NCBI RefSeq assembly: GCF_003014555.1
Contig: NZ_PYGE01000001.1
Coordinates: 1-64,000, forward strand
Source of the DNA: Haloactinopolyspora alba
GTDB lineage: Bacteria > Actinomycetota > Actinomycetes > Jiangellales > Jiangellaceae
Reading direction: 5' to 3'
DNA length: 64,000 nt
The translations under genes and the position numbers were made by a program. The notes beneath the pieces were generated by a model, which did no database searches, was not told where the DNA came from, and was given only the letters and a program-made list of their open reading frames with translations. Below, one piece after another: positions 1-64,000 of the stretch. How positions within the stretch are numbered: position 1 is the first letter of the stretch; every line of letters starts with the position of its first letter.

Positions 1-93
1 GAGGTCACCATCGACCGACTCTGGCACGCCGTGCCCAGCTTCCCCACCATGAGCGAGGTCTGGCTCCGCCTCCTCGAGGAATACGGGCTCTGA
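1..93 (+). CDS. Pyridine nucleotide-disulfide oxidoreductase, C-terminal fragment
   Basis: These are the last 30 codons and the TGA stop of a gene that starts left of the window. The translation contains AVPSFPTMSEVWLRLLEEYG. A P-[ST]-F-P-T-x-S-E block near the C-terminus is typical of the dimerisation domain of FAD-dependent pyridine nucleotide-disulfide oxidoreductases (dihydrolipoamide dehydrogenase and mercuric reductase type). The catalytic disulfide and FAD-binding parts lie outside the window, so the substrate cannot be named. Confidence 0.6.
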   Translation, partial: EVTIDRLWHAVPSFPTMSEVWLRLLEEYGL

Positions 94-129
94 GCGGGGT
101 CCTGACTACTGACCGGCCGGACGGCGACG

Positions 130-1140
130 TCACGAATGCGCGTCACTGGCGGCGTCGCCGACCGCCGAGGAACCTTCTGCATGGTTCCTGCCCCGGGCGG
201 CATCCAGGAGGAGATGGCCCAACGCTTCAACGTGTGCGTTGAGTTCTTCGGGTTCAACGATGGTGAAAGGGCATCCCAGGCGGGCGAGCAATGCCGGGAC
301 CCAGTGCAAAGACTCGGCGTGGATCTCGATATCGACCCAGCCTGATTCGCCCGTGGTCACTGTGGCGAGGGCCGGCGGAAGAGCATCGCGGGCACGGGCT
401 AGCGAGGTCTGGGCCCGAACCACCACATGGTTGCGGCGTGGCGCGGTGGCGATGCCGGTCATCACCTGGTTGAGAGCATCGAAGCCGTCTGGTTCCTGGA
501 ACGTCTTCTGGAGTTGGCGTGGCAGCGTGATGCGGTCGATCCGGAAGGTCCTGAGCTGCCCGCTCGTGTCGTCCATGCCCGAGACCAGCCACCGTCCCCG
601 GTGAGCGACGATCCCGTAGGGCGCGATGGTCCGTGCAGTCTCGCGACCGCTCGCGGAGCGGTAGGCGAACGAGACGAGCTTGCGGTCACGAGCTGCCCCG
701 GCCAGCAGCAAGAGGGTACCCGCGTCCGTTGTCGACGGATCGTGTTGAGGGGCAGACAGGTGCAGCGCGTCTTGGAGCGCTGTGAGTCGCCTGGCCAGGG
801 CCTGAGGCAGGACCCGGTGGATCTTGGCCTCGGCCCCACGCGTGGCCTCGTCGCTGCTGAGCCCTGAGCGCCGGAGCAGTGCCAGGCCCAGCAAGCCCGA
901 AAGGGCCTCATCGTCGGTCAGCATCAGCGGCGGCAGCCGGAAGCCCGATGCCAGTCGGTAGCCGCCGTAGCGGCCGCGGACCGCGCGCACCGGTACGTCC
1001 AGATCGACCAGATGCTCCACGTAACGCCGCACCGTGCGCTCGTCAACCTCCAACTGCTCGGCCAGCACGCGCACCGGATGGGTGCCTCCGGCCTGGAGGA
1101 TCTCCAGAAGGTGCAACACCCGTGCGGTCGGTCGAGCCAT
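130..1140 (-). CDS. WYL-domain transcriptional regulator (YafY type)
   Basis: A 336-residue regulator. Residues 1-60 form a DeoR/HTH_11-type winged helix (LAEQLEVDERTVRRYVEHL is the recognition region). The middle and C-terminal parts match the WYL layout, with a YRSASGRE...APYGIVAHRGRWLVSG stretch and a WCX-like tail. WYL proteins sense small ligands and act as repressors or activators. The start was set at ATG 1140 because the family begins with M-x-R-P-T-x-R-x-L; the open frame runs on upstream only as antisense of the next gene. It is divergent from the VOC gene, with a perfect inverted repeat between them, which suggests autoregulation and control of the neighbour. Confidence 0.88.
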   Translation of the reverse strand: MARPTARVLHLLEILQAGGTHPVRVLAEQLEVDERTVRRYVEHLVDLDVPVRAVRGRYGGYRLASGFRLPPLMLTDDEALSGLLGLALLRRSGLSSDEATRGAEAKIHRVLPQALARRLTALQDALHLSAPQHDPSTTDAGTLLLLAGAARDRKLVSFAYRSASGRETARTIAPYGIVAHRGRWLVSGMDDTSGQLRTFRIDRITLPRQLQKTFQEPDGFDALNQVMTGIATAPRRNHVVVRAQTSLARARDALPPALATVTTGESGWVDIEIHAESLHWVPALLARLGCPFTIVEPEELNAHVEALGHLLLDAARGRNHAEGSSAVGDAASDAHS

Positions 1141-1156
1141 GGTTGACCATTCTAGG

Positions 1157-1183
1157 AATACCGGGCGGGAGCTGCCCGGTATT
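1157..1183. promoter_or_regulatory. Perfect inverted repeat, candidate WYL operator
   Basis: AATACCGGGC (1157-1166) and GCCCGGTATT (1174-1183) are exact reverse complements separated by 7 bases. The repeat sits in the 60-base gap between the divergent WYL regulator and the VOC gene, the usual place for an autoregulatory operator. That the WYL protein binds here is inferred. Confidence 0.65.
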
Positions 1184-1200
1184 GATTGCAGGGTGAAGCC

Positions 1201-1608
1201 ATGGACACGACCTTCATGAGCACGCGACTGATCACCAACGACGTCCAGGGCATGGTCACCTTCTACGAAGAAATCATTGGCATCGCAGCGCAATGGGGCG
1301 ACGAAGAGTTCGCCGAGCTCCGCACCCAGCACGCCACTCTGGCGATCGGCAGCACCCGCACCGTGCCGATTTTCGGCGCGGGGAGCGCTGAGCCGGCTCA
1401 CAATCGCTCCGCCATCCTGGAGTTCCTTGTGCCCGATGTCGACGCAGAATGGAACCGCCTCAAGAACACCCTCGACGTCGTGGTGACCGAACCGACGACC
1501 ATGCCTTGGGGCAACCGCGCTCTGCTGTTCCGCGACCCGGACAACAACCTCGTCAACCTCTTCGCCCCAGTGACCGAACAGGCTCGGTTCAGGTTCGGGC
1601 TCAAATGA
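1201..1608 (+). CDS. VOC family (glyoxalase/bleomycin resistance) protein
   Basis: A 135-residue single-domain vicinal oxygen chelate protein. It has the beta-alpha-beta-beta-beta pattern with STRLITNDVQGMVTFYEEII at the start and RALLFRDPDNNLVNLF at the end; the Glu-rich FRDPDGN-like end block is typical of glyoxalase and dioxygenase superfamily members. The catalysed reaction cannot be assigned. ATG 1201 is preferred over the in-frame TTG at 1186 because GGGTGAAG lies just upstream and homologous proteins start at this position. Divergent from the WYL regulator that probably controls it. Confidence 0.82.
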   Translation: MDTTFMSTRLITNDVQGMVTFYEEIIGIAAQWGDEEFAELRTQHATLAIGSTRTVPIFGAGSAEPAHNRSAILEFLVPDVDAEWNRLKNTLDVVVTEPTTMPWGNRALLFRDPDNNLVNLFAPVTEQARFRFGLK

Positions 1609-1704
1609 GCCCTGATCCACCGACCCCGGTCATTGGGATTACTGCGGTCTTCTCGCCAGAGTCGCTGGTGTGACGTGCGTGGCCTGCGGGGAACGCGGCG
1701 CCCG

Positions 1705-3213
1705 TCAGGCCGGGCGAGCCTGCTCGCCAGCCATTCGGCGACGTCGTCGGGCCCGCAGCAGTGCGGGGGCGACGATCAACGCGGACGCGAGGACGATGAC
1801 GGGCACGTCCCCGACGTGCGCGTACGGCGTCAGTCCGGACCGCAGCGGCACGGTTTCGCGCAGCAGCGCGCGCTCACCGAGAGCGCTGCGGTCCACGACG
1901 TCGCCGTCAGCGTGCACGATCGCGGAGTACCCGGTCGGCGCCGACATGACCACCGCCCGGCCGAACTCGCGGGCCCGCATTCTGGCCGCGGCGAGCTCGA
2001 GGGAGGGCACCTGGTCGGTGACGTACGACGACGCGTTGGTCGGCACCAGGAGGACCTCGCCACCGGCGCGAACGCCTTCGGCCACCCGGTCGGCGAAGAA
2101 CACCTCGTACGAGATGGCCACCGCGAGCTCCGTCCCGGCGGCATCGAGCAGCGCTTCGCCGCTGCCGGCGACGGCGTCGCGCGGAACGAACCTGGTGTTG
2201 TCACTGAGCAACTCGAACAGCCCGCGTGCCGGAATGTACTCACCGAACGGCACCCGGTGTTCCTTCGTGTAGCTGTCGACGCGCTCCCCGTCCGGCCCCC
2301 ACAGCACCGCGACGTTACGGAACCGGTCGCCGACGCCTTCGGTGACACCGACGACGACGTGCGCCCGGAGCCGCTGCGCCTGCCCAGCGAACCGCGCGCT
2401 GAGCTCGGACTCGGCGACGAGGCCGTCGGTGTCCGCCACGTTCTCCGGCAGCACGACGAGGTCCACCGGAGGCCGGACCTCCTCGAGCGCGGCGAGATGA
2501 CGCTCGGTGGTGATCATGGAGTCGGTGAAGATCGCCCGGACGCCTCGCGGCCCGCCGCCCTGAACGGCGACGACGTCCAGCTGCCCATCCTGGCTCGTCG
2601 TGACCGTCGCACCCGCCGCGACGGGAACGATCGCCACGACGAGCGCCGTCGCGGCCACCCACACCCGCCCGCGTCCGCGTTCGACGACCAGCGCGGCCAG
2701 CGCGACACCCGCCGCCGCGGCGGTACCGGTCACCAGCAACGAACCACCCAGCGGTGCCGCACCGACGAACGGCCCGTCGACCTGACTGTACACCAGCGCC
2801 GGAAGCGGAAACCCGCCGAACGGGAAGCGGGCCTGCACGGCTTCCATCAGCACGAGCGCGGCCGGGAGCGCCCACCACCCACCGGACCAGCGCCCGTCCC
2901 GGGCCGACGGCATCGCCGCGGCGGCAGCGACCAGCAGACACGTCTCGAGCAGAGCCACCGCGACATAACCGGCCACGCTGAAATCGGTCATCCAGACGAG
3001 CCCGACACCGTGCAGAACGAGTCCGCACACCGCCCCCAGCACCACCCGCAGACGCACGCCGGCGCCGTACAACGCGATCGAGAACGCGGCGACGCCGAGC
3101 GGGAACAGCACCCACCATCCCCGCGGCGGCGCGGCGAGCGTCCAGGCCAGACCGGCCGCACCGGCGACGGCGCATCGCACCACCACGGTGGTGCGGCGAG
3201 ACCGCTCAGCCAA
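1705..3213 (-). CDS. lnt: Apolipoprotein N-acyltransferase homologue with Ser at the catalytic Cys
   Basis: About 502 residues: several N-terminal membrane segments (roughly residues 10-200), then a nitrilase domain (about 210-440), then a C-terminal membrane helix and a basic tail (RARRRRR). Lnt transfers a third acyl chain to the N-terminal Cys of lipoproteins on the outer face of the membrane. The Glu (E257, LPENVAD) and Lys (K317, YTKEHRVPFGEYIP) of the catalytic triad are present. The nucleophilic Cys is replaced by Ser (S368, AISYEVFF, codon at 2110-2112). A TTG start at 3213 overlaps the stop of the upstream 51-residue gene; GTG 3186 is the alternative. It is the last gene of the sortase operon. 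Confidence 0.85.
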   Translation of the reverse strand: MAERSRRTTVVVRCAVAGAAGLAWTLAAPPRGWWVLFPLGVAAFSIALYGAGVRLRVVLGAVCGLVLHGVGLVWMTDFSVAGYVAVALLETCLLVAAAAAMPSARDGRWSGGWWALPAALVLMEAVQARFPFGGFPLPALVYSQVDGPFVGAAPLGGSLLVTGTAAAAGVALAALVVERGRGRVWVAATALVVAIVPVAAGATVTTSQDGQLDVVAVQGGGPRGVRAIFTDSMITTERHLAALEEVRPPVDLVVLPENVADTDGLVAESELSARFAGQAQRLRAHVVVGVTEGVGDRFRNVAVLWGPDGERVDSYTKEHRVPFGEYIPARGLFELLSDNTRFVPRDAVAGSGEALLDAAGTELAVAISYEVFFADRVAEGVRAGGEVLLVPTNASSYVTDQVPSLELAAARMRAREFGRAVVMSAPTGYSAIVHADGDVVDRSALGERALLRETVPLRSGLTPYAHVGDVPVIVLASALIVAPALLRARRRRRMAGEQARPA

Positions 3214-3361
3214 CGGTGACGTTGCTGATCCCGAGTGCCTCCTCCGCCCAGGGGAACACCCACATGAACAGGGCATAGACGAGCGCGGCGATCAGCGCCA
3301 GGCAGATCACCAGCCGCGCAGGCCAGGGACCGGGCAGCCGCTGCCACACCCAGGCGTACAT
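3206..3361 (-). CDS. 51-residue sortase-associated membrane protein
   Basis: A small gene between the sortase and lnt. The product starts MYAWVWQRLPGPWPARL and has one hydrophobic segment (about residues 17-36) and an acidic end, FPWAEEALGISNVTVG. This layout (aromatic start, PGPWPxR, one helix, FPWAE, NVTV) is one I recall from short proteins next to class E sortases in actinobacteria; the function is unknown. Its ATG directly follows the sortase stop, and its TGA overlaps the probable TTG start of lnt, so the three genes are translationally coupled. Likely inserted in the cytoplasmic membrane. Confidence 0.72.
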   Translation of the reverse strand: MYAWVWQRLPGPWPARLVICLALIAALVYALFMWVFPWAEEALGISNVTVG

Positions 3362-4090
3362 CTACCGCTCCTCCACATCGACGAGTGTTCCGGTCGCGTA
3401 CATGCGATGCGACGAGCCCCATCGCGGCCAGCAGGTGGTCAGCGTGATCCGCTTCTCGGTCGGCTCGACCTCGCCGGACTCACCGGGCACCGGGTCGACC
3501 ACCCAGGTGTCCTGGATCTCGATCTTGTTGCCGTCGTCGTCGCCGTCGGGGGCGTCGTCGAGCTCGTAGGTGTAGACGCCCTCGGCCGTCTCGACCTCGA
3601 CGGTGTCGCCCACCCGCAGCTCGGGGAACTCGGCGAACGGTTCCCCGTGCCCGGCGCGGTGCGCAGCCACGGAGAAGTTCCCCAGCTCACCGGGGTCGGC
3701 GCTGTCGACGTAGTGGCCCGGGCCGTCCCTCAGGTCGTCCGGCTTGGTTCCCTGCACCATGACCCATTCCCAGTCGTCGCCGAAACGTGGGATCCGGATG
3801 ATCCCGTACGCATCGCCGATCGCCGTCTCCGCCGGCGGCTGCGCCTCGGCGTCACCCTGGCCCCCGCCGGCCTCGTCCACGCCGGCACTGAAATCGAGCT
3901 GACCGCGGAGGTCGTCCTGCGCGGCCGCGGTCTGGATGCCGGTACCCCACAGCGTGTAGACGACGAACAACAGAACCAGCACGCCGGCTGTCAGCAGCAG
4001 TTCACCGAACGCGCCGACGACCGTCGACAACACACTGCGGCGTGGCTGTCCGCGCGCCCTGCGGCGTCCACGTTCCACCTGACGGCTCAT
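3362..4090 (-). CDS. Class E sortase
   Basis: A 242-residue membrane-anchored transpeptidase. A basic N-terminus is followed by one helix (about residues 27-48), an acidic linker (about 55-92) and a sortase barrel. Catalytic residues are visible: His144 in AAHRAG, Cys220 in TLTTC and Arg229 in SSHR. Class E enzymes anchor surface proteins to peptidoglycan, usually at LAXTG or LPXTG-like motifs. An LPDTG protein lies in this window at about 57.8-58.3 kb, though far away. It is the first gene of an operon with the 51-residue protein and lnt. Confidence 0.9.
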   Translation of the reverse strand: MSRQVERGRRRARGQPRRSVLSTVVGAFGELLLTAGVLVLLFVVYTLWGTGIQTAAAQDDLRGQLDFSAGVDEAGGGQGDAEAQPPAETAIGDAYGIIRIPRFGDDWEWVMVQGTKPDDLRDGPGHYVDSADPGELGNFSVAAHRAGHGEPFAEFPELRVGDTVEVETAEGVYTYELDDAPDGDDDGNKIEIQDTWVVDPVPGESGEVEPTEKRITLTTCWPRWGSSHRMYATGTLVDVEER

Positions 4091-4291
4091 CCGCCCCCCA
4101 ACCTGTGTCCACTCGGTTCACACTCGCCCCATCACGAACTCTCCGGCGTCCGAGAGGGTTCCCGGATTCGGCAGCCGCGTCGTCCAGCGGCGGGCGACCA
4201 CCACGCCGACGGCACGGGTGACATTCTCGACGGCATCCGGAGAGTCGACAACACGGAGGCGACGGAGGCCATCGTGACGCCGGGGCCGGGC
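4091..4291. other. Intergenic region upstream of the sortase operon
   Basis: About 200 bases between two leftward genes. It should hold the promoter for the sortase operon. I see no clear inverted repeat, small gene or terminator. Confidence 0.4.
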
Positions 4292-5011
4292 TCACCGCTG
4301 CGGCGCGGGCTGGTCGGCCAGGTCGATCCCCCACTGTTCACGCACGAGGTCGTGGCCGCACTCGGTGACGTCCAGGCCCCGTCCGGAGCGGTGCCGCACC
4401 ACCCACCCGGCCTCCAGGAACCGGCTGCCGACCGCGGCGCCCAGCGCTCCGGCCAGGTGGTCTCGTCGTTCCGTCCAGTCCGGGCATGCCCGGGTCGTGG
4501 GGCGGCGGGCCCGGATCGCGCGGTCGACGTCCACGCCGACGCCACGCAGCCCGTCGGCACCGGCGTCGGTGAGAGCGAGGGAGTCGCCGTCGTCGAGCCA
4601 ACCCCGGCGCGTCCACGCATCCGCCAGGCACGTGCCGAGCCGCCCGGCGATGTGGTCGTAGCAGAACCGCGCCGCGGCCAGGCGCTGCATCTGCCGGCTG
4701 CGCCGATATCCCGTGACCGGCGCCGGGTGGGCCACGACGCCGAGCACCTCCAGGGCGGTGGCGACCTGGGGACCGGCGAGCGCGTAGTAACGGAACCGTC
4801 CGCGCACCTCACACCTCACCAGGCCGGCATCGACCAGGACGGCCAGGTGCTCCGACGCGGTGGAGGCGCTCACCCCGGCCCACTGGGCCAGTTCGCCGGC
4901 CGGTCGCCGGGTGCCGTCCATGAGCAGGTTCAGGAACACCGAGCGCGCGGGGGCGGCCAGCGCCTTACCCGCGCCGGTGAAGTCCCGGTCCCTGCCCATG
5001 GAGGTCACCAT
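4292..5011 (-). CDS. ArsR-type winged-helix transcriptional regulator
   Basis: 239 residues. The N-terminal third is an ArsR/SmtB-like winged helix: ALAAPARSVFLNLLMDG, then AGELAQWAGVSASTASEHLA as the recognition helix and VRGRFRYYAL as the wing. The remaining 140 residues form a longer C-terminal domain with scattered Cys (ARFCYDH, TTRACPDW, VTECGHD), as in ArsR proteins of the YdfF-like group. No classical metal-binding CxC motif is seen in the recognition helix. An alternative start is ATG 4999; neither has a strong ribosome site. It is divergent from the OsmC gene 53 bases away, so it may regulate it. Confidence 0.8.
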   Translation of the reverse strand: MVTSMGRDRDFTGAGKALAAPARSVFLNLLMDGTRRPAGELAQWAGVSASTASEHLAVLVDAGLVRCEVRGRFRYYALAGPQVATALEVLGVVAHPAPVTGYRRSRQMQRLAAARFCYDHIAGRLGTCLADAWTRRGWLDDGDSLALTDAGADGLRGVGVDVDRAIRARRPTTRACPDWTERRDHLAGALGAAVGSRFLEAGWVVRHRSGRGLDVTECGHDLVREQWGIDLADQPAPQR

Positions 5012-5064
5012 ACGACGACGACACTTCGGCCGGCGCCGAAGCGTCCCGGCCCTACGGTGCGATC

Positions 5065-5523
5065 ATGAGCACGCACGCCTACCACGTCCGCCTGCACTGG
5101 GACGGTTCCACGGCCGCCGGCACACGCGCCTACTCGCGCGACCACGTCGCCGTTGCCGCCCCCGCCACCGCACCGGTCGACATGAGCGCGGACCCGGCCT
5201 TCCGCGGCGACCCCGACCGGCTCAACCCCGAACAGCTGGTGGTCATGGCCGCCTCCTCCTGCCAGATGCTCTCCTTCCTCGGTGCGGCCGCCCGCGCCGG
5301 AGTGGACGTGCTCGGCTACGACGACGAGGCCACGAGCCGTCTCGACCCGACCGCCGAGCCCACCCGCCTGGCCACGATCCATCTGAACGTGACCGTGGAG
5401 GTCGCCACCGGGACCGACGAGGCCACGGTCCGGACGCTCGCCGTTCAGGCGCATCACGAGTGCTACGTCGCCAACAGCCTGTCGGTACCGGTCGAGGTCA
5501 CGACCACCGTGGTGACCTCGTGA
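5065..5523 (+). CDS. OsmC/Ohr family peroxidase-like protein
   Basis: 152 residues covering the whole OsmC fold. The two redox Cys are present: Cys66 in ASSCQMLSFL and Cys133 in HHECYVANSL. Family members reduce organic hydroperoxides in the cytoplasm with a Cys-Cys pair. The protein aligns with the YhfA/OsmC-like branch rather than with canonical Ohr by the look of its motifs. Its TGA overlaps the GTG start of the next gene, so the two are probably co-expressed. Confidence 0.85.
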   Translation: MSTHAYHVRLHWDGSTAAGTRAYSRDHVAVAAPATAPVDMSADPAFRGDPDRLNPEQLVVMAASSCQMLSFLGAAARAGVDVLGYDDEATSRLDPTAEPTRLATIHLNVTVEVATGTDEATVRTLAVQAHHECYVANSLSVPVEVTTTVVTS

Positions 5524-5924
5524 ACGCCGGCCCGCAGGATCTCGAGGTCCGGCTGCCGAACCGGCCCGGCGCGCTGGCCGATCTCGGCCAGGCGCTCGGG
5601 AGTGCCGGTGTGAGCCTGGAAGGCGGCGGGGTGTTCACCGACGACGAGTGTGCCGTCGCGCACTACCTCGTCGACGACGGCGGGGCCGCCGTGGACGCGG
5701 TCGTCGCCGCCGGGCTGGGTCCCGCGGTCGTACGCGACGTCGTCATCACCCGGCTGGACCAGGAGACCCCCGGACAGCTCGGCGCGCTGGCCCGCCTCCT
5801 CGGCGACGCGGGCGTCACCGTCCTCGTCCAGTACAGCGACCACGCCGGCAAACTTGTTCTGCTGGTTTCCGACGAGGACACGGCCGTGTGCCGCAACGTC
5901 GTGGACCGGTGGGAGCGGGGCTGA
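5520..5924 (+). CDS. Tandem ACT-domain protein
   Basis: 134 residues from GTG 5520, which overlaps the OsmC stop by four bases. There are two ACT-like repeats: residues 5-60 (VRLPNRPGALADLGQALGSAG) and 67-134 (DQETPGQLGALARLLGDAG). ACT domains bind amino acids or other small ligands and usually regulate metabolic enzymes; here they stand alone without a catalytic domain. Coupling to an OsmC protein suggests a sensing role in the same response, but this is inference. Confidence 0.75.
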   Translation: MNAGPQDLEVRLPNRPGALADLGQALGSAGVSLEGGGVFTDDECAVAHYLVDDGGAAVDAVVAAGLGPAVVRDVVITRLDQETPGQLGALARLLGDAGVTVLVQYSDHAGKLVLLVSDEDTAVCRNVVDRWERG

Positions 5925-5965
5925 CATCGAGATCGGGCGACGTCGACGTCCTCGCCCGCACCGGG

Positions 5966-6640
5966 CTACTCGGCCGGCAGGTCGAGGAGCCCGCGCACGA
6001 CCCCCACGAGGTCGGATCCGACGACGTCCGGTGACCGGAAGAACTCCGGGAACCGTCCGTCCTGCCGCGTGACCCAGCCGGTGGTGAGACCGGCCTGACC
6101 GGCGCCGTGCGTGTCCCACGCGTGTGCGGCCACGAGCGCCACCCGCTCTGGCGGCACGTCCGCGCTGTACGCGGCGTGCCGGTAGATCTCGGGTGCGGGC
6201 TTCCACTGCTGGACGTCGTCGACCGACAGCACCTGTTCGACGTCGTCGGCGACTCCGGCGCGCTGCAGCAACGTGCCGGTGTTGAGCGCCGGGCCGTTGG
6301 TGAGCGTCACCACCCGTGTCCCGGCCTCGCGGGCGAGACGTATCGCCGGCTCGACGTCGGGGTGCGGGTCCAGCTCGCCGAAGCCGGCCAGCACGGTGCG
6401 CACGGCCTCGCCGTCCAGTGCGTTGCCGGTGGCCGACCGCAACGTGCCGGCGGCGATGTCGGCGAACGGACGATAGCCGCCGGTGGCGGTCAGCGCGAAC
6501 GCGTCACGCAGCAGCGCGGGAAACCACACGTCCAGGACATGACCGGGTTGACCGGCCGCGATCAGCCGCTGGCGGACCGGCTCGAGCGAGAACAGCGTCT
6601 CGATCACGTCGAACGCGATGACCTGTGGACGTTTCGCCAT
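5966..6640 (-). CDS. Haloacid dehalogenase, type II family
   Basis: 224 residues of the HAD superfamily. Motif I is AFDVIETLFS with nucleophile Asp11; motif II is VVTLTNGPALNTG; motif III Lys is in VQQWKPAPEIYRHA. HAWDTHGAGQAGLTTGWVTR matches the 2-haloacid dehalogenase branch, which hydrolyses L-2-haloacids to D-2-hydroxyacids. The motif I sequence departs from the usual FDAYGT, so the substrate may differ. The gene is transcribed toward the ACT gene (convergent). Confidence 0.85.
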   Translation of the reverse strand: MAKRPQVIAFDVIETLFSLEPVRQRLIAAGQPGHVLDVWFPALLRDAFALTATGGYRPFADIAAGTLRSATGNALDGEAVRTVLAGFGELDPHPDVEPAIRLAREAGTRVVTLTNGPALNTGTLLQRAGVADDVEQVLSVDDVQQWKPAPEIYRHAAYSADVPPERVALVAAHAWDTHGAGQAGLTTGWVTRQDGRFPEFFRSPDVVGSDLVGVVRGLLDLPAE

Positions 6641-6750
6641 GGGGCGATTATGGCTGTTCCAGCCGATTCGGCGACTCATCCGCTCGGCACCGGCTGCCAC
6701 CGCCCACCGTCCTCGGGGAACCTGCGCTGACGACCGGCAGGCGGGCGCCG

Positions 6751-7581
6751 TCACCGGGCGGTGCGTTCGGTGGCGGCGAGCGTGCCGAGCAGGGCGAGGG
6801 CGTCGCTGCTGGGTGAGGCGGGTTCGGCGTGGTAGACGACGAGTTCCTGGCCGGGGCTGGAGCGGACGTCGAAGGTCTGCATCGTCAACGTCAGCGGGCC
6901 GACCCGGTGGTGCAGGAAGCGCTTGTGCTCGAGGGCCTTTCCGCGGGCGTCGTGCCGGGCCCACAGCTCGGCGAACTCGGGGCTCTGGTCGAGCAACTCG
7001 GTGAGCACCTGCCGTATCCGCGGATCGTCCGGGGCGGTGCCGTGGCTGAGGCGGAACCCGGCGACCGAGTTTCGGGCTACCTCGCGCCAGTCCTGGTAGA
7101 AGGTGCGCGCGGCCGCGTCCGTGAACACGACGTGCATCAGGTTGCGGGAGTGGGCCCAGTCGTGGAACAGCGCGTCGCCGATCGCGTTGGAGGCGAGCAC
7201 GTCGAAGGCGCGGTTGTAGACGATGGCCGGGTTGTTCGGCCAGGCGTCCATGAGTTCCAGCAGGCTCGGGTCGACCCGGTCGGGCACGGCGGCCTTCGGG
7301 GCCCGAGGGCTGAGCCCGGCCAGCCGGAACAGGTGTTGGCGCCCGTCCGCGTCGAGGCGCAGCACTGCCGCCAGGGCGTCGACGACCTGGTCCGACGGCG
7401 TCCGCTCGCGACCCTGCTCGAGGCGGGTGTAGTAGTCGACGCTGACGCCCGCGAGCATCGCGACCTCTTCGCGCCGCAGACCGGGAACCCGCCGAAACCC
7501 GCTGACGGGCAGGTTCACCTCGTCCGGGGTCACCCGGGCGCGCCTGGCGCTCAGGTACGACCCGAGCTCGGAACGGTCCAT
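6751..7581 (-). CDS. XRE-family regulator with MmyB-like ligand domain
   Basis: 276 residues. An N-terminal helix-turn-helix (about 20-75; GLRREEVAMLAGVSVDYYTRLEQGRE) is followed by an MmyB-type PAS-like ligand-binding domain (about 100-260; PAIVYNRAFDVLASNAIG). This arrangement is very common in actinobacteria, where such regulators often sit divergent from the oxidoreductase gene they control. That is the case here: the SDR gene begins 95 bases away on the other strand. Confidence 0.9.
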   Translation of the reverse strand: MDRSELGSYLSARRARVTPDEVNLPVSGFRRVPGLRREEVAMLAGVSVDYYTRLEQGRERTPSDQVVDALAAVLRLDADGRQHLFRLAGLSPRAPKAAVPDRVDPSLLELMDAWPNNPAIVYNRAFDVLASNAIGDALFHDWAHSRNLMHVVFTDAAARTFYQDWREVARNSVAGFRLSHGTAPDDPRIRQVLTELLDQSPEFAELWARHDARGKALEHKRFLHHRVGPLTLTMQTFDVRSSPGQELVVYHAEPASPSSDALALLGTLAATERTAR

Positions 7582-7676
7582 ACCGGCATCGTAGGCCGGG
7601 CGACCACCGCCGTCCTGGGTGCAGCACTCCCCGGAAGAGCTCGTCCTGCCACCCCGCCACGAGCCCGGGCATCGTC

Positions 7677-8419
7677 ATGGTCATGTCGAACGAACAACCA
7701 GCAACCAGCGAGAAGGTCGTGCTCGTCACCGGCGCCAGCAGCGGGATCGGCGCGGCCATAGCCACCGGCCTGGCCGCCGAGGGGCACCACGTCGTCGCCG
7801 CCGCCCGCCGCACCGACCGCCTGGCACAGCTCGCACCACCCGAAGCCGGGAGCCTGACCACGAGACAGCTCGACGTCGCCGACCGGGCCGCGGTGACCGC
7901 CGCCGTGCAGGAGATCCGTGCCGAACACGGGCGGCTCGACGTGATCGTCAACAACGCGGGCGTCATGCCGCTGTCCCGGCTGGACGCCCTGCACGTCGAC
8001 GAGTGGAACCGGATGATCGACGTGAACGTGCGCGGCCTGCTGCACGGCATCGCCGCCGCACTGCCGGTCTTCCGGGAACAGGGCGGCGGGCACGTCGTCA
8101 CGATCGCGAGCGTCGGCGCCCACGAGGTCGCGCCCACCGCGGCCGTGTACTGCGGGACGAAGCACGCGGCGTGGGCGATCACCGAAGGGCTGCGCCTGGA
8201 GGCCGACCCGTCGATCCGGGTCACCACGGTTTCGCCGGGGTGGTCGAGTCCGAGCTCGCCGACACCATCACCGATCCGGTCGCCGCCGAAGCGATGCGGA
8301 CTTACCGAGCGAACACCATCACTCCGGACGCGATCGCCGCCGCGGTGTTCTACGCCCTGAGCCAACCCGCCGGCGTGGACGTCAACGAAATCGTCGTCCG
8401 CCCCACCCGCCAGCGCTGA
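7677..8419 (+). pseudogene. SDR family oxidoreductase, frameshifted
   Basis: An NAD(P)-dependent short-chain dehydrogenase. It has the GASSGIG cofactor motif, NNAG and the YCGTK catalytic pair. The first frame reads well to VTTVSPG and then turns into low-complexity nonsense. One base later the +1 frame resumes with VVESELADTITDPVAAEAMR and ends naturally at 8419. The shift falls in the GGGG run near 8237-8240; one extra G restores a 247-residue protein. It is either a sequencing or assembly error or a recent inactivating mutation. Likely regulated by the divergent XRE protein. MSNEQ at 7683 is an alternative start. Confidence 0.8.
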
Positions 8420-8594
8420 CGGCCGCGAGCACCACCAGGCGTTTGCACGCATCACGAGGGCTGTACGGGTGGTGACGCAGGGAATTCCATGGTGAACGTG
8501 GTCATTCTCGGCACCGCAGACGCCGAGAGTTTTCTGTGACGTGGGCCGCCGCGGGCGGGGTGTTCCGGCGGGTTTGCAGGACACGAGCGCCGGA

Positions 8595-8625
8595 CTCTCA
8601 GAGAACTCCCAGAAGCTCTCAGAAG
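8595..8625 (+). promoter_or_regulatory. Three tandem direct repeats upstream of the ABC exporter
   Basis: CTCTCAGAGAA (8595-8605), CTCCCAGAAG (8606-8615) and CTCTCAGAAG (8616-8625) lie head to tail, 32 bases before the ABC ATPase start. A 10-11 base period matches one helical turn, as expected for tandem OmpR-family response-regulator sites. The OmpR-type regulator encoded two genes downstream is the obvious candidate binder. The remaining part of the 237-base gap (8420-8656) shows no gene. Confidence 0.55.
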
Positions 8626-8656
8626 CCGGCCAGATCCGCCGGTCAGGCTCAGCAGC

Positions 8657-9571
8657 ATGACATCGATCGAAGTAGAAGCCCTGACGAAGAAGTACGGGCC
8701 CGAGACCGTGGTGGACGACCTGTCGTTCACGGTCGCTCCCGGACAGGTGACCGGGTTCCTCGGGCCGAACGGTGCCGGCAAGTCCACGACCATGAAGATG
8801 ATCATCGGTCTGGCCGCACCCACCCGGGGCACCGTCGCCATCGGCGGCCGCCGCTACGACGACCTGACGGTGCCGCTGACCGAGGTGGGTGTGCTGCTCG
8901 ACGCCGGTGCCGTGCACGGCAGCCGGAAGGCCCGCGACCACCTGCTCGCTCTCGCCGTGAGCAACGGTCTGCCGCGGCACCGCGTCGACGACGTGCTCGC
9001 CCGAACCGGACTCGAGGGCGTCGCCGGTAAGCGGGTCGGCGGGTTCTCGCTCGGCATGCGGCAACGGCTCGGCATCGCCGCGACGCTGCTCGGCGACCCG
9101 GAGGTGCTGATCTTCGACGAGCCGGTGAACGGGCTCGACCCGGACGGGATCCGCTGGATCCGCGGCTTCATGCGCTCCCTCGCCGGGGAGGGCCGGGCGG
9201 TGCTGGTGTCCAGCCACCTGATGAGCGAGATGGCGCAGACGGCCGACCACCTGGTCGTCATCGGCCAGGGCCGGCTCATCGCCGACACCAGCATGAGCGA
9301 GTTCATGCGCGCGAACGGCGAGGGCACCGTGCTCGTGCGCACACCCGAGCCGGACTCGTTCGCGACCCGGCTCGCCGCCGCCGGCGCCACCGTGCGCGAC
9401 GGTCTCGAGTCCTCACTCGTCGTGTCCGGCATGACCAGCGAGGAGATCGGAAAGCTCGCGACCTACCACGGCGTCACGCTCAGCGAGCTCACCCCACAGC
9501 AGGCGTCGCTGGAGGACGCGTTCATGGAACTGACCAAGGACAGCGTGGAGTACCAGGGGGCCGCCGCATGA
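8657..9571 (+). CDS. ABC transporter ATP-binding protein (drug-resistance type)
   Basis: 304 residues of the DrrA/CcmA-like family. Walker A is GPNGAGKST (36-44), the signature is SLGMRQR (131-137) and Walker B is VLIFDEP (150-156). The extra C-terminal domain (about 225-304) ends QQASLEDAFMELT, typical of the DUF4162-like tail of this group. It energises export together with the following permease, whose ATG overlaps this gene's TGA. The array of direct repeats upstream and the two-component genes downstream suggest stress-induced expression, for example by a membrane-active compound. Confidence 0.9.
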   Translation: MTSIEVEALTKKYGPETVVDDLSFTVAPGQVTGFLGPNGAGKSTTMKMIIGLAAPTRGTVAIGGRRYDDLTVPLTEVGVLLDAGAVHGSRKARDHLLALAVSNGLPRHRVDDVLARTGLEGVAGKRVGGFSLGMRQRLGIAATLLGDPEVLIFDEPVNGLDPDGIRWIRGFMRSLAGEGRAVLVSSHLMSEMAQTADHLVVIGQGRLIADTSMSEFMRANGEGTVLVRTPEPDSFATRLAAAGATVRDGLESSLVVSGMTSEEIGKLATYHGVTLSELTPQQASLEDAFMELTKDSVEYQGAAA

Positions 9572-10401
9572 ACACGCCCACCGCCACCACCGAACCGGCC
9601 GCCTCGACCGAGCCCGCCCAGGCGCGCACCGTGCCGTTCACCCGCACCCTCCACGCGGAATGGGTCAAGTTCCGCAGCCTGCGTTCCACCTGGTACACGC
9701 TGGCGTGCCTCTTCGCGGTCGGGCTCGGCATCACCGCGCTCTCGCTGAGCTCCGCCGGGTCGCAGTACGAGACCACGATCGCCGAACAGCAGCCGTGGGA
9801 TCCGACCAACCTCAGCCTGACGGCGTACATCGTCGCCCAGCTGATCATCGGCGTCCTGGGCATCCTCGTCGTGACGTCCGAGTACGCGACCGGCCTGATA
9901 CAGACGTCGGTGGCCGCCACACCCCGCCGGCACCGGCTGCTGGCGGCCAAGGTGATGGTGGCCACCGCCGTCGCCGCGGCGGCGGGCCAGGCACTGATGT
10001 TCGGCTCGTTCTTCGTCGGCCAGGCCATGCTCGCTTCGCAGGACGTGCCGAACGCGAGCATCGGCGATCCGGGCGTGTTCTCGTCCGTGGCGGGCGGCGG
10101 GCTCTATCTCTCCGCGATCGCGCTGCTATCGGTTGCTCTGGGGACACTCCTGCGGGCCACGGCCGGCGCGCTCGCCACCCTGGTCGGCATCGTCTTCCTG
10201 GTTCCCGCTCTGGCTGGTCTCTTCCCCTCGTGGCTCCAGTGGCTCGTGGACATCTGGCCGAGCCTCGGCGGCGCCGCGATCCTCGAGACGGTGCCCAACC
10301 CCGACTACCCGCATCCGTGGCTGAACTTCGGCGGAATGTGCCTCGCGGTGCTCGCCGTGCTGACCGCGGCGTTCGTGGTCTTCCGCAGACGCGACGTCTG
10401 A
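9568..10401 (+). CDS. ABC transporter permease (ABC-2 type)
   Basis: 277 residues with about six hydrophobic segments. It begins with a Thr/Ala-rich cytoplasmic arm and LHAEWVKFRSLRSTWYTL, the usual start of actinobacterial ABC-2 permeases that pair with DrrA-like ATPases. It ends with a helix and RRRDV. It overlaps the ATPase gene by four bases. Substrate unknown; peptide antibiotic or drug export is the usual role for ABC-2 pairs joined to a two-component system. Confidence 0.88.
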   Translation: MNTPTATTEPAASTEPAQARTVPFTRTLHAEWVKFRSLRSTWYTLACLFAVGLGITALSLSSAGSQYETTIAEQQPWDPTNLSLTAYIVAQLIIGVLGILVVTSEYATGLIQTSVAATPRRHRLLAAKVMVATAVAAAAGQALMFGSFFVGQAMLASQDVPNASIGDPGVFSSVAGGGLYLSAIALLSVALGTLLRATAGALATLVGIVFLVPALAGLFPSWLQWLVDIWPSLGGAAILETVPNPDYPHPWLNFGGMCLAVLAVLTAAFVVFRRRDV

Positions 10402-10448
10402 GAGCCCCACCTCCGTACTCTGGCGGCGTGGAAGGAACAGGACCGGCG

Positions 10449-11159
10449 ATGACGCCCCGATCAGGTGCCGAGCGACTGCTGGTGGTCGAAGACGAGGCCA
10501 CCGTCCGTGAGTTGCTCTCCGCGACACTGCGTTTCGCCGGTTTCCAGGTGACCGCCGCGGAGACCGCCACCGAGGCGGTCTCCGCGGCCGCCGAGGAGCC
10601 TCCCGATCTGGTGCTGCTGGACGTGATGCTGCCGGACATGGATGGTTTCGAGGTGGTCCGGCGGCTGCGTGAGCAACGTCCGGCGAGCAGCGGCGGGCCG
10701 GTGCCCGTCCTCTTCCTCACCGCGAGGGACCAGCAGGCCGACAAGGTCACCGGGCTCTCGCTGGGCGCCGACGACTACGTGACCAAGCCGTTCGACCTGG
10801 AGGAGCTGATCGCCCGCATCCGCGCGGTCCTGCGCCGCACCACCGGCGCGCAGGCCGACGTGCTGACCGTCGGACCGCTCGCCCTCGACGCCGAGGGTCA
10901 CCAGGTGACGCGGGCGGGACACCCCGTCGCCGTCTCCCCCACCGAGTTCCGGCTGTTGCAGTACCTGATGGAGAACGCCGGGCGCGTCGTGTCCAAGGCA
11001 CAGATACTCGACCGGGTGTGGCGCTACGACTTCGGCGGTGACGTCAGCATCGTCGACACCTACATCTCCTATCTGCGGCGCAAGGTCGACACCGACGAGC
11101 CCAAGCTGATCCACACCGTCCACGGCGTGGGTTACGTGCTGCGGGAACCGCGCCGATGA
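10449..11159 (+). CDS. OmpR-family response regulator
   Basis: 236 residues: a receiver domain with phospho-acceptor Asp58 (VLLDVMLPDMDG), the conserved VTKPFDLEELIARIRAVLRR, then a winged-helix DNA-binding domain ending HTVHGVGYVL. ATG 10449 is preferred; an in-frame GTG at 10428 would add seven residues. The stop overlaps the histidine kinase start (ATGA). It lies directly after the ABC exporter, so the direct repeats before that operon are its likely target. Confidence 0.92.
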   Translation: MTPRSGAERLLVVEDEATVRELLSATLRFAGFQVTAAETATEAVSAAAEEPPDLVLLDVMLPDMDGFEVVRRLREQRPASSGGPVPVLFLTARDQQADKVTGLSLGADDYVTKPFDLEELIARIRAVLRRTTGAQADVLTVGPLALDAEGHQVTRAGHPVAVSPTEFRLLQYLMENAGRVVSKAQILDRVWRYDFGGDVSIVDTYISYLRRKVDTDEPKLIHTVHGVGYVLREPRR

Positions 11160-12616
11160 GGCGCCCGCTGCGCCGGCTGTCGCTACGGGCCAGGTTGCTC
11201 CTGCTCACCACGGTTCTGCTGCTGGCGGGTCTGAGCCTGATCAGCGCCCTCGTCTCCGACCAACTGCAGCGCTACCAGCTGGATCGCATCGACAGCCAGC
11301 TGCGCTCGTTCACCGCGATCGTCTCCAGCCAGTCCGTCACCGGACTGCCGTCCGAGCTCGACGGCTCCGACCGCCCCGAACCGCTCGACTCCGCCCTCGA
11401 CCTGATCGGCGCCCCGTATCTGGTGTACCTGGGCCCGGACGGCGAAGTCGCGGAGGGCTTCCTCTCGTCCCGGCTCGACAGCGCATCCACCCCGCCGACC
11501 GACGAGCTACGCGCGATCCCCACCGACGGGGAGGCCGTCGAACTACGCGCCGCCGACGGCTCGGTACGCTGGCGGGCCGTCGCGCGGACGACCGGCTCGG
11601 ACACGACGGTGATCGCCGCCGCACCACTCACCGAGGCCGACGCCACCATCGACCGGCTCCAGGCGAGCAGCCTGATCAGCGGTGCCGTTCTGCTGGTCCT
11701 TCTGACGGGGGTCGGCTGGTTCGCCCTCGGCCGGGGACTGCGGCCGCTGCGCCGGATCGAGCACACGGCCGCTGCCATCGCCGGCGGCGACCTCACCCGG
11801 CGCGTTCCCGGCATCGCTCCCTCCGGCACCGAGATCGGGCACCTCGCGTCGTCGCTCAACAGCATGCTCGGCCAGCTCGAACGCGCCTTCACCGACCGGG
11901 CCGAGTCCGAGGCCCGGATGCGCACCTTCGTGTCGGACGTCAGCCACGAGCTGCGCACCCCGCTGTTCGGCATCAAGGGCTCGACGGAGCTCTACCGGAT
12001 GGGCGGCCTGCCCGAGCGGGCCGACGTCGACGACGCGATGCACCGGATCGACCGCGAGGCGACCCGGCTCACCGCTCTCACCGAGGACCTGCTGTTGCTC
12101 GCCCAGCTCGACGACGCACCGGAGGGTCAGCTCGACGCGGCCCCGATGGACCTGCGCACTCTCGCCGACGACGCCCGGCACGACCTGCGCGCCCTCGACC
12201 CGTCCCGCGGGGTGGAACTCACCGGGCCCGGTGGCGTCGGCTCCCCCGGCCCGGCCCCGGTCCGCGCCGACGAGGCACGGCTGCGGCAGGTCGTCACGAA
12301 CCTCGTGGGCAACGCCGCCGCCCACACCCCACCGGGCACGACCGTACGCATCGGCGTCGGCGAGGCGCAGGGCCGCGCCGTGCTGGACGTGGCGGACGAG
12401 GGGCCCGGCATGACGGCCGAACAGGCGACCCGCGTCTTCGACCGCTTCTACCGGACCGACCGCTCCAGGAACCGTTCGGAGGGCGCCAACGCGGGGCTCG
12501 GGCTGGCGATCGCCCGTTCCATCGCCCGTGCCTACGGCGGCGACGTCGAACTGGAGACGGCGGTCGGCGAAGGTGCCCGGTTCCGGCTGACGCTGCCGCT
12601 GCTCGAGCACGGCTGA
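11156..12616 (+). CDS. Sensor histidine kinase (HAMP, HisKA, HATPase)
   Basis: 486 residues. A first membrane helix (about 12-32), an extracytoplasmic sensor of about 130 residues, a second helix (about 175-195), a HAMP linker, then the DHp domain with His264 (DVSHELRTPLFGIKG) and a HATPase with VTNLVGNAAAHTPPG, DEGPGM and GLGLAIARSI. It is the partner of the preceding response regulator, with a four-base overlap. The signal is unknown; the periplasmic loop is moderately acidic. Confidence 0.92.
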   Translation: MRRPLRRLSLRARLLLLTTVLLLAGLSLISALVSDQLQRYQLDRIDSQLRSFTAIVSSQSVTGLPSELDGSDRPEPLDSALDLIGAPYLVYLGPDGEVAEGFLSSRLDSASTPPTDELRAIPTDGEAVELRAADGSVRWRAVARTTGSDTTVIAAAPLTEADATIDRLQASSLISGAVLLVLLTGVGWFALGRGLRPLRRIEHTAAAIAGGDLTRRVPGIAPSGTEIGHLASSLNSMLGQLERAFTDRAESEARMRTFVSDVSHELRTPLFGIKGSTELYRMGGLPERADVDDAMHRIDREATRLTALTEDLLLLAQLDDAPEGQLDAAPMDLRTLADDARHDLRALDPSRGVELTGPGGVGSPGPAPVRADEARLRQVVTNLVGNAAAHTPPGTTVRIGVGEAQGRAVLDVADEGPGMTAEQATRVFDRFYRTDRSRNRSEGANAGLGLAIARSIARAYGGDVELETAVGEGARFRLTLPLLEHG

Positions 12617-12622
12617 GGTGAC

Positions 12623-12982
12623 ATGATGGCTCGCACGTTCTCTGCGGCGGTAGCCGACGAGGTCCGCCCTGAACCCGGAGGTCGGTACGCCATCGCCGCC
12701 CGACCGGACGTCGCCCTCACCGTCTTCGACTCCAGCCGCCCCTCGAGCGAGGCCGCGGCGTTCTACGCGACCGCCCACGCCACGCAGTGCCCGCCGGAGA
12801 ACCTCGACGCAGACATCGCCACCGTCAACCGACGCGCGCAGGAGCAGGGACTCGACACCTTCAGCCGAGCCGGTCTCACCGGGGACGCCCGCCTCCGGCT
12901 GTACGTCGCGACGATCGTGGACGCCTGGGTGCTCGACCAGGACTCGTCCGTCGACGAGCGCACACCGGTCCCGCGCACGTGA
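12623..12982 (+). CDS. Hypothetical protein, 119 residues
   Basis: It follows the kinase by six bases. No signal peptide or membrane segment and no family recognised. The C-terminal third (LRLYVATIVDAWVLDQDSSV) is notable because a diverged, frameshifted copy of it lies at about 53145-53270, fused behind part of another gene. The N-terminal region is plain soluble sequence with a short acidic pattern. The reading frame is supported by continuity and codon GC bias; the duplicate supports its being a real gene rather than chance. Confidence 0.55.
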   Translation: MMARTFSAAVADEVRPEPGGRYAIAARPDVALTVFDSSRPSSEAAAFYATAHATQCPPENLDADIATVNRRAQEQGLDTFSRAGLTGDARLRLYVATIVDAWVLDQDSSVDERTPVPRT

Positions 12983-13012
12983 TCGTCACCGCGGCGGTGG
13001 GCACACGCGTGG

Positions 13013-13702
13013 TCAGTCGGGTTGGTGGAACCGGTAGCCGATGCCCGCCTCGGTGATGAAGTAGCGGGGCCGCGACGGTTCGGGCTCCAGCCGTTGCCGG
13101 ATCTGGTTCATGAACACGCGCAGGTAGTTCGTCTCGGTCCGGTAGGACGGTCCCCAGACCTCGCGCAGCAGCTGCTCGTGGGTGACGAGACGCCCGGCGT
13201 CGCGAACGAGCACCTCGACGATGCTCCACTGCCGCGGTGTGAGCCGGACGGGCACGTCGTCCCTGGTGACCTGCTTGGCGGTGAAGTCGATCGTGAAGTC
13301 CGGTGTGGTGACGACCGGTTGCTCGTCCACGTTCGCGGACCGCCGGATGGCCGCACGCACCCGCGCGAACAGCTCGTCCATGCCGAACGGCTTCGTGACG
13401 TAGTCGTCGGCTCCGAGGTCGAGGCACTGCACCTTCTCCGCCTCGGTGCCACGGCCGGACAGGACGACGATCGGCATCGACGTCCAGCCACGGAGACCCT
13501 GGATCACCTCGATGCCGTCCATGGTCGGCAGCCCGAGGTCGAGGATCACCAGGTCCGGATGGTGCTTTGCCGCTTGCTGAAGGGCCTGTTCGCCGGTGGT
13601 GGCGGTGTCGGCGACGTAGCCGCGGGCACGCAGGTTCACCTCGAGAGTCTTGAGAATGCCCGGGTCGTCGTCGACGACGAGCACCCGGCCTGCCGTGTTC
13701 AT
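13013..13702 (-). CDS. kdpE: KdpE-type response regulator
   Basis: 229 residues: a receiver with Asp55 (LVILDLGLPTMDGIEVI), VTKPFGMDELFARVRAAIRR, and an OmpR-type winged helix ending ITEAGIGYRFHQPD. The RVFMNQIRQRLEPEPSRPRYFITEAG block is typical of KdpE, the regulator of potassium uptake. It is divergent from kdpD, which is unusual because the two often form one operon. The start at ATG 13702 leaves a 94-base shared promoter region. Confidence 0.88.
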   Translation of the reverse strand: MNTAGRVLVVDDDPGILKTLEVNLRARGYVADTATTGEQALQQAAKHHPDLVILDLGLPTMDGIEVIQGLRGWTSMPIVVLSGRGTEAEKVQCLDLGADDYVTKPFGMDELFARVRAAIRRSANVDEQPVVTTPDFTIDFTAKQVTRDDVPVRLTPRQWSIVEVLVRDAGRLVTHEQLLREVWGPSYRTETNYLRVFMNQIRQRLEPEPSRPRYFITEAGIGYRFHQPD

Positions 13703-13796
13703 GGGTTGCGCTCGGCCTTCCGACTGTTCGAACCATCGTAGGACCCGCTGCGCGGCACCCGGCGACAATGGGTGAGCCGAAAGGAGCTCGACAGCG

Positions 13797-16367
13797 ATGG
13801 CACGTGGACAGCTTCGCATCTACCTGGGCGCCGCCCCGGGCGTGGGAAAGACCTACGCCATGCTCGACGAGGCTCACCGCCGAAAGGAGCGCGGCGCCGA
13901 CGTCGTCGCGGGGTTCGTCGAGACCCACGGCCGCGTCCGGACGGAGGAGCTGCTCGACGGGCTCGAGGTCGTCCCGCGCGTCGGCCGTGTCCCGGGGGAC
14001 GGACGGCGTGCCGAGATGGACGTCGACGCGGTGCTGCAACGGCGTCCCCAGATCGCGCTGGTGGACGAGCTGGCGCGCGCCAACGGCGGCGGCTCCGGGA
14101 ACGAGAAACGGTGGCAGGACGTCGAGGAGCTGCTCGACGCCGGGATCACTGTGCTGTCGACCGTGAACATCCACCACCTGGAGTCGGTGAACGACGTCGT
14201 CGAGCAGATCACGGGCGTCGCCCAGCACGAGACCGTCCCCGACGCCGTCGTCCGGCGGGCCGACAGCCTCGAACTCGTCGACATGTCGCCGGACGCACTG
14301 CGCAGGCGGATGATCCACGGCAACATCCACCCTGCTCACCAGGTGAACGCGGCACTGGCCCACGAGTTCCGGGCGGACAACCTGACGGCGCTGCGGGAGC
14401 TGGCGTTGTTGTGGCTGGCCGACAAGGTCGACCAGCAGCTCGGGCGGTATCGGTCCGAACACGGCGTCTCGACGACGTGGGAGGCGCGCGAGCGTGTCGT
14501 CGTCGCCCTCGCCGGCGGGGCGGAGGGCGAGACGCTGATCCGCCGGGCTGCGCGGGTCGCGGCACGCAGCAAGGGCGCGGACCTGATGGCGGTGCACGTC
14601 ACACGCGGCGACGGGCTGCGTGACACCGACCCGGCCCTGCTGGCCGAGCAGCGCGGGCTGGTCGAGAGCCTCGGCGGCACGTACCACCAGGTCCTCAGCG
14701 AGGACGTCCCGGACGCGCTCGTCGAGTTCGCGCACGGCGTCAACGCCACTCAGCTGGTGCTCGGCGCCAGCCGGCGCGGCCGGGTCGCGCGGGCCCTCTC
14801 CCCGGGCGTGGGGGCCACGACCGCGGAGCTGTCGGGATCCGTCGACGTCCACCTGGTCACGCACGAGGGCGCCGGGGGCGGGCGGCGGGGCGCGGCGGCG
14901 AACGCGCTGTCCGCCCATCGCCGACTGGCCGGCTTCGCCCTCGCTCTGGCCGGGTTGCCGCTGGTCACGCTCGGGCCGGGATTGCCGCGCGACCAGGAGT
15001 CACTGTCCACGATCGTGCTGCTGGCGTTGGCCACCGTCACGGTGGTGGCGCTGGTCGGCGGAATGTGGCCGGCGGTCGTCGCCGCAGTGGGCGGGTTCCT
15101 CCTGCTCAACTTCTTCTTCACCGAGCCGTACCGCACGTTCGTCGTCGACCATCCGCGCTACGTACTGGCACTGGTCGTGTTCATGGTGGTGGCCGTCGCG
15201 GTGAGCGTCGTCGTAGACCGGGCCGCCCGCCGCACCCGCGAGGCCGCCCAGGCCAATGCGGAGGCCCAGACGCTCGCGCTCGTCGCGGGAAGTGTCCTGC
15301 GCGGTGCGCAACCGCTCACGGCCCTGCTCGAACGGTTACGCGAAACCTTCGGGCTCAGCTCGGTCACGATGCTGGAGCGGCAGCCCGAGGCCGTCCCGGG
15401 CCCCGACAGCCAGCGGGACGCGAGAGCGTGGTCGATCGCCGCACACGTGGGTCGCCCGCCGTGCAACACGCCGGCCGAAGGGGACGCCGAGGTACCGATC
15501 GGCGACGCCCTGGTGCTCGTGCTCAGCGGTCCGCAGCTTCCTGCCCGGGGTCGGCGTATCGTCGAGGCGTTCGCCGCCCAGGCGGCGGTGGCGCTCCGGC
15601 AGGAGCGACTGGCCGCCGAAGCCGCTGCGGTGAAGCCGCTGGCCGAGGCCGACAGGATGCGCACCGCACTGCTGGCCGCTGTCAGTCACGACCTGCGTAC
15701 GCCCATCGCGGCCGCGAAAGCGGCCGTCTCCAGCCTGCGCAGCCGCGAGGTCCGGTTCGACGAGGACGTCCAGAGCGAGCTCCTGTCCACAGCGGACAGC
15801 TCACTCGACCAGCTCACTCGCTTGGTGGCCAACCTGCTCGACATGAGCCGGCTTCAAGCCGGCGCCCTGGGCGTCACGACGACCGACGTCGGGCTGGAGG
15901 ACGCCGTTCCCCGGGCCCTCGACGAACTGGGCCCCGACGGGCGGACCGTCACGGTGGACATCCCCCGCGACCTGCCCACCGTCCGTGCCGATCACGGTCT
16001 TCTGGAGCGGGTCCTTGTGAACGTCATCGGCAACGCCGTCAAGTGCAGCCCTGCCGGGACGCCTCCGACGGTCACCGCGAACCGAGCGGACGGTCAGGTG
16101 CACGTGCGCGTGATCGACCGCGGCCCGGGCGTGCCGGAACCCGAACGCGACCAGATCTTCGTCCCGTTCCAGCGTTTCGGTGACACGGACAACAGCACCG
16201 GCCTGGGACTCGGGCTGGCCCTGTCGCGCGGCCTGACGGAAGCGATGGGCGGAACGCTGCTGCCCGAGACGACGCCCGGTGGCGGCCTCACGATGTGTGT
16301 CTCGCTGCCCGCCGTTCCCGGCCAACACGCCGTCGACGAAGAGGGCGTCGGCCCGCCTGCCGGTTAA
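13797..16367 (+). CDS. kdpD: KdpD-type potassium/osmotic sensor kinase
   Basis: 856 residues with the full KdpD layout. An N-terminal KdpD domain has Walker A GAAPGVGKT (11-19); a universal-stress-like domain follows (about 230-360); then a four-helix DUF4118 membrane region (about 375-480), a GAF-like domain, and DHp and HATPase domains with phospho-His631 (AVSHDLRTPIAAA), NVIGNAVKCSPAG and GLGLGLALSRG. KdpD senses low potassium or turgor and phosphorylates KdpE. The next genes encode a Trk/Ktr-type potassium uptake system, not KdpFABC, which is absent from the window. Confidence 0.93.
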   Translation: MARGQLRIYLGAAPGVGKTYAMLDEAHRRKERGADVVAGFVETHGRVRTEELLDGLEVVPRVGRVPGDGRRAEMDVDAVLQRRPQIALVDELARANGGGSGNEKRWQDVEELLDAGITVLSTVNIHHLESVNDVVEQITGVAQHETVPDAVVRRADSLELVDMSPDALRRRMIHGNIHPAHQVNAALAHEFRADNLTALRELALLWLADKVDQQLGRYRSEHGVSTTWEARERVVVALAGGAEGETLIRRAARVAARSKGADLMAVHVTRGDGLRDTDPALLAEQRGLVESLGGTYHQVLSEDVPDALVEFAHGVNATQLVLGASRRGRVARALSPGVGATTAELSGSVDVHLVTHEGAGGGRRGAAANALSAHRRLAGFALALAGLPLVTLGPGLPRDQESLSTIVLLALATVTVVALVGGMWPAVVAAVGGFLLLNFFFTEPYRTFVVDHPRYVLALVVFMVVAVAVSVVVDRAARRTREAAQANAEAQTLALVAGSVLRGAQPLTALLERLRETFGLSSVTMLERQPEAVPGPDSQRDARAWSIAAHVGRPPCNTPAEGDAEVPIGDALVLVLSGPQLPARGRRIVEAFAAQAAVALRQERLAAEAAAVKPLAEADRMRTALLAAVSHDLRTPIAAAKAAVSSLRSREVRFDEDVQSELLSTADSSLDQLTRLVANLLDMSRLQAGALGVTTTDVGLEDAVPRALDELGPDGRTVTVDIPRDLPTVRADHGLLERVLVNVIGNAVKCSPAGTPPTVTANRADGQVHVRVIDRGPGVPEPERDQIFVPFQRFGDTDNSTGLGLGLALSRGLTEAMGGTLLPETTPGGGLTMCVSLPAVPGQHAVDEEGVGPPAG

Positions 16368-16521
16368 CGCTTTCTTTACGCATTCCGCAGCATTGTTGTC
16401 GAATTCTGTACACGAAAGCACACGCCCGTTCGAGAATCGTCGTATCGACCACCGGCACCACCGGCGAAGAACGAATGACAACGCACACGAGTTTCGATTC
16501 AACGGTGTATTCTCGACAATC
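16368..16521 (+). promoter_or_regulatory. AT-richer leader before the potassium channel gene
   Basis: This 154-base stretch is clearly less GC-rich than its surroundings (for example CTTTCTTTACGCATTCC at its start). It holds no convincing gene and probably contains the trkH/ktrB promoter and leader. Short partial repeats of CGAGAATCG / CGACAATCG occur. Nothing more definite is visible. Confidence 0.4.
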
Positions 16522-17910
16522 GTGCATGGTGATCGACGGCAACGAGAGCACCACGATGGGCTCTTTGACCTGCGGCGGTGGATCCCGCGGCTCCAGAGCC
16601 CCGCCCAGGTCGTGGTCGTCGGATTCGCAACCACCATTGCCGTGGGAACGGTCTTCCTGTCCCTGCCGCTCGCGCGTGAAGGCACCGACTCCGCGCCGTT
16701 CCTGGAGGCGCTGTTCACCTCCACATCGGCAGTGTGCGTGACCGGACTGATCATCGTCGACACGCCCGAGTATTGGACCACATTCGGCGAGATCGTGATT
16801 CTCGGCCTCATCCAGATCGGCGGCTTCGGCATCATGACGATGGCGTCGTTACTGGTCATGATGATCTCGCGCCGGATGGGGCTGCGCTCACGTCTCACCG
16901 CCGCGGCCGAGACCAAGAGCCTCGGCCTGGGCGACGTCCGCACCGTGGTCGTCGGCGTCGCGAAGATCAGCGTCACGTTCGAGATCACCCTGGCGGCGAT
17001 CCTGACCGTGCGCCTGGCCACCGGCCACGACGAACCCGTCGGGCACGCCGCCTATCTCGGTGTGTTCCACGCGATCTCGGCCTTCAACAACGCCGGGTTC
17101 TCGCTGTACAGCGACAGCTTGACGGCGTTCGTCACCGACCCGTGGATCTGCCTGCCCATCGCGGTCGCGGTGATCTGCGGCGGGCTGGGGGTTCCGGTCA
17201 TGTTGGAGCTCCGGCGTCAGCTGCGCCGGCCACGACGGTGGAGCCTGCACACCAAGATCACCCTTTCGGGAACCGGCGTGCTGCTCGCCGGCGGGGCCGT
17301 GTTCGTCACCGCCAGCGAATGGGCCAACCCGGACACGCTCGGGGCGCTGAGCGTCCCCGGCAAGCTGCTCGCCGGATTCTTCCACGCCGTCATGCCCCGC
17401 ACCGCGGGCTTCAACACTCTCGACGTCGGCGCGATGAACGACGGCACGCTGCTGGGTACCGACGTGCTGATGTTCATCGGCGGCGGCAGTGCCGGAACCG
17501 CGGGCGGCATCAAGGTGACGACGTTCTTCCTGCTGTTCTTCGTCATCTTCGCCGAGGTCCGCGGCGTGCGGGCTGTCAACGTGTTCGACCGCCGGGTCGG
17601 TGAACGCGCACAGCGGCAGGCGCTGACCGTGGCGCTGCTCGCCGTGGCCGTCGTCGTCATACCCACGTTGGTCCTGCTGGAGATGACCGACCTGGCGCTG
17701 GACCGGGTGCTGTTCGAGGTCGTCTCCGCCTTCGCCACGGTCGGCCTGTCCACCGGCATCACCGCCGACCTCCCGCCGATCGGCCACTACATGCTCACCG
17801 TGGTCATGTTCGTCGGACGGCTCGGGCCGATCACACTGGCCAGTGCGCTGGCGCTGCGCCAGCGTGAACGGCTCTACGCCCTACCGGAAGCGAGGCCCAT
17901 CATTGGGTAA
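16522..17910 (+). CDS. TrkH/KtrB-type potassium uptake channel subunit
   Basis: About 462 residues with four repeated M1-P-M2 modules. Pore loops are visible: TSTSAVCVTGL, SAFNNAGFSL, PRTAGFNTLD and SAFATVGLSTG, the last three carrying the conserved Gly of the selectivity filter. FIGGGSAGTAGGIKVTTF is the intramembrane loop of the family. It moves K+ (or Na+-coupled K+) into the cell. The length fits KtrB better than long TrkH. The GTG 16522 start is tentative; the open frame extends upstream into kdpD. Its stop overlaps the TTG start of the gating gene. Confidence 0.9.
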   Translation: MHGDRRQREHHDGLFDLRRWIPRLQSPAQVVVVGFATTIAVGTVFLSLPLAREGTDSAPFLEALFTSTSAVCVTGLIIVDTPEYWTTFGEIVILGLIQIGGFGIMTMASLLVMMISRRMGLRSRLTAAAETKSLGLGDVRTVVVGVAKISVTFEITLAAILTVRLATGHDEPVGHAAYLGVFHAISAFNNAGFSLYSDSLTAFVTDPWICLPIAVAVICGGLGVPVMLELRRQLRRPRRWSLHTKITLSGTGVLLAGGAVFVTASEWANPDTLGALSVPGKLLAGFFHAVMPRTAGFNTLDVGAMNDGTLLGTDVLMFIGGGSAGTAGGIKVTTFFLLFFVIFAEVRGVRAVNVFDRRVGERAQRQALTVALLAVAVVVIPTLVLLEMTDLALDRVLFEVVSAFATVGLSTGITADLPPIGHYMLTVVMFVGRLGPITLASALALRQRERLYALPEARPIIG

Positions 17911-18583
17911 GGCAACACCGACACGACGCGCCAAGAGCGTCGTCGTGGTCATCGGGCTCGGCCGCTTCGGCAAGTCCCTCGCGCTCGAGCTCATGCGCGA
18001 CGGACACACCGAGGTGCTGGGCATCGACAGCAACGAGGACGTCGTGCAGGGCGTCTCCGGCCGGCTCACCCACGCCGTCGTCGCCGACGCCACCAAGGAG
18101 GACGCGCTGCGCCAGCTGTCGGTGCAGGAGTCCGACCGGGCGGTCGTCGGCGTCGGCAGTGACGTCGAGGCCAGCATCCTTTCCGCGTCCGTCCTGGTGG
18201 AGATGGGCATACCGAACATCTGGGCCAAAGCCATCAGCCACTCGCACGCCCGCATCCTCACCCAGATCGGCGTGCACCACGTCATCCGGCCCGAACACGA
18301 CATGGGCGTACGCGTCGCCCACCTGGTCCGCGGCCGGATGATGGACTACATCGAGTTCGACGACGGCTTCGCCATGGTCAAGACCCCGCCGCCGCACGAA
18401 GTGGTCGGGCTGAGCCTCAGGGAGTCCAACATCCGGCAGAAGCACGGCGTGACCATCGTCGCCATCAAACAGCGCGGCAAGGGATTCACCTACGCCACCG
18501 CCGAAACCGTCGTCGAGGCAGGCGACACACTGATCGCCTCCGGGCTCATCGAGGACACCGAGAGGTTCAGCGAACTCGCCTGA
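17903..18583 (+). CDS. TrkA/KtrA-type RCK regulatory subunit
   Basis: 226 residues: one RCK-N (Rossmann) domain with VIGLGRFGKSLALELM and Asp in GIDSNED, and one RCK-C domain (about 140-226). A single RCK unit matches KtrA. The TTG start at 17903 lies inside the channel gene's stop (ATTGGGTAA) with a purine-rich GGAAGCGAGG upstream. It binds nucleotide (NAD(H)/ATP, and often c-di-AMP on RCK-C) and gates the channel encoded before it. Confidence 0.9.
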   Translation: MGKATPTRRAKSVVVVIGLGRFGKSLALELMRDGHTEVLGIDSNEDVVQGVSGRLTHAVVADATKEDALRQLSVQESDRAVVGVGSDVEASILSASVLVEMGIPNIWAKAISHSHARILTQIGVHHVIRPEHDMGVRVAHLVRGRMMDYIEFDDGFAMVKTPPPHEVVGLSLRESNIRQKHGVTIVAIKQRGKGFTYATAETVVEAGDTLIASGLIEDTERFSELA

Positions 18584-18584
18584 A

Positions 18585-18606
18585 CCACCTCGGTCTCGCC
18601 GGGTGG
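18585..18606 (+). terminator. Possible imperfect hairpin after the potassium genes
   Basis: CCACCTCGG pairs imperfectly with CCGGGTGG across a five-base loop right after the TrkA stop. No T-tract follows, so this is a weak terminator candidate. The rest of the gap up to 18795 shows no gene. Confidence 0.3.
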
Positions 18607-18795
18607 CCGCTCATGGCCGAGCCAGCTCGCCGACGCGTCCGACCCGACGGGCCATGCCGCCGTGTCCTCGCGTCGACATTTGAGCGGCGAAGCGTCGTTG
18701 TCAGAAGGGGTGACACGAGAGTCATCTGCTGCCACTCACGTCACCCCATTCGAACACAAGGCCGCACGTCCGACTCGGCCGCGAGCCGGCGACGG

Positions 18796-19803
18796 TCATG
18801 AATGACAGCTGGAGCGCTCACGCACCGGCGTCAACGGCGGGCGGCCGGCCAGGACCGCCGCGACATTTCGCACCGCGAGCGTCGCCATCGCGTCGCGGGT
18901 CGCGTGCCCGGCACTCGCGATGTGCGGGACGGCGATGACGTTGTCCAGTTCCAGCAGCCGCGGGTGCACCCGCGGCTCGTGTTCGAAGACGTCCAGAGCC
19001 GCGGCGCCGATCGCTCCGCGCTCCAGCGCGTCGACGAGCGCCGCTTCGTCGACGACCGGGCCGCGGGCGGTGTTCACCAGCACCGCGTGCGACGGCATCG
19101 CGTCCAGCTCCGCCGCGCCGATGAGGTGGTGTGTCCGCGGTGTCAGCGGACAGTGCAGCGTGACCACGTCGCTGCTGCTCAGCAGCGTCGGCAACGGCAC
19201 CTCCGTCACCCCCAGCGCGTCGGCCTCGGCACGGCAGCTTTCCGAGATCCGGTGGGCCGCGAGCCGCATGCCGAACGCGTTCGCCCGGCGGGCGACCGCG
19301 AGCCCGATGCGGCCGAGCCCGACGATGCCCACGGTGGCGCCGGCGCTGAGATCGAGGCCGAGGAACAGCCGCGGGTCCCAGATCCACTGGTTGCCGGCCC
19401 GCAGGTACCGGTCGGCCTCCACCACTCGGCGGGACGCCGCGAGCATCAGCGTCACGGCCAGGTCGGCGGTGGCCTCGTCCAGCACGTCGGGCGTGTTGGT
19501 GACGACCACGCCACGACGTGCCGCGGCGTCGACGTCGATGTTGTCGTAGCCGACGGCACAGTTCGCCACGACCCGCAGGTCCGGTCCGGCCGCGGTGAGC
19601 AGTTCCTCGTCCACGCTCTCGGTCAGCAACGTGACCAGTCCGGACGCTCCGGCGACGGCGTCGAGGAGCTCCGCGCGCGACGGGGGGCCGTCGCCGTGAT
19701 GCACATCGACCGGGCCGGGGAGCGTCTCCAGCTCGCGCATGCCGGCGTCGGGCAGCGTGCGGGTGACGCAGACCCTCGATGGTCCGGGATCGGGTGCGTT
19801 CAT
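18796..19803 (-). CDS. D-isomer 2-hydroxyacid dehydrogenase (glyoxylate/hydroxypyruvate reductase type)
   Basis: 335 residues. The NAD(P) site is TVGIVGLGRIGLAVARRA, with catalytic Arg in VNTARGPVVDEAAL, Glu in FEHEP and His in VPHIASA. It reduces a 2-keto acid such as glyoxylate or hydroxypyruvate with NAD(P)H. It is the last gene of the leftward TRAP operon; its ATG overlaps the kinase stop (ATGA). Its role may be to remove a keto-acid fragment released by the aldolase encoded upstream, which is inferred from the gene order. Confidence 0.9.
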   Translation of the reverse strand: MNAPDPGPSRVCVTRTLPDAGMRELETLPGPVDVHHGDGPPSRAELLDAVAGASGLVTLLTESVDEELLTAAGPDLRVVANCAVGYDNIDVDAAARRGVVVTNTPDVLDEATADLAVTLMLAASRRVVEADRYLRAGNQWIWDPRLFLGLDLSAGATVGIVGLGRIGLAVARRANAFGMRLAAHRISESCRAEADALGVTEVPLPTLLSSSDVVTLHCPLTPRTHHLIGAAELDAMPSHAVLVNTARGPVVDEAALVDALERGAIGAAALDVFEHEPRVHPRLLELDNVIAVPHIASAGHATRDAMATLAVRNVAAVLAGRPPLTPVRERSSCHS

Positions 19804-21350
19804 GTCGGCCCTCCCTCGGCCGCGGTGGTGAGCATCGCGTCGACGTCGCGTAGTGCCGGATAGAGGCTGAGATACGCCTCGAACATGCGGTCGTAGGTCT
19901 CGCGTGCGGCCGCGTCCGGCGTGGGCCGCACCGGCGTCGAGAGTTCCGGGCTCCGCCGCTCGGCCGCGGACGCCAGGTCGTCGACGAGGCCGGCCGCGGA
20001 ACAGGCGAGCAGGCTCGCGCCACGGCACGCCGCGTTGCCATCGGGCACGCGGCGGAACGTCCTGCCGGTGACGTCGGCCTTGATCTGGCTCCAGGTGGCG
20101 CTGGCCGACCCGCCGCCCACCGACGCCACCTCCGTCACCTCGAGACCGGACTCCTTGCGCTCCAGTTCCATGAACTGCCGCAACGCGTAACCCGTCGACT
20201 CGAGCACGGAGCGAACCAGGTGCGCCGGTCCCGTACCGAGGCCGAGGCCCGCCCATGCGCCGCGTGCGTCGGCGTCCCAGACAGGGCTCCGCTCGCCGCA
20301 CAGGTAGGGCAGGAACAGCACGCCGTCGCTGCCGGGCGGCGCCGCGGCGGCCAGCTCCGTGAGCGCCGCGAGGTCCGCGGGGTCGTGCCCCGCTGTCGAG
20401 CCCACACCGGTCTCGGCCAGCCATCGCAGTGACCCGCCGGACGACGACATCGCCCAGTGCGACAGCCACCGCCCCGGCACCGCGTGCGGCCGGTTCATCG
20501 CGCCCTCCATCGGAACCGGGTGATCACGGCAGATCGTCAGGACGCCGGACGTGCCGACCGATTCGAACGTGCGCCCGTGTTCGACGCACCCCACGCCGAG
20601 CGCGGCGCACGCCGTGTCCGCCGCGCCGACGGTGACGGGGATGCCCGCGGGCAGGCCCAACCGCTCCGCGGCGGCCGGCGTGAGCGGTCCGGCCGCCTCG
20701 CTCGACGACAGCAACTCCGGCAGCAGCTCCGGAGGGACGCCGAGGTCGGCGATCGCCGTCTCGGACCATGTCCCGGACGTGTGCATGTCGGTCAGGCCGG
20801 TGAACGCGGCGTGTGTCGGGTCCATCACCCAGCGTCCGGTCAGCCGGTGCGTGACCAGCGAGGCCAGATGGCCGAATCGCGCGCCCGCGGGCCTGTCGGC
20901 GGCGTCCCACAACGCGGTGGCGGTCAGCGCGGACGTGGTCGCCACAGCCAGCCGGTTTCCGGTCCGCCGGAGGAAGCCGGGGCCCGCGCCGTCGGCCACG
21001 AGTTGCCGCACCGTCCCGGCCGCCCGGGCGTCGGAGAACGTGCAGACCTCGCTGAGCGGCCTGCCCTCGCCGTCGACGACCAGCGGCGTGGGCGCGGCGG
21101 TCGAGACGCCCATCGCGGCGACGCGTCGGGCCGGTACCGCGGCCGCAACCTCACGGACCGCGGCCACGAGAGCGGACTCGACCTGTCCGGCGTCCATCGT
21201 CCAGTGCCCGCGACGCGGCGAGGTAGCGGTCAGCGCCGCGGATGAGCCGGCGACGCGGGCACCGTCGGTGGTGTACACGCCGGCCTTGACCGCGCTCGTG
21301 CCCACGTCGACGGAGAGCACCAGCGGCCCGGTGGCTGTCGAGGCGGTCAC
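19800..21350 (-). CDS. FGGY-family carbohydrate kinase (xylulokinase-like)
   Basis: 516 residues with both actin-like halves. N-terminal phosphate motif is LSVDVGTSAVKAGVY; the middle has GAADTACAALG and SVGTSGVL; the C-terminal half contains EVASVGGGSASATWSQIKAD. FGGY kinases phosphorylate a terminal hydroxyl of pentoses, ketoses, polyols or related acids. Substrate is not predictable by reading. Its start overlaps the zinc dehydrogenase stop and its stop overlaps the next start, so expression is coupled. Confidence 0.9.
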   Translation of the reverse strand: MTASTATGPLVLSVDVGTSAVKAGVYTTDGARVAGSSAALTATSPRRGHWTMDAGQVESALVAAVREVAAAVPARRVAAMGVSTAAPTPLVVDGEGRPLSEVCTFSDARAAGTVRQLVADGAGPGFLRRTGNRLAVATTSALTATALWDAADRPAGARFGHLASLVTHRLTGRWVMDPTHAAFTGLTDMHTSGTWSETAIADLGVPPELLPELLSSSEAAGPLTPAAAERLGLPAGIPVTVGAADTACAALGVGCVEHGRTFESVGTSGVLTICRDHPVPMEGAMNRPHAVPGRWLSHWAMSSSGGSLRWLAETGVGSTAGHDPADLAALTELAAAAPPGSDGVLFLPYLCGERSPVWDADARGAWAGLGLGTGPAHLVRSVLESTGYALRQFMELERKESGLEVTEVASVGGGSASATWSQIKADVTGRTFRRVPDGNAACRGASLLACSAAGLVDDLASAAERRSPELSTPVRPTPDAAARETYDRMFEAYLSLYPALRDVDAMLTTAAEGGPT

Positions 21351-22429
21351 GGAACGATCGCGACCTTCAGCCCGTCGCCCGAGCCGGCGAGCTCGAAGGC
21401 CTCGGCGGCGTCGGAGAGTGGGACACGGTGCGTGAGCAGACGCCCGACGTCCACGGCGCCGGTCTCGATGAGGCGCAGCGCCATCTCGTAGTCGCGGCGG
21501 CGCATCGCCGACGTTCCGGTGACCACGAGTTCCCGGTAGTGGATCTCGTTCGCCGACACCTGCGAGACGCCTTCCCCCGCGAGCCCGGCGAAGATGTTCA
21601 CCGAACCTCCCTTCCGGGTCAGCCGGACGGCCTCGTCCACCAGCGAGGGTATGCCGATGCAGACGAGGCTGGCGTCGGCGCCGACGCCGCCGGTCTGCTG
21701 GTGAACCACGTCGAGAAGATCACGCTCGCTCACGTCGACGGTCGTGGTGGCGCCGAGCTCGCCGGCGACGCGGAGGCGGGACGGGGAGAGGTCGCTGACC
21801 ACGACCCGGGACGCGCCCGCGTTGACCGCGAGCTGGGTGTGCAGCAGGCCGATCGGTCCCGCGCCCATGACGACGACCGTGTCACCGGGCCGCACCGCGG
21901 AACGGCCGAAGCCGTTGACGCAGCATGCGAGCGGCTCGGCGAGCGCCAGCTGCTCCAGCGGCAGGTCCGCGTCGACGTGGAACAGGTTGCCCGCGGCGAT
22001 CGCCGCCGCCGGGATACGGACGTACTCGGCGATCGCGCCGTCGAACTCGTAGCCCATCGCGCGCCGGTCCGCGCAGACGTTCTCGCGGTCGTTGCGGCAG
22101 TGCACGCACCGCAGGCACGGCACGACCGGCGCCATCGCGACCGGGTCGCCCTCGGCGAAACCGCCGGCGTCCGCACCGGCGGCCGCGACCGTCCCGGCGA
22201 ACTCGTGCCCGAGAACCGAGGGCCGCCGCACGCCGCGGGTCTTCTCACCGCGCAGGATGCGCAGGTCGGTCCCGCAGATCGTGTTGGCCGCCACCCGTAC
22301 GAGAACCTCGTCCCGGCCGATGTCCGGAACGGGGACCTGCTCCAGCCGGACGTCGCCGGGGCCGTGGAAGACCGCCGCCGACATGGTGCCCTGCCCGACC
22401 GGGTCGGCGTTGACGGAGACAGCGGTCAT
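21347..22429 (-). CDS. Zinc-dependent alcohol/polyol dehydrogenase
   Basis: 360 residues, medium-chain dehydrogenase family. Catalytic zinc ligands: Cys in NTICGTDLRI and His-Glu in LGHEFAG. Structural zinc: CLRCVHCRNDRENVC (four Cys). Rossmann motif VVMGAGPIGLLHTQLA. It resembles sorbitol or threonine dehydrogenases that oxidise a secondary alcohol to a ketone with NAD+. In this operon it probably makes the keto group needed for later retro-aldol cleavage. Four-base overlaps on both sides. Confidence 0.92.
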   Translation of the reverse strand: MTAVSVNADPVGQGTMSAAVFHGPGDVRLEQVPVPDIGRDEVLVRVAANTICGTDLRILRGEKTRGVRRPSVLGHEFAGTVAAAGADAGGFAEGDPVAMAPVVPCLRCVHCRNDRENVCADRRAMGYEFDGAIAEYVRIPAAAIAAGNLFHVDADLPLEQLALAEPLACCVNGFGRSAVRPGDTVVVMGAGPIGLLHTQLAVNAGASRVVVSDLSPSRLRVAGELGATTTVDVSERDLLDVVHQQTGGVGADASLVCIGIPSLVDEAVRLTRKGGSVNIFAGLAGEGVSQVSANEIHYRELVVTGTSAMRRRDYEMALRLIETGAVDVGRLLTHRVPLSDAAEAFELAGSGDGLKVAIVP

Positions 22430-23250
22430 GCGGCGGACCCTTCCCGGTCGAGACGGTGCTCGACGACGTGCGCCGTGGCGTCGTCGACCGAGGCTCCCTC
22501 GTGGATGAGCATCCGCAACGCCTCGACGACCCGGCCGGGCTGCTCGTCACCCCAGACGAAGCGCCCGTACGTGACGCCCTGGCCGCCGGCGGTGAGCATG
22601 TCGGCGGTCATCTGGAAGTAGTCGCGGATCTCCTTGCCGGGCGAGCCGCCGGCGAGCGCGACCAGCGCCGGCGACCCCGCCTCGACGACCTGCGCGAACG
22701 TCTCGGCGCTGCCGCTCCACTCCGTCTTGATCAGGTCGACGCCGAGCTCGGCGCCGAGCCGGACGGCGTAGGAGAGGTTCTCGACCGACAGCCGTTCACC
22801 CTCGAGCAGCTCCCCGCGTGGGTAGATGTGCGCCACCAGCGGCAGGCCCGCGCGGTCGGCCTCCCGTGAGATCGCCGCCAGGTGCTCCACCTGCTCCGCC
22901 TGGCGTTCGCCGCCGACGAGCACGCCCACCGAGATGGCGTCGGCGCCGAGGCGCAGTGCCTCGTCGACGGTGGCTGTGGGACTGTCGATCGTCCGGTGGT
23001 ACGGCGAGTACGAGGTCGACTTCAGGATGAGCGCGAGGTCGCCGGAGTAGGGCTCGAACAGCTTCGCGGCGGTGCCCTTCTGCAGCGTCACCGCATCCGG
23101 GCCGCCGGCGGCCACCGCGGCCAGCGCACCCGAGGCGTTCTCCAGGCCGGGCAGCACGCCACGGGCGATCGGGTGGTCGAGCGTGATGCCGAGAAGCCGG
23201 CCCGACGTGCCGAGCAGGCGCTTCAGGCGGACGGATTTTCCAACGGACAT
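22426..23250 (-). CDS. Class I aldolase, DeoC/LacD/FbaB-like
   Basis: 274 residues forming a TIM barrel of the DhnA/LsrF/FbaB-like class I aldolase group. Features: GITLDHPIARG near the start (Asp25), the predicted Schiff-base Lys175 in DLIKTEWSG, and a phosphate-binding-like VALAGGSPGK. These enzymes cleave phosphorylated ketoses, commonly to dihydroxyacetone phosphate plus an aldehyde. Located between the TRAP permease and the dehydrogenase in the same operon. Confidence 0.82.
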   Translation of the reverse strand: MSVGKSVRLKRLLGTSGRLLGITLDHPIARGVLPGLENASGALAAVAAGGPDAVTLQKGTAAKLFEPYSGDLALILKSTSYSPYHRTIDSPTATVDEALRLGADAISVGVLVGGERQAEQVEHLAAISREADRAGLPLVAHIYPRGELLEGERLSVENLSYAVRLGAELGVDLIKTEWSGSAETFAQVVEAGSPALVALAGGSPGKEIRDYFQMTADMLTAGGQGVTYGRFVWGDEQPGRVVEALRMLIHEGASVDDATAHVVEHRLDREGSAA

Positions 23251-23305
23251 GAGTGTCGTCTCCAGCGTGTGAAGGTGGATGGGTACGGGGTGGCCGACCG
23301 GATGG

Positions 23306-24580
23306 TCAGCCCGTCAGGATGTCGACCGGTGTGAGCGTGATGGCCGGGAAGACGGCCAGCAGCACGAGCACGGCCACGATGGCGACGTAGTGCAGGCGGG
23401 CCGACTTGACGATCTGCTCGATCTTCAGGCCGCTGACGTACGAGGTGGCGAACAGGCAGACCCCGACCGGCGGAGTCACCAGCCCGATGGTCAGCCCGGC
23501 AACCAGGAAGACCACGAAATGGATGGGGTCGATGCCGACCGCGACGGCGGTCGGCATGAGCACCGGGACCAGGATCAGGATGGCGGCGATGATGTCCATC
23601 ACCGCGCCGACGATCAGGAACACCAGCCCCATCAGCAGCATCACCACGACCGGGCTGTCCGACAGCCCGAGCAGCAGCTCGCTGACCTTCGCGGGCAGGC
23701 CGTCGATGGTGAACACGTACGAGGCCGCCGCGGCCGTCATGGCGATGAGCAGCACCGTGCCGGTGGTGACGCCGGACTGCACGAGCATCCGCGGGATGTC
23801 GCGCAGGCGCAGCTGCCGATAGATCAGGACTCCGACCACGAGGCTGTAGACCACCGCGAGCCCGGCCGCCTCGGTTGGCGTCACGATCCCGGTGAAGATG
23901 CTGGCCAGGATGACCACCGGGCCGCCGAGCGCCGGTATGCCGACCAGCGAGCTCCGTGCGGCGCGGCGCCACGAGAACTGGCTGACCTCGCCGTAGCCGG
24001 ACCGCCGGGACATGTAGTAGTTGAGGCCCAGGAACGCTCCGACGAGCAGCACGGCCGGTCCGACGCCGCCGGCGAGGGCGGCACCCACCGACTGACCCGC
24101 CGACGCCGCAGCGATGATCACGAGAATGCTCGGCGGGATGACCGACGAGAGGGTGGAGCTCATCATCGTGGTCACGGCGGCGTAGTCACGCGGGTACTTG
24201 TGCTGGGTCATCGCACGGATCTGCAGCGGACCGAGCGCGGCCACGTCGGCGACCGACGAGCCGGAGATCCCGCCGAAGACCGCGGATCCGAGGATGTTCA
24301 CGTGACCCAGCCCGCCGCGGAAACGGCCGACCCACGAGTCGGCCGCGGTGAAGATCCGGTCCGCGATACCGCCACCGGTCATGATGGTTCCGGCCAGGAT
24401 GAACAGCGGCACCGCCACCAGCAGGAAGCTGTTCATCGACGACTGCATCGACTGCGTCATGACCGACAACGGCACGTCGTGGATGAACAACGTGCTCGCC
24501 ACCGCCAGACCCAGCGAGACCGCGAGCGGCACCCCGATGAGCGCCAGGGCGAAGAAGACGAGCAGCAGTGTCAGGCTCAT
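23306..24580 (-). CDS. dctM: TRAP transporter large permease (DctM)
   Basis: 424 residues, about twelve membrane segments, with the family's GGSVADVAALGPLQI-like region (here SGSSVADVAALG) and MMLMGLVFLIVGAVMDIIAAI-type segments. It is the secondary-transport subunit driven by a sodium gradient. Overlaps the small-permease gene by four bases. TRAP systems mostly import carboxylates and sugar acids, sometimes polyols. Confidence 0.93.
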   Translation of the reverse strand: MSLTLLLVFFALALIGVPLAVSLGLAVASTLFIHDVPLSVMTQSMQSSMNSFLLVAVPLFILAGTIMTGGGIADRIFTAADSWVGRFRGGLGHVNILGSAVFGGISGSSVADVAALGPLQIRAMTQHKYPRDYAAVTTMMSSTLSSVIPPSILVIIAAASAGQSVGAALAGGVGPAVLLVGAFLGLNYYMSRRSGYGEVSQFSWRRAARSSLVGIPALGGPVVILASIFTGIVTPTEAAGLAVVYSLVVGVLIYRQLRLRDIPRMLVQSGVTTGTVLLIAMTAAAASYVFTIDGLPAKVSELLLGLSDSPVVVMLLMGLVFLIVGAVMDIIAAILILVPVLMPTAVAVGIDPIHFVVFLVAGLTIGLVTPPVGVCLFATSYVSGLKIEQIVKSARLHYVAIVAVLVLLAVFPAITLTPVDILTG

Positions 24581-25173
24581 ACCGACGTCATCTCCCCGTG
24601 CTCGATGCGGTGGCGTACGTCGGCGGACCGGTAGACCGACTGGACGTGCGCGACGATCGCGAGCACGGCGCCGGCGAGCACCGGCACCGTCATCAGGTAC
24701 ATGCCGACGCCGAGCACCGCGGTGCTCTCACCCGTCTGCAGCTGCTGCTGAATCAGCTCCCATGCCTGCACGGCGACCAGGGAGAAGAACAGGATCCCGG
24801 CCGCGGCGTACAGGTGCACCATGGCCTTCTTCAGTGGCCGCGGAAGCCGGCCGACGACGAACACGATCCGCGCGTGCGACGCGTTCCGGAAGCCCACGGC
24901 CATGCCGAGGAACGTGGCGTAGACGAAACAGAACCGGGTCAGCTCCTCGGTCCACGGCTCCGGCCGGCCGAGCAGCCGGGTCCCGACCTGGACCGAGACG
25001 GTGAGCACCAGGGCGAGCACACTGACGAAGAGGATCGCGTCGACGACGGTCCAGAGCGGGCCCCGGGGGACCGGCTTCCCGGGGCCGGACACGTCGGTGT
25101 CGGTGCCCGTCGCGGCCTCCTCGGCGCCGTCCGCCGCGGACCGGGACTCGGCGGAACGCTCAGGGGAGATCAT
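24577..25173 (-). CDS. dctQ: TRAP transporter small permease (DctQ)
   Basis: 198 residues. A long N-terminal cytoplasmic arm (about 40 residues, acidic and Ala-rich) is followed by four membrane segments, with the family's EELTRFCFVYATFLGMAVGFR pattern. It overlaps the binding-protein gene by 14 bases. Needed for assembly and function of DctM. Confidence 0.9.
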   Translation of the reverse strand: MISPERSAESRSAADGAEEAATGTDTDVSGPGKPVPRGPLWTVVDAILFVSVLALVLTVSVQVGTRLLGRPEPWTEELTRFCFVYATFLGMAVGFRNASHARIVFVVGRLPRPLKKAMVHLYAAAGILFFSLVAVQAWELIQQQLQTGESTAVLGVGMYLMTVPVLAGAVLAIVAHVQSVYRSADVRHRIEHGEMTSV

Positions 25174-26203
25174 GGCCGGTGAACTCCAACGTGGTCCGGA
25201 AGAACTCCGGGCCGCCCACCAGCGACTCGAACTCCGGATAGAGCTTCTCCGCCTCGGCGGCGAAGGCGGCGCGCTGCTGCTCCGACAGCTCGGTGACCTT
25301 CATGCCCTCGCTCTTCAGCTGGTCCAGGAGCTTCTGCTCGTTGGCCGCGGCCTGCTCGACCTGCTGTGCGGCGACGTCCTGCGCGACGCCACGGACGGTC
25401 TCCTGGGTGTCGGCGTCGAGTGATTCCCACTTCTGCGAGTTCAGGGCCAGCACGAACGCGTCCGCGATGTGCCCGGTGAGCGAGATGTGCTGTTGGACCT
25501 CGTAGAACTTGTTCGCGACCGGGACCTCCGCCGGGTTCTCCTGGCCGTCGATCGCTCCCAACTGGAGCGCGGTGTAGACCTCGGAGAAGTCCATCGGGGT
25601 CGGCTGCGCGCCGAGCGACTCGAAGAACTTCACCCACAGGTCGTTGTTCGGCACGCGCAGCTTCACGCCCTCGAAGTCCGCCGGGGACTCGATCGGCGCG
25701 CCGGAGGTGGTGGTGTGCCGGAACGTCCGCGGGATCATGGCCAGACCGGTGACGCCGATGTCCTCGAGGCCGGCCAGCAGCTGCTGACCCGGTTCGCCGG
25801 ACAGGTAGCTGGCGTACTGCTCCTCGTCCTTGAACAGGTACGGCATGCTGATCGCGTTGAACCGATCGTCGAAGGACGCGAACACCGACGTCGAGAGCAT
25901 CAGCGCGTCGATGGACCCGTTCTTCAACTGGTTCACGGCGGCGTTCTGGTCGCCGCCGAACAGCGTGCCGTCGGGGAAGACCTCGACCGTGACGTCGCCG
26001 CCGGTCGCCTCCTCGACCTGGTCGGCGAAGTCCTGGGCGGCGACCCCGACGGCCGATTCCGCGGGGTCGGGGATGCCCAGCTTGAGGCCGGTTCCGGAGC
26101 CTCCACCGGCACTCGCGTCGTCGCCGCAGGACGACAGCACCAGGGCCGAGGCCGCCATCACGGCCGCGACGGGAAAGGCAGTGGACATAGTTCGTCGAGA
26201 CAT
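25160..26203 (-). CDS. dctP: TRAP transporter substrate-binding lipoprotein (DctP)
   Basis: 347 residues from ATG 26203. Lipoprotein signal with lipobox LSSC (lipidated Cys26). The DctP fold shows YTALQLGAIDGQENPAEVPVA, the selectivity-helix region, and an Arg in KLRVPNNDLW that contacts a carboxylate in many family members. This supports an acidic substrate but does not prove it. Exported and anchored on the outer face of the membrane. Confidence 0.9.
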   Translation of the reverse strand: MSRRTMSTAFPVAAVMAASALVLSSCGDDASAGGGSGTGLKLGIPDPAESAVGVAAQDFADQVEEATGGDVTVEVFPDGTLFGGDQNAAVNQLKNGSIDALMLSTSVFASFDDRFNAISMPYLFKDEEQYASYLSGEPGQQLLAGLEDIGVTGLAMIPRTFRHTTTSGAPIESPADFEGVKLRVPNNDLWVKFFESLGAQPTPMDFSEVYTALQLGAIDGQENPAEVPVANKFYEVQQHISLTGHIADAFVLALNSQKWESLDADTQETVRGVAQDVAAQQVEQAAANEQKLLDQLKSEGMKVTELSEQQRAAFAAEAEKLYPEFESLVGGPEFFRTTLEFTGHDLP

Positions 26204-26278
26204 GGGCACTCCTGGGTACGACGGATCAGCACGCACGGCCCCGAGGGCGTGGCGTGGAAGCTTGTTGAGGTGTGGCCG

Positions 26279-27031
26279 TCAGGCGACGAGGACGGTGGCC
26301 AGATCGGAGTCGTGGAACGGCCGGAGCTGCTCGGCCGTGGCGTCGCTGTCGGTGATCACCGTGTAGGGACGCTCGAGTGGCGTCCAGTAATGAAAGGGAC
26401 TCGCACCGATCTTCGAGTGATCGGCGAGGACGTAGACCCGGCCTGCTCGCTCGACCATCAACCGCTTGAGCGAGCTCAACGCCGGATAGCGGTTGGACAC
26501 TCCGTGCTCGGCGGTGATGCCGTCGGCGCCGAGGAAGAGCGTGTCCGCGGACAGGCTCCGCAGCGTCTCTTCGGCGATCGGCCCCTGCAGCGCCTGGCTC
26601 TTGTGCCGTAGCTCGCCGCCGAGCACCGTCACGTCGACCGCGTCGCTCTCGCGCAGCGTCGTGATGGCGTTCACGCCGTTGGTGACGACGTGCAGGCCCT
26701 CGCGGTGACGCAGATGCCACGCGAGCCGGCCGGTCGTGGTGCCGGCGTCGAGGACGAGGGTTTCACCGTCCTCGACGTGCGTGGCGGCGAGCAGGGCGAT
26801 GGCTTCCTTCTGCGCCGGGTGCTTCTGGTCCTTCTGCTGCAGTGTCGGCTCGGAGTTGCCGATGACGGCACCGCCGTAGGTACGTGTCACCCGGCCGGTG
26901 TCGGTCAGAACCTTCAGATCGCGCCGGATCGTCGACGCGGACACACCGAGTCGTTTGCTCAGTTCGAGCACGTGGCCGTTGCCGTGCAGCAGCTCGCGGA
27001 GGATGACCTCATGGCGCCCGGCGGTGTCCAT
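26279..27031 (-). CDS. DeoR/GlpR-family sugar-phosphate-responsive repressor
   Basis: 250 residues: an N-terminal helix-turn-helix (LSKRLGVSASTIRRDLKVL, about 22-42) and a DeoR C-terminal sensor domain with LDAGTTTGRLA and ALFLG-type segments. Members bind a phosphorylated sugar. It heads the leftward TRAP operon, 75 bases upstream of dctP. A pair of nine-base direct repeats lies about 70 bases before its start and is the likely operator. Confidence 0.92.
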   Translation of the reverse strand: MDTAGRHEVILRELLHGNGHVLELSKRLGVSASTIRRDLKVLTDTGRVTRTYGGAVIGNSEPTLQQKDQKHPAQKEAIALLAATHVEDGETLVLDAGTTTGRLAWHLRHREGLHVVTNGVNAITTLRESDAVDVTVLGGELRHKSQALQGPIAEETLRSLSADTLFLGADGITAEHGVSNRYPALSSLKRLMVERAGRVYVLADHSKIGASPFHYWTPLERPYTVITDSDATAEQLRPFHDSDLATVLVA

Positions 27032-27101
27032 TCGGCGGCCTCCTCACGTCGTCGGTCACGAACCCTATCGGTGTCTGGGTGGTGGAGACCATACGAAGGC
27101 A

Positions 27102-27132
27102 TGCGCGATTGCGTCAAGAGTATTGCGCGATT
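27102..27132 (-). promoter_or_regulatory. Direct repeats, candidate DeoR operator
   Basis: TGCGCGATT occurs at 27102-27110 and again at 27124-27132, 22 bases apart (about two helical turns), upstream of the deoR-type gene on the minus strand. Direct repeats with this spacing suit DeoR-family binding. The rest of the gap (27032-27198) shows nothing further. Confidence 0.5.
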
Positions 27133-27198
27133 AGTTCACCAGTGGGCCGTGTTCGCGCAGTTCGTGCTCAGTCCGCGCAGAATGGCGGCGACACGGCG

Positions 27199-28419
27199 TC
27201 AGGGGCCCACCATCAGCGCCGAAGCACGCGGCGCCAGGAAGTGGTCCATGACCAGCTCAGCGGCACCGAGTGCCGCCACCTGCTCGCCCACGGCGGAGCT
27301 TTCCACGGCGACGTTCTCGCGCTCGACGACGAGCTCCTGCGCCACCAGCTCGGGCAGGACCGGCAGGAACGCCGTACTCAGCCGGTTCCAGAGCGGGCCG
27401 CCGACGACGACACGCGGCATGTCCAGCAGGTTCACCAGCACGCCGAGGCCCACGGCGACACGTCCGGCAGCACGTTCGAGGATCCGGGTCGCGCCGCCGT
27501 CCCCGGCCGCGGCCAGGTCGCACAGCGCCGTGCAGGAGTCGTCGATGGCCAGGTAGTCACTCAGGTTCGGCAGCGGCAGCAGTCCCAGGTGTGCCGCCTG
27601 AAGGACGAGCGCCTCGGGCACGCACGCCGAGGCCAGGCCACCGCGGCGGCCACTCCACTCGAGCTGCTCCGCCTCCGGGTCGACGATGATGTCGCCGATC
27701 TCGCCGATGTTGTTCGTCGTCCCGCGGAACACCTGGTTGTCGATGACCATGGAGGCGCCGACCCCTGAGCCCAGATAGAGGAAGACGAACGCGTTCGGCG
27801 AATCCTTCGACGAGCGCAGCTCCGCGGTGGCCGCCGCGGTGACGTCCTTGTCGAGAAGCACCGGCAGCCCTGTCGCCTCGTGCAGGTCCGACCGCAACTG
27901 GACGTTGCGCCAGTTGGGCAGCTGCGGCGGGTCGAGGATGAGGCCGGCCTGGACGTCCAGCGGCCCGGGCGCGGCGATGCCGAGCCCCAGCACGCGGTTG
28001 CGGTCGACGCCGGCTTCGGTGATCAGCGCGTCGACGGAGTCGGCGATGAGGGCCGTGACCTCCGGCGGGTTGGTCGCCTGCGGCGTGCGCTGCTGGCGTT
28101 GCAGCCGCACCTCGCCGTCGAGGTCGAGCAGTACGGTGGTCAGCCGCGCCGGGTCGATGTGCACCCCGACGGAGAACGCGCCGTCGCGGTCGATGACCAG
28201 CGGGATGCTGGGCCGCCCGCGGGTGGTTTCGCCAGGGGTAGTCTCGCAGATCAGGTTGTCGTCGATCAGACGCCGGGTGATGTTCGATATCGTCTGCGAG
28301 CTCAACCCCGATTCGCGCTGCAGGTCGGCTCGGCTCACCCCCGGTGAGCGGCGCACCACGTCGAGCACGACGGCCTGGTTGAAGTCGGCCAGCCGGAGTT
28401 GGTTGCTGCCTCGCCGCAT
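27199..28419 (-). CDS. ROK-family transcriptional repressor (NagC/XylR type)
   Basis: 406 residues. An N-terminal winged helix (VSRADLQRESGLSSQTISNITRRL, about 28-52) precedes an actin-like ROK sensor domain with GLGIAAPGPLD and FLYLGSGVGASMVI. The usual zinc-site CxCGxxGC pattern is not clear: the matching stretch reads GRRGGLASACVPEAL, so zinc binding may be lost. Start ATG 28419 gives MRRGSNQLRLADFN, as in relatives. It is divergent from the sugar ABC/glycosidase locus it probably represses. Confidence 0.9.
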   Translation of the reverse strand: MRRGSNQLRLADFNQAVVLDVVRRSPGVSRADLQRESGLSSQTISNITRRLIDDNLICETTPGETTRGRPSIPLVIDRDGAFSVGVHIDPARLTTVLLDLDGEVRLQRQQRTPQATNPPEVTALIADSVDALITEAGVDRNRVLGLGIAAPGPLDVQAGLILDPPQLPNWRNVQLRSDLHEATGLPVLLDKDVTAAATAELRSSKDSPNAFVFLYLGSGVGASMVIDNQVFRGTTNNIGEIGDIIVDPEAEQLEWSGRRGGLASACVPEALVLQAAHLGLLPLPNLSDYLAIDDSCTALCDLAAAGDGGATRILERAAGRVAVGLGVLVNLLDMPRVVVGGPLWNRLSTAFLPVLPELVAQELVVERENVAVESSAVGEQVAALGAAELVMDHFLAPRASALMVGP

Positions 28420-28484
28420 GCGACTCCTTCCCTGCACGGCATCGAAGCTACCCGTTGCGGCGGCCGGCGCCGCTGACCTCTTTA

Positions 28485-28499
28485 ATCTAGTCGATAGAT
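28485..28499. promoter_or_regulatory. Inverted repeat in the ROK/ABC divergent promoter
   Basis: ATCTA (28485-28489) and TAGAT (28495-28499) flank five bases inside an AT-rich patch (TTTAATCTAGTCGATAGATG), a local drop in GC typical of a promoter. It lies 66 bases from the ROK start. Candidate ROK operator; the 275-base gap holds no gene I can support. Confidence 0.45.
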
Positions 28500-28694
28500 G
28501 AATATATACCGACCACTGTTACAGCGGAGCAACCGGAAGGTTCCCCTAGAGCGCCGTGTGACCACCGCTGTTCGATCATGCCAGGGGTTGACCGTTGCCA
28601 CCAACCTCCCTAGCATGGTCCGATCTTTATCCCATCCAGTTGAGAAATATCGCCGTCATCACCACCACGGGGAAGCGTGTAGAGAGGTGTCGCA

Positions 28695-30038
28695 ATGCAG
28701 CGCAATCGTGTCTTCCCGGCCGTGACCGCCGCCGCACTCGCGGTCGGCATGCTCGCAGCGTGCTCGGACAGCGACGACGGAACAAGCGGACCCGTGACCA
28801 TCAAGCTCCTCGAGTACCAGCAGGCCCGTGCCGACGTCGTCGAGAAGCTGATCCCCCGGTTCGAGAGCGCCATGGCCGAGCAGGGCAAGGACATCCAGGT
28901 CGAGCTGGTCACCGACCCGCTCACCGACGACCAGTTCCGGACGAAGATCACGCAGCAGTTCCACTCGGGCACGGCGCCGGACGTCGTCGACATGGGCGGG
29001 AGCCACGTCACCGGCTTCGCCGGCGCCGGCTACCTGCTGCAGCTGGACGAGTACCTGAACGAGTGGCCCACGTGGGAGAAGTACTACTCGGCCGTCAAGC
29101 AGAAGGCCGAGCAGGTCGACGGTCACTACTACTCGCTGCCCCACGAGGCGAGCGTGCAGAGCCTCTTCTACCGCAAGGACGTCCTCGAGGAGATGGGCAT
29201 CGACACCTCGCAGCCACAGACCTGGGACGAGCTGATCGGCCGACTGAAGAAGGTCACGGCCGAGACGGGGAAGCCGTCGATCGTGATCCCGGCCGGCACC
29301 GCGTGGGGTGCCGGAACGTGGTCCGAGGGGTTCCTGCCGATCGTCGCCGGCACGGACAGCACGTTCTACGACCGAGAGGCCGGGAAGTGGACGCTGGAGA
29401 GTGACGGGCTGTCGGCGACGTTCGACCTGTACGCCGAGCTCACCAAGGCCGGCCTCCTACCGACCCAGGCGCTGCTCAACCCGAACCCGTGGGAACCGAC
29501 GAAGTACAAGCAGTTCCCGGAAGGCACCCTTCCGGTCGCCGCTCAGGGCACCTGGGGCTGGCGCTACGACTGGGGTCCCAACGGGGCCGCGCCGATCAAG
29601 AACGTGAAGGACAAGGTCGCGACGTGGAACTACCCGGCCCTGACGCCGGGCGGCGAGCCGTACTCGATCAGTGGCGGCGGATACAACTACGGCGTCAACG
29701 CCGAGACCGAGAACCCGGACGCCGCTGTCGAGCTCGTCAAGTGGCTGAGCTCGGACAAGGCAGCAGCCGAGCAGCTCACCGCCATCGGCGCGGCGGCGCC
29801 GCATCCGGGAATCTCGGACGTCGAGCCGTACAAGAGCCAGCCGACCCTGCTCGACGCGGAGGCGAAGCTCGAGGACAGCATCGTGGCGCCGGAGGGTGAC
29901 GGCAACACCCGCGTTTCCCAGGCCGTGCAGAGCGCGACCGAGAGCATCCTGCTCGGCAAGGCCGACGGCGCCGAGGCCGCGTCGGCGTTCGCGCAGGACG
30001 CAGCAGAGCTGCTCGGTGAGAACCTGGTCGCGAAGTGA
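28695..30038 (+). CDS. Sugar ABC transporter substrate-binding lipoprotein
   Basis: 447 residues, family 1 extracellular solute-binding protein. Lipobox AAC with lipidated Cys23 (VGMLAACSDSD). Features include FRTKITQQFHSGTAPDVVDMG and the hinge-region EAAKKFIEWL-like segment PDAAVELVKWLSS. Aromatic-rich stretches (ATWGWRYDWG-like) suit an oligosaccharide ligand. It is the first gene of the glycan locus; no ABC ATPase is encoded here, so a shared MsiK-type ATPase elsewhere is likely. Confidence 0.92.
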   Translation: MQRNRVFPAVTAAALAVGMLAACSDSDDGTSGPVTIKLLEYQQARADVVEKLIPRFESAMAEQGKDIQVELVTDPLTDDQFRTKITQQFHSGTAPDVVDMGGSHVTGFAGAGYLLQLDEYLNEWPTWEKYYSAVKQKAEQVDGHYYSLPHEASVQSLFYRKDVLEEMGIDTSQPQTWDELIGRLKKVTAETGKPSIVIPAGTAWGAGTWSEGFLPIVAGTDSTFYDREAGKWTLESDGLSATFDLYAELTKAGLLPTQALLNPNPWEPTKYKQFPEGTLPVAAQGTWGWRYDWGPNGAAPIKNVKDKVATWNYPALTPGGEPYSISGGGYNYGVNAETENPDAAVELVKWLSSDKAAAEQLTAIGAAAPHPGISDVEPYKSQPTLLDAEAKLEDSIVAPEGDGNTRVSQAVQSATESILLGKADGAEAASAFAQDAAELLGENLVAK

Positions 30039-30949
30039 CGTTCGCGCACGTACCGGCCGTTGTCCGGCCACGCCGGCGCCTCCAGCAGCGTGGCATGCTG
30101 CCACTGCTGCTGGGGCCGTCGGTGCTGCTCATCGCCGTCTTCGTGATCGCCCCGGCCGTTTACGGCATCTACCTCGGCTTCACGAACACTCAGCTCACCG
30201 GATTCGCCGCCCGAGATCCCGACTTCGTCGGGCTCGACAACTACCAGAACCTGCTCACGTCGGACGAGTTCCTCGGCTCGCTGGGACACACGGCACAGTT
30301 CGTGTTCTTCTCCGCGATCATCGGGCAGACCATTCTCGGGATGGCCGCGGCGCTACTGCTGCGGAAGAAGTGGCTCAGAGGGAAAGGACTGTTCGGCGCC
30401 GCGATCCTCCTGCCGATGGTGGTGCCCGAGGTCGTCGCCTCACTGACCTGGGCGAGCGTGCTGTCGCCACGCGACGAGGGCACGTTCAACCGGCTGATCG
30501 GGCTCTTCGGCGGCGCATCGGCCGCACCGCTGCAGGAAGCTCCGATGCTCTCGATCATCATCGTCAACATCTGGCGCGGCATCGCACTCGCGATGATCAT
30601 GTTCCAGGCGGCGTTGGAAGACGTCCCGGACGAGCTCATCGAGGCCGCCCGGGTGGACGGTGCCGGCGCCATGCGCGTCTTCCGATACGTCACGCTGCCG
30701 CTGATCCGCGGACCGGTGTTCCTCTACCTGTTGCTGACGACCATCACGACGGTCGGGGTGTTCGGCCTCGTGTACTTCCTCACCCAGGGCGGTCCGGGCT
30801 CGGCCACCCAGTTGACGTCCATCTACATTTACCAGCACGCCTTTCAGTATTCGCAGATCGGCCTCGGCAGTGCGGCCTCCGTCATTCTTCTGGCGTTACT
30901 CCTGGTGCTCGGCCTCACCTACGTCCGGCTGTCGAAGGTGGAGGTCTGA
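30035..30949 (+). CDS. Sugar ABC transporter permease (MalF type)
   Basis: 304 residues, six membrane segments, with the EAA loop EAARVDGAGAMRVFRYVTLP that docks the ATPase. GTG 30035 overlaps the binding-protein stop by four bases. Works with the next gene as a heterodimeric importer for mono- or oligosaccharides. Confidence 0.92.
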   Translation: MTFAHVPAVVRPRRRLQQRGMLPLLLGPSVLLIAVFVIAPAVYGIYLGFTNTQLTGFAARDPDFVGLDNYQNLLTSDEFLGSLGHTAQFVFFSAIIGQTILGMAAALLLRKKWLRGKGLFGAAILLPMVVPEVVASLTWASVLSPRDEGTFNRLIGLFGGASAAPLQEAPMLSIIIVNIWRGIALAMIMFQAALEDVPDELIEAARVDGAGAMRVFRYVTLPLIRGPVFLYLLLTTITTVGVFGLVYFLTQGGPGSATQLTSIYIYQHAFQYSQIGLGSAASVILLALLLVLGLTYVRLSKVEV

Positions 30950-31830
30950 TGGCAACGGCAGCGACACTCGAGAAGAGCACGGCAACCGTTCGAAAGCCAC
31001 ACCGCCGGATGTCGCGTGTGATGGCGGTCCGGCAGGCAATGCAGTACGTCCTGATCGTTCTACTCGCGTTGTTCTGCCTGGTGCCGTTCGCGTGGATGGT
31101 GCTCAGCGCCGTGGACGCTCAGGCCGGTCCCACGGTTCAGTCGCCCGAGTTCACGCTCGACAACTTCGTCCGGTTCTTCACGAAGGCGGACACCCCGCGG
31201 CTACTCGCGAACAGCCTCCTCATCTCGGTCTCGGCGACGGCGCTCAACCTCGCGTGCGGCATCTTCGGTGCCTACGCGCTGTCGCGCATCCGTTTCCGGG
31301 GCCGCAAAACGTTCATGTTCTCGATCCTGCTCATCCGGGTGATCCCGCCGCCGGCCACGATCGTGGCGCTCTACCTGATGATGGTCAAAATGAGTCTCGA
31401 CAACAGTTACCTGGGGCTGATCCTGGTCGAGGCCGCCGCCGCGCTGCCCGTGACGTTGTGGCTGCTGAAGGGCGCGATCGACGCGATACCGTTCGAGCTC
31501 GAGGAAGCCGCGTGGATGGACGGAAGCACCCGCTTCGGCGCCATTCGCAAGATCGTCTTCCCGTTGGTCGGACCCGGTCTCGGAGCAGCGGCTCTGATCG
31601 CCTTCATGGCGGTGTGGGGCGACTTCCTCACTCCCCTGGTCCTGTTGCAGTCGCCGGATCTCTACCCGTTGTCAATCGGGCTGTTCCGCGCCTTCACTGC
31701 GTTCAACCAGGTGGATTGGGGCGTGCTCGCCGCAAGCGCCGTCATTTACATGACACCACCGGCGATCCTCTACGGATTCCTACGCCGCTACCTGTTCCGC
31801 GCCAGCATCGGCAGCGCGGTCAAAGGCTGA
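30949..31830 (+). CDS. Sugar ABC transporter permease (MalG type)
   Basis: 293 residues, six membrane segments; EAA loop EEAAWMDGSTRFGAIRKIVF. Its ATG shares one base with the previous stop (TGATG). The C-terminal YGFLRRYLFRASIGSAVKG is typical of the MalG branch. Confidence 0.92.
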   Translation: MATAATLEKSTATVRKPHRRMSRVMAVRQAMQYVLIVLLALFCLVPFAWMVLSAVDAQAGPTVQSPEFTLDNFVRFFTKADTPRLLANSLLISVSATALNLACGIFGAYALSRIRFRGRKTFMFSILLIRVIPPPATIVALYLMMVKMSLDNSYLGLILVEAAAALPVTLWLLKGAIDAIPFELEEAAWMDGSTRFGAIRKIVFPLVGPGLGAAALIAFMAVWGDFLTPLVLLQSPDLYPLSIGLFRAFTAFNQVDWGVLAASAVIYMTPPAILYGFLRRYLFRASIGSAVKG

Positions 31831-31872
31831 CCCTTCGCAGCGATCCTGCGTGTATTCCAGTCCCTGTGGGAG

Positions 31873-34800
31873 ATGACATCCTTGGTTGACGACTTCAATC
31901 CGAACGGCCGGGTGCAACTCGACGCGACCGCGCTCACGATGCTGCGGGTACGGCGATTCACCAAGTTCCGTATCGGTCCCGCGGTGTACCGGGATTCGCG
32001 CCCGGTCGAGATCCGCGCGTGGACGGTCGGTGGTGAGCCGGTGCCGTTCGAGCACGCCGTGGCGCAGCGGTTCGAGCCGTTCTCGGTCGGCGAGGTTTGG
32101 GGCCGGCCATGGGACACGGTCTGGTTCGACGTGCGCGGCGACGTCCCGGCCGACTGGGAGCCGGACGAGACGGAGCTCGTGGTCGATCTGGGCTTCACGG
32201 GTGATCAGCCCGGCTTCCAGGCGGAGGGAACCGTGTACCGACCGGACGGCACCATCGTCAAGGCGATCGAACCGCTGAACGCCTGGGCCCCGCTGCCCGG
32301 GCCGGGCCCGTTCCGGCTGCTGATCGAGGCGGCCGCCAACCCCATCGTCCAGGTGCCGTACGAGTACGAGCCGACATCACTCGGCGACAAGGCGACGGCG
32401 GGCGACGCGTTCCAGTACCGGCTCGCCGAGCTGTCCGTCTCGCGGCGTGACCCGGTGGTGTGGGAGCTGCTGCAGGACGTTCGCACCCTGGACGGGCTGG
32501 TCGACGTCCTCCCGCCCGACGGGTCGCGGCGCGCCGAGATCGTGCATGCGCTGGAGCGCATGGTCGACGTCATGGACCCCGACGACGTGCACGGCACCGC
32601 AGCGCTCGGACGTGAAGCGCTGGCTCCGGCTCTGGCCGGCGGCGCCGCCGACAGCTCGCTGATCGTGACGGCGGTGGGCCACGCCCACATCGACTGCGCG
32701 TGGCTGTGGCCGGTCCGCGAGACGGTCCGCAAGGTGGCGCGGACGTTCGCGAACGTGCTCGACCTGGCCGACCGTGATCCGGACTTCGTGTTCGCGGCGT
32801 CCTCGGCACAGCAGTACGCGTGGCTCAAGGAGAGCCGGCCCGACCTGTTCGAGCGCGTCCGCAAGGCGGTCGCCGACGGCGTCGTCCGCCCGGTGGGCGG
32901 GATGTGGGTGGAGTCCGACACCAACATGCCCGGCGGCGAGGCGCTGGCCCGGCAGTTCGTGCTCGGCAAGCGATTCTTCCTCGAGGAGTTCGGCGTCGAG
33001 ACCGAAGAGGCCTGGCTGCCCGACTCGTTCGGCTACACGGCGGCGCTCCCGCAGATCGTGCGGGCGGCGGGGGCACGGTACTTCCTCACCCAGAAGCCGT
33101 CGTGGAACGAGGTCAACCGGATGCCGCACTCGAGCTTCCACTGGGAGGGCATCGACGGCTCACGGGTGTTCACGCATTTCCCGCCCGCCGAGACCTACAA
33201 CTCCGACCTCGGGGCCTCCGACCTCGCCCGCACCGAGAGCTCGTTCCGGCAGAAAGGGGCGGCACGCCACGTTCTCGGGCTGTTCGGCTGGGGCGACGGC
33301 GGAGGAGGACCCACCCGCGAGATGCTCGCGGCCGCCGAGCGGAAGAAGGATCTCGACGGCGTGCCGCGGGTGCGCCTCGGTGATCCGCGGAGCTTCTTCG
33401 CCACGGCCGAGGCCGAGCTGCCCGAGCCGCCGGTGTGGGTCGGCGAGATGTACCTCGAGCTGCATCGCGGCACGCTGACGTCGCAGCAGCGCGGCAAGCG
33501 CGGCAACCGGCACAGTGAGGCGCTGCTGCGCGAGGCCGAGCTGTGGGCGGCGACCGCCGCCGTGCTGCGCGGCACGCCGTACCCGTACGACGCGCTGGAG
33601 AGCGCGTGGCGGACCGTGCTCCTGCAGCAGTTCCACGACATCCTGCCGGGCACGTCGATCGCCTGGGTGCATCAGGAGGCAGAACGCGACCACGAGCGGG
33701 TGGCCACCGAGTTGACGGAGCTCATCGACGCCTCCCTCGCCGCTGTCGCCGGCGACGGCGACGCGCCGGTTGCCGCGAACGCCGGGCCGTACCCGCAGGC
33801 CGGAGTCCCCGCCCTCGGCGTCGCGCCCGCGACCCCGCCGGCGGCCGCACGTCCGCGGTGGCACGGCGACCGGATCGTGCTCGAGGACGAACAGCTGTAT
33901 GCCGAGGTCGACCGGCGCGGCACGCTGGTCTCGGTCGTCGACCGGGCCGCGGATCGCGAGTTGCTGCCCCGCGGGCTCGCGGGCGGCGTTCTCCAGCTCT
34001 TCCGCGACACACCGCGCGAGTGGGATGCGTGGGACATCAACGACGAGGACAAGCGCAGCGGTCGCGATCTGCTCGACCCGGTCTCCGTCGACATCGCGGA
34101 CGGTTCGGTGCTGGTCCGGCACGCCTGGGACGGCACGAGCATCGACATGACCATCCGGCTGGTGGACGGCCGGATCGAGTACGGTTTCGACGTCGACTGG
34201 CACGAGTCGCAGAAGCTGCTCAAGCTCGCGTTCCCGCTCGACGTCCGTGCGGACAAGGCGACGTCGGAGATCCAGTTCGGCCACATCCACCGCCCGATCC
34301 ACCAGAACACGTCCTGGGACGAGGCACGGTTCGAGACCGTCGCGCATCGCTGGATCCACGTCGGCGAGCCCGGCTACGGCGTCGCCGTCGCCAACGACGT
34401 GGTGTACGGCCACGACGTGCGCAACGGCCACGCGCCCGACGGAAAGCCGATGACCACCGCACGGCTCTCGCTGCTGCGCGCGCCCCGGTATCCCGACCCG
34501 GCCGCGGACCAGGGGCGGCACCCGTTCACGGTCAGCCTCCGCCCGGGCGGCATCCCCGACGCGATCGCCGACGGATACGCGCAGCACCTGCCGCTGCGCA
34601 CCACCCGGGGCACGCCGACGGAACCGCTTGTGCAGGTGTCGGACCCGGCCGTGGTCGTCGAGAGCGTCAAGCTCGCCGAGGATCGTTCCGGCGACCTCGT
34701 CGTGCGGCTCTACGAGGCACACGGCAACCGTTCCCGAGCGACGGTGCGGACATCGTTCGACTGGAGCGAGGTCACCGCGACCGACCTGCTCGAGCGGCCG

Positions 34801-34905
34801 TCGGACAGCGAGGCGGTCCGCGACGTCTCCCCCGGTTCGGCGGTCGACCTGGTGATGCGGCCCTTCGAGTTGCTGACGCTGCGGTTCCGCGACCCGGCGG
34901 CGTGA
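31873..34905 (+). CDS. GH38 alpha-mannosidase
   Basis: 1010 residues. The N-terminal 260 residues form the accessory domain of bacterial class II enzymes. The catalytic domain starts at GHAHIDCAWLWP (zinc ligands His272 and Asp274); the nucleophile Asp384 is in WLPDSFGYTAALP; a later QQFHDILPGTS supplies another metal ligand. Beta-sandwich C-terminal domains follow (about 660-1010). It removes alpha-mannose from N-glycan-like or other mannosides. No signal peptide, so it acts on imported oligosaccharides. Confidence 0.94.
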   Translation: MTSLVDDFNPNGRVQLDATALTMLRVRRFTKFRIGPAVYRDSRPVEIRAWTVGGEPVPFEHAVAQRFEPFSVGEVWGRPWDTVWFDVRGDVPADWEPDETELVVDLGFTGDQPGFQAEGTVYRPDGTIVKAIEPLNAWAPLPGPGPFRLLIEAAANPIVQVPYEYEPTSLGDKATAGDAFQYRLAELSVSRRDPVVWELLQDVRTLDGLVDVLPPDGSRRAEIVHALERMVDVMDPDDVHGTAALGREALAPALAGGAADSSLIVTAVGHAHIDCAWLWPVRETVRKVARTFANVLDLADRDPDFVFAASSAQQYAWLKESRPDLFERVRKAVADGVVRPVGGMWVESDTNMPGGEALARQFVLGKRFFLEEFGVETEEAWLPDSFGYTAALPQIVRAAGARYFLTQKPSWNEVNRMPHSSFHWEGIDGSRVFTHFPPAETYNSDLGASDLARTESSFRQKGAARHVLGLFGWGDGGGGPTREMLAAAERKKDLDGVPRVRLGDPRSFFATAEAELPEPPVWVGEMYLELHRGTLTSQQRGKRGNRHSEALLREAELWAATAAVLRGTPYPYDALESAWRTVLLQQFHDILPGTSIAWVHQEAERDHERVATELTELIDASLAAVAGDGDAPVAANAGPYPQAGVPALGVAPATPPAAARPRWHGDRIVLEDEQLYAEVDRRGTLVSVVDRAADRELLPRGLAGGVLQLFRDTPREWDAWDINDEDKRSGRDLLDPVSVDIADGSVLVRHAWDGTSIDMTIRLVDGRIEYGFDVDWHESQKLLKLAFPLDVRADKATSEIQFGHIHRPIHQNTSWDEARFETVAHRWIHVGEPGYGVAVANDVVYGHDVRNGHAPDGKPMTTARLSLLRAPRYPDPAADQGRHPFTVSLRPGGIPDAIADGYAQHLPLRTTRGTPTEPLVQVSDPAVVVESVKLAEDRSGDLVVRLYEAHGNRSRATVRTSFDWSEVTATDLLERPSDSEAVRDVSPGSAVDLVMRPFELLTLRFRDPAA

Positions 34906-35013
34906 TGGACTCGCGTCGTCCCGGCGACACCCCGTCGTCCCGGCGACACCGCACCCCGACGAGCGCAGCGGCCTCCCGAGGCGCACCGGCCTGACCCTGG
35001 AAGGAAGAACCCC

Positions 35014-36860
35014 ATGTCCGTCAACGACGTGTTCGCGGAGCAGGAACCCCGCCCGGAGTATCCGCGGCCGCAGTTCCGGCGCGACCGATGGCTGAACCTC
35101 AACGGCCGCTGGGACTTCGAGATCGACCGCGGCGACAGCGGGCTCGAACGCGGCCTGCGCGACGCCCCGCTCTCGGGCAAGATCCTGGTGCCGTTCGCAC
35201 CCGAGGCCACGCTCTCCGGGGTCGGCGACCTCGATTTCATGCGCGCCGTCTGGTACCGGCGCACGATCACCGTCCCGGACGACTGGGCCGGGGACCGGGT
35301 GATCCTGCATTTCGGGGCGGTGGACCACGACGCGACCGTGTGGGTGAACGGCACCGAGGTCGGCAGGCACCGGGGCGGGTTCGCAAGCTTCAGCGTGGAC
35401 ATCACCGACGCCGCCCCCGCCGGAACCCCGGTGCCGCTGGTGGTCCGCGCCCGCGACGAGCCCGACGCACCTCAGGCCCGGGGAAAGCAGGCGCAGCGGT
35501 ACACGCCGCACGCGGCGAAGTACTGGCGCACGACCGGGATCTGGCAGACGGTCTGGATGGAGCCGGTGCCGCCGGTCGCGATCCGCCGTCCGCGCGTCAC
35601 GCCGAACGTCGCCGCGGGATCGTTCGACGTCGAGGTGCCGCTCTCGGCGAATCCGCCCGGCGGTGTGGTGCGCGTCGTCGTCTCCGACGATGCGGGCGAA
35701 GTGACCAGCGCCGAGGTCCGCGCCGACCTCGATCTCGCCCCGCGGGTCGGCCTCGTGCTGCCGACCGAGCGGACGCGGCTGTGGTCGACGACCGACCCGT
35801 TCCTCTACGACCTGCGCTTCGAGCTGCTCGACGCGGACGGGCGCCCGGTCGACCGGATCGACTCGTACGCGGGACTGCGCAGCGTCGCGATCACCGGCAA
35901 AGGCATCCGGATCAACGGCGAGGTGGTGTTCCAGCGGCTCGTCCTCGACCAGGGCTACTATCCGGACGGGCTGATGACCGCGCCCAGCGACGCCGACCTC
36001 GTGCGTGACATCGAGCTCTCCCTCGCCGCGGGCTTCAACGGGGCGCGCCTGCACCAGAAGGTGTTCGAGGAGCGCTTCCTGTACCACGCGGACCGCCTGG
36101 GCTACCTCGTCTGGGGCGAGTTCGGCGACTGGGGATGCAACACCGGCGAGGGCATGACGACGAACCAGCAGCCCGACGCCGCCTACGTCCAGGAATGGCT
36201 GGAGGTGCTCGAGCGCGACTACTCGCACCCGTCGATCGTCGGCTGGTGCCCGATGAACGAGACCTGGCAGGCCTACGGCGACCGCATCACCGCCCTGGAC
36301 GACGTGATGCGGTCGATGTTCCTCGCCACGAAGGCGTTCGACACGTCGCGCCCGGTCCTGGACACGTCCGGATACGCGCACCGAATCGCCGAGTCGGACG
36401 TCTACGACAGCCACGACTACGAGCAGGATCCCCGCGTGTTCGCGGCGAACCATGCCGGCCTCGCGCACGGCGACCCGTACGTGAACCGCTCGGACGCCAC
36501 CGGCGAGTCGTGGTCGATCGCGTACCGGGGCCAGCCGTTCTTCGTCAGCGAGTTCGGCGGCATCTGGTGGAACCCCGCCGAAGCCGGCCGCCCGCAGTCG
36601 ACCACCGAGTCCTGGGGGTACGGCGACCGGGTGCGCGACCTCGACGAGTTCTACGCCCGGTTCGAAGGACTCGTCGCCACCCTGCTCGACGATCCGCACA
36701 TGTTCGGGTACTGCTACACCCAGCTGACCGACGTGTTCCAGGAGCAGAACGGCGTCTTCGGCTTCGATCGTGCGGACAAGTTCGACCTGTCGAGGATCCG
36801 CGCCGCTCAGGTACGCCCGGCGGCGATAGAACTCGCCCAGGAGGGAGCACGTCCAGCGCG

Positions 36861-36864
<4 letters not shown>
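35014..36864 (+). CDS. GH2 glycoside hydrolase (beta-galactosidase/glucuronidase/mannosidase group)
   Basis: 616 residues: sugar-binding jelly roll (about 20-185), Ig-like domain (about 186-295) and TIM barrel. The acid/base is Glu416 (CPMNETW) and the nucleophile is Glu513 (FVSEFGG). GYCYTQLTDVFQEQNGVFGFDR near the end is common in compact GH2 enzymes. It lacks the LacZ C-terminal domains. No signal peptide. Exact sugar specificity cannot be read. Placed between the mannosidase and the sulfatase. Confidence 0.92.
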
Positions 36865-38177
<1,313 letters not shown>

Positions 38178-38217
38178 CGCCGGCGTCAGTGGGGCGAGTC
38201 GGATGCCGTTCGAGCCC

Positions 38218-38967
38218 TCACCAGGGCACCGGGCCGTCGTCGTCGCTGAAGGTGCCGGTGGGGCCGTCGGCGGGAAGTGTCGCCATCCGCACGGCGGCCG
38301 CGGCGCCCTCGGCGGGCGTGCGGTGCCCGGCGTGCCCGTTCAGGTCGGTTGCCACGAATCCGGGGCAGACCGCGTTGACCAGGAAGCCGTCGGGTTGCAG
38401 GTCCCTGGCGTACTGGAGCGTCAGTGCCGTCAGGGCGGACTTGGACGGCGAGTAGCCGGCGTTGATCGGTGGCTGGTCGCCGCCCCAGGTCTCCTGGTCG
38501 GCCTGGAAGCTCAGGGAGCCGCCCCTGCTGGACACGTTGACGATGCGCGGAGCGGGCGAGCGGCGAAGCAGGGGCAGCACGGCGCTGGTGACGGTGATGA
38601 CGCCGAAGACGTTGGTGTCGAAGACGGTGCGGATGGTGTCGAGGTCGATGGAGCGAGGCAGCTGGCTGGCCTGATCGGTACCGGGTGGCATGGCGATGGC
38701 GGCATTGTTGACCAGCCCGTCGAGCCTGCCGTACCGGGCCTCGACCGTGTCGGCGGCTGCCGCCACGGAGGCCGGGTCGGTGACGTCGAGCACGACGGGG
38801 GCGACGTCGGCGCCGGTGGCGCGTAGCTCCGCGGCGGTCTTCTCGCCGTTCTCGGCGCTGCGGGCGCCGATCACGACGGTGTGCCCGAGGGCGGCGAGCT
38901 GGCCGGCGATCTCGCGGCCGATGCCCTTGTTGGCGCCAGTGACCAGGGTGATCGTGGTGTCGTTCAT
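38218..38967 (-). CDS. SDR family NAD(P)-dependent oxidoreductase
   Basis: 249 residues. Cofactor motif TGANKGIG, NNAAI in place of NNAG, catalytic YSPSK and PGFVATDLNGHAGHRTPAEGA. The sequence resembles carbonyl-reductase-like SDRs often regulated by an adjacent LysR protein. Start ATG 38967 gives MNDTTITLVTGANKG. The divergent LysR gene begins 69 bases away. Confidence 0.9.
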   Translation of the reverse strand: MNDTTITLVTGANKGIGREIAGQLAALGHTVVIGARSAENGEKTAAELRATGADVAPVVLDVTDPASVAAAADTVEARYGRLDGLVNNAAIAMPPGTDQASQLPRSIDLDTIRTVFDTNVFGVITVTSAVLPLLRRSPAPRIVNVSSRGGSLSFQADQETWGGDQPPINAGYSPSKSALTALTLQYARDLQPDGFLVNAVCPGFVATDLNGHAGHRTPAEGAAAAVRMATLPADGPTGTFSDDDGPVPW

Positions 38968-39016
38968 GCTTCGAAGACTCCACGGCGTGCCCCTGCCGAC
39001 CAACACCGATGCCGTC

Positions 39017-39035
39017 CCTACCGATACCCTGTAGG
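39017..39035. promoter_or_regulatory. Inverted repeat, candidate LysR operator
   Basis: CCTAC (39017-39021) and GTAGG (39031-39035) flank nine bases, fitting a T-N11-A type LysR box, directly before the LysR start at 39037. TACCCT at 39025-39030 could be the -10 box of a leaderless transcript. The site lies in the divergent gap with the SDR gene. Confidence 0.45.
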
Positions 39036-39036
39036 T

Positions 39037-39891
39037 ATGGATGCCTTGGAGACGCGGGAGCTCGTGTACTTCGTCGCCGTCGCCGAAGAGCTGCACTTCG
39101 GCCGCGCGGCCGAGCGGCTCGGCATCGCACAGCCGCCGCTGTCCCGCGCCATCCAGCGGCTCGAACGGCGGATGGAGGTCACTCTGCTCGAGCGCACGAG
39201 CCGTGCGGTGAGCCTGACACCGGCCGGCACGGTCTTTCTCGCCGAGTGCCACAAGGCGCTCGACGCGGTCACCGCGGCACAGCGGCGGGCGCAACGGGCC
39301 GGACAGGACGTGCCGCGGCTGAAGGTGGCGATGAAGCCCGAGGGAGACGCCGGCCTCCTGGAACGGATCCTGCCGGCGTACCGGCAGGATCCGGATGCGG
39401 TCGACGTCCATGTCGAGGTGTGCGGGGCCGGCGAGCAGTCGCGGATGCTGCGCGACGGGCGCGTCGACCTGGCGCTCCTGCACGCCCCTCACGACGACCT
39501 CACCGGGTTCGACACCGAGGCGCTGCTGACCCTGAACCAGGTGGCGGTGCTCGCGCGGGGGCACCGGCTGGCCGAGCACACCGCCCTGGCGCTGGCCGAC
39601 CTCGACAGCGAGACGTTCCCGCGCTTTCCCGGCGACGATCCGGTGCAAGCCACCGGACCGGAAGTGCGTGACATCGGGCAGCTGATGCAGCTGGTCGCCC
39701 TGGGCAGGGTCGTCGCCGTGGTCCCGGAATCAGTGCGGCGCCACGCGCGCTCCGACGTGGTGTGCGTGCCGGTGCTCGACGCGCCGAGCAGCTCGGTCCT
39801 GCTGGCATGGCCCGAACGGACGCACTCGCGCGCGGTCGCCGCGTTCGTCCGGGCGAGCACGGAGGCCGCCGCTACCGCACCAGCGGTGTAG
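39037..39891 (+). CDS. LysR-family transcriptional regulator
   Basis: 284 residues: winged helix-turn-helix at the N-terminus (LHFGRAAERLGIAQPPLSRAIQRLE, about 18-42) and a periplasmic-binding-like effector domain (about 90-280). Probably controls the divergent SDR gene and itself. No close functional subfamily recognised. Confidence 0.92.
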   Translation: MDALETRELVYFVAVAEELHFGRAAERLGIAQPPLSRAIQRLERRMEVTLLERTSRAVSLTPAGTVFLAECHKALDAVTAAQRRAQRAGQDVPRLKVAMKPEGDAGLLERILPAYRQDPDAVDVHVEVCGAGEQSRMLRDGRVDLALLHAPHDDLTGFDTEALLTLNQVAVLARGHRLAEHTALALADLDSETFPRFPGDDPVQATGPEVRDIGQLMQLVALGRVVAVVPESVRRHARSDVVCVPVLDAPSSSVLLAWPERTHSRAVAAFVRASTEAAATAPAV

Positions 39892-39915
39892 CGCGATCGC
39901 AGTAGCGACGTGGGA

Positions 39916-39939
39916 TTGCTGGGGTGCGCACCCCAGCAA
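39916..39939. terminator. 24-base perfect palindrome after the LysR gene
   Basis: TTGCTGGGGTGC is followed at once by its reverse complement GCACCCCAGCAA. It starts 24 bases after the LysR stop. As RNA it would form a strong hairpin, so a terminator is likely, but no T-tract follows. A dimeric operator is the alternative. Confidence 0.5.
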
Positions 39940-40034
39940 CTCCACAATGCTGGCGCAGTTCCGCCGTCGGCGGCCAGAGCTGCACGGACACCTGACATGT
40001 GGCCGGGCACCAGGTTCGTTGCTATGGTGCGAGC

Positions 40035-40199
40035 ATGGTCGAGGGGTGGGCAGCGGCGTTGACGGCTACGGCCGAGCCCGCCCACGTGTTGTCGGGCCCG
40101 GCCCTGCTGGCTCTCGATCTGGCCGAGAACGCCCGCGGTGTCCGCGGCTTGGACGTCCTGCGCCGCAGCGTCGACCGCGCGCCGCCCGCCTGGTCCTGA
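40035..40199 (+). CDS. Small hypothetical protein, 54 residues
   Basis: An open frame starting ATG 40035, ending PPAWS. No family recognised; no membrane segment. It lies on the same strand just before the DksA-like gene. Codon bias is acceptable but the short length makes it uncertain. Confidence 0.3.
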   Translation: MVEGWAAALTATAEPAHVLSGPALLALDLAENARGVRGLDVLRRSVDRAPPAWS

Positions 40200-40282
40200 T
40201 CCTGCCACCGCGCGTCCATCGCGCGTGAAATCCAGCGCGCCGGTGAACCGGACGCGCCCTTCGGCACGCTTGAGGACCGACC

Positions 40283-40594
40283 TTGAACACTCACACCAGC
40301 AACTCGTACACCACGATCCCCGCGGACGTCAGGCGCCGCATCGAGGATGCCCTGACCGAGGCCGCGACCAGCCGACGAAGCCAACTCGGCGCGTTGCCGG
40401 ACACCGACCGCGACGCCACCGCCGCCGCGCACCGCGCCAGCGTCACGCGCATCCTCACCGAGGTCGAGGCTGCCCAGGCACGGCTGGCCGACGGCACGTT
40501 CGGCCACTGCGCACGATGCGACACCGCCATCCCCTCCGAACGCCTCGAACTGCGGCCGTGGACCAGGCTCTGCGTCGGCTGCGCGAGCCGATGA
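40283..40594 (+). CDS. TraR/DksA-family zinc-finger protein
   Basis: 103 residues: a helical hairpin (about 13-70) and a C4 zinc finger (Cys76, Cys79, Cys97, Cys100; CARCD...LCVGC). DksA-type proteins reach into the RNA polymerase secondary channel. The short coiled coil lacks the classical tip Asp pair I would expect, so activity may differ. TTG start at 40283. Actinobacteria commonly encode such small versions of unknown role. Confidence 0.8.
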   Translation: MNTHTSNSYTTIPADVRRRIEDALTEAATSRRSQLGALPDTDRDATAAAHRASVTRILTEVEAAQARLADGTFGHCARCDTAIPSERLELRPWTRLCVGCASR

Positions 40595-40619
40595 CCGGCA
40601 CGGTGCCGATCGGCCGGGG

Positions 40620-43600
40620 CTAACCGCCGTCGATCACGAAGCTCGAGCCGGGTTCGATCACGATGTCGCCGGTGGCCGAGTCGGTGATCTCCACGTTCGT
40701 CAGGGTGGCGCTGCCGCGGGCGCCGCCATGGGCGAGGATGCCGGCGCCATTGTTCGACTTGTCGATCCGCACGTCGGCGATCCGCACGTCCGGTGTCGCA
40801 CCGCCGCCGGACTTGAACTGGATGCCGTCGTAGGTCGAGTCGTGGATCTCGGTGTCGCGGATCGTGACGCCGGTGATGTCACCTCCGGCCGCGAACAGGG
40901 TCAGCGCGCCGAACTCCTGCTGCTCGTTCCAGAACGCCCCGCCGCACCGGTACAGCGCGTTGTTGGCGATCAATGTCCGCCCGGAGAACGGCAGCGGGTC
41001 GTGGTCGGTCGCCAGCATGATCCCCGGGTAGTTCATCGTGTCGTACACCAGGTTGTTCTCGATCGTGTTGTCGTGGCCGCCGTAGATCGCGATGCCGTTG
41101 GCCCGCCACGGGAGCTGGATCGTGTTGTTGACGAAGTGGTTGTCGTGCGCGATGTCGACCGCGGGATCTTTCACGTACCGGCTGGCCCACACGGCCAGCG
41201 AGTCGTCCCCGGTCGTGCGGAAAGACGAGTTGAACACGCGCGAGTTGCGGGTGCCGTTGGTGAAGTTGATCCCGTCGGCGTAGGTGTTGCGGATCCGCAT
41301 GCCGCTGAACTCGACCCCGTCGGCCGGGCCCCACAGTTCCGGGATGTTGCTGTAGTCCCGGCCGACCCACACGCCGACGTTGGCGTGCTCGATCCACACG
41401 TTGGTGATCTTCGTGCCGGTGCCGAACCGGCCGTTGAGGGCGACGCCGCCCTCCGCGCCCCCGCCGCCGCGGATGCGACCGGAGCCGAAGATCGCGATGT
41501 CGGAGATCCGGGTGTTGTGGTCGATGTCGAAGCCGAAGTTGCCCTCGTGCGGGTGGTTGATGCCGTCCGCGTTCTGGGGCTGGATCAGTGAGTACAGCTG
41601 CGAGTGCCACATGCCGGCGCCGCGGACGGTGACGTCGCGGATCCCGACCTGGTTGTACGGGCCGCGGTCCTGCGGATCGTCGGTGAGGATCTTGCTCTCC
41701 TGCCGCCACCGCCCCTCCGGGATCCACACGCAGGAGATGACGCCGTTCTGGTCGTCGGTGACCGCACGCTGGATCGCGGCCGCGTCGTCGACCCCGTCGC
41801 CCGGTATCGCGCCGTACTCGGTGATCGAGGTGCACTCCGCCGGCTTGCTCTTCGGTGGCGCGACCTGCTCCAGATCGATCAGGTCGATCACGTAGTACGA
41901 CGCGGTGTCGTCCCCGTCCCGCTGGAGCCGGAACGTGGTCCCGGCCGGGTACGACTCGCCGAGCAGCGCGTGCGACTCGTCGAACAGGCGGCGGGCGTCG
42001 GCCTGCGGTGTGTTCGTCAGGCACTCCGGACCGTCGCAGTCGCCGTAGAGCCAGCTGTGCTTCGACGACAACGTGAGCTTGCGCTCGAACTCCCCGTTCA
42101 CGTAGAGACTGATCGTCGCCTCGATGCCGCCGCCGTTCGGCGCGTCGGGGATCGAGTTGCGCACCACGATCGAGTTGGTCCGGTTGGTCGACGTGAACTC
42201 GACGTACTGCCCGGTGTCGTTCAGCCGCACCGACTGCCGTCCGGACGACTCGGTGGCGACGTTGGTGTGCCCGAACGTGCGCTGTGGGTCGGCCGTGAGC
42301 AGCGTGCCGTCGTAGCTCGCCGCCTCGGCCTCGTACTCCACGTACGGCACCGCCGCGCCGCGCCCGACGACGATCGGCAGGGCGAGCTCGTTGTTGCCCT
42401 CGTTGGGCTCGGTGACGGCATCGGTGGCGTCGGCGGTCGCGGTGATCGTGGCGTCACCCCGGGTCGCCGTCCAGCTGCCGCTGATCGGCACGGTCGTCGT
42501 GGCGCCGGCTTCGACCGCCGCGGTGTCCGTGTCGAGCGTCGTGCCGTCGACCACCAGCCGGGTCACCGCGGCCGCGGCGGTGGACGTCCCGCGGTTGTGC
42601 ACGGTCACGGTGAACGTGACCGGGTCGCCCACGGCCGGGTTCTGCGGGCTGTGCGCGATGTCGATGATCTCCAGGTCCGGGCCGGGCGCCCGGGCGATCA
42701 CCAGCGGATCGGCAGCGGTGTGGCCGTTGTTGCCCTCGTCCAGCTCGGCGAGCGTGTCGTCCGGGTCGGCCACCGCCGCGACGGTGTAGCTACCCGCCGG
42801 CCGCGCGTCGACGTCGACCGGCACGGTGGCGGAGTCGCCGGCGGCCAGGGCACCGATCTCGGCGTTCCCGGCGACGGCGCCGTCGACGGTCACGTTCACC
42901 GTGGCCGGGTCCGCGTCCGCGGTGCCGGCGTTGCGCACGGTGGCGGTCACGGTGACCGGGCTCGCCTCGGTCGGCTCCGCAGGCGTCCAGGTCACGTCGG
43001 TGACGGTCAGGTCCGGGTTCGGCGCCGGGGTCCCCATGACCTGCAGCTCGGCGACCTGTGCTCCGGGAGCGCCGGTGTTGGCCGTGAAGCGCAGCCGTAC
43101 ATCGGCGACCTGGCCGGTGACCGGGATGGTCACGGTGTTCCGGGTGACGGGGTCGAACTCGTAGGTGTCGGGGCCCTTCAGGGACGTGAACTCGGTCGAG
43201 CCCTGGGCGCGGCCGAGGATCTCGAACGTCTGGGTGCGCGGCGTCCATATCGGGTCGGGGTCGAGCTTGACAACGACCGCGTCGAGGTCTGCGTCGGCCC
43301 CGAGATGCGCGGTCAGCGTGGACTCGAAGCCGGCGGATTCCCAGTAGCTGGTCGCATCGCCGTCGACGGCGTTGCCGGCGACGAACGAGAAGACCGACGA
43401 CGACGCGTCGACCGGCTTGCCCGCGGCCAGGTTCGTGCCGGGGCCGTCGCCGCCGCGGGTCACCCGGTTGCTGTCGGGCGACTCGTTGCCCGCGGCGTCC
43501 CGAGCGCGCACGAAGTACTCCACGCTTGCGGTGCCCGGCTGACTGTCGGTGTAGGTGAGCACGTCACCGGCGACCGTCGCGACCTCGGTGTTGTTGCGGT

Positions 43601-44282
43601 AGACGACGTAGTCCGTGACGCCGGTGTCGTCGGTCGAGGCCGTCCACTCGAGCCGGATCTGCCCTTCCGCCGGCTCGGTGAGCGTCAACTCTGCGGGCGC
43701 GGTCGGAGGCTGCGTGTCGCCGGTATCCGGCCCGTACACCTCCAGCTCGGAGATCTGCGCGGCCGGCCACCCGGTGTTCGCGGTGACGCGTAGCCGCACG
43801 TATCGGGTGGTGGTCGTGTCGAACGAGATGCTGACCGTGTTGGCCCTGCCAGGGCTGAACGTGCGGCCGGTGGCGTCGGAGAGGTCGGTGAACGAACTGC
43901 CGTCGGTGCTGCCCCGGACCGCGACGGTCTGGTCGCGGGCTTCCCAGTGGGCGGGGAGCTTGAGCACGACCCGCTGTACCGGACGGGCTGCGCCCAGGTC
44001 GACCTGGAGCCACTGCGGGAACGCGTCGTTGGTGCTCTCCCAGTAGCTCGCCTGGTCGCCGTCCACGCTGTTGGCGACGGGATAACCGGGCAGCGAGCCG
44101 CTGGCGGTGACGGTGCCGTCCAGAGGCACCTCGGAGGCCATCGGGGCGACCGCGGACGTGGCGGTGGGTTCGGCGACGCCGGGCGGGTCCCCGTACGCGG
44201 CTGGTGTGGTGAGCCCGGCGAGGACCAGGGCGATGAACGGGATGCCGGCCGTCAGCCGCCGGTAGAGCTGCGTGCGATACAT
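40620..44282 (-). CDS. Secreted multidomain GH87-type alpha-1,3-glucanase/mycodextranase
   Basis: 1220 residues. A Sec signal peptide (about 1-31, ending TTPAAYG), a discoidin/F5-8C domain (about 55-180), an Fn3 domain (about 195-285), a second discoidin (about 300-430), two CARDB domains (about 438-650), a mycodextranase-type binding domain (about 660-790) and a beta-helix catalytic domain (about 800-1220). Asp1003 (ADGIN) and Asp1026-Asp1027 (TGDDSLA) have the spacing (23 and 24 residues) of the catalytic Asp trio known in GH87. It would degrade fungal or bacterial alpha-1,3-glucan outside the cell. Confidence 0.85.
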   Translation of the reverse strand: MYRTQLYRRLTAGIPFIALVLAGLTTPAAYGDPPGVAEPTATSAVAPMASEVPLDGTVTASGSLPGYPVANSVDGDQASYWESTNDAFPQWLQVDLGAARPVQRVVLKLPAHWEARDQTVAVRGSTDGSSFTDLSDATGRTFSPGRANTVSISFDTTTTRYVRLRVTANTGWPAAQISELEVYGPDTGDTQPPTAPAELTLTEPAEGQIRLEWTASTDDTGVTDYVVYRNNTEVATVAGDVLTYTDSQPGTASVEYFVRARDAAGNESPDSNRVTRGGDGPGTNLAAGKPVDASSSVFSFVAGNAVDGDATSYWESAGFESTLTAHLGADADLDAVVVKLDPDPIWTPRTQTFEILGRAQGSTEFTSLKGPDTYEFDPVTRNTVTIPVTGQVADVRLRFTANTGAPGAQVAELQVMGTPAPNPDLTVTDVTWTPAEPTEASPVTVTATVRNAGTADADPATVNVTVDGAVAGNAEIGALAAGDSATVPVDVDARPAGSYTVAAVADPDDTLAELDEGNNGHTAADPLVIARAPGPDLEIIDIAHSPQNPAVGDPVTFTVTVHNRGTSTAAAAVTRLVVDGTTLDTDTAAVEAGATTTVPISGSWTATRGDATITATADATDAVTEPNEGNNELALPIVVGRGAAVPYVEYEAEAASYDGTLLTADPQRTFGHTNVATESSGRQSVRLNDTGQYVEFTSTNRTNSIVVRNSIPDAPNGGGIEATISLYVNGEFERKLTLSSKHSWLYGDCDGPECLTNTPQADARRLFDESHALLGESYPAGTTFRLQRDGDDTASYYVIDLIDLEQVAPPKSKPAECTSITEYGAIPGDGVDDAAAIQRAVTDDQNGVISCVWIPEGRWRQESKILTDDPQDRGPYNQVGIRDVTVRGAGMWHSQLYSLIQPQNADGINHPHEGNFGFDIDHNTRISDIAIFGSGRIRGGGGAEGGVALNGRFGTGTKITNVWIEHANVGVWVGRDYSNIPELWGPADGVEFSGMRIRNTYADGINFTNGTRNSRVFNSSFRTTGDDSLAVWASRYVKDPAVDIAHDNHFVNNTIQLPWRANGIAIYGGHDNTIENNLVYDTMNYPGIMLATDHDPLPFSGRTLIANNALYRCGGAFWNEQQEFGALTLFAAGGDITGVTIRDTEIHDSTYDGIQFKSGGGATPDVRIADVRIDKSNNGAGILAHGGARGSATLTNVEITDSATGDIVIEPGSSFVIDGG

Positions 44283-44377
44283 GGCACCTACTCCCGGTAG
44301 AGAAAGCAGCGAGTGACGAGGATGCAACACATCACTACAAGAGCGCAATAATTCGACGGCCACGAGCAAATGTGCGA

Positions 44378-44419
44378 CTTCTGCTCGCCTGTCTGGCCAA
44401 CACTTGCCAGACCAGAAGT
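44378..44419. promoter_or_regulatory. Nested inverted repeats in the GH87/TetR divergent promoter
   Basis: Inner arms GTCTGGC (44391-44397) and GCCAGAC (44406-44412) enclose eight bases. Outer arms ACTTCTG (44378-44384) and CAGAAGT (44413-44419) extend the same axis, with a seven-base insertion (CTCGCCT) only on the left. They look like one long palindrome interrupted once. Confidence 0.5.
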
Positions 44420-44439
44420 GTGAGTGGTTTATTACTCAC
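44420..44439. promoter_or_regulatory. Inverted repeat abutting the TetR start, candidate TetR operator
   Basis: GTGAGT and ACTCAC are perfect arms with an eight-base AT-rich spacer (GGTTTATT). The repeat ends at the base before the ATG. TTTATT in the spacer sits where a -10 box of a leaderless transcript would lie, so a repressor bound here would block the promoter. Confidence 0.6.
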
Positions 44440-45042
44440 ATGTCGACAGCGGCGCACACACGGCAGCTCTCCACCGCGGACGCACGGAGGAGGACGGTGT
44501 TGGACACAGCCGTCAGCGCCTTCGGCCGGCGCGGCTACTTCGGCACCACCACCACCGACGTCGCCGAGCTCGCCGGGATCTCCCAGGCGTACGTGTACCG
44601 GCTGTTCCCGGACAAGGAGGCACTGTTCGTCGCGGTCGTGCAGCACTGCTTCGCACTCGTCCGCGACACCCTGGGCGTGGCCGCGGACGCCGCTCGAGAC
44701 CGCTCACCGGAGGCCGTGCTGGACGCCATGGGCGACGCGTACGCCCGGCTGATCGCCGACCGCGACCTGTTGCTGCTGCAGATGCACGCGCAGTGCGCGG
44801 CCGCGTCGCAGCCCGTCATCCTGGAGGCCGTGCGCGACGGATACGCGGGGCTGGTCGAGCACGCGCGAGCCGTCTCCGGTGCCGCGGAGGGCGCCGTGCA
44901 GGACTTCTTCGCCAAGGGCACGCTGTGCCATCTGGTGGTGGCCATCGACGCCGTCGGGGTCGACGCCCCATGGGCCAGGACACTGACCGACGGGCTCCGT
45001 CACTACGAGGGAGATCAGAGCACGGGACCCGGTGCACCATGA
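44440..45042 (+). CDS. TetR-family transcriptional regulator
   Basis: 200 residues. HTH region: LDTAVSAFGRRGYFGTTTTDVAELAGISQAYVYRLFPDKEALF (about 22-65). The C-terminal ligand domain is all-helical. No ribosome site upstream; probably leaderless. Its TGA overlaps the GMC gene start, so it is the first gene of an operon with GMC oxidoreductase and a membrane protein. Confidence 0.92.
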   Translation: MSTAAHTRQLSTADARRRTVLDTAVSAFGRRGYFGTTTTDVAELAGISQAYVYRLFPDKEALFVAVVQHCFALVRDTLGVAADAARDRSPEAVLDAMGDAYARLIADRDLLLLQMHAQCAAASQPVILEAVRDGYAGLVEHARAVSGAAEGAVQDFFAKGTLCHLVVAIDAVGVDAPWARTLTDGLRHYEGDQSTGPGAP

Positions 45043-47342
45043 GCACGCGACCGGAAGGGCAGTTCCTGGACCGCGACCGGTACGAGGCGTTGGTCATCGG
45101 CAGCGGGTTCGGCGGCGCGGTCGCCGCGTGCCGGCTGGCGCAGGCCGGCGTGGACGTGGCGATCGCCGAGCGGGGTCGCCGGTGGCGGCCCGGCGAGTTC
45201 CCGCGGAACCTGTCACGCATCGACGACGGCTGGCTGTGGCAACGCGGCCAGGGCCTGTACGACGCCATGCCCCTGAACGACATCCTCGCCGTCCGCGCGG
45301 CCGGCTACGGCGGCGGCTCGCTGGTGTACGCCAACGTGGCGGCACGACCGCCGGACGAGGTGTTCGACGACGCGTGGCCGGACTCGTACACCCGCGCCGC
45401 CCTCGACCCGTACTTCGACCTGGCCTCGCACATGCTCGACGTGCGGCCTGTGCCGCCCGACCCACGGACCGGCGAGCCGCCGCCGAAGTCGCGGTTCATG
45501 GCCGCGGCCACCGACCGCCTCGGTGCGGCGGACGGGTTCTTCCACCCGAACCTCGCCCTCACGTTCGACGACCACGGCCCCGGACAGCTGAACCGGTTCG
45601 GCGTCCCACAGCGCGGCTGCGTGTTCTGCGGTGAGTGCGGCATCGGCTGCAACGTCGGCGCCAAGAACTCTCTCGACCACAACTACCTCGCTCTCGCCGA
45701 GCGGCACGGAGCGGCCGTGGGCCTGCGCACCGAGGCGATCCACATCGGCCGCGCCGACGGCGGGTACCGGGTCCGGTTGCGCGAGTACGGGCATCCGGGC
45801 GCAGGGCGCGACGGCGTCGATCGTGAGGTGGCCGCACGGTACGTGTTCCTCTGCGCCGGCGCGTTGGGTTCCACGGAGTTGCTGCTGCGCAGCCGGGACC
45901 AGTACGGCACACTGCCTGACCTGCCGGAGGCGCTCGGCGACGGCTACTCCGGCAACGGCGACTTCCTCAGCTTCGGCGCCGGGACGAGCGAACCGTTCGT
46001 GCCCGCCGCGGGCCCCACCATCACCACCGCCACGGTGATGCGTACGGGGACCGACGCCGAGGAGAAGTGGTTCGTGCTCGAGGACGGCGGCTACTCCGAA
46101 CACCTGGCGACGTTGATCCACAGCCTGCGGCCGTCCCGGTTGCCGGCGCACGCCGCACGGTCGATCGGCACCAAGACCCTGCGGCTGTTCGGGGGCTCCC
46201 GCGCGACGGCCGACCGGCTCGGCGAGCAGCCGGACACCGCGGTCCTGCTCGCCATGGGCCGCGACCGCGCGGACGGGCGGATCGAGCTGAAAGGGCGGAA
46301 CAAGCGCCTGCACGTCACCTGGGACGTGGTCCGCAACAGCCCGCTGTACGCCGCCGAACGCGCGATGTCCGGTGCGGTCGTCCGCGCACTGGGCGGACGG
46401 ACGTTCGGGACGCCCACGTGGCGGCTGTTCCGGCAGCCGGTCACGGTGCACAACCTCGGCGGGGCCCGGATGAGCGACGGCCCGTCCACCGGCGTGGTCG
46501 ATCCCGACGGAGAGGTGTTCGGGCACCCGGGCCTGTTCGTTCTGGACGGCGCCGCACTGCCTGGCGCCACCGGCAGCAACCCGTCCCTGACCATAGCCGC
46601 CGTCGCCGAGCGCTGCATCGAGACGGCCGTGCGCACCATCATCGACGACCCGGCGTGGTCGGCGCCCGAGCGCGCGACCATCCTCCCGCGCGACGTGCCC
46701 GAGGACCGCGCGGTCCGGGCCGTGGTCGCTCACGGACCACGCGACCTGTCGGGTCCGGGGATCCGGTTCCACGAGACCATGCGCGGCAGCGTCCGCCTCC
46801 CCGGCAGCTCCGGCGCGGGCAGCTGGCGGCACGTCACCATGCGGCTGCGCGGGTGGATCCCGGACCTGCGACAGTTCCTCGACGACCCGGCGCACCCGGT
46901 CCGGCTCACCGGCACCGTGGACGTAGCCGGGCTGACCGGCGGGCCGGCCACAGTGGGCGAAGGCACGATGCACCTGCTCACGTCGCGCGCCGGCGACTCC
47001 GAACGGACCATGGAGTACGTGGTGCCGTTCACCGACGAGCACGGCACACCCTGGACCCTGACCGGCACCAAGCTGGTCCGGGCGCTGTGGCGCGGCAACC
47101 CCTGGCGCGACACCACGACCCTCGACGTCACCGTGACCTCTACCGCCGAACCGCACGGTGTCACCGCAGCGACCGGCCGGCTACGCATCTCGCCGGCCGG
47201 GGTGCTGCGGCTGCCCACGACGATCCGGGCCACCAGCGGCGTCGAGACGGGCGACTCGGCCGCGACGGTGGCCCGGTTCTGCCTGTTCTTCGCCGCCGGA
47301 CTGCTGCGCGCCGTCCTGCCCGTCGGGACAGGCCGACGATGA
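45039..47342 (+). CDS. GMC-family FAD oxidoreductase (cholesterol-oxidase-like)
   Basis: 767 residues. FAD motif VIGSGFGGAVAACRLAQAG (about 19-37), a second region with RAAGYGGGSLVYANV, a Cys-rich segment CVFCGECGIGC (about 195-205), and the C-terminal GMC block with HNLGGARMSDG and LDGAALPGATGSNPSLT. An extra 200-residue tail (about 560-767) of unknown fold follows the catalytic part. Candidate steroid or hydrophobic alcohol oxidase. Overlaps both neighbours by four bases. Confidence 0.85.
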   Translation: MSTRPEGQFLDRDRYEALVIGSGFGGAVAACRLAQAGVDVAIAERGRRWRPGEFPRNLSRIDDGWLWQRGQGLYDAMPLNDILAVRAAGYGGGSLVYANVAARPPDEVFDDAWPDSYTRAALDPYFDLASHMLDVRPVPPDPRTGEPPPKSRFMAAATDRLGAADGFFHPNLALTFDDHGPGQLNRFGVPQRGCVFCGECGIGCNVGAKNSLDHNYLALAERHGAAVGLRTEAIHIGRADGGYRVRLREYGHPGAGRDGVDREVAARYVFLCAGALGSTELLLRSRDQYGTLPDLPEALGDGYSGNGDFLSFGAGTSEPFVPAAGPTITTATVMRTGTDAEEKWFVLEDGGYSEHLATLIHSLRPSRLPAHAARSIGTKTLRLFGGSRATADRLGEQPDTAVLLAMGRDRADGRIELKGRNKRLHVTWDVVRNSPLYAAERAMSGAVVRALGGRTFGTPTWRLFRQPVTVHNLGGARMSDGPSTGVVDPDGEVFGHPGLFVLDGAALPGATGSNPSLTIAAVAERCIETAVRTIIDDPAWSAPERATILPRDVPEDRAVRAVVAHGPRDLSGPGIRFHETMRGSVRLPGSSGAGSWRHVTMRLRGWIPDLRQFLDDPAHPVRLTGTVDVAGLTGGPATVGEGTMHLLTSRAGDSERTMEYVVPFTDEHGTPWTLTGTKLVRALWRGNPWRDTTTLDVTVTSTAEPHGVTAATGRLRISPAGVLRLPTTIRATSGVETGDSAATVARFCLFFAAGLLRAVLPVGTGRR

Positions 47343-48106
47343 CCGGCTGGTTCGAGCAGGCGATCGTCTCCACCGGCCGGCTGCCGCTGTTCGCCTTCTT
47401 CGTCAGCGTCATCGCCGGCTTCGTCATCGCCCGCATCTCGACGCGGCTGATCCGGGCGAACGTCCGATGGTGGTCCCGGAACGTCGTCGTGGGCGACGTG
47501 CACGTCCACCACGCCGTCCTCGGAATCATCCTGATGCTGATCAGCGGCGTCACCGGGCTCGCCCTACCGGCCGAGCTCGTCGGCTGGCGGACCGCGGCCG
47601 CGGCGGTGTTCGGTCTCGGCGCGGCCGCGGTGCTGGACGAGTTCGCGCTGATCCTGCGCCTGCGCGACGTCTACTGGACCGCTGAGGGACGGATCTCGGT
47701 CGACGCCGTGTTCATCGCCGTCGCCATCACCGGCCTCGTCTTGCTGGGCATGCGCCCGGCCGGCCTGGACGACTTCGTCGCCGCGGCCGGTGGAGGAACC
47801 GTCGACGAATGGATCGTCGCCGTCGCACTGACGGCCGTCAACCTGACGCTCGCGACCGTCACCATGCTGAAAGGGAAGGTCCCCACCGGACTGTTCGGCA
47901 TGTTCGCCTGGCCCGTACTCGCCGTCGGGGCCGCACGGCTGGCCAGACCCACGTCCCCATGGGCCCGCTGGCGCTACCACCGGCCTGGCCCGCGGCCGGC
48001 ACACAAGCTCGAGCGCGCCGTACGACGTGAGCACCGGATCCACCGCCCGCTCCGGCGGGTCGTCACCACGGCGGGCGACCTGATCGCCGGACGGCCGAGC
48101 CCGTAG
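47339..48106 (+). CDS. Integral membrane protein of the TetR/GMC operon
   Basis: 255 residues, about five to six membrane segments and a basic C-terminal tail of about 50 residues. VHVHHAVLGIILMLISG carries a His cluster near a membrane face. No family recognised. Its ATG overlaps the GMC stop. A decayed second copy of residues about 100-190 lies at 52915-53143, so this gene belongs to a duplicated family. Confidence 0.75.
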   Translation: MTGWFEQAIVSTGRLPLFAFFVSVIAGFVIARISTRLIRANVRWWSRNVVVGDVHVHHAVLGIILMLISGVTGLALPAELVGWRTAAAAVFGLGAAAVLDEFALILRLRDVYWTAEGRISVDAVFIAVAITGLVLLGMRPAGLDDFVAAAGGGTVDEWIVAVALTAVNLTLATVTMLKGKVPTGLFGMFAWPVLAVGAARLARPTSPWARWRYHRPGPRPAHKLERAVRREHRIHRPLRRVVTTAGDLIAGRPSP

Positions 48107-48121
48107 TTCGCGTTGACGCGA

Positions 48122-48130
48122 AACTGTAAC
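48122..48130. promoter_or_regulatory. Half-site AACTGTAAC before the Rrf2 gene
   Basis: AACTGTAAC lies 39 bases before the Rrf2 start. Its reverse complement GTTACAGTT recurs at 48683-48691 before the MFS gene. The shared nine-base word suggests Rrf2 autoregulation and control of the exporter. Confidence 0.55.
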
Positions 48131-48169
48131 TAGTATGGTGGCGGCTGTGACGGCGGCGAGGGGCGAGCG

Positions 48170-48619
48170 ATGAGTGTCAGCAGCAGGACGGCGGTGGCGG
48201 TCCACGCCTTGACGTTTCTCGCCCAGTGGGAAGCGGACGACCTGCAGCCGTCGACCGACATCGCCGAGAGCCTCGAGAGCAACCCGGTCCTGGTGCGGCG
48301 CGTCCTCGGTCTACTACGCGACAAGGGCCTGGTCTCCGCGGTGGAGGGCAGCGGCGGCGGCTGGCAGCTCGCGAAACCCGCCGAGCAGATCACGCTGCGC
48401 GACGCCTACGCCGCCGTCGAGAAGGGCGCGCCGGTGCTGCCCGCACACGCGCACCCGCCGAGCCAGAGCTGTGTGATCGGGCGGCACATGCAGTCGCTGC
48501 TGGAGGTCGAGTTCGCGGCCGCGCAGCGCGCGATGGAAGATCGCCTCGCCGAGACGAGCGTCGCCCACATGCTCCGCCGGATTCGCGACCGCGAACGCGG
48601 CGAACCCGTCAGCCGCTAA
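48170..48619 (+). CDS. Rrf2-family transcriptional regulator
   Basis: 149 residues. Winged helix with TDIAESLESNPVLVRRVLGLLRDKGLVSAVEGSGGGWQLA, the Rrf2 signature. Only one Cys (QSCVIG) is present in the region where [Fe-S] members have three, so it probably does not bind an Fe-S cluster and belongs to the YwnA/redox or drug-sensing branch. It precedes an MFS exporter and shares its operator word. Confidence 0.9.
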   Translation: MSVSSRTAVAVHALTFLAQWEADDLQPSTDIAESLESNPVLVRRVLGLLRDKGLVSAVEGSGGGWQLAKPAEQITLRDAYAAVEKGAPVLPAHAHPPSQSCVIGRHMQSLLEVEFAAAQRAMEDRLAETSVAHMLRRIRDRERGEPVSR

Positions 48620-48629
48620 AACTCCCGAC

Positions 48630-48652
48630 GGGCGGAGGAGTCCCCTCCGCCC
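48630..48652 (+). terminator. Intrinsic terminator after rrf2
   Basis: GGGCGGAGG (48630-48638) and CCTCCGCCC (48644-48652) form a perfect nine-base stem with a five-base loop, followed by ATTCTTTCG. It starts 10 bases after the Rrf2 stop, so the MFS gene needs its own promoter. Confidence 0.75.
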
Positions 48653-48665
48653 ATTCTTTCGCCCA

Positions 48666-48691
48666 TAACTGCAATCAACACAGTTACAGTT
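48666..48691. promoter_or_regulatory. Palindromic operator before the MFS gene
   Basis: TAACTG (48666-48671) and CAGTTA (48681-48686) flank nine bases. The right arm runs into GTTACAGTT (48683-48691), the reverse complement of the word before rrf2. Candidate Rrf2 operator, 20 bases before the MFS start. Confidence 0.6.
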
Positions 48692-48711
48692 TTCGAACGA
48701 ACGGAGTCCCT

Positions 48712-50211
48712 GTGAACTCGGTCCCGGAGCCGGTGAGCACCGTCATCCCCATGCGGCGCCTGCTGCTCGTGCTCGTCCCGGCGATGTTGTTGATCCCCAT
48801 CGCCGCCGACATGGTCTCGCTCGTCCTTCCGCTCATCGCCACGCAATTCACCGCGTCGACGGCCGAGGTGGCCTGGGTCGTGACCGGATTCCTGCTCGTC
48901 TGCTCCATCGGTATACCCGTCTACGGCCGCATCGCGGACCGCTTCAGTCTCCGCCAGCTGTTCACGGTCGCGCTGACCGTCTTCGCGATCGGCAGCCTGA
49001 TCTGCGCCCTCGCACCGAGCCTGCTGACTCTCGTGCTGGGCCGGATCGTCATGGGGGCAGGTGGTGCGGCCATCCCCGTACTCGCGATCGTGGCCGCCGC
49101 GCGCCTGCTGCCCAGCGACAAGACCGCCGTCGGCGTCGGGTTCATCGGAGCCGCCGCGGGCGTCGGCACGGCGGCCGGTCCCGTGGTGGGCGGGGTCCTG
49201 GGGCAGCTGCTGGGATGGCCGGCGCTGTTCTGGCTCATGACGCTCACCGCCGCAGCTCTGATCCCGGCAACCCGCCGCGTCATCATCGACGACGCGCCCG
49301 ACGATCGACGCCCGTTCGACCTGCTCGGCGGGCTTCTGCTCGGACTCGGCGCGGGCCTGCTGCTGTTCGGTGTCACCCGGGCCGAAGCGGCAGGGTTCGG
49401 TTCCGTGTACTCGTCGGGGGCCATGCTGGCCGGGTCGGCGCTCGCAGCGCTGTTCATCTGGCGTACCCGCGCCGCCGCGCATCCGTTCGTGCCGCCGTCG
49501 CTGTTCACGAACCGCGGCTACGTCGCCGCGGTCGTGGTGATCTTCCTGGCGATGGTCGCGAACCTGGCGACGCTGGTCCTGGTGCCGATCCTCGTCCTCG
49601 ACGTCAACGGCCTCTCCCCCGGGCAGGGCAGCCTGGTCATGATCCCCGGCGGGGTGGCCCTGGCGGTGTTGTCACCCCTGGCCGGACGCGTCGGTGCACG
49701 CGGTGCCAACGAGGGCACGGTGACACTCGCCGGCCTGACGGCCATCGCCCTGTCGATGCTGCTCCTGTCCACCGTCGCCGTCGGCGCTTCCACGGTGCTG
49801 GCCGGCCTGGCCGTCCTCGTGCTCGGCGCAGGCTTCGCCTTCGTCGTCACGCTCGCCACCAGCACCGTGAGCCGGGTCCTGCCGCCCGAGCAGGTCGGCA
49901 TCGGCGTGGGCATCTTCCAGGGCGCGCAGTTCCTGGGTGCGGGTGCGGGACCGGCCCTGTTCGGAGCCGTGCTCTCGGCCCGGCAGGCCGGCGGGCAGGA
50001 CGCGGTCAATCCCCTCTACACCAACGTCGCACCGGCATACTCCGACACCTTCCTCGCGCTGACCCTGGTGGTCCTGCTGGCCATGGTCGCTGCACTCCGG
50101 CTGCGGAAGGCGCGGGCAACGCACCGCTCACGAATCAGCACGCGACTGGACCATGACCGGCACGCCACGGCGCGCGACGACAACCGAGGCCGGCGGCTGC
50201 GGGGGACCTAG
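48712..50211 (+). CDS. MFS drug exporter (DHA2, 14-segment type)
   Basis: 499 residues from GTG 48712. About fourteen membrane segments. Motif A-like GIPVYGRIADRFSLRQLF and the motif C region PVVGGVLGQLLGWPALFWL are present. Exports drugs or toxic small molecules using the proton gradient. The C-terminal 35 residues are basic and soluble. It shares an operator word with the upstream Rrf2 gene. Its stop overlaps the stop of the opposite gene (CTAG). Confidence 0.92.
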   Translation: MNSVPEPVSTVIPMRRLLLVLVPAMLLIPIAADMVSLVLPLIATQFTASTAEVAWVVTGFLLVCSIGIPVYGRIADRFSLRQLFTVALTVFAIGSLICALAPSLLTLVLGRIVMGAGGAAIPVLAIVAAARLLPSDKTAVGVGFIGAAAGVGTAAGPVVGGVLGQLLGWPALFWLMTLTAAALIPATRRVIIDDAPDDRRPFDLLGGLLLGLGAGLLLFGVTRAEAAGFGSVYSSGAMLAGSALAALFIWRTRAAAHPFVPPSLFTNRGYVAAVVVIFLAMVANLATLVLVPILVLDVNGLSPGQGSLVMIPGGVALAVLSPLAGRVGARGANEGTVTLAGLTAIALSMLLLSTVAVGASTVLAGLAVLVLGAGFAFVVTLATSTVSRVLPPEQVGIGVGIFQGAQFLGAGAGPALFGAVLSARQAGGQDAVNPLYTNVAPAYSDTFLALTLVVLLAMVAALRLRKARATHRSRISTRLDHDRHATARDDNRGRRLRGT

Positions 50212-51200
50212 CCGGCCAGTAGCGAATCGCCGAGTTCGGTCCGCGAGTAGAGCACGGTCTGACCGTCGCGTCGTGCGGACACGATGCCGACTGCCTGCAG
50301 TGACTTGAGGTGGGTGTTGATGGTCGGTGCACTCCGGTCGAACTGTGCAGCCAGTTGGGTTGTGGACATGGGCAGGTCGAGCTGGGCGAGGATGGCCGCT
50401 CGACTACGCCCGAGCACGTCGCCGAGAGGCGACTTGTGGGTGCTGGGTTCCGCTTCCCAGAGGAGTCCGACACCGCGTGGCGCGTAGGTCACCGCCGGCT
50501 GTGGATCGGCGGTGCGCACGATGACGTCGGGCCAGGCGAACACGCACGGGATCAGCAGTAGCCCGCGCCGGCGCAGTTCCGCGTACCCGTCGTAGTACTT
50601 GACGATCTCGAGAGTGTCCTCATTGAACGTGAGGGACGGGTGCAGCGTCGCGAACAGCTGCTGGACACCCCCGGAGGCGAGTTGATCCATCCGGTAGCTC
50701 AGATCCGCTTGCAGCAGTGCCTCGATCCGGGGCCAGAAGGGGCGGATGGCTACATTCCAGTAGCGTTCGAGTTCGGTCACGATCCGGGTGAGTGCATCCT
50801 CGGGTGACCGGCTCAACTCCCGCAGCATCCGGACGCGACGTGCGCGGCCCTCGCCGCGCTGGGCGAGCGGGTGTTCGGCGAGGTGGGACAACTCGGCTGC
50901 GACCACCTGCGGGTCGGCGGCCGAAACCTCTGCGGCACCGTCGTCGAAGCTGGGACTCCTGTCCCCGAGGGTGGGATGCAGGAAGTCCGGGATGTAACCG
51001 ACGGGCCGCACCACCGTGGTCAACAGCTGCATGTCGGGCTCGTCCAGCAGCTGCGAGACTCGCCGTATCCAGGGTGTATGCAAGCCGGTACGTGGACTCG
51101 CGGCAAGTGCGCGAAGGCTCGTCACGGCCTCCCACACCGGTGAGAACGCGAATCGAATCCGGCCGAGGTCCTCGGCGCTGAAATGTAGGCGGATCATCAC
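50208..51200 (-). CDS. DUF5937/ArsR-like winged-helix regulator
   Basis: 330 residues. The N-terminal 250 residues resemble DUF5937 (MIRLHFSAEDLGRIRFAFSP, LGDRSPSFDDGAAEV). The C-terminal 80 residues are an ArsR-like helix-turn-helix (STTQLAAQFDRSAPTINTHLKSLQAVGIV). This inverted order (sensor first) is typical of this actinobacterial family; ligand unknown. Convergent with the MFS gene. Confidence 0.85.
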   Translation of the reverse strand: MMIRLHFSAEDLGRIRFAFSPVWEAVTSLRALAASPRTGLHTPWIRRVSQLLDEPDMQLLTTVVRPVGYIPDFLHPTLGDRSPSFDDGAAEVSAADPQVVAAELSHLAEHPLAQRGEGRARRVRMLRELSRSPEDALTRIVTELERYWNVAIRPFWPRIEALLQADLSYRMDQLASGGVQQLFATLHPSLTFNEDTLEIVKYYDGYAELRRRGLLLIPCVFAWPDVIVRTADPQPAVTYAPRGVGLLWEAEPSTHKSPLGDVLGRSRAAILAQLDLPMSTTQLAAQFDRSAPTINTHLKSLQAVGIVSARRDGQTVLYSRTELGDSLLAG

Positions 51201-51313
51201 TGAAGATTAGGCCCTGTTCGAATCGTTGCTGGTTCTCGGGAGTGCTGTGAGGCTCTGGGCGTTCGGCCGACGGCGGCCGACACACCGCAGATGGCACCCG
51301 GGAGGAGACGCAG

Positions 51314-51853
51314 ATGAGGAAGATCGTTGCGTGGATGTTCATGTCGCTCGACGGGGTGATCGAGGCACCCGAGCAGTGGGCGATGTTCAACGACGAGATG
51401 GGCAAGATCATCGATGAGCAGGCCGCCGACGCAGACACCCTGCTGCTCGGGCGGCGCACCTACGAGGTGTTCGCCGGCTCCTGGCCCCAGCGAAGTACTG
51501 CCGACGACCCGCACGCCGAGTGGATGAACAGCACGCCCAAGCTGGTCGCTTCCACGAGCCTCGAGCACGTCGACTGGCAGAATTCAGAACTCATTAGCGG
51601 CGGCGTGGCCGAGACGCTCGCCGAGGTCAAGCAAGGCCCCGGGAAGAACATCCTGATCAACGGCAGCGCGACACTGGTCCGTTCTCTTCTGGAGGCCGGT
51701 GTGCTCGACGAGCTCGGGCTGTTCGTCCACCCGCTGGTGCTCGGCACCGGCACGCGGCTGTTCGAGCCCGACGGGAGCCGAATTCCGTTGCACGTCACGG
51801 AGTCACGAACCCTCGACACCGGCGTGCTGTACGTGAGGTACCAGCCCGTATGA
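51314..51853 (+). CDS. RibD C-terminal/dihydrofolate reductase-like protein
   Basis: 179 residues of the RibD_C (DHFR-like) family. MRKIVAWMFMSLDGVIEAPEQW at the start and LLLGRRTYEVFAGSWP, LINGSATLVRSLLEAG and DELGLFVHPLVLGTG are characteristic. The family binds NADPH; stand-alone members are of unknown substrate. Divergent from the DUF5937 regulator, 113 bases away. Confidence 0.9.
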   Translation: MRKIVAWMFMSLDGVIEAPEQWAMFNDEMGKIIDEQAADADTLLLGRRTYEVFAGSWPQRSTADDPHAEWMNSTPKLVASTSLEHVDWQNSELISGGVAETLAEVKQGPGKNILINGSATLVRSLLEAGVLDELGLFVHPLVLGTGTRLFEPDGSRIPLHVTESRTLDTGVLYVRYQPV

Positions 51854-52003
51854 CCGCGAACGGCCGGCCGACGGCCTGTGACACGCGAACGCCGCAGGTT
51901 CAGTGAGGTTTGCTCAGCAAGATCGGGGGCGGGACGAGGTACCCCGGGGAGAGTCCGCTGGCGCCAGCGCGACACGCCGAGGTCGCGTAGGTCCGTGACC
52001 AGG

Positions 52004-52066
52004 CGTGGAGCCCCCCGGGTAGAAGAGGTCCTTTCCACAGATCATCTTCTACCCGGGGGCTCCACG
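52004..52066. repeat. Large hairpin inside the insertion sequence
   Basis: Arms of 23 and 22 bases (52004-52026 and 52045-52066) pair throughout except for one extra C on the left; the loop is 18 bases. Core words are GGGTAGAAGA and TCTTCTACCC. It lies between the left end and the transposase start, where it could block read-through transcription or translation from flanking promoters. Confidence 0.8.
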
Positions 52067-52083
52067 TGATCGCCTATCCTGCC

Positions 52084-52892
52084 ATGCTCGACGTCCCCCA
52101 CCCCCCCGCGAGTTGGTGACCTTCCTGGCTGGGCTGCTGGCCTCCGAGCGCATTGCCCGCGGACCCGGACCGGCACCCAGGCGCTGTCGTGTGGCAAGCA
52201 GGCACATTCGCGCTGGTATGGTTCCGCGAGCGCCGCGACGTCGCGCTGATCGAGCGTGGGTTGGGATCTCGCAGGCCACCGCCTACCGCTACCTCGACGG
52301 AGCCATTGACGTGCGCGCCGACCAGGCCCCCGGATCTGCACGCCACACTGGCTCACGGCCAACAGCAGGGCTGCTCGCACGTGGGGCTCGACGGCAAGAT
52401 CGTCGACACCGACCGCGTCGCCGGCACCACCACCAGCCGCAAGGGCGCCACCATCGACGCGTGGTACTCGGGCAAGACCCGCGACTTCTCCGGGCAACAT
52501 CCAGGCCCTCACCCGCTCTGACGGCCTCCCAGTGTGGATCTCCGAGGTGCAGCCGGGCTCGGTGCACGACCTGACCGCGGCCCGCACCCACGTGCTCGGC
52601 GCGCTCTACGCCGCCGCCGCAACGGGCTGCCGACCCTGGCTACGAAGGCACCGGGATCGGGGTCCACGCCCCGACCCGCCAGCCCACCGACGGGCGCGAG
52701 CTCGACATCGACACCCGCACCCGCAACGCGCTGCTGCGCTCATTGCGCTGCCTCGGCGAACGCGGCTTCGCGCTACCGCTCGGACGATGGCGCGCCCTGC
52801 AGCACATCACCCTCAGCCCCACCAAGACTGGCAAGATCACCAGCGCCGCTCTCGTGCTCACCCACTTCGAACACGGCTACAGAACTCGCTGA
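52084..52892 (+). pseudogene. Transposase pseudogene (IS5-like, DDE)
   Basis: Begins MLDVPHPPASW and stops at once because of an indel in a run of C. The next frame carries LVTFLAGLLASERIARGPG, then another frame FALVWFRERRDVALIERG and LDGKIVDTDRVAGTTTSRKG (the Asp of DGKxxDTDR is a likely DDE residue), then VWISEVQPGSVHDLTAAR. The last part is HFEHGY. Four or more frame changes show it is inactive. Homology to actinobacterial IS5-type transposases is recognised from memory. Confidence 0.8.
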
Positions 52893-52914
52893 GAAACCTC
52901 AATGGGATCCATAG

Positions 52915-53143
52915 TGATTCGACGAACGCGTCCTGCGACTGCGCGACGTCTACCGGACCGCTGAGGGACGGATCTCGGTCGACGCCGTGTTCATCGCCAT
53001 CACCAGCCTCGTGCCGCTCGGCATACGTCCGGCCGGGCTGGAGGATTTCCTCGACGCCGCCGACAAATCGGCCCTTGCCGTCGCGCTGACGGTGATCAAC
53101 CTGACGCTCGCGACCATCACCATGCTGAAAGGGAAGGTCCCGA
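52915..53143 (+). pseudogene. Fragment of a paralogue of the 47.3 kb membrane protein
   Basis: Translation RLRDVYRTAEGRISVDAVFI and NLTLATITMLKGKVPTGL match residues about 110-190 of the membrane protein at 47339-48106 almost word for word; the DNA agrees closely. The N-terminal part is missing up to the insertion-sequence border. An internal segment of about a dozen residues (around the AAAGGGTVDEW region) is altered. It cannot encode a complete protein. Confidence 0.75.
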
Positions 53144-53144
53144 C

Positions 53145-53270
53145 CGGACTGCCGCGCCGACCTTACCGGAAACGCCCGGCTCGGGCTTACGTCGCGACGG
53201 TCGTCGACGCCTGGGTGCTCGACCAGGACTCACCCGGTCGACGAGCGCGCACCACTGCCGCGGTCGGCGT
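53145..53270 (+). pseudogene. Fragment related to the 12.6 kb hypothetical gene
   Basis: YVATVVDAWVLDQDSP matches the C-terminal part of the 119-residue protein at 12623-12982. The DNA aligns from about 12868 to 12985 with one missing and one extra base, so the frame is broken on both sides. It follows the membrane-protein fragment directly. The gap to 53404 shows no other gene. Confidence 0.65.
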
Positions 53271-53404
53271 GAACGCCACACCGAGACAACTCGTCGGCCT
53301 CGTGCGGGTGAACCTCGAGCTGTGCCGCCGACACGTCGGAGGAACCTCGCTTGTCAGCTATCGCGTCTGATGGGTGACGGCGGATACGCGAACGGGAGCT
53401 GCAC

Positions 53405-53905
53405 ATGGGTGGCGCTGAGGGGTTCAGCGAGTACGTCGAGGTGCGATGGCCGCGCCTGGTGCGTTCGGCCGTGCTTCTCGGGTGCACCCCGGCGGAGGCC
53501 GAAGACCTGGTCCAGACGGCACTCACTCGATGTTTCGTCCATTGGCGCAAGGTGGAACGGGCAAACGACCGCGACGCTTACGTCCACCGCATCCTGCTGA
53601 ACACGTTCAACTCGTCGCGACGCCGACGCTCTACCGGGGAACTCCCGACCGCCTCGTTGCCCGAAACGGTGTCCGCCGACGAAACGCAGGCCGTCGACCT
53701 CGCCGATGCGGTCACACGCAGTCTCGATCAGCTCGGTAACGACCAGCGAACAGTGGTGGTGCTGCGTTACTACGCGCACCTCAGCGAACAGCAGATGGCT
53801 TCGGTGCTCGGGGTACCGGCCGGCACGGTGAAGAGCCGGCTCTCCCGGGCGCTGAAGGCCCTCGCCGACGACCCGAACCTGGCTGAACTGCGAGGAACGA
53901 CATGA
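53405..53905 (+). CDS. SigE-family ECF RNA polymerase sigma factor
   Basis: 166 residues: region 2 (FSEYVEVRWPRLVRSAVLLGCTPAEAEDLVQTALTRCFVHW) and region 4 (LGNDQRTVVVLRYYAHLSEQQMASVLGVPAGTVKSRLSRAL). This matches the actinobacterial SigE-family group. The next gene, overlapping by four bases, has a cytoplasmic N-terminus and one membrane helix and is a candidate regulator of it. Confidence 0.92.
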   Translation: MGGAEGFSEYVEVRWPRLVRSAVLLGCTPAEAEDLVQTALTRCFVHWRKVERANDRDAYVHRILLNTFNSSRRRRSTGELPTASLPETVSADETQAVDLADAVTRSLDQLGNDQRTVVVLRYYAHLSEQQMASVLGVPAGTVKSRLSRALKALADDPNLAELRGTT

Positions 53906-54732
53906 CCGACCAGAACCTCCCCGAGTTGCTCGAGCAGGCCGCAGACCGGACGCCCGTCGGCCCGGCGCCCATCGCGGGAATCGTCACGGGCGCCACCAGG
54001 GTGCGCCGCCGCCGTGCTGCACTCACCATGGTCGGCGCCGCGGCGGCGGCCATCGTGGGTGGGGCTGTGGTGTTCGCCGTCCCCGACGGACCGTCGAACC
54101 CGCAGCCGCTGGTGGCTACGCCTGAGCCCGACCCGACCCCTGCGGGCATGCGGCTCGCCGGCTTGGGACACGCGGCCGTCGCAGTGCCACAGACGTGGAG
54201 CACGAACGTGTTTCGTTGTGGTGTGCCTATGGAGGACACCGTCATCGTCGACATCGGAGCCGCGCTCGACTGCAACCAACCGCGGCCGGAGGGTGTGGAC
54301 AGCGTCACGGTGGACCAGGGCGACGGCAAGCCCTGGAGATTCACCGTTGACGACGTCATCCAGATAGGTGGTGTGCCAGCGGAGCGGCAGGCCACCACCT
54401 GCCACCTCGACGAGCGTGTCAGGATCTGCGCGGGAACCGTCTACATCCCGTCGATGGACGTCGCGTTCCGGGCCGAGTCCTCCACGAAAACCGCCGTGGA
54501 CCGCATTCTCGACCGGATCCAGATCTTTCCGGACCAGGTCGGAGTACCGGGCGAGTACCGAGCCAAGACCAAAGAAGAGTACGTCGAGGCGTTGAGTGCG
54601 GCAGGGCTGACCGCGGAGATCCGTACCGAGCAGACCACTGCCTCCGCTCCGGGCTACGTCCTCGAAGTTTCGCCGGTACCGGGCACCATGCTCCAACCAG
54701 GCGACGCGGTCACCGTGACGGTGTCCGCCTAG
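53902..54732 (+). CDS. Membrane-anchored PASTA-like protein, putative anti-sigma partner
   Basis: 276 residues. Cytoplasmic N-terminus (about 1-38, acidic then RRRR), one helix (about 40-60), then an extracytoplasmic region with a Cys-containing middle (Cys at about 110, 130, 174 and 183 by count) and a C-terminal PASTA-like domain (about 207-276; GVPGEYRAKTKEEYVEALSAAGL...LQPGDAVTVTVSA). Such proteins beside SigE-family genes are often regulators. The extracellular PASTA part suggests sensing of cell-wall fragments. Inferred. Confidence 0.72.
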   Translation: MTDQNLPELLEQAADRTPVGPAPIAGIVTGATRVRRRRAALTMVGAAAAAIVGGAVVFAVPDGPSNPQPLVATPEPDPTPAGMRLAGLGHAAVAVPQTWSTNVFRCGVPMEDTVIVDIGAALDCNQPRPEGVDSVTVDQGDGKPWRFTVDDVIQIGGVPAERQATTCHLDERVRICAGTVYIPSMDVAFRAESSTKTAVDRILDRIQIFPDQVGVPGEYRAKTKEEYVEALSAAGLTAEIRTEQTTASAPGYVLEVSPVPGTMLQPGDAVTVTVSA

Positions 54733-54786
54733 CGTTGTCGTGCCGGCTAGTTCGAGGTCGACACGCCCGAGCGGGCCGCGCAATGG

Positions 54787-55710
54787 TCAGGCCTTGTGTC
54801 GGCGGGCCTCGTTCACCTCGCGCGCGACCGCCCACCCGTCGGCCACCGGGCCCAGGTGCGCGAGCTTCTCCGGGTTGGTCACCGCACGGATGGCCTGGAC
54901 CCGCCCACCGAGCACGTCGAGCGTCATCGCGCTGCCCACGTTTCCGTCCCGATCGCGGAGGATCGCGCCGGGCTGGCCGTTCAACTGTCGTGGCTCCACG
55001 GTCACCTCGACCACGGACAGCAGCGGGAAGTTCGCCGCGAGCACGCGGGCGACGTTGTCCGCGCCGATCACACCCTTCGCGAGCGCGGGCGCCTTGCCTC
55101 CGCCGTCGCCGACCATCTGGACGTCCGCGGCGAGCATGTCCCGCAGCCCGGCGACGTCACCGTCGCGGATCGCGTCGAAGAAGCGCGCCGCCAATTCCTG
55201 GCGTTCCTGACGGTCGGCCTCGAACCGAGGCCGACCGTCGTCCATGTGGCGTCGCGCCCGGGCTCCGAGCTGGCGGCAGGCCGGCTCGGTTCTGCCGACG
55301 ATCGAGGCGATCTCGGGAAATCCGAACCCGAACACGTCCCGCAGCACGAACACGGCCCGCTCGAGCGGGCTGAGCCGCTCAAGCAGCAACAGCGCCGCCA
55401 TCGACACCGAGTCCGCCAGCTCCGCCGAGCGCGCCGGATCGTCGTAGCTGTCGGTGAGCAGCGGTTCGGGGAGCCACTGCCCGACGTACTCCTCGCGCCG
55501 GACACGCGCCGAGCGCAGCACGTCGATCGAGATCCGCGTGACCACGGCCGAGAGGAACGCCTTCGTCGACACGGGCCGCGACGGGGACGACTCGTAACGC
55601 AGCCAGGTCTCCTGCACCGCGTCCTCCGCCTCCGCCACACTGCCGAGGATCCGGTAGGCGATCGCGAACAGCAGCGGCCGCAGGCCCTCGAAGTCCTCGT
55701 CCCGTGTCAT
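54787..55710 (-). CDS. ECF41-family RNA polymerase sigma factor (SigJ-like)
   Basis: 307 residues. Region 2 (FAIAYRILGSVAEAEDAVQETWLRY), region 4 (LSPLERAVFVLRDVFGFGFPEIASIVGRTEPACRQLGARAR) and a C-terminal SnoaL-like NTF2 domain (about 180-300), the fused regulatory domain of ECF41. These factors have no separate anti-sigma. Start ATG 55710 overlaps the epimerase stop. The promoter motif recognised by ECF41 lies before the operon, so it is probably autoregulated. Confidence 0.93.
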   Translation of the reverse strand: MTRDEDFEGLRPLLFAIAYRILGSVAEAEDAVQETWLRYESSPSRPVSTKAFLSAVVTRISIDVLRSARVRREEYVGQWLPEPLLTDSYDDPARSAELADSVSMAALLLLERLSPLERAVFVLRDVFGFGFPEIASIVGRTEPACRQLGARARRHMDDGRPRFEADRQERQELAARFFDAIRDGDVAGLRDMLAADVQMVGDGGGKAPALAKGVIGADNVARVLAANFPLLSVVEVTVEPRQLNGQPGAILRDRDGNVGSAMTLDVLGGRVQAIRAVTNPEKLAHLGPVADGWAVAREVNEARRHKA

Positions 55711-56621
55711 GCGAGCTCTTCCTTGAACCCCTGCCGCCACGACGGGTAGCGCAGCTGCCAGCCGAGCTCGCGCTTCGCTTTCGCGTTCGAGAAGGCACGC
55801 CCCTCGGTCATCGCCCCCGTCATCATCGGGCCGATCAGCAGCCGGGCCAGCCACTTCGGGATCCGCCGCGGCGGTTTCGCCCCGGCGCACTCCGCGAGGT
55901 ACGGAAGCCATGCGCTGATCGGCGCCGGCTCGTCGTCGACGATGTTGAACACGCCCGTCGCCTTCTGCTCCACAGCCAGGACGGTAGCGCTCACCGCGTC
56001 GTCGACGTGGATCCACGACACGTATCCGGTGCCACCGCCGACGAGCGGGACCATCCGCTTGCGCACGAACCTGACCTGATCGTCGTGGGCACCCCCGCCG
56101 TAGAACCCGCCGTAACGCAGGACCACCCCGCCGGCCTTCACGACCACGTCCTCGAGGTGGCTGATCGCCTTCGTCCCCGCGATCACCTCCAGCGGGTCCT
56201 CCTCGGTCTTGACCCAGCTGCCCGTGCGGACGCCGTTCATGCTGGCGTGGCCCTGCGCCACAACGTGGGAGACGCCGGTCGCCTCCGCCGCGGCCAGCAG
56301 ATGGTCGATCCCCTCTGTACGCAGCCGGTTCGTGGTGGCGAAGAAACGGTCGGCCTTCCTCGGATTCATCGTGCCCGCATGCGCCTCCGACAGCCCCGTC
56401 ATCTGGTGCACGATGACGTCCGGACGGGCCGATGCCACCGCCTCGCCGACCGCGGCCCCGTCGAGGCCGTCCATCACGACACCGTCGGCGCCCAGCTCCT
56501 GCAACGATCCCAGTTTGGCCGAGCTCGTCGTCGTCGCGGTGACCTCGTACCCACGGGCCACCAGTTGCGGCACCAGACGCCGCCCGATGACCCCGGTCCC
56601 GCCTGCCACGAACACTCGCAT
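55707..56621 (-). CDS. NAD-dependent epimerase/dehydratase family protein
   Basis: 304 residues from ATG 56621 (MRVFVAGGTGVIGRRLVPQL, NAD motif). An extended SDR; the catalytic Tyr/Lys pair is not clear in the usual place (GTKAISHLEDVV), so catalysis may be altered. Oxidoreductases, epimerases and carboxymuconolactone decarboxylases are the known targets of ECF41 factors, and this gene precedes sigJ with a four-base overlap. Confidence 0.88.
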   Translation of the reverse strand: MRVFVAGGTGVIGRRLVPQLVARGYEVTATTTSSAKLGSLQELGADGVVMDGLDGAAVGEAVASARPDVIVHQMTGLSEAHAGTMNPRKADRFFATTNRLRTEGIDHLLAAAEATGVSHVVAQGHASMNGVRTGSWVKTEEDPLEVIAGTKAISHLEDVVVKAGGVVLRYGGFYGGGAHDDQVRFVRKRMVPLVGGGTGYVSWIHVDDAVSATVLAVEQKATGVFNIVDDEPAPISAWLPYLAECAGAKPPRRIPKWLARLLIGPMMTGAMTEGRAFSNAKAKRELGWQLRYPSWRQGFKEELA

Positions 56622-56661
56622 AACCCCACGCTCCTCATCCGGCACCGATTCTCGTCACCGA

Positions 56662-56688
56662 GACGAGGCAGCTCGGCAGCGTGTGACA
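56662..56688 (-). promoter_or_regulatory. ECF41-type promoter of the epimerase/sigma operon
   Basis: On the minus strand TGTCACA (56688-56682) and CGTC (56665-56662) are separated by exactly 16 bases. This is the reported ECF41 consensus (TGTCACA in the -35, CGTC in the -10). It lies about 40 bases before the epimerase start and faces it. Confidence 0.8.
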
Positions 56689-56705
56689 TGCGGGCGAAGC
56701 TGGGC

Positions 56706-56930
56706 TCAGCGGCATGCCGAACGGTCAGACGAAAGGCGCAGGACGACGACACCGATGCCGACAGCGAACGCCACCACGATTCCCATCGCGATCCAAAGCC
56801 GGACGCCCCCGTACAGGAGCACGAAGACCGTGACTGCTCCGAACGCGAGCGCCGTCAAGCCGAACAGCACCGCCACGAGCAGAACGACCGGCCTTCCGCG
56901 CCGACCTGCTCGAGCCACTGGTTCCGGCAT
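56706..56930 (-). CDS. Small membrane protein, 74 residues
   Basis: Start at ATG 56930 gives MPEPVARAGRRGRPVVLLVAV. Two hydrophobic segments (about 14-33 and 41-62) and a short polar end. No family recognised. An upstream in-frame start at 56999 is possible but runs over the GNAT stop. Moderate confidence because of its small size. Confidence 0.5.
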   Translation of the reverse strand: MPEPVARAGRRGRPVVLLVAVLFGLTALAFGAVTVFVLLYGGVRLWIAMGIVVAFAVGIGVVVLRLSSDRSACR

Positions 56931-56995
56931 TCCCCCATTGTGGGTGCGCATGCGACAGGCCGTCGCATGCGGGTCACCGGATCGGGCAACGGAGT

Positions 56996-57556
56996 TCATC
57001 GGCGCCGCTCCCAGTCCATCCTGGTGAGTTCGTACTCGACTTCGCCGTGCTCGGAACCTTCGATCGCCTCAGGCCAGTCGCTGCTGAAGCTCCGTAGGAA
57101 CGACAGGCCCGCCTTCTCCATCACCCGCCGGGACGCGGTGTTGACCGCCATCGTGTTCGCGGTGATCCGTTCGACCCCGAAGCCGGTGAACCCGTTGTCG
57201 ATCAGGGCGCGGGATCCCTCCGTGGCATACCCGTTGCCCTGGGCGGCCCTGTTCAGGCGGTAACCGAGTTCGACGACAGCGGCGTCGTGCTCGTCCAGCG
57301 GGCGGAACTCGAACCAGCCCAGGAAGACTCCTGTCGTCTTCTGCTCGGCGGCCCAGTAGCCGCGCGTGCCCGAGCACGGGTAGACGCGTAGGAGCCGTGG
57401 CAGGGTTCGCGCCCGGATCGTCTCGCGGCTGGTCGGCTTACCACCGTTGATGAAGCGCATCACCTCGGGATCGTTGTCCAGCGCGAAGAGGTGCTCCACG
57501 TCGTCCTCGGTGAACGCACGCAACACCAGCCGATCGGTTTCCGAGAAGACGTGCAC
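56996..57556 (-). CDS. GNAT-family N-acetyltransferase (RimJ/RimL type)
   Basis: 186 residues from GTG 57556. Acetyl-CoA motif AAQGNGYATEGSRALID (Q/R-x-x-G-x-G/A like) and FTGFGVERITANTMAVNTASRRVMEKAGL are classic. Starts with ETDRLVLRAFTEDDVEHLF. It acetylates an amine on a protein N-terminus or small molecule; substrate unknown. Confidence 0.9.
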   Translation of the reverse strand: MHVFSETDRLVLRAFTEDDVEHLFALDNDPEVMRFINGGKPTSRETIRARTLPRLLRVYPCSGTRGYWAAEQKTTGVFLGWFEFRPLDEHDAAVVELGYRLNRAAQGNGYATEGSRALIDNGFTGFGVERITANTMAVNTASRRVMEKAGLSFLRSFSSDWPEAIEGSEHGEVEYELTRMDWERRR

Positions 57557-57765
57557 GGCACGATCCTCACTGCCGGACCGCAGTGCCCGCCACCGGATAT
57601 CGCGCCAGCCGCGAGCGAGGCATACGTCCGCGCCCAGGCCGCCGAGCCGGACAGCCCTCCGTCGGCAGCGACCCCGTGTGGTCAGCCGCGACAGCGTCGC
57701 GAAAGCGACATAAAAGTGATTTTGCGGTTGAAACCGGCCTTCTCCACTACGGTGTCGCTGCCCGA

Positions 57766-58284
57766 GTGGATCTGTACAAGCCGGGCAATCAACACGATTC
57801 ATCTGTCATCAACTGTGGAGTCATCTATGACGGCACCGAAACGGGGACTGACGTCGGCACCGAAACCGGCGCGGACACCGGCACCGATGCAGGCTCCGAG
57901 GACGGCTCCGAGAACGGCTCCGCAGATGGTACGGACACCGGGACGGAGGCCGGGACCGAAACCGGCGACGACGCGGGCACCGACGCCGGGACCGAGAACG
58001 GCACCGAGGCCGGGACCGACGCGGGCGCGGACGCAGGCACGGAGACCGGGGCCGAGACCGGCGATCAGGCCGGCAGCGACGCCGGGACCGAGTCCGGAGC
58101 CGAGGCCGGCAACGACGCGGGCTCGGACGCCGGCACGGAGGCCGGTAACGACGCCGGCACCGAGAACGGCGAGGAACTGCCCGACACCGGTTCGCCCGGG
58201 CAGACCATGATGATGACCGCGGTGGCGTTGCTCGCCGTGGGCGGGGTCGTGGTCACCCTGCGCGCTCGGCGCGGAACGGTCTGA
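57766..58284 (+). CDS. Repeat-rich LPXTG cell-wall-anchored protein, N-terminus unclear
   Basis: About 172 residues from a tentative GTG. After a short leader come 28 tetrapeptides of the form [TSAND]-[DE]-x-G, then the sorting signal LPDTG (EELPDTGSPG), a hydrophobic helix (MMMTAVALLAVGGVVV) and the tail RARRGTV. This should be a sortase substrate on peptidoglycan. No signal peptide is seen in any frame upstream, so the gene may be 5'-truncated, or a start is misread. An AT-rich patch near 57707-57735 may be its promoter. Confidence 0.6.
   Translation: MDLYKPGNQHDSSVINCGVIYDGTETGTDVGTETGADTGTDAGSEDGSENGSADGTDTGTEAGTETGDDAGTDAGTENGTEAGTDAGADAGTETGAETGDQAGSDAGTESGAEAGNDAGSDAGTEAGNDAGTENGEELPDTGSPGQTMMMTAVALLAVGGVVVTLRARRGTV
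57835..58170 (+). repeat. 28 tandem 12-base repeats encoding x-[DE]-x-G
   Basis: 336 bases in an unbroken 12-base period, with variants such as TETG, TDAG, SEDG, TENG, DQAG and NDAG. Third bases vary, so the repeat is conserved at protein level more than at DNA level. The product is strongly acidic and flexible, like a wall-spanning stalk. Confidence 0.85.
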
Positions 58285-58300
58285 CGCACGACGAACGAGG

Positions 58301-58342
58301 TGTGCGGTTGGTCGCGTACGTCAGTGCGCAACCAACCGCACA
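58301..58342. terminator. Hairpin after the LPXTG gene
   Basis: TGTGCGGTTGGT (58301-58312) and ACCAACCGCACA (58331-58342) are perfect 12-base arms with an 18-base loop, 17 bases after the LPXTG stop. Probably a terminator for this gene and perhaps for the convergent MFS gene; no T-tract is seen. Confidence 0.55.
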
Positions 58343-58436
58343 TCGTCGTCGGAGCAGGACGTCGAGCGCGGCCGTTTCTCAACGTCCTCGACCCTTCGTG
58401 GTGGAGTCGCTCGGCGCAGAAGACGCGCCCGAGAAA

Positions 58437-58486
58437 TGATCAGGTGACCGAGCTCCGCCATGCCCCAGCAATCCGTCACCTGATCA
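58437..58486. repeat. Inverted repeat unit 1 (TGATCAGGTGAC arms)
   Basis: TGATCAGGTGAC (58437-58448) and GTCACCTGATCA (58475-58486) are exact reverse complements around a 26-base spacer. The same arms occur again in unit 2. Lies between convergent genes. Confidence 0.85.
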
Positions 58487-58509
58487 TGTCCAAATAGCGG
58501 TCGGAGAAC

Positions 58510-58557
58510 GATCAGGTGACGACGGCACGTGGAATCGCGCCGCAATGTCACCTGATC
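58510..58557. repeat. Inverted repeat unit 2 (GATCAGGTGAC arms)
   Basis: GATCAGGTGAC (58510-58520) and GTCACCTGATC (58547-58557) enclose another 26-base spacer of unrelated sequence. The right arm contains the stop codon of the MFS gene on the minus strand. Between the two units are 23 bases. Confidence 0.85.
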
Positions 58558-59789
58558 AACTCTGAGCGCCGATCATGTCGACGGCGCTCGTAGCGATTTC
58601 GAACCGCCGGCCGGGTGGTCGACGTGATCGTCTGGTCTGTGGGCAGTCGGCGGTCGATCGCCCAGGCAGCGAGAGCGCAGAAGGCGAACCCTGCTCCGAG
58701 CAGGCTGGAACCGGCCCATCCTGCGGAAGCGAACACGGCCGTGGTGGCGGCTGCACCGAGCGCTGAGCCGACCGAGTAGAAGACCATGTAGCCGCCGATG
58801 ACACTGCTGGCGAGATCCGGGTGCGCCGAAGTGAGACGGTGCTGGTTGCTGACATGCGCGGCTTGGACCGCGAAGTCGAGCACGACTACGCCGGCAACGA
58901 CGAGCCACAGCGCCCACGGAAGCTGCGCGATCGCCACCCACGAGGCGACGAGCAAGACGAGCGCCACACCGGTAACCGGGTTCGCACGCCCCGAGTCCGC
59001 CCATCGTCCGGCGCGCGCCGCGCCGATCGCTCCGGCGAGTCCTGCGATGCCGAACAGTCCGATCTGCGCCTCACTCAGATACCACGGCGCACCGGCCAAG
59101 GGCAGCGCCATGCCACTCCACAGCGTTCCGAAGGACGCGAACAGGAAGAACGCGATGAGCCCGCGAGTGAGGAACAGCCGTTCCCGGAACAGTCCGCCCA
59201 GCGCCGCGACGACCCGCACGTACCCTGCCGAACGTTCGGTCCGTTCGTCCGCGGGCAGCACCGCCAGGACGAGGGCGGCGAGCCCGAGCGCGAACACGGC
59301 GAGGACGAGGTAGACGCTCCGCCAGTCCCACACCTCGGCGAGCCAGCCAGCGAGGACTCGTCCACCGAGGATGCCGACGACCACGCCCGAGGTCACGACG
59401 CCGATGTTCGTGCCATGCTCGCCGGGCGCGGACACGGATGCGGCAAAGGCGACCGTGGTCTGCACCACTACCGCGAACACGCCGGCCATCGCCAGCCCGA
59501 CGAACGCCACCCATGCCGCATGGGCCGCGGCCGTCAGGATCACGCCCACCGCGATCAGTGTCAGGTGCACGGCGATGAGCCGACGCCTGTCGACCGCGTC
59601 GCCCAGTGGCACCAACAGCACCAGCCCTGCCAGATAGCCCACCTGTCCGGTCGCCACGATCCACCCGGTGAGCTGTGCCGGAACACCAAGATCGCGACCC
59701 ATCGGCTCCAACACCGGCTGAGCGGTGTAGATGCTCGCCACCGCGACACCACACACCGCCGCGAGCAACAGCCGTCGCCACGCACCCAT
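58548..59789 (-). CDS. MFS transporter (arabinose-efflux/YnfM type)
   Basis: 413 residues from ATG 59789 (MGAWRRLLLAAVCGVAVASIYTAQPVLEPMGRDLG). Twelve membrane segments; PLGDAVDRRRL is motif A. SIYTAQPVLEPM is characteristic of the YnfM/AraJ-like group of exporters. The last codons run into the inverted-repeat unit. Divergent from an HxlR regulator, a common pairing. Confidence 0.9.
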   Translation of the reverse strand: MGAWRRLLLAAVCGVAVASIYTAQPVLEPMGRDLGVPAQLTGWIVATGQVGYLAGLVLLVPLGDAVDRRRLIAVHLTLIAVGVILTAAAHAAWVAFVGLAMAGVFAVVVQTTVAFAASVSAPGEHGTNIGVVTSGVVVGILGGRVLAGWLAEVWDWRSVYLVLAVFALGLAALVLAVLPADERTERSAGYVRVVAALGGLFRERLFLTRGLIAFFLFASFGTLWSGMALPLAGAPWYLSEAQIGLFGIAGLAGAIGAARAGRWADSGRANPVTGVALVLLVASWVAIAQLPWALWLVVAGVVVLDFAVQAAHVSNQHRLTSAHPDLASSVIGGYMVFYSVGSALGAAATTAVFASAGWAGSSLLGAGFAFCALAAWAIDRRLPTDQTITSTTRPAVRNRYERRRHDRRSELIR

Positions 59790-59813
59790 CACGCCACCCC
59801 ATTCAGTAGCACA

Positions 59814-59842
59814 TTGCAACTGACTGGAACCTACGGCACAAT
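59814..59842 (+). promoter_or_regulatory. Candidate promoter of the HxlR gene
   Basis: TTGCAA and CACAAT are spaced by 17 bases. The word TGCAACT occurs at 59815-59821 and again at 59853-59859 in the same direction, flanking the transcription start region, and may be part of an HxlR operator. Confidence 0.4.
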
Positions 59843-59873
59843 GGTTTCAATCTGCAACTCATGAGGAAGGGTC

Positions 59874-60332
59874 ATGTCGCGCACCGCCACGGGCACTCCG
59901 GAGTCCGGCTGGACCGATCCCGACTGTCCGGTCGCACGCACGCTCGATCTCGTCGGCGACCGATGGAGCCTTCTGGTCATCCGTGACGCGATGGACGGCG
60001 CACGATCGTTCACCGAGTTTCAGCGCCGCACCGGCATCGCCCGCAACATCCTCACCGACCGGCTCCGCAAGCTCACCGCCCACGGGCTCCTCACCCGGCA
60101 CACCGCACCGTCGGGTCGGCGCCAGGAGTACGTGCTCACCAACGCGGGCCACGACCTGTTCCCCGTCGTCGTCACGCTGCGCCAATGGGGAGAACGCCAC
60201 GCCTTCACCTCCGGCGAAGCCCATTCCACGCTCATCGACCAGCACGGCGCGCCGGTGCCCGAACTCGCACCGACCAGCACAGACGGCACCGCACTCGACG
60301 CCGATACGACCCGCGTGCAGAAGGCACGATAG
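59874..60332 (+). CDS. HxlR-family transcriptional regulator
   Basis: 152 residues. DPDCPVARTLDLVGDRWSLLVIRDAMDGARSFTEFQRRTGIARNILTDRLRKL is the HxlR winged helix with the conserved N-terminal Cys (Cys19) that may act as a redox sensor. RQEYVLTNAGHDLFPVVVTLRQWGERH follows. Divergent from the MFS gene it likely controls. Confidence 0.92.
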   Translation: MSRTATGTPESGWTDPDCPVARTLDLVGDRWSLLVIRDAMDGARSFTEFQRRTGIARNILTDRLRKLTAHGLLTRHTAPSGRRQEYVLTNAGHDLFPVVVTLRQWGERHAFTSGEAHSTLIDQHGAPVPELAPTSTDGTALDADTTRVQKAR

Positions 60333-60419
60333 GAAACCGCGACCACCGAAATCCGCTGGTCCGCACACCCGCCGGCTCCGGAATACGGCGTGCATGGAGA
60401 CAAGAGAACTGCCCGATGA

Positions 60420-60770
60420 CGGCCTCGACGACACGCAGGTCGTGGGACGGCGCCGGATCGCCGACGTCGTCCCAGCGTTGCAGCGACCACGCGTACCGGC
60501 TCGCGACCGAGATCGGTGCCCTGCAGGGGTGCGGAACTACTCGTTACTCCGCGGATCAACCAGGGGCTCGTCCGCTTCCTGGCCGCCGATGGCGATCACG
60601 ATTCCCACACCGAGCAGGTGATCGCGCAGGTCCGACGCTCCGGCGAGGCGCGGTTCGGCGCCACGACGTGCAACGGGATGCGCGCGATACACATCCCGGT
60701 CGTCAACAGCGTACGTGGCGATCGGTGGCAGGTGCCGGACGCTCGGGGTTCATTCATCCGTCACGTAGGC
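60420..60770 (+). pseudogene. Relic of a PLP-dependent decarboxylase C-terminus
   Basis: Two frames together read like the C-terminal domain of aromatic-amino-acid/pyridoxal-dependent decarboxylases. RCSDHAYRLATEIGA (about 60475-60519) is followed in the next frame by INQGLVRFLAADGDHDSHTE, VIAQVRRSGEARFGATT and NGMRAIHIPVVNSVRGDRW. The rest of the gene is missing. The 508-base gap (60333-60840) otherwise shows nothing. Confidence 0.55.
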
Positions 60771-60840
60771 GCACCAGGCGGCGTCACCGGGGAATACCAG
60801 GCTCGGAGCGACACGCCGTCCGCGGACGAAGGGATCTACA

Positions 60841-62022
60841 GTGTCCGAGACCGAGCACCCGGCCGTCAGCCGCCGGCGCATCCTGCAAACCTCGGCGATC
60901 GGGGCCGCGAGTGCCGCCGGCACGTTCGCGACCTCCGGCTCCGCGTCGGCGGCGCCGGACGAAGGGGTGGTCCGGAACGCGCTGCGCTTCAACCGCGACG
61001 GCCGGTTCACGATCGTGCAGTTCAACGACACCCAGGACAACCACACCACCGATCGCCGCACCATCGAGCTGCAGGAGGCGGTGCTGGACGACGTCACGCC
61101 CGACTTCGCACTCATCAATGGCGACGTGATCAACGGCGACATGTCGAGCGCCCGCGAGGTGAAGCAGGCGATCAACAACGTCGTCATGCCGATGGAGCGT
61201 CGCGGCGTCAGCTGGGCGCTCACCATGGGGAACCACGACGAGGACAGCGCCGGGCGCACCGGCATGACCGAGGCCGACATCCTCTCGTTCATCCGCCGGT
61301 ACCGGCACAACGTCAACAAGCCCGGGGCGGACGTCACCGGGACCGGAAACCAGGTCCTCACCGTACGGTCCGCTCGCGGCAACTCCGACAGTTTCGCCTT
61401 GTGGCTGCTGGACTCCGGACGCTACGCGCCGGACGAGATCGCCGGGCAGGACTTCACCGGCTACCCGACGTGGGACTGGCTGCGGTTCGATCAGGTGGAC
61501 TGGTACTGGCGCACGTCCCAGGAGCTCGAACACCGGCGGCGCACCCCCGTCCCGGGCCTGGTCTTCCAGCACATCGCGCTGTGGGAGCACCGGTTCATGT
61601 GGTTCGCCAGCGTGGACGCACGCAGCGATGCCGACCACGAGCGCGCCGTCGCGACGCACGGCATCGTGGGCGAGCGCAACGAGGACGAGTGCCCGGGGCC
61701 GTTCAACTCGGGCATGTTCAACGCGATGCTGCACCGCGGCGACATTAAGGGTCTCTTCGTCGGCCACGACCACATCAACACCTACGTGGGCAACTACTAC
61801 GGCATCGAACTCGGATACGGCCCGGGGACCGGCTTCGGCACCTACGGCCTGGGCGGGACGGACGACCACCGGCTCCGCGGCGCCCGCGTGTTCACGCTCG
61901 ACGAGAACGTCGACGGTGTCTACACCGGCAGTAAGGCGCTGTTCGCGAGTGACTACGGCATCGACCTGACGAACGAGCGCCGGCCGAGCGACCCACAGCC
62001 GCTTCCCCGATACGTCCGGTAA
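60841..62022 (+). CDS. Tat-exported metallophosphoesterase
   Basis: 393 residues from GTG 60841. Twin-arginine signal SRRRILQTSAIGAASAAG (about 10-27) and a cleavage region near ASAAPD. Metallophosphoesterase motifs: FNDTQDNH, INGDVINGD, GNHDED, QHIALWEH and GHDHINTY. Resembles PhoD/Ppa-type or purple-acid-like calcineurin phosphatases exported folded. Likely acts outside the membrane on phosphate esters. Confidence 0.9.
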   Translation: MSETEHPAVSRRRILQTSAIGAASAAGTFATSGSASAAPDEGVVRNALRFNRDGRFTIVQFNDTQDNHTTDRRTIELQEAVLDDVTPDFALINGDVINGDMSSAREVKQAINNVVMPMERRGVSWALTMGNHDEDSAGRTGMTEADILSFIRRYRHNVNKPGADVTGTGNQVLTVRSARGNSDSFALWLLDSGRYAPDEIAGQDFTGYPTWDWLRFDQVDWYWRTSQELEHRRRTPVPGLVFQHIALWEHRFMWFASVDARSDADHERAVATHGIVGERNEDECPGPFNSGMFNAMLHRGDIKGLFVGHDHINTYVGNYYGIELGYGPGTGFGTYGLGGTDDHRLRGARVFTLDENVDGVYTGSKALFASDYGIDLTNERRPSDPQPLPRYVR

Positions 62023-62146
62023 GGAGGTGCTGCGCTCGGTCGACGAGGCCGCAGTAGTCGCGTGGGTCGAGGATCGGCACTACTACGCCGCCAGCCAGGA
62101 ACGGAACCTCTGATCGAGCCCGGTTCCACGGACCACACAGGCTTAG

Positions 62147-62182
62147 AGCGTTCTCATCACTTGATCACAGCGGTCTCATGAC
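62147..62182 (+). promoter_or_regulatory. 22-base-period direct repeats before the P-loop gene
   Basis: AGCGTTCTCATCAC (62147-62160) and AGCGGTCTCATGAC (62169-62182) match at 12 of 14 positions and start 22 bases apart, two helical turns, about 54 bases before the start. Candidate response-regulator site. An open stretch of 28 codons at 62027-62113 follows the phosphoesterase but is too short to support. Confidence 0.4.
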
Positions 62183-62235
62183 GCGGCGACACGGTGGTCA
62201 CCGGTTGTCCACCACGAACCCCACCGCCAGGAGAC

Positions 62236-63369
62236 ATGATGACCGCCACTCTCACCACGATCACGACAGTCGCCACCGCCGAGACCGAGCAGGCCGCGGG
62301 CTCGTCGCTGGAGCCACGCAGACTCGCACGGGCGAAGCGGGCGTTCACCACACGCAACGTGGTGCCGCTGCACTCCGGTGACGACGCCGGATGGTCCCTG
62401 CTCTCCGGCGTCGACGTCTGCCCACGGCCGGGTGATCTCGTCCTGGCCGAGGTGACCGAGCTGGGCCAGCACGCCCGGCTCGAGCGCCCCGACGGCAGGC
62501 GGGCCAGGCTCTACGCGGGAGACGAGATCGTCGTCGCCTACGGCGCCCGGTATGCACCTGACCAGTTCGAGGGGCTGGTCCCCGCGGACCTGGGACCCTG
62601 TGACCTGCTCGCCGCGGGCGGGGTCGCGGGCACGTACACGGCCAAGTCGGAGGCCGTCGACGAGCCGACCCGGCTGCAGCCGCGCGGGATCGTCGCGTAC
62701 CGGGACCGTCGGGTGTCGCTTCGCGATTGGGCGCCGCTCGGTGCGGCCGTGCCTCCGCGCCCCGGGGTCCGGCGGGCGACCGTGCTCGGCGTGGCGGGCA
62801 GCGCGATGAACGCCGGGAAGACGACAGCGATGGCCGCGCTGATCCATGGTCTGACCGGCGCCGGCCTGCGGGTGGGCGCTGTGAAGGTGACCGGCACCGG
62901 CGCGGGCGGCGACCTGTGGCACTACCGCGACGCGGGCGCGGCAAGCGTGCGGGACTTCACCGACGCCGGGTACGCCACGACGTACCGGGTGCCGTTGGCG
63001 GAGTTGGAACGGATCACGACCCAGCTCCTCGCCGACGTCGCCCACGAGGTCGACGTGGTGCTCGTGGAGGTGGCGGACGGTCTGTTCCAACCGGAGACGT
63101 CGGCGTTGCTGGCCTCCCCCGCACTGCGGGAGCACCTCGACGGCGTACTCTTCGCCGCCGCGGACGTGCTCGGCGCGTACGCAGGGGTGAGCTGGCTGGG
63201 CAGCCACGGCCACGACGTACGCGCCGTCACTGGCGCCTTCACCGCCTCGCCGTTGGCGCTGCGGGAGGCACGGCACCACCTGAGCGAGTCCGTCATGGAC
63301 TGTGGCCAGCTGTGCGAGCCCGCCCGAGCCACCGGACTTCTACCCCGCAGTGTGCGGGAGTCGCTGTGA
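62236..63369 (+). CDS. P-loop NTPase of BioD/MobB/DUF1611-like fold, function unknown
   Basis: 377 residues. A unique N-terminal half (about 30-170) rich in beta-like segments is followed by a P-loop domain with GVAGSAMNAGKTT (185-197), KVTGTGAGGD and VDVVLVEVADGLF (Walker B-like). This resembles dethiobiotin synthetase/MobB-type GTPases or DUF1611 proteins but I could not match it to a named family. Its TGA overlaps the start of an ABC exporter gene, so the two act together. ATG 62236 gives MMTATLTTIT. Confidence 0.7.
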   Translation: MMTATLTTITTVATAETEQAAGSSLEPRRLARAKRAFTTRNVVPLHSGDDAGWSLLSGVDVCPRPGDLVLAEVTELGQHARLERPDGRRARLYAGDEIVVAYGARYAPDQFEGLVPADLGPCDLLAAGGVAGTYTAKSEAVDEPTRLQPRGIVAYRDRRVSLRDWAPLGAAVPPRPGVRRATVLGVAGSAMNAGKTTAMAALIHGLTGAGLRVGAVKVTGTGAGGDLWHYRDAGAASVRDFTDAGYATTYRVPLAELERITTQLLADVAHEVDVVLVEVADGLFQPETSALLASPALREHLDGVLFAAADVLGAYAGVSWLGSHGHDVRAVTGAFTASPLALREARHHLSESVMDCGQLCEPARATGLLPRSVRESL

Positions 63370-64000
63370 CGGATCGGCAGCTGCCCCGTGTTCTGGCGCC
63401 GGGCCGGACGTCGGCGATGCTCGCCCTGGTCGGCGACGGGCTCGGACAAGCTGCGTTGGCCGTGGTCAGCGGCCTCGCGGTGGGTAGGGCGTTCACGGCG
63501 CTGCAGAGGCCGGCGCCGCCGGTGGGTGAGGTGATGCTGCTCGCCGCGGCCGTGGCGCTCGCCGGTCTCGCGGTGGCGGGACTGCGCGCAGCGGAGAAGG
63601 TGCTGGCCGAACGTGTCGGGCAAAGCTACGTCCACGACCTGCGGCTGCGGCTGTTCGATCACGTGCTCGCCTCTCCGCCGCGGGAGGTCGCCCGGCGCAG
63701 CACCGGGGGCACCGCGCTGCGCTTCACATCCGACCTGACGGCGTTCCGCCGGTGGGTGAGCCTGGGGCTGGCGCGCCTGGTCGTGGCGGTGCCGCTCCTT
63801 GCAGCCGTGCTGGGGTTCCTGGCCTGGATGGCCTGGCCGCTCGCCGTCGGCACGGCGGCAGGTGTGACGATCGGCGTGGCGGCCTACGCCGCGATCAGTG
63901 TCCCCCTGCGGCGCTCGTCCCGCAACGCGCGCCGCCAGCGTGGACGGATGGCCGCCGACGTCACCGAGCGGATCGCGCACCTGCCCACCATCGCCGCGAA
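63366..64000 (+). CDS. ABC exporter (membrane domain), partial
   Basis: 211 residues visible from GTG 63366, cut by the window end. Three to five membrane segments and YVHDLRLRLFDHVLASPPREV, a typical coupling-helix region of ABC transporter transmembrane domains of type IV exporters; TGGTALRFTSDLTAFRRWVS is also typical. The ATPase domain would lie beyond the edge. Overlaps the P-loop gene by four bases. Confidence 0.82.
   Translation, partial: MTDRQLPRVLAPGRTSAMLALVGDGLGQAALAVVSGLAVGRAFTALQRPAPPVGEVMLLAAAVALAGLAVAGLRAAEKVLAERVGQSYVHDLRLRLFDHVLASPPREVARRSTGGTALRFTSDLTAFRRWVSLGLARLVVAVPLLAAVLGFLAWMAWPLAVGTAAGVTIGVAAYAAISVPLRRSSRNARRQRGRMAADVTERIAHLPTIAA

Follow-up and report, generated by a model that had tools for sequence, protein, structure and literature searches.

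A dispersed family of fixed-geometry repeat arrays behind genes in Haloactinopolyspora alba, probably binding sites of an AbiEi/DUF559-type protein

Introduction

REP, BIME and REPIN elements are short words occurring in inverted pairs with variable spacers; they are extragenic, are present in tens to hundreds of copies and are associated with RAYT (TnpA-REP) proteins (PMC3116915, PMC8266576), whose genes seem to be flanked by the same repeats. Another type of spaced inverted repeat is bound by AbiEi, a winged-helix protein of the type IV toxin-antitoxin system AbiE, and by the related Rv2827c. These proteins bind 23-bp inverted repeats at their own promoters (two repeats 3 bp apart in S. agalactiae, four repeats with gaps of 13 and 4 bp for Rv2827c; PMC7319586), i.e., with centre spacings of 26, 36 and 27 bp. 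Directional ends with several protein-binding sites probably also occur in transposons such as Tn7, Mu and Tn402.

Here we analyzed a repeat locus in the soil bacterium Haloactinopolyspora alba (contig NZ_PYGE01000001.1 of assembly GCF_003014555.1, positions 1 to 64,000, hereafter the window). The original prediction described two inverted repeats with identical arms, unrelated spacers of 26 bases and 23 bases between the units, and suggested a protein-binding or mobile repeat rather than a chance terminator. We followed this up in the whole genome (designated G000) and in the other Jiangellaceae (22 family genomes in total, designated by G numbers).

Results

The window contains four exact copies of the 11-base word GATCAGGTGAC/GTCACCTGATC in alternating orientation, as follows.

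58438-58448, minus strand: arm 1, GATCAGGTGAC on the plus strand
58449-58474: variable spacer, 26 bp
58475-58485, plus strand: arm 2, GTCACCTGATC
58486-58509: semi-conserved central spacer, 24 bp (family consensus about ATSTCCA..AT..GGAC..GAAAY)
58510-58520, minus strand: arm 3
58521-58546: variable spacer, 26 bp, whose reverse complement resembles spacers of two other arrays of the genome (L044 and L127)
58547-58557, plus strand: arm 4, containing the TGA stop codon (58548-58550, minus strand) of the MFS-like ORF 58548-59819
58571-58581, minus strand: possible decayed head arm GATCATGTCGA (7/11 match), 13 bp beyond arm 4, which may be due to chance

The original prediction is thus confirmed, except that the middle gap is 24 bases with the 11-base word (the value of 23 counts a 12th base on one arm only). 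Six matches with up to one mismatch were found in the window against 1.6 expected, and none of 100 shuffles reached six. Both units fold into strong predicted hairpins on either strand (z about -6.8), but there is no U-tract terminator and no Rfam match. A separate strong inverted repeat (TGTGCGGTTGGTCGCGTAC/GTGCGCAACCAACCGCACA) is located at 58301-58342, just after the stop codon of the plus-strand gene ending at 58284, and is possibly its terminator or a member of another repeat family. Further upstream, low-complexity 12-bp repeats (57904-58190; Gly/Thr/Asp/Glu-rich coding) precede an LPDTG-like sorting signal and a hydrophobic tail, implying a probable cell-wall-anchored protein with a repetitive linker.

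The word is not unique to this site. In the whole genome (5.5 Mb, 49 contigs) 258 exact copies are present, whereas the reversed control word has none. Nearly all of them belong to directional arrays, of which there are about 40 or more. We read about 35 arrays with their flanks; they share one layout, > 8 > 14 < 26-28 (or 37) > 24 < 26 > (the signs give arm orientation and the numbers spacer lengths in bp), sometimes with an extra leading arm or with an arm lost. The window array (< 26 > 24 < 26 >) is a truncated member with four of up to 6-7 arms, lacking the head. Of the 22 family genomes, 9 have exact inverted pairs. G008 has many words in a different, longer layout, and G001, which belongs to the same genus as H. 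alba, has none. A scan of genome contigs found only Jiangella muralis (G021), but its pattern was one base too short in the central spacer (23 instead of 24) and it therefore says nothing about the spread outside the family. No pair pattern was found in viral contigs, and in the literature searched the word was found only in unrelated papers.

The arrays are mostly located just behind stop codons. With a simple codon-usage gene caller, 17 of 35 arrays of G000 lie between converging genes, against 8 of 53 gene pairs of the window. Over six genomes, the head side faces the 3' end of a gene in 69 of 88 cases (tail side, 56 of 88) and is closer to the neighbouring gene (median 31 bp versus 92 bp; Mann-Whitney 3e-5). 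Note that the orientation effect taken over all genomes is modest (Fisher 0.05), and that in G013 the head side shows little 3'-end preference (10 of 17). In G008, C-rich/G-rich inverted flanks around many double arrays (L133-L149) suggest that these lie within or around a terminator hairpin.

Spacers vary in sequence, but their lengths are sharply fixed. Between a minus and a following plus arm we counted 26 bp (93 of 138 cases), 27 bp (31), 37/38 bp (7) and one spacer of 58 bp; between a plus and a following minus arm 14 bp (51) and 24/25 bp (68); and between direct arms 8 bp (38). Gaps of 46-47 bp are explained by missing arms. The steps from 14 to 24/25 and from 26/27 to 37/38 correspond to about one turn of B-DNA (~10.5 bp). 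Furthermore, the 26-bp spacers show no covariation and are no more self-complementary than spacers with shuffled halves. This fits protein sites on double-stranded DNA better than RNA hairpins; the paired inner segments that presumably characterize integron attC sites were not found either.

Three orthologous array pairs between Jiangella species have 165 of 165 arm bases identical, but only 213 of 267 spacer bases (Fisher 1e-12), including an insertion and a deletion that cancel to keep the length of a spacer. The arms therefore appear to be selected. Arrays are found at the same genes in different genera (sdhB, ilvE, a ROK/FMN-reductase pair, icd, a sigma factor), e.g., behind sdhB in G000, G007, G018, G015, G013, G014 and G008, and behind ilvE in G000, G021 and G014. 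Where they are missing, other inverted repeats often occupy the same place (behind sdhB in G009, G003, G021, G016 and G010). A different hairpin repeat, GTTGATCTTGGAGTAA..TTACTCCAAGATCAAC, occupies the position behind sdhB in species without the array (loci L216, L218, L224 and L225), and other families lie behind ilvE. Dispersal has also occurred, as L133 and L134 in G008 are near-copies at different loci, and L044 and L127 in G000 are 80% identical.

RAYT (Y1 transposase, PF01797) is encoded in none of the 22 family genomes, although the search control was detected in 5 of 14 named genomes. Interestingly, a single ORF of about 313 aa (contig C8, 171056-171994, minus strand) lies between the two inverted arrays downstream of sdhB in G000 (C8:170835-171000 and 172120-172294), with no second ORF of note. 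Close homologs are array-associated in eight further genomes. A homolog lies between two arrays in G008 (L151, near-identical arms of about 190 bp), in G014 and in G013 (frame broken), and beside one array in G018, G007, G015 and G011; in G018, G007 and G015 the array is present on one side of the gene only. In G001, which lacks our word, the homolog is bracketed by arrays of another word, TGACTCATGATC, with spacers of 13, 24 and 30, although in 276 kb of G001 this word was found only beside the gene and not dispersed. In a phylogenetic tree, the eight homologs with our word form one clade and G001 is in the sister clade. G008 and G014 use drifted words (TGCATCTGATC, GTCATCTGATC), which fits co-evolution but also decay. 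Note also that G021 possesses 165 words with mostly exact arms but only paralogs of about 33% identity; it may have lost the close homolog recently, be missing it in the assembly, or use another paralog.

The G000 protein itself does not reach Pfam thresholds. However, all 15 aligned homologs, including that of G000 (1.9e-11), match PADLOC AbiEi models, and more distant paralogs (about 33% identity) with the same architecture match AbiEi_4 (up to 2e-10) and DUF559 (up to 6e-4) in Pfam. D239 and E250 of the DUF559-like part are invariant. A PDB profile search gave only a weak endonuclease-like hit (3hrl, E 0.12), and no homolog was found in viral contigs or plasmids.

Of 69 homologs tested in 21 genomes, 58 have a matching repeat pair within 450 bp on both sides, against 1 of 150 control genes and 0 of 84 genes isolated by at least 100 bp on both sides (Fisher 2e-31). 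These repeats are mostly imperfect palindromes of 45-65 bp; in the distant paralogs they commonly have CCCATGATCAT at the outer ends and a paralog-specific inner part. The words share TGATC. One such gene with its repeats is vertically inherited at a fixed locus in seven species, with flanks 90-96% identical.

Discussion

The original interpretation, a protein-binding or mobile repeat rather than a chance terminator, is supported, and a protein-site array is better supported than recent mobility, since several positions are shared between genera. We propose that the feature belongs to a dispersed, REP-like family of directional multi-site arrays on double-stranded DNA with a non-HUH partner protein. 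In the absence of a binding experiment, it is inferred that the arms are recognized by the winged-helix part of the AbiEi-like/DUF559 protein of G000, cooperatively and on one face of the helix; the centre spacings of the arrays (25, 35 and 37 bp) are close to those of the AbiEi and Rv2827c operators (PMC7319586). Bound arrays would autoregulate the gene and act elsewhere as a nucleoprotein barrier at gene ends (between converging genes, or stopping readthrough), with copies spread long ago and then kept by selection. The role of the DUF559 (Vsr/REase-like) part is a guess: it may nick or cut at the sites and so have dispersed them. We consider this reading somewhat more likely than not (probability of roughly 0.58).

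The arrays are not members of the REP/REPIN elements, as the defining RAYT is absent; moreover, they are directional arrays of 5-7 arms with helically stepped spacing, their arms are conserved at orthologous sites, and the candidate partner is an AbiEi-like/DUF559 protein. They resemble AbiEi operators in having spaced inverted repeats with spacings that differ by about one helical turn beside an AbiEi-like gene, but they are dispersed genome-wide and lie on both sides of the gene, whereas 2-4 repeats are present at the AbiEi or Rv2827c promoter; furthermore, the protein carries a DUF559-like C-terminus. With multi-site transposon ends they share directionality and, in G008, inverted pairs. 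However, there is no second end at most sites, and no recognizable transposase was found between arrays, although this does not settle whether they are transposon ends.

These results provide a candidate function and a directly testable ligand for AbiEi-like/DUF559 proteins, which are present in many paralogs in these actinobacteria and carry a domain of unknown function, and describe a dispersed extragenic repeat family that cannot depend on RAYT transposases. In the literature searched, no paper links DUF559 with palindromic repeats in this sense or with AbiEi. If binding is confirmed, they would show how one protein can place identical nucleoprotein arrays behind many core genes (sdhB, ilvE, icd, ftsY, a sigma factor) and how site word and protein change together. 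More generally, it is possible, though tentative, that AbiEi-like/DUF559 proteins are a general class of repeat-partner proteins, each paralog recognizing its own palindromic or array-type word (with the shared core TGATC), being bracketed by it and, in some lineages, having seeded a genome-wide set of sites at gene ends whose word co-evolves with the protein. This would be a REP-RAYT-like system built on a winged-helix/REase-like protein instead of an HUH transposase.

Among the alternatives, a MITE/REP-like selfish repeat, spread by some other recombinase that binds the arms and without host function, for which 3' ends are merely tolerated insertion sites, survives best but appears unlikely. 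The near-copies in G008, the related arrays L044 and L127 in G000, the patchy distribution and the long inverted array pairs with cargo in G008 speak for it. However, arms remain unchanged at fixed orthologous positions while spacers diverge, no target duplications were seen in flanks read by eye, and no Y1 transposase is present in the family. More doubtful is an RNA element, i.e., tandem hairpins in 3' untranslated regions acting as bidirectional terminators or mRNA stabilizers. The predicted hairpins on both strands and the placement behind stop codons, often between converging genes, would be in line with it, but the exact arm sequence is conserved rather than pairing alone, spacer lengths jump by a helical turn, and inner pairing and covariation in the 26-bp spacers, a U-tract and an Rfam match are lacking. 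Recognition words of another chromosome-wide system unrelated to the AbiEi-like protein (DNA uptake sequence, nucleoid or segregation site) are very unlikely: tens of sites are spread along the chromosome and inverted pairs at gene ends probably occur in Neisseria uptake sequences as well, but the words are found in complex directional arrays and not mainly as singles, are patchy between close relatives, and the bracketing of the AbiEi-like gene, including that with a different word in G001, would remain unexplained.

In G008, a CsbD-like small ORF (Pfam E 4e-13) lies as cargo between two inverted arrays (L147, contig C34, 2700-2900), and in G014 a glyoxalase-like ORF (L169, contig C23, about 2200-2780) lies between two arrays downstream of sdhB, where G000 has the AbiEi-like gene.
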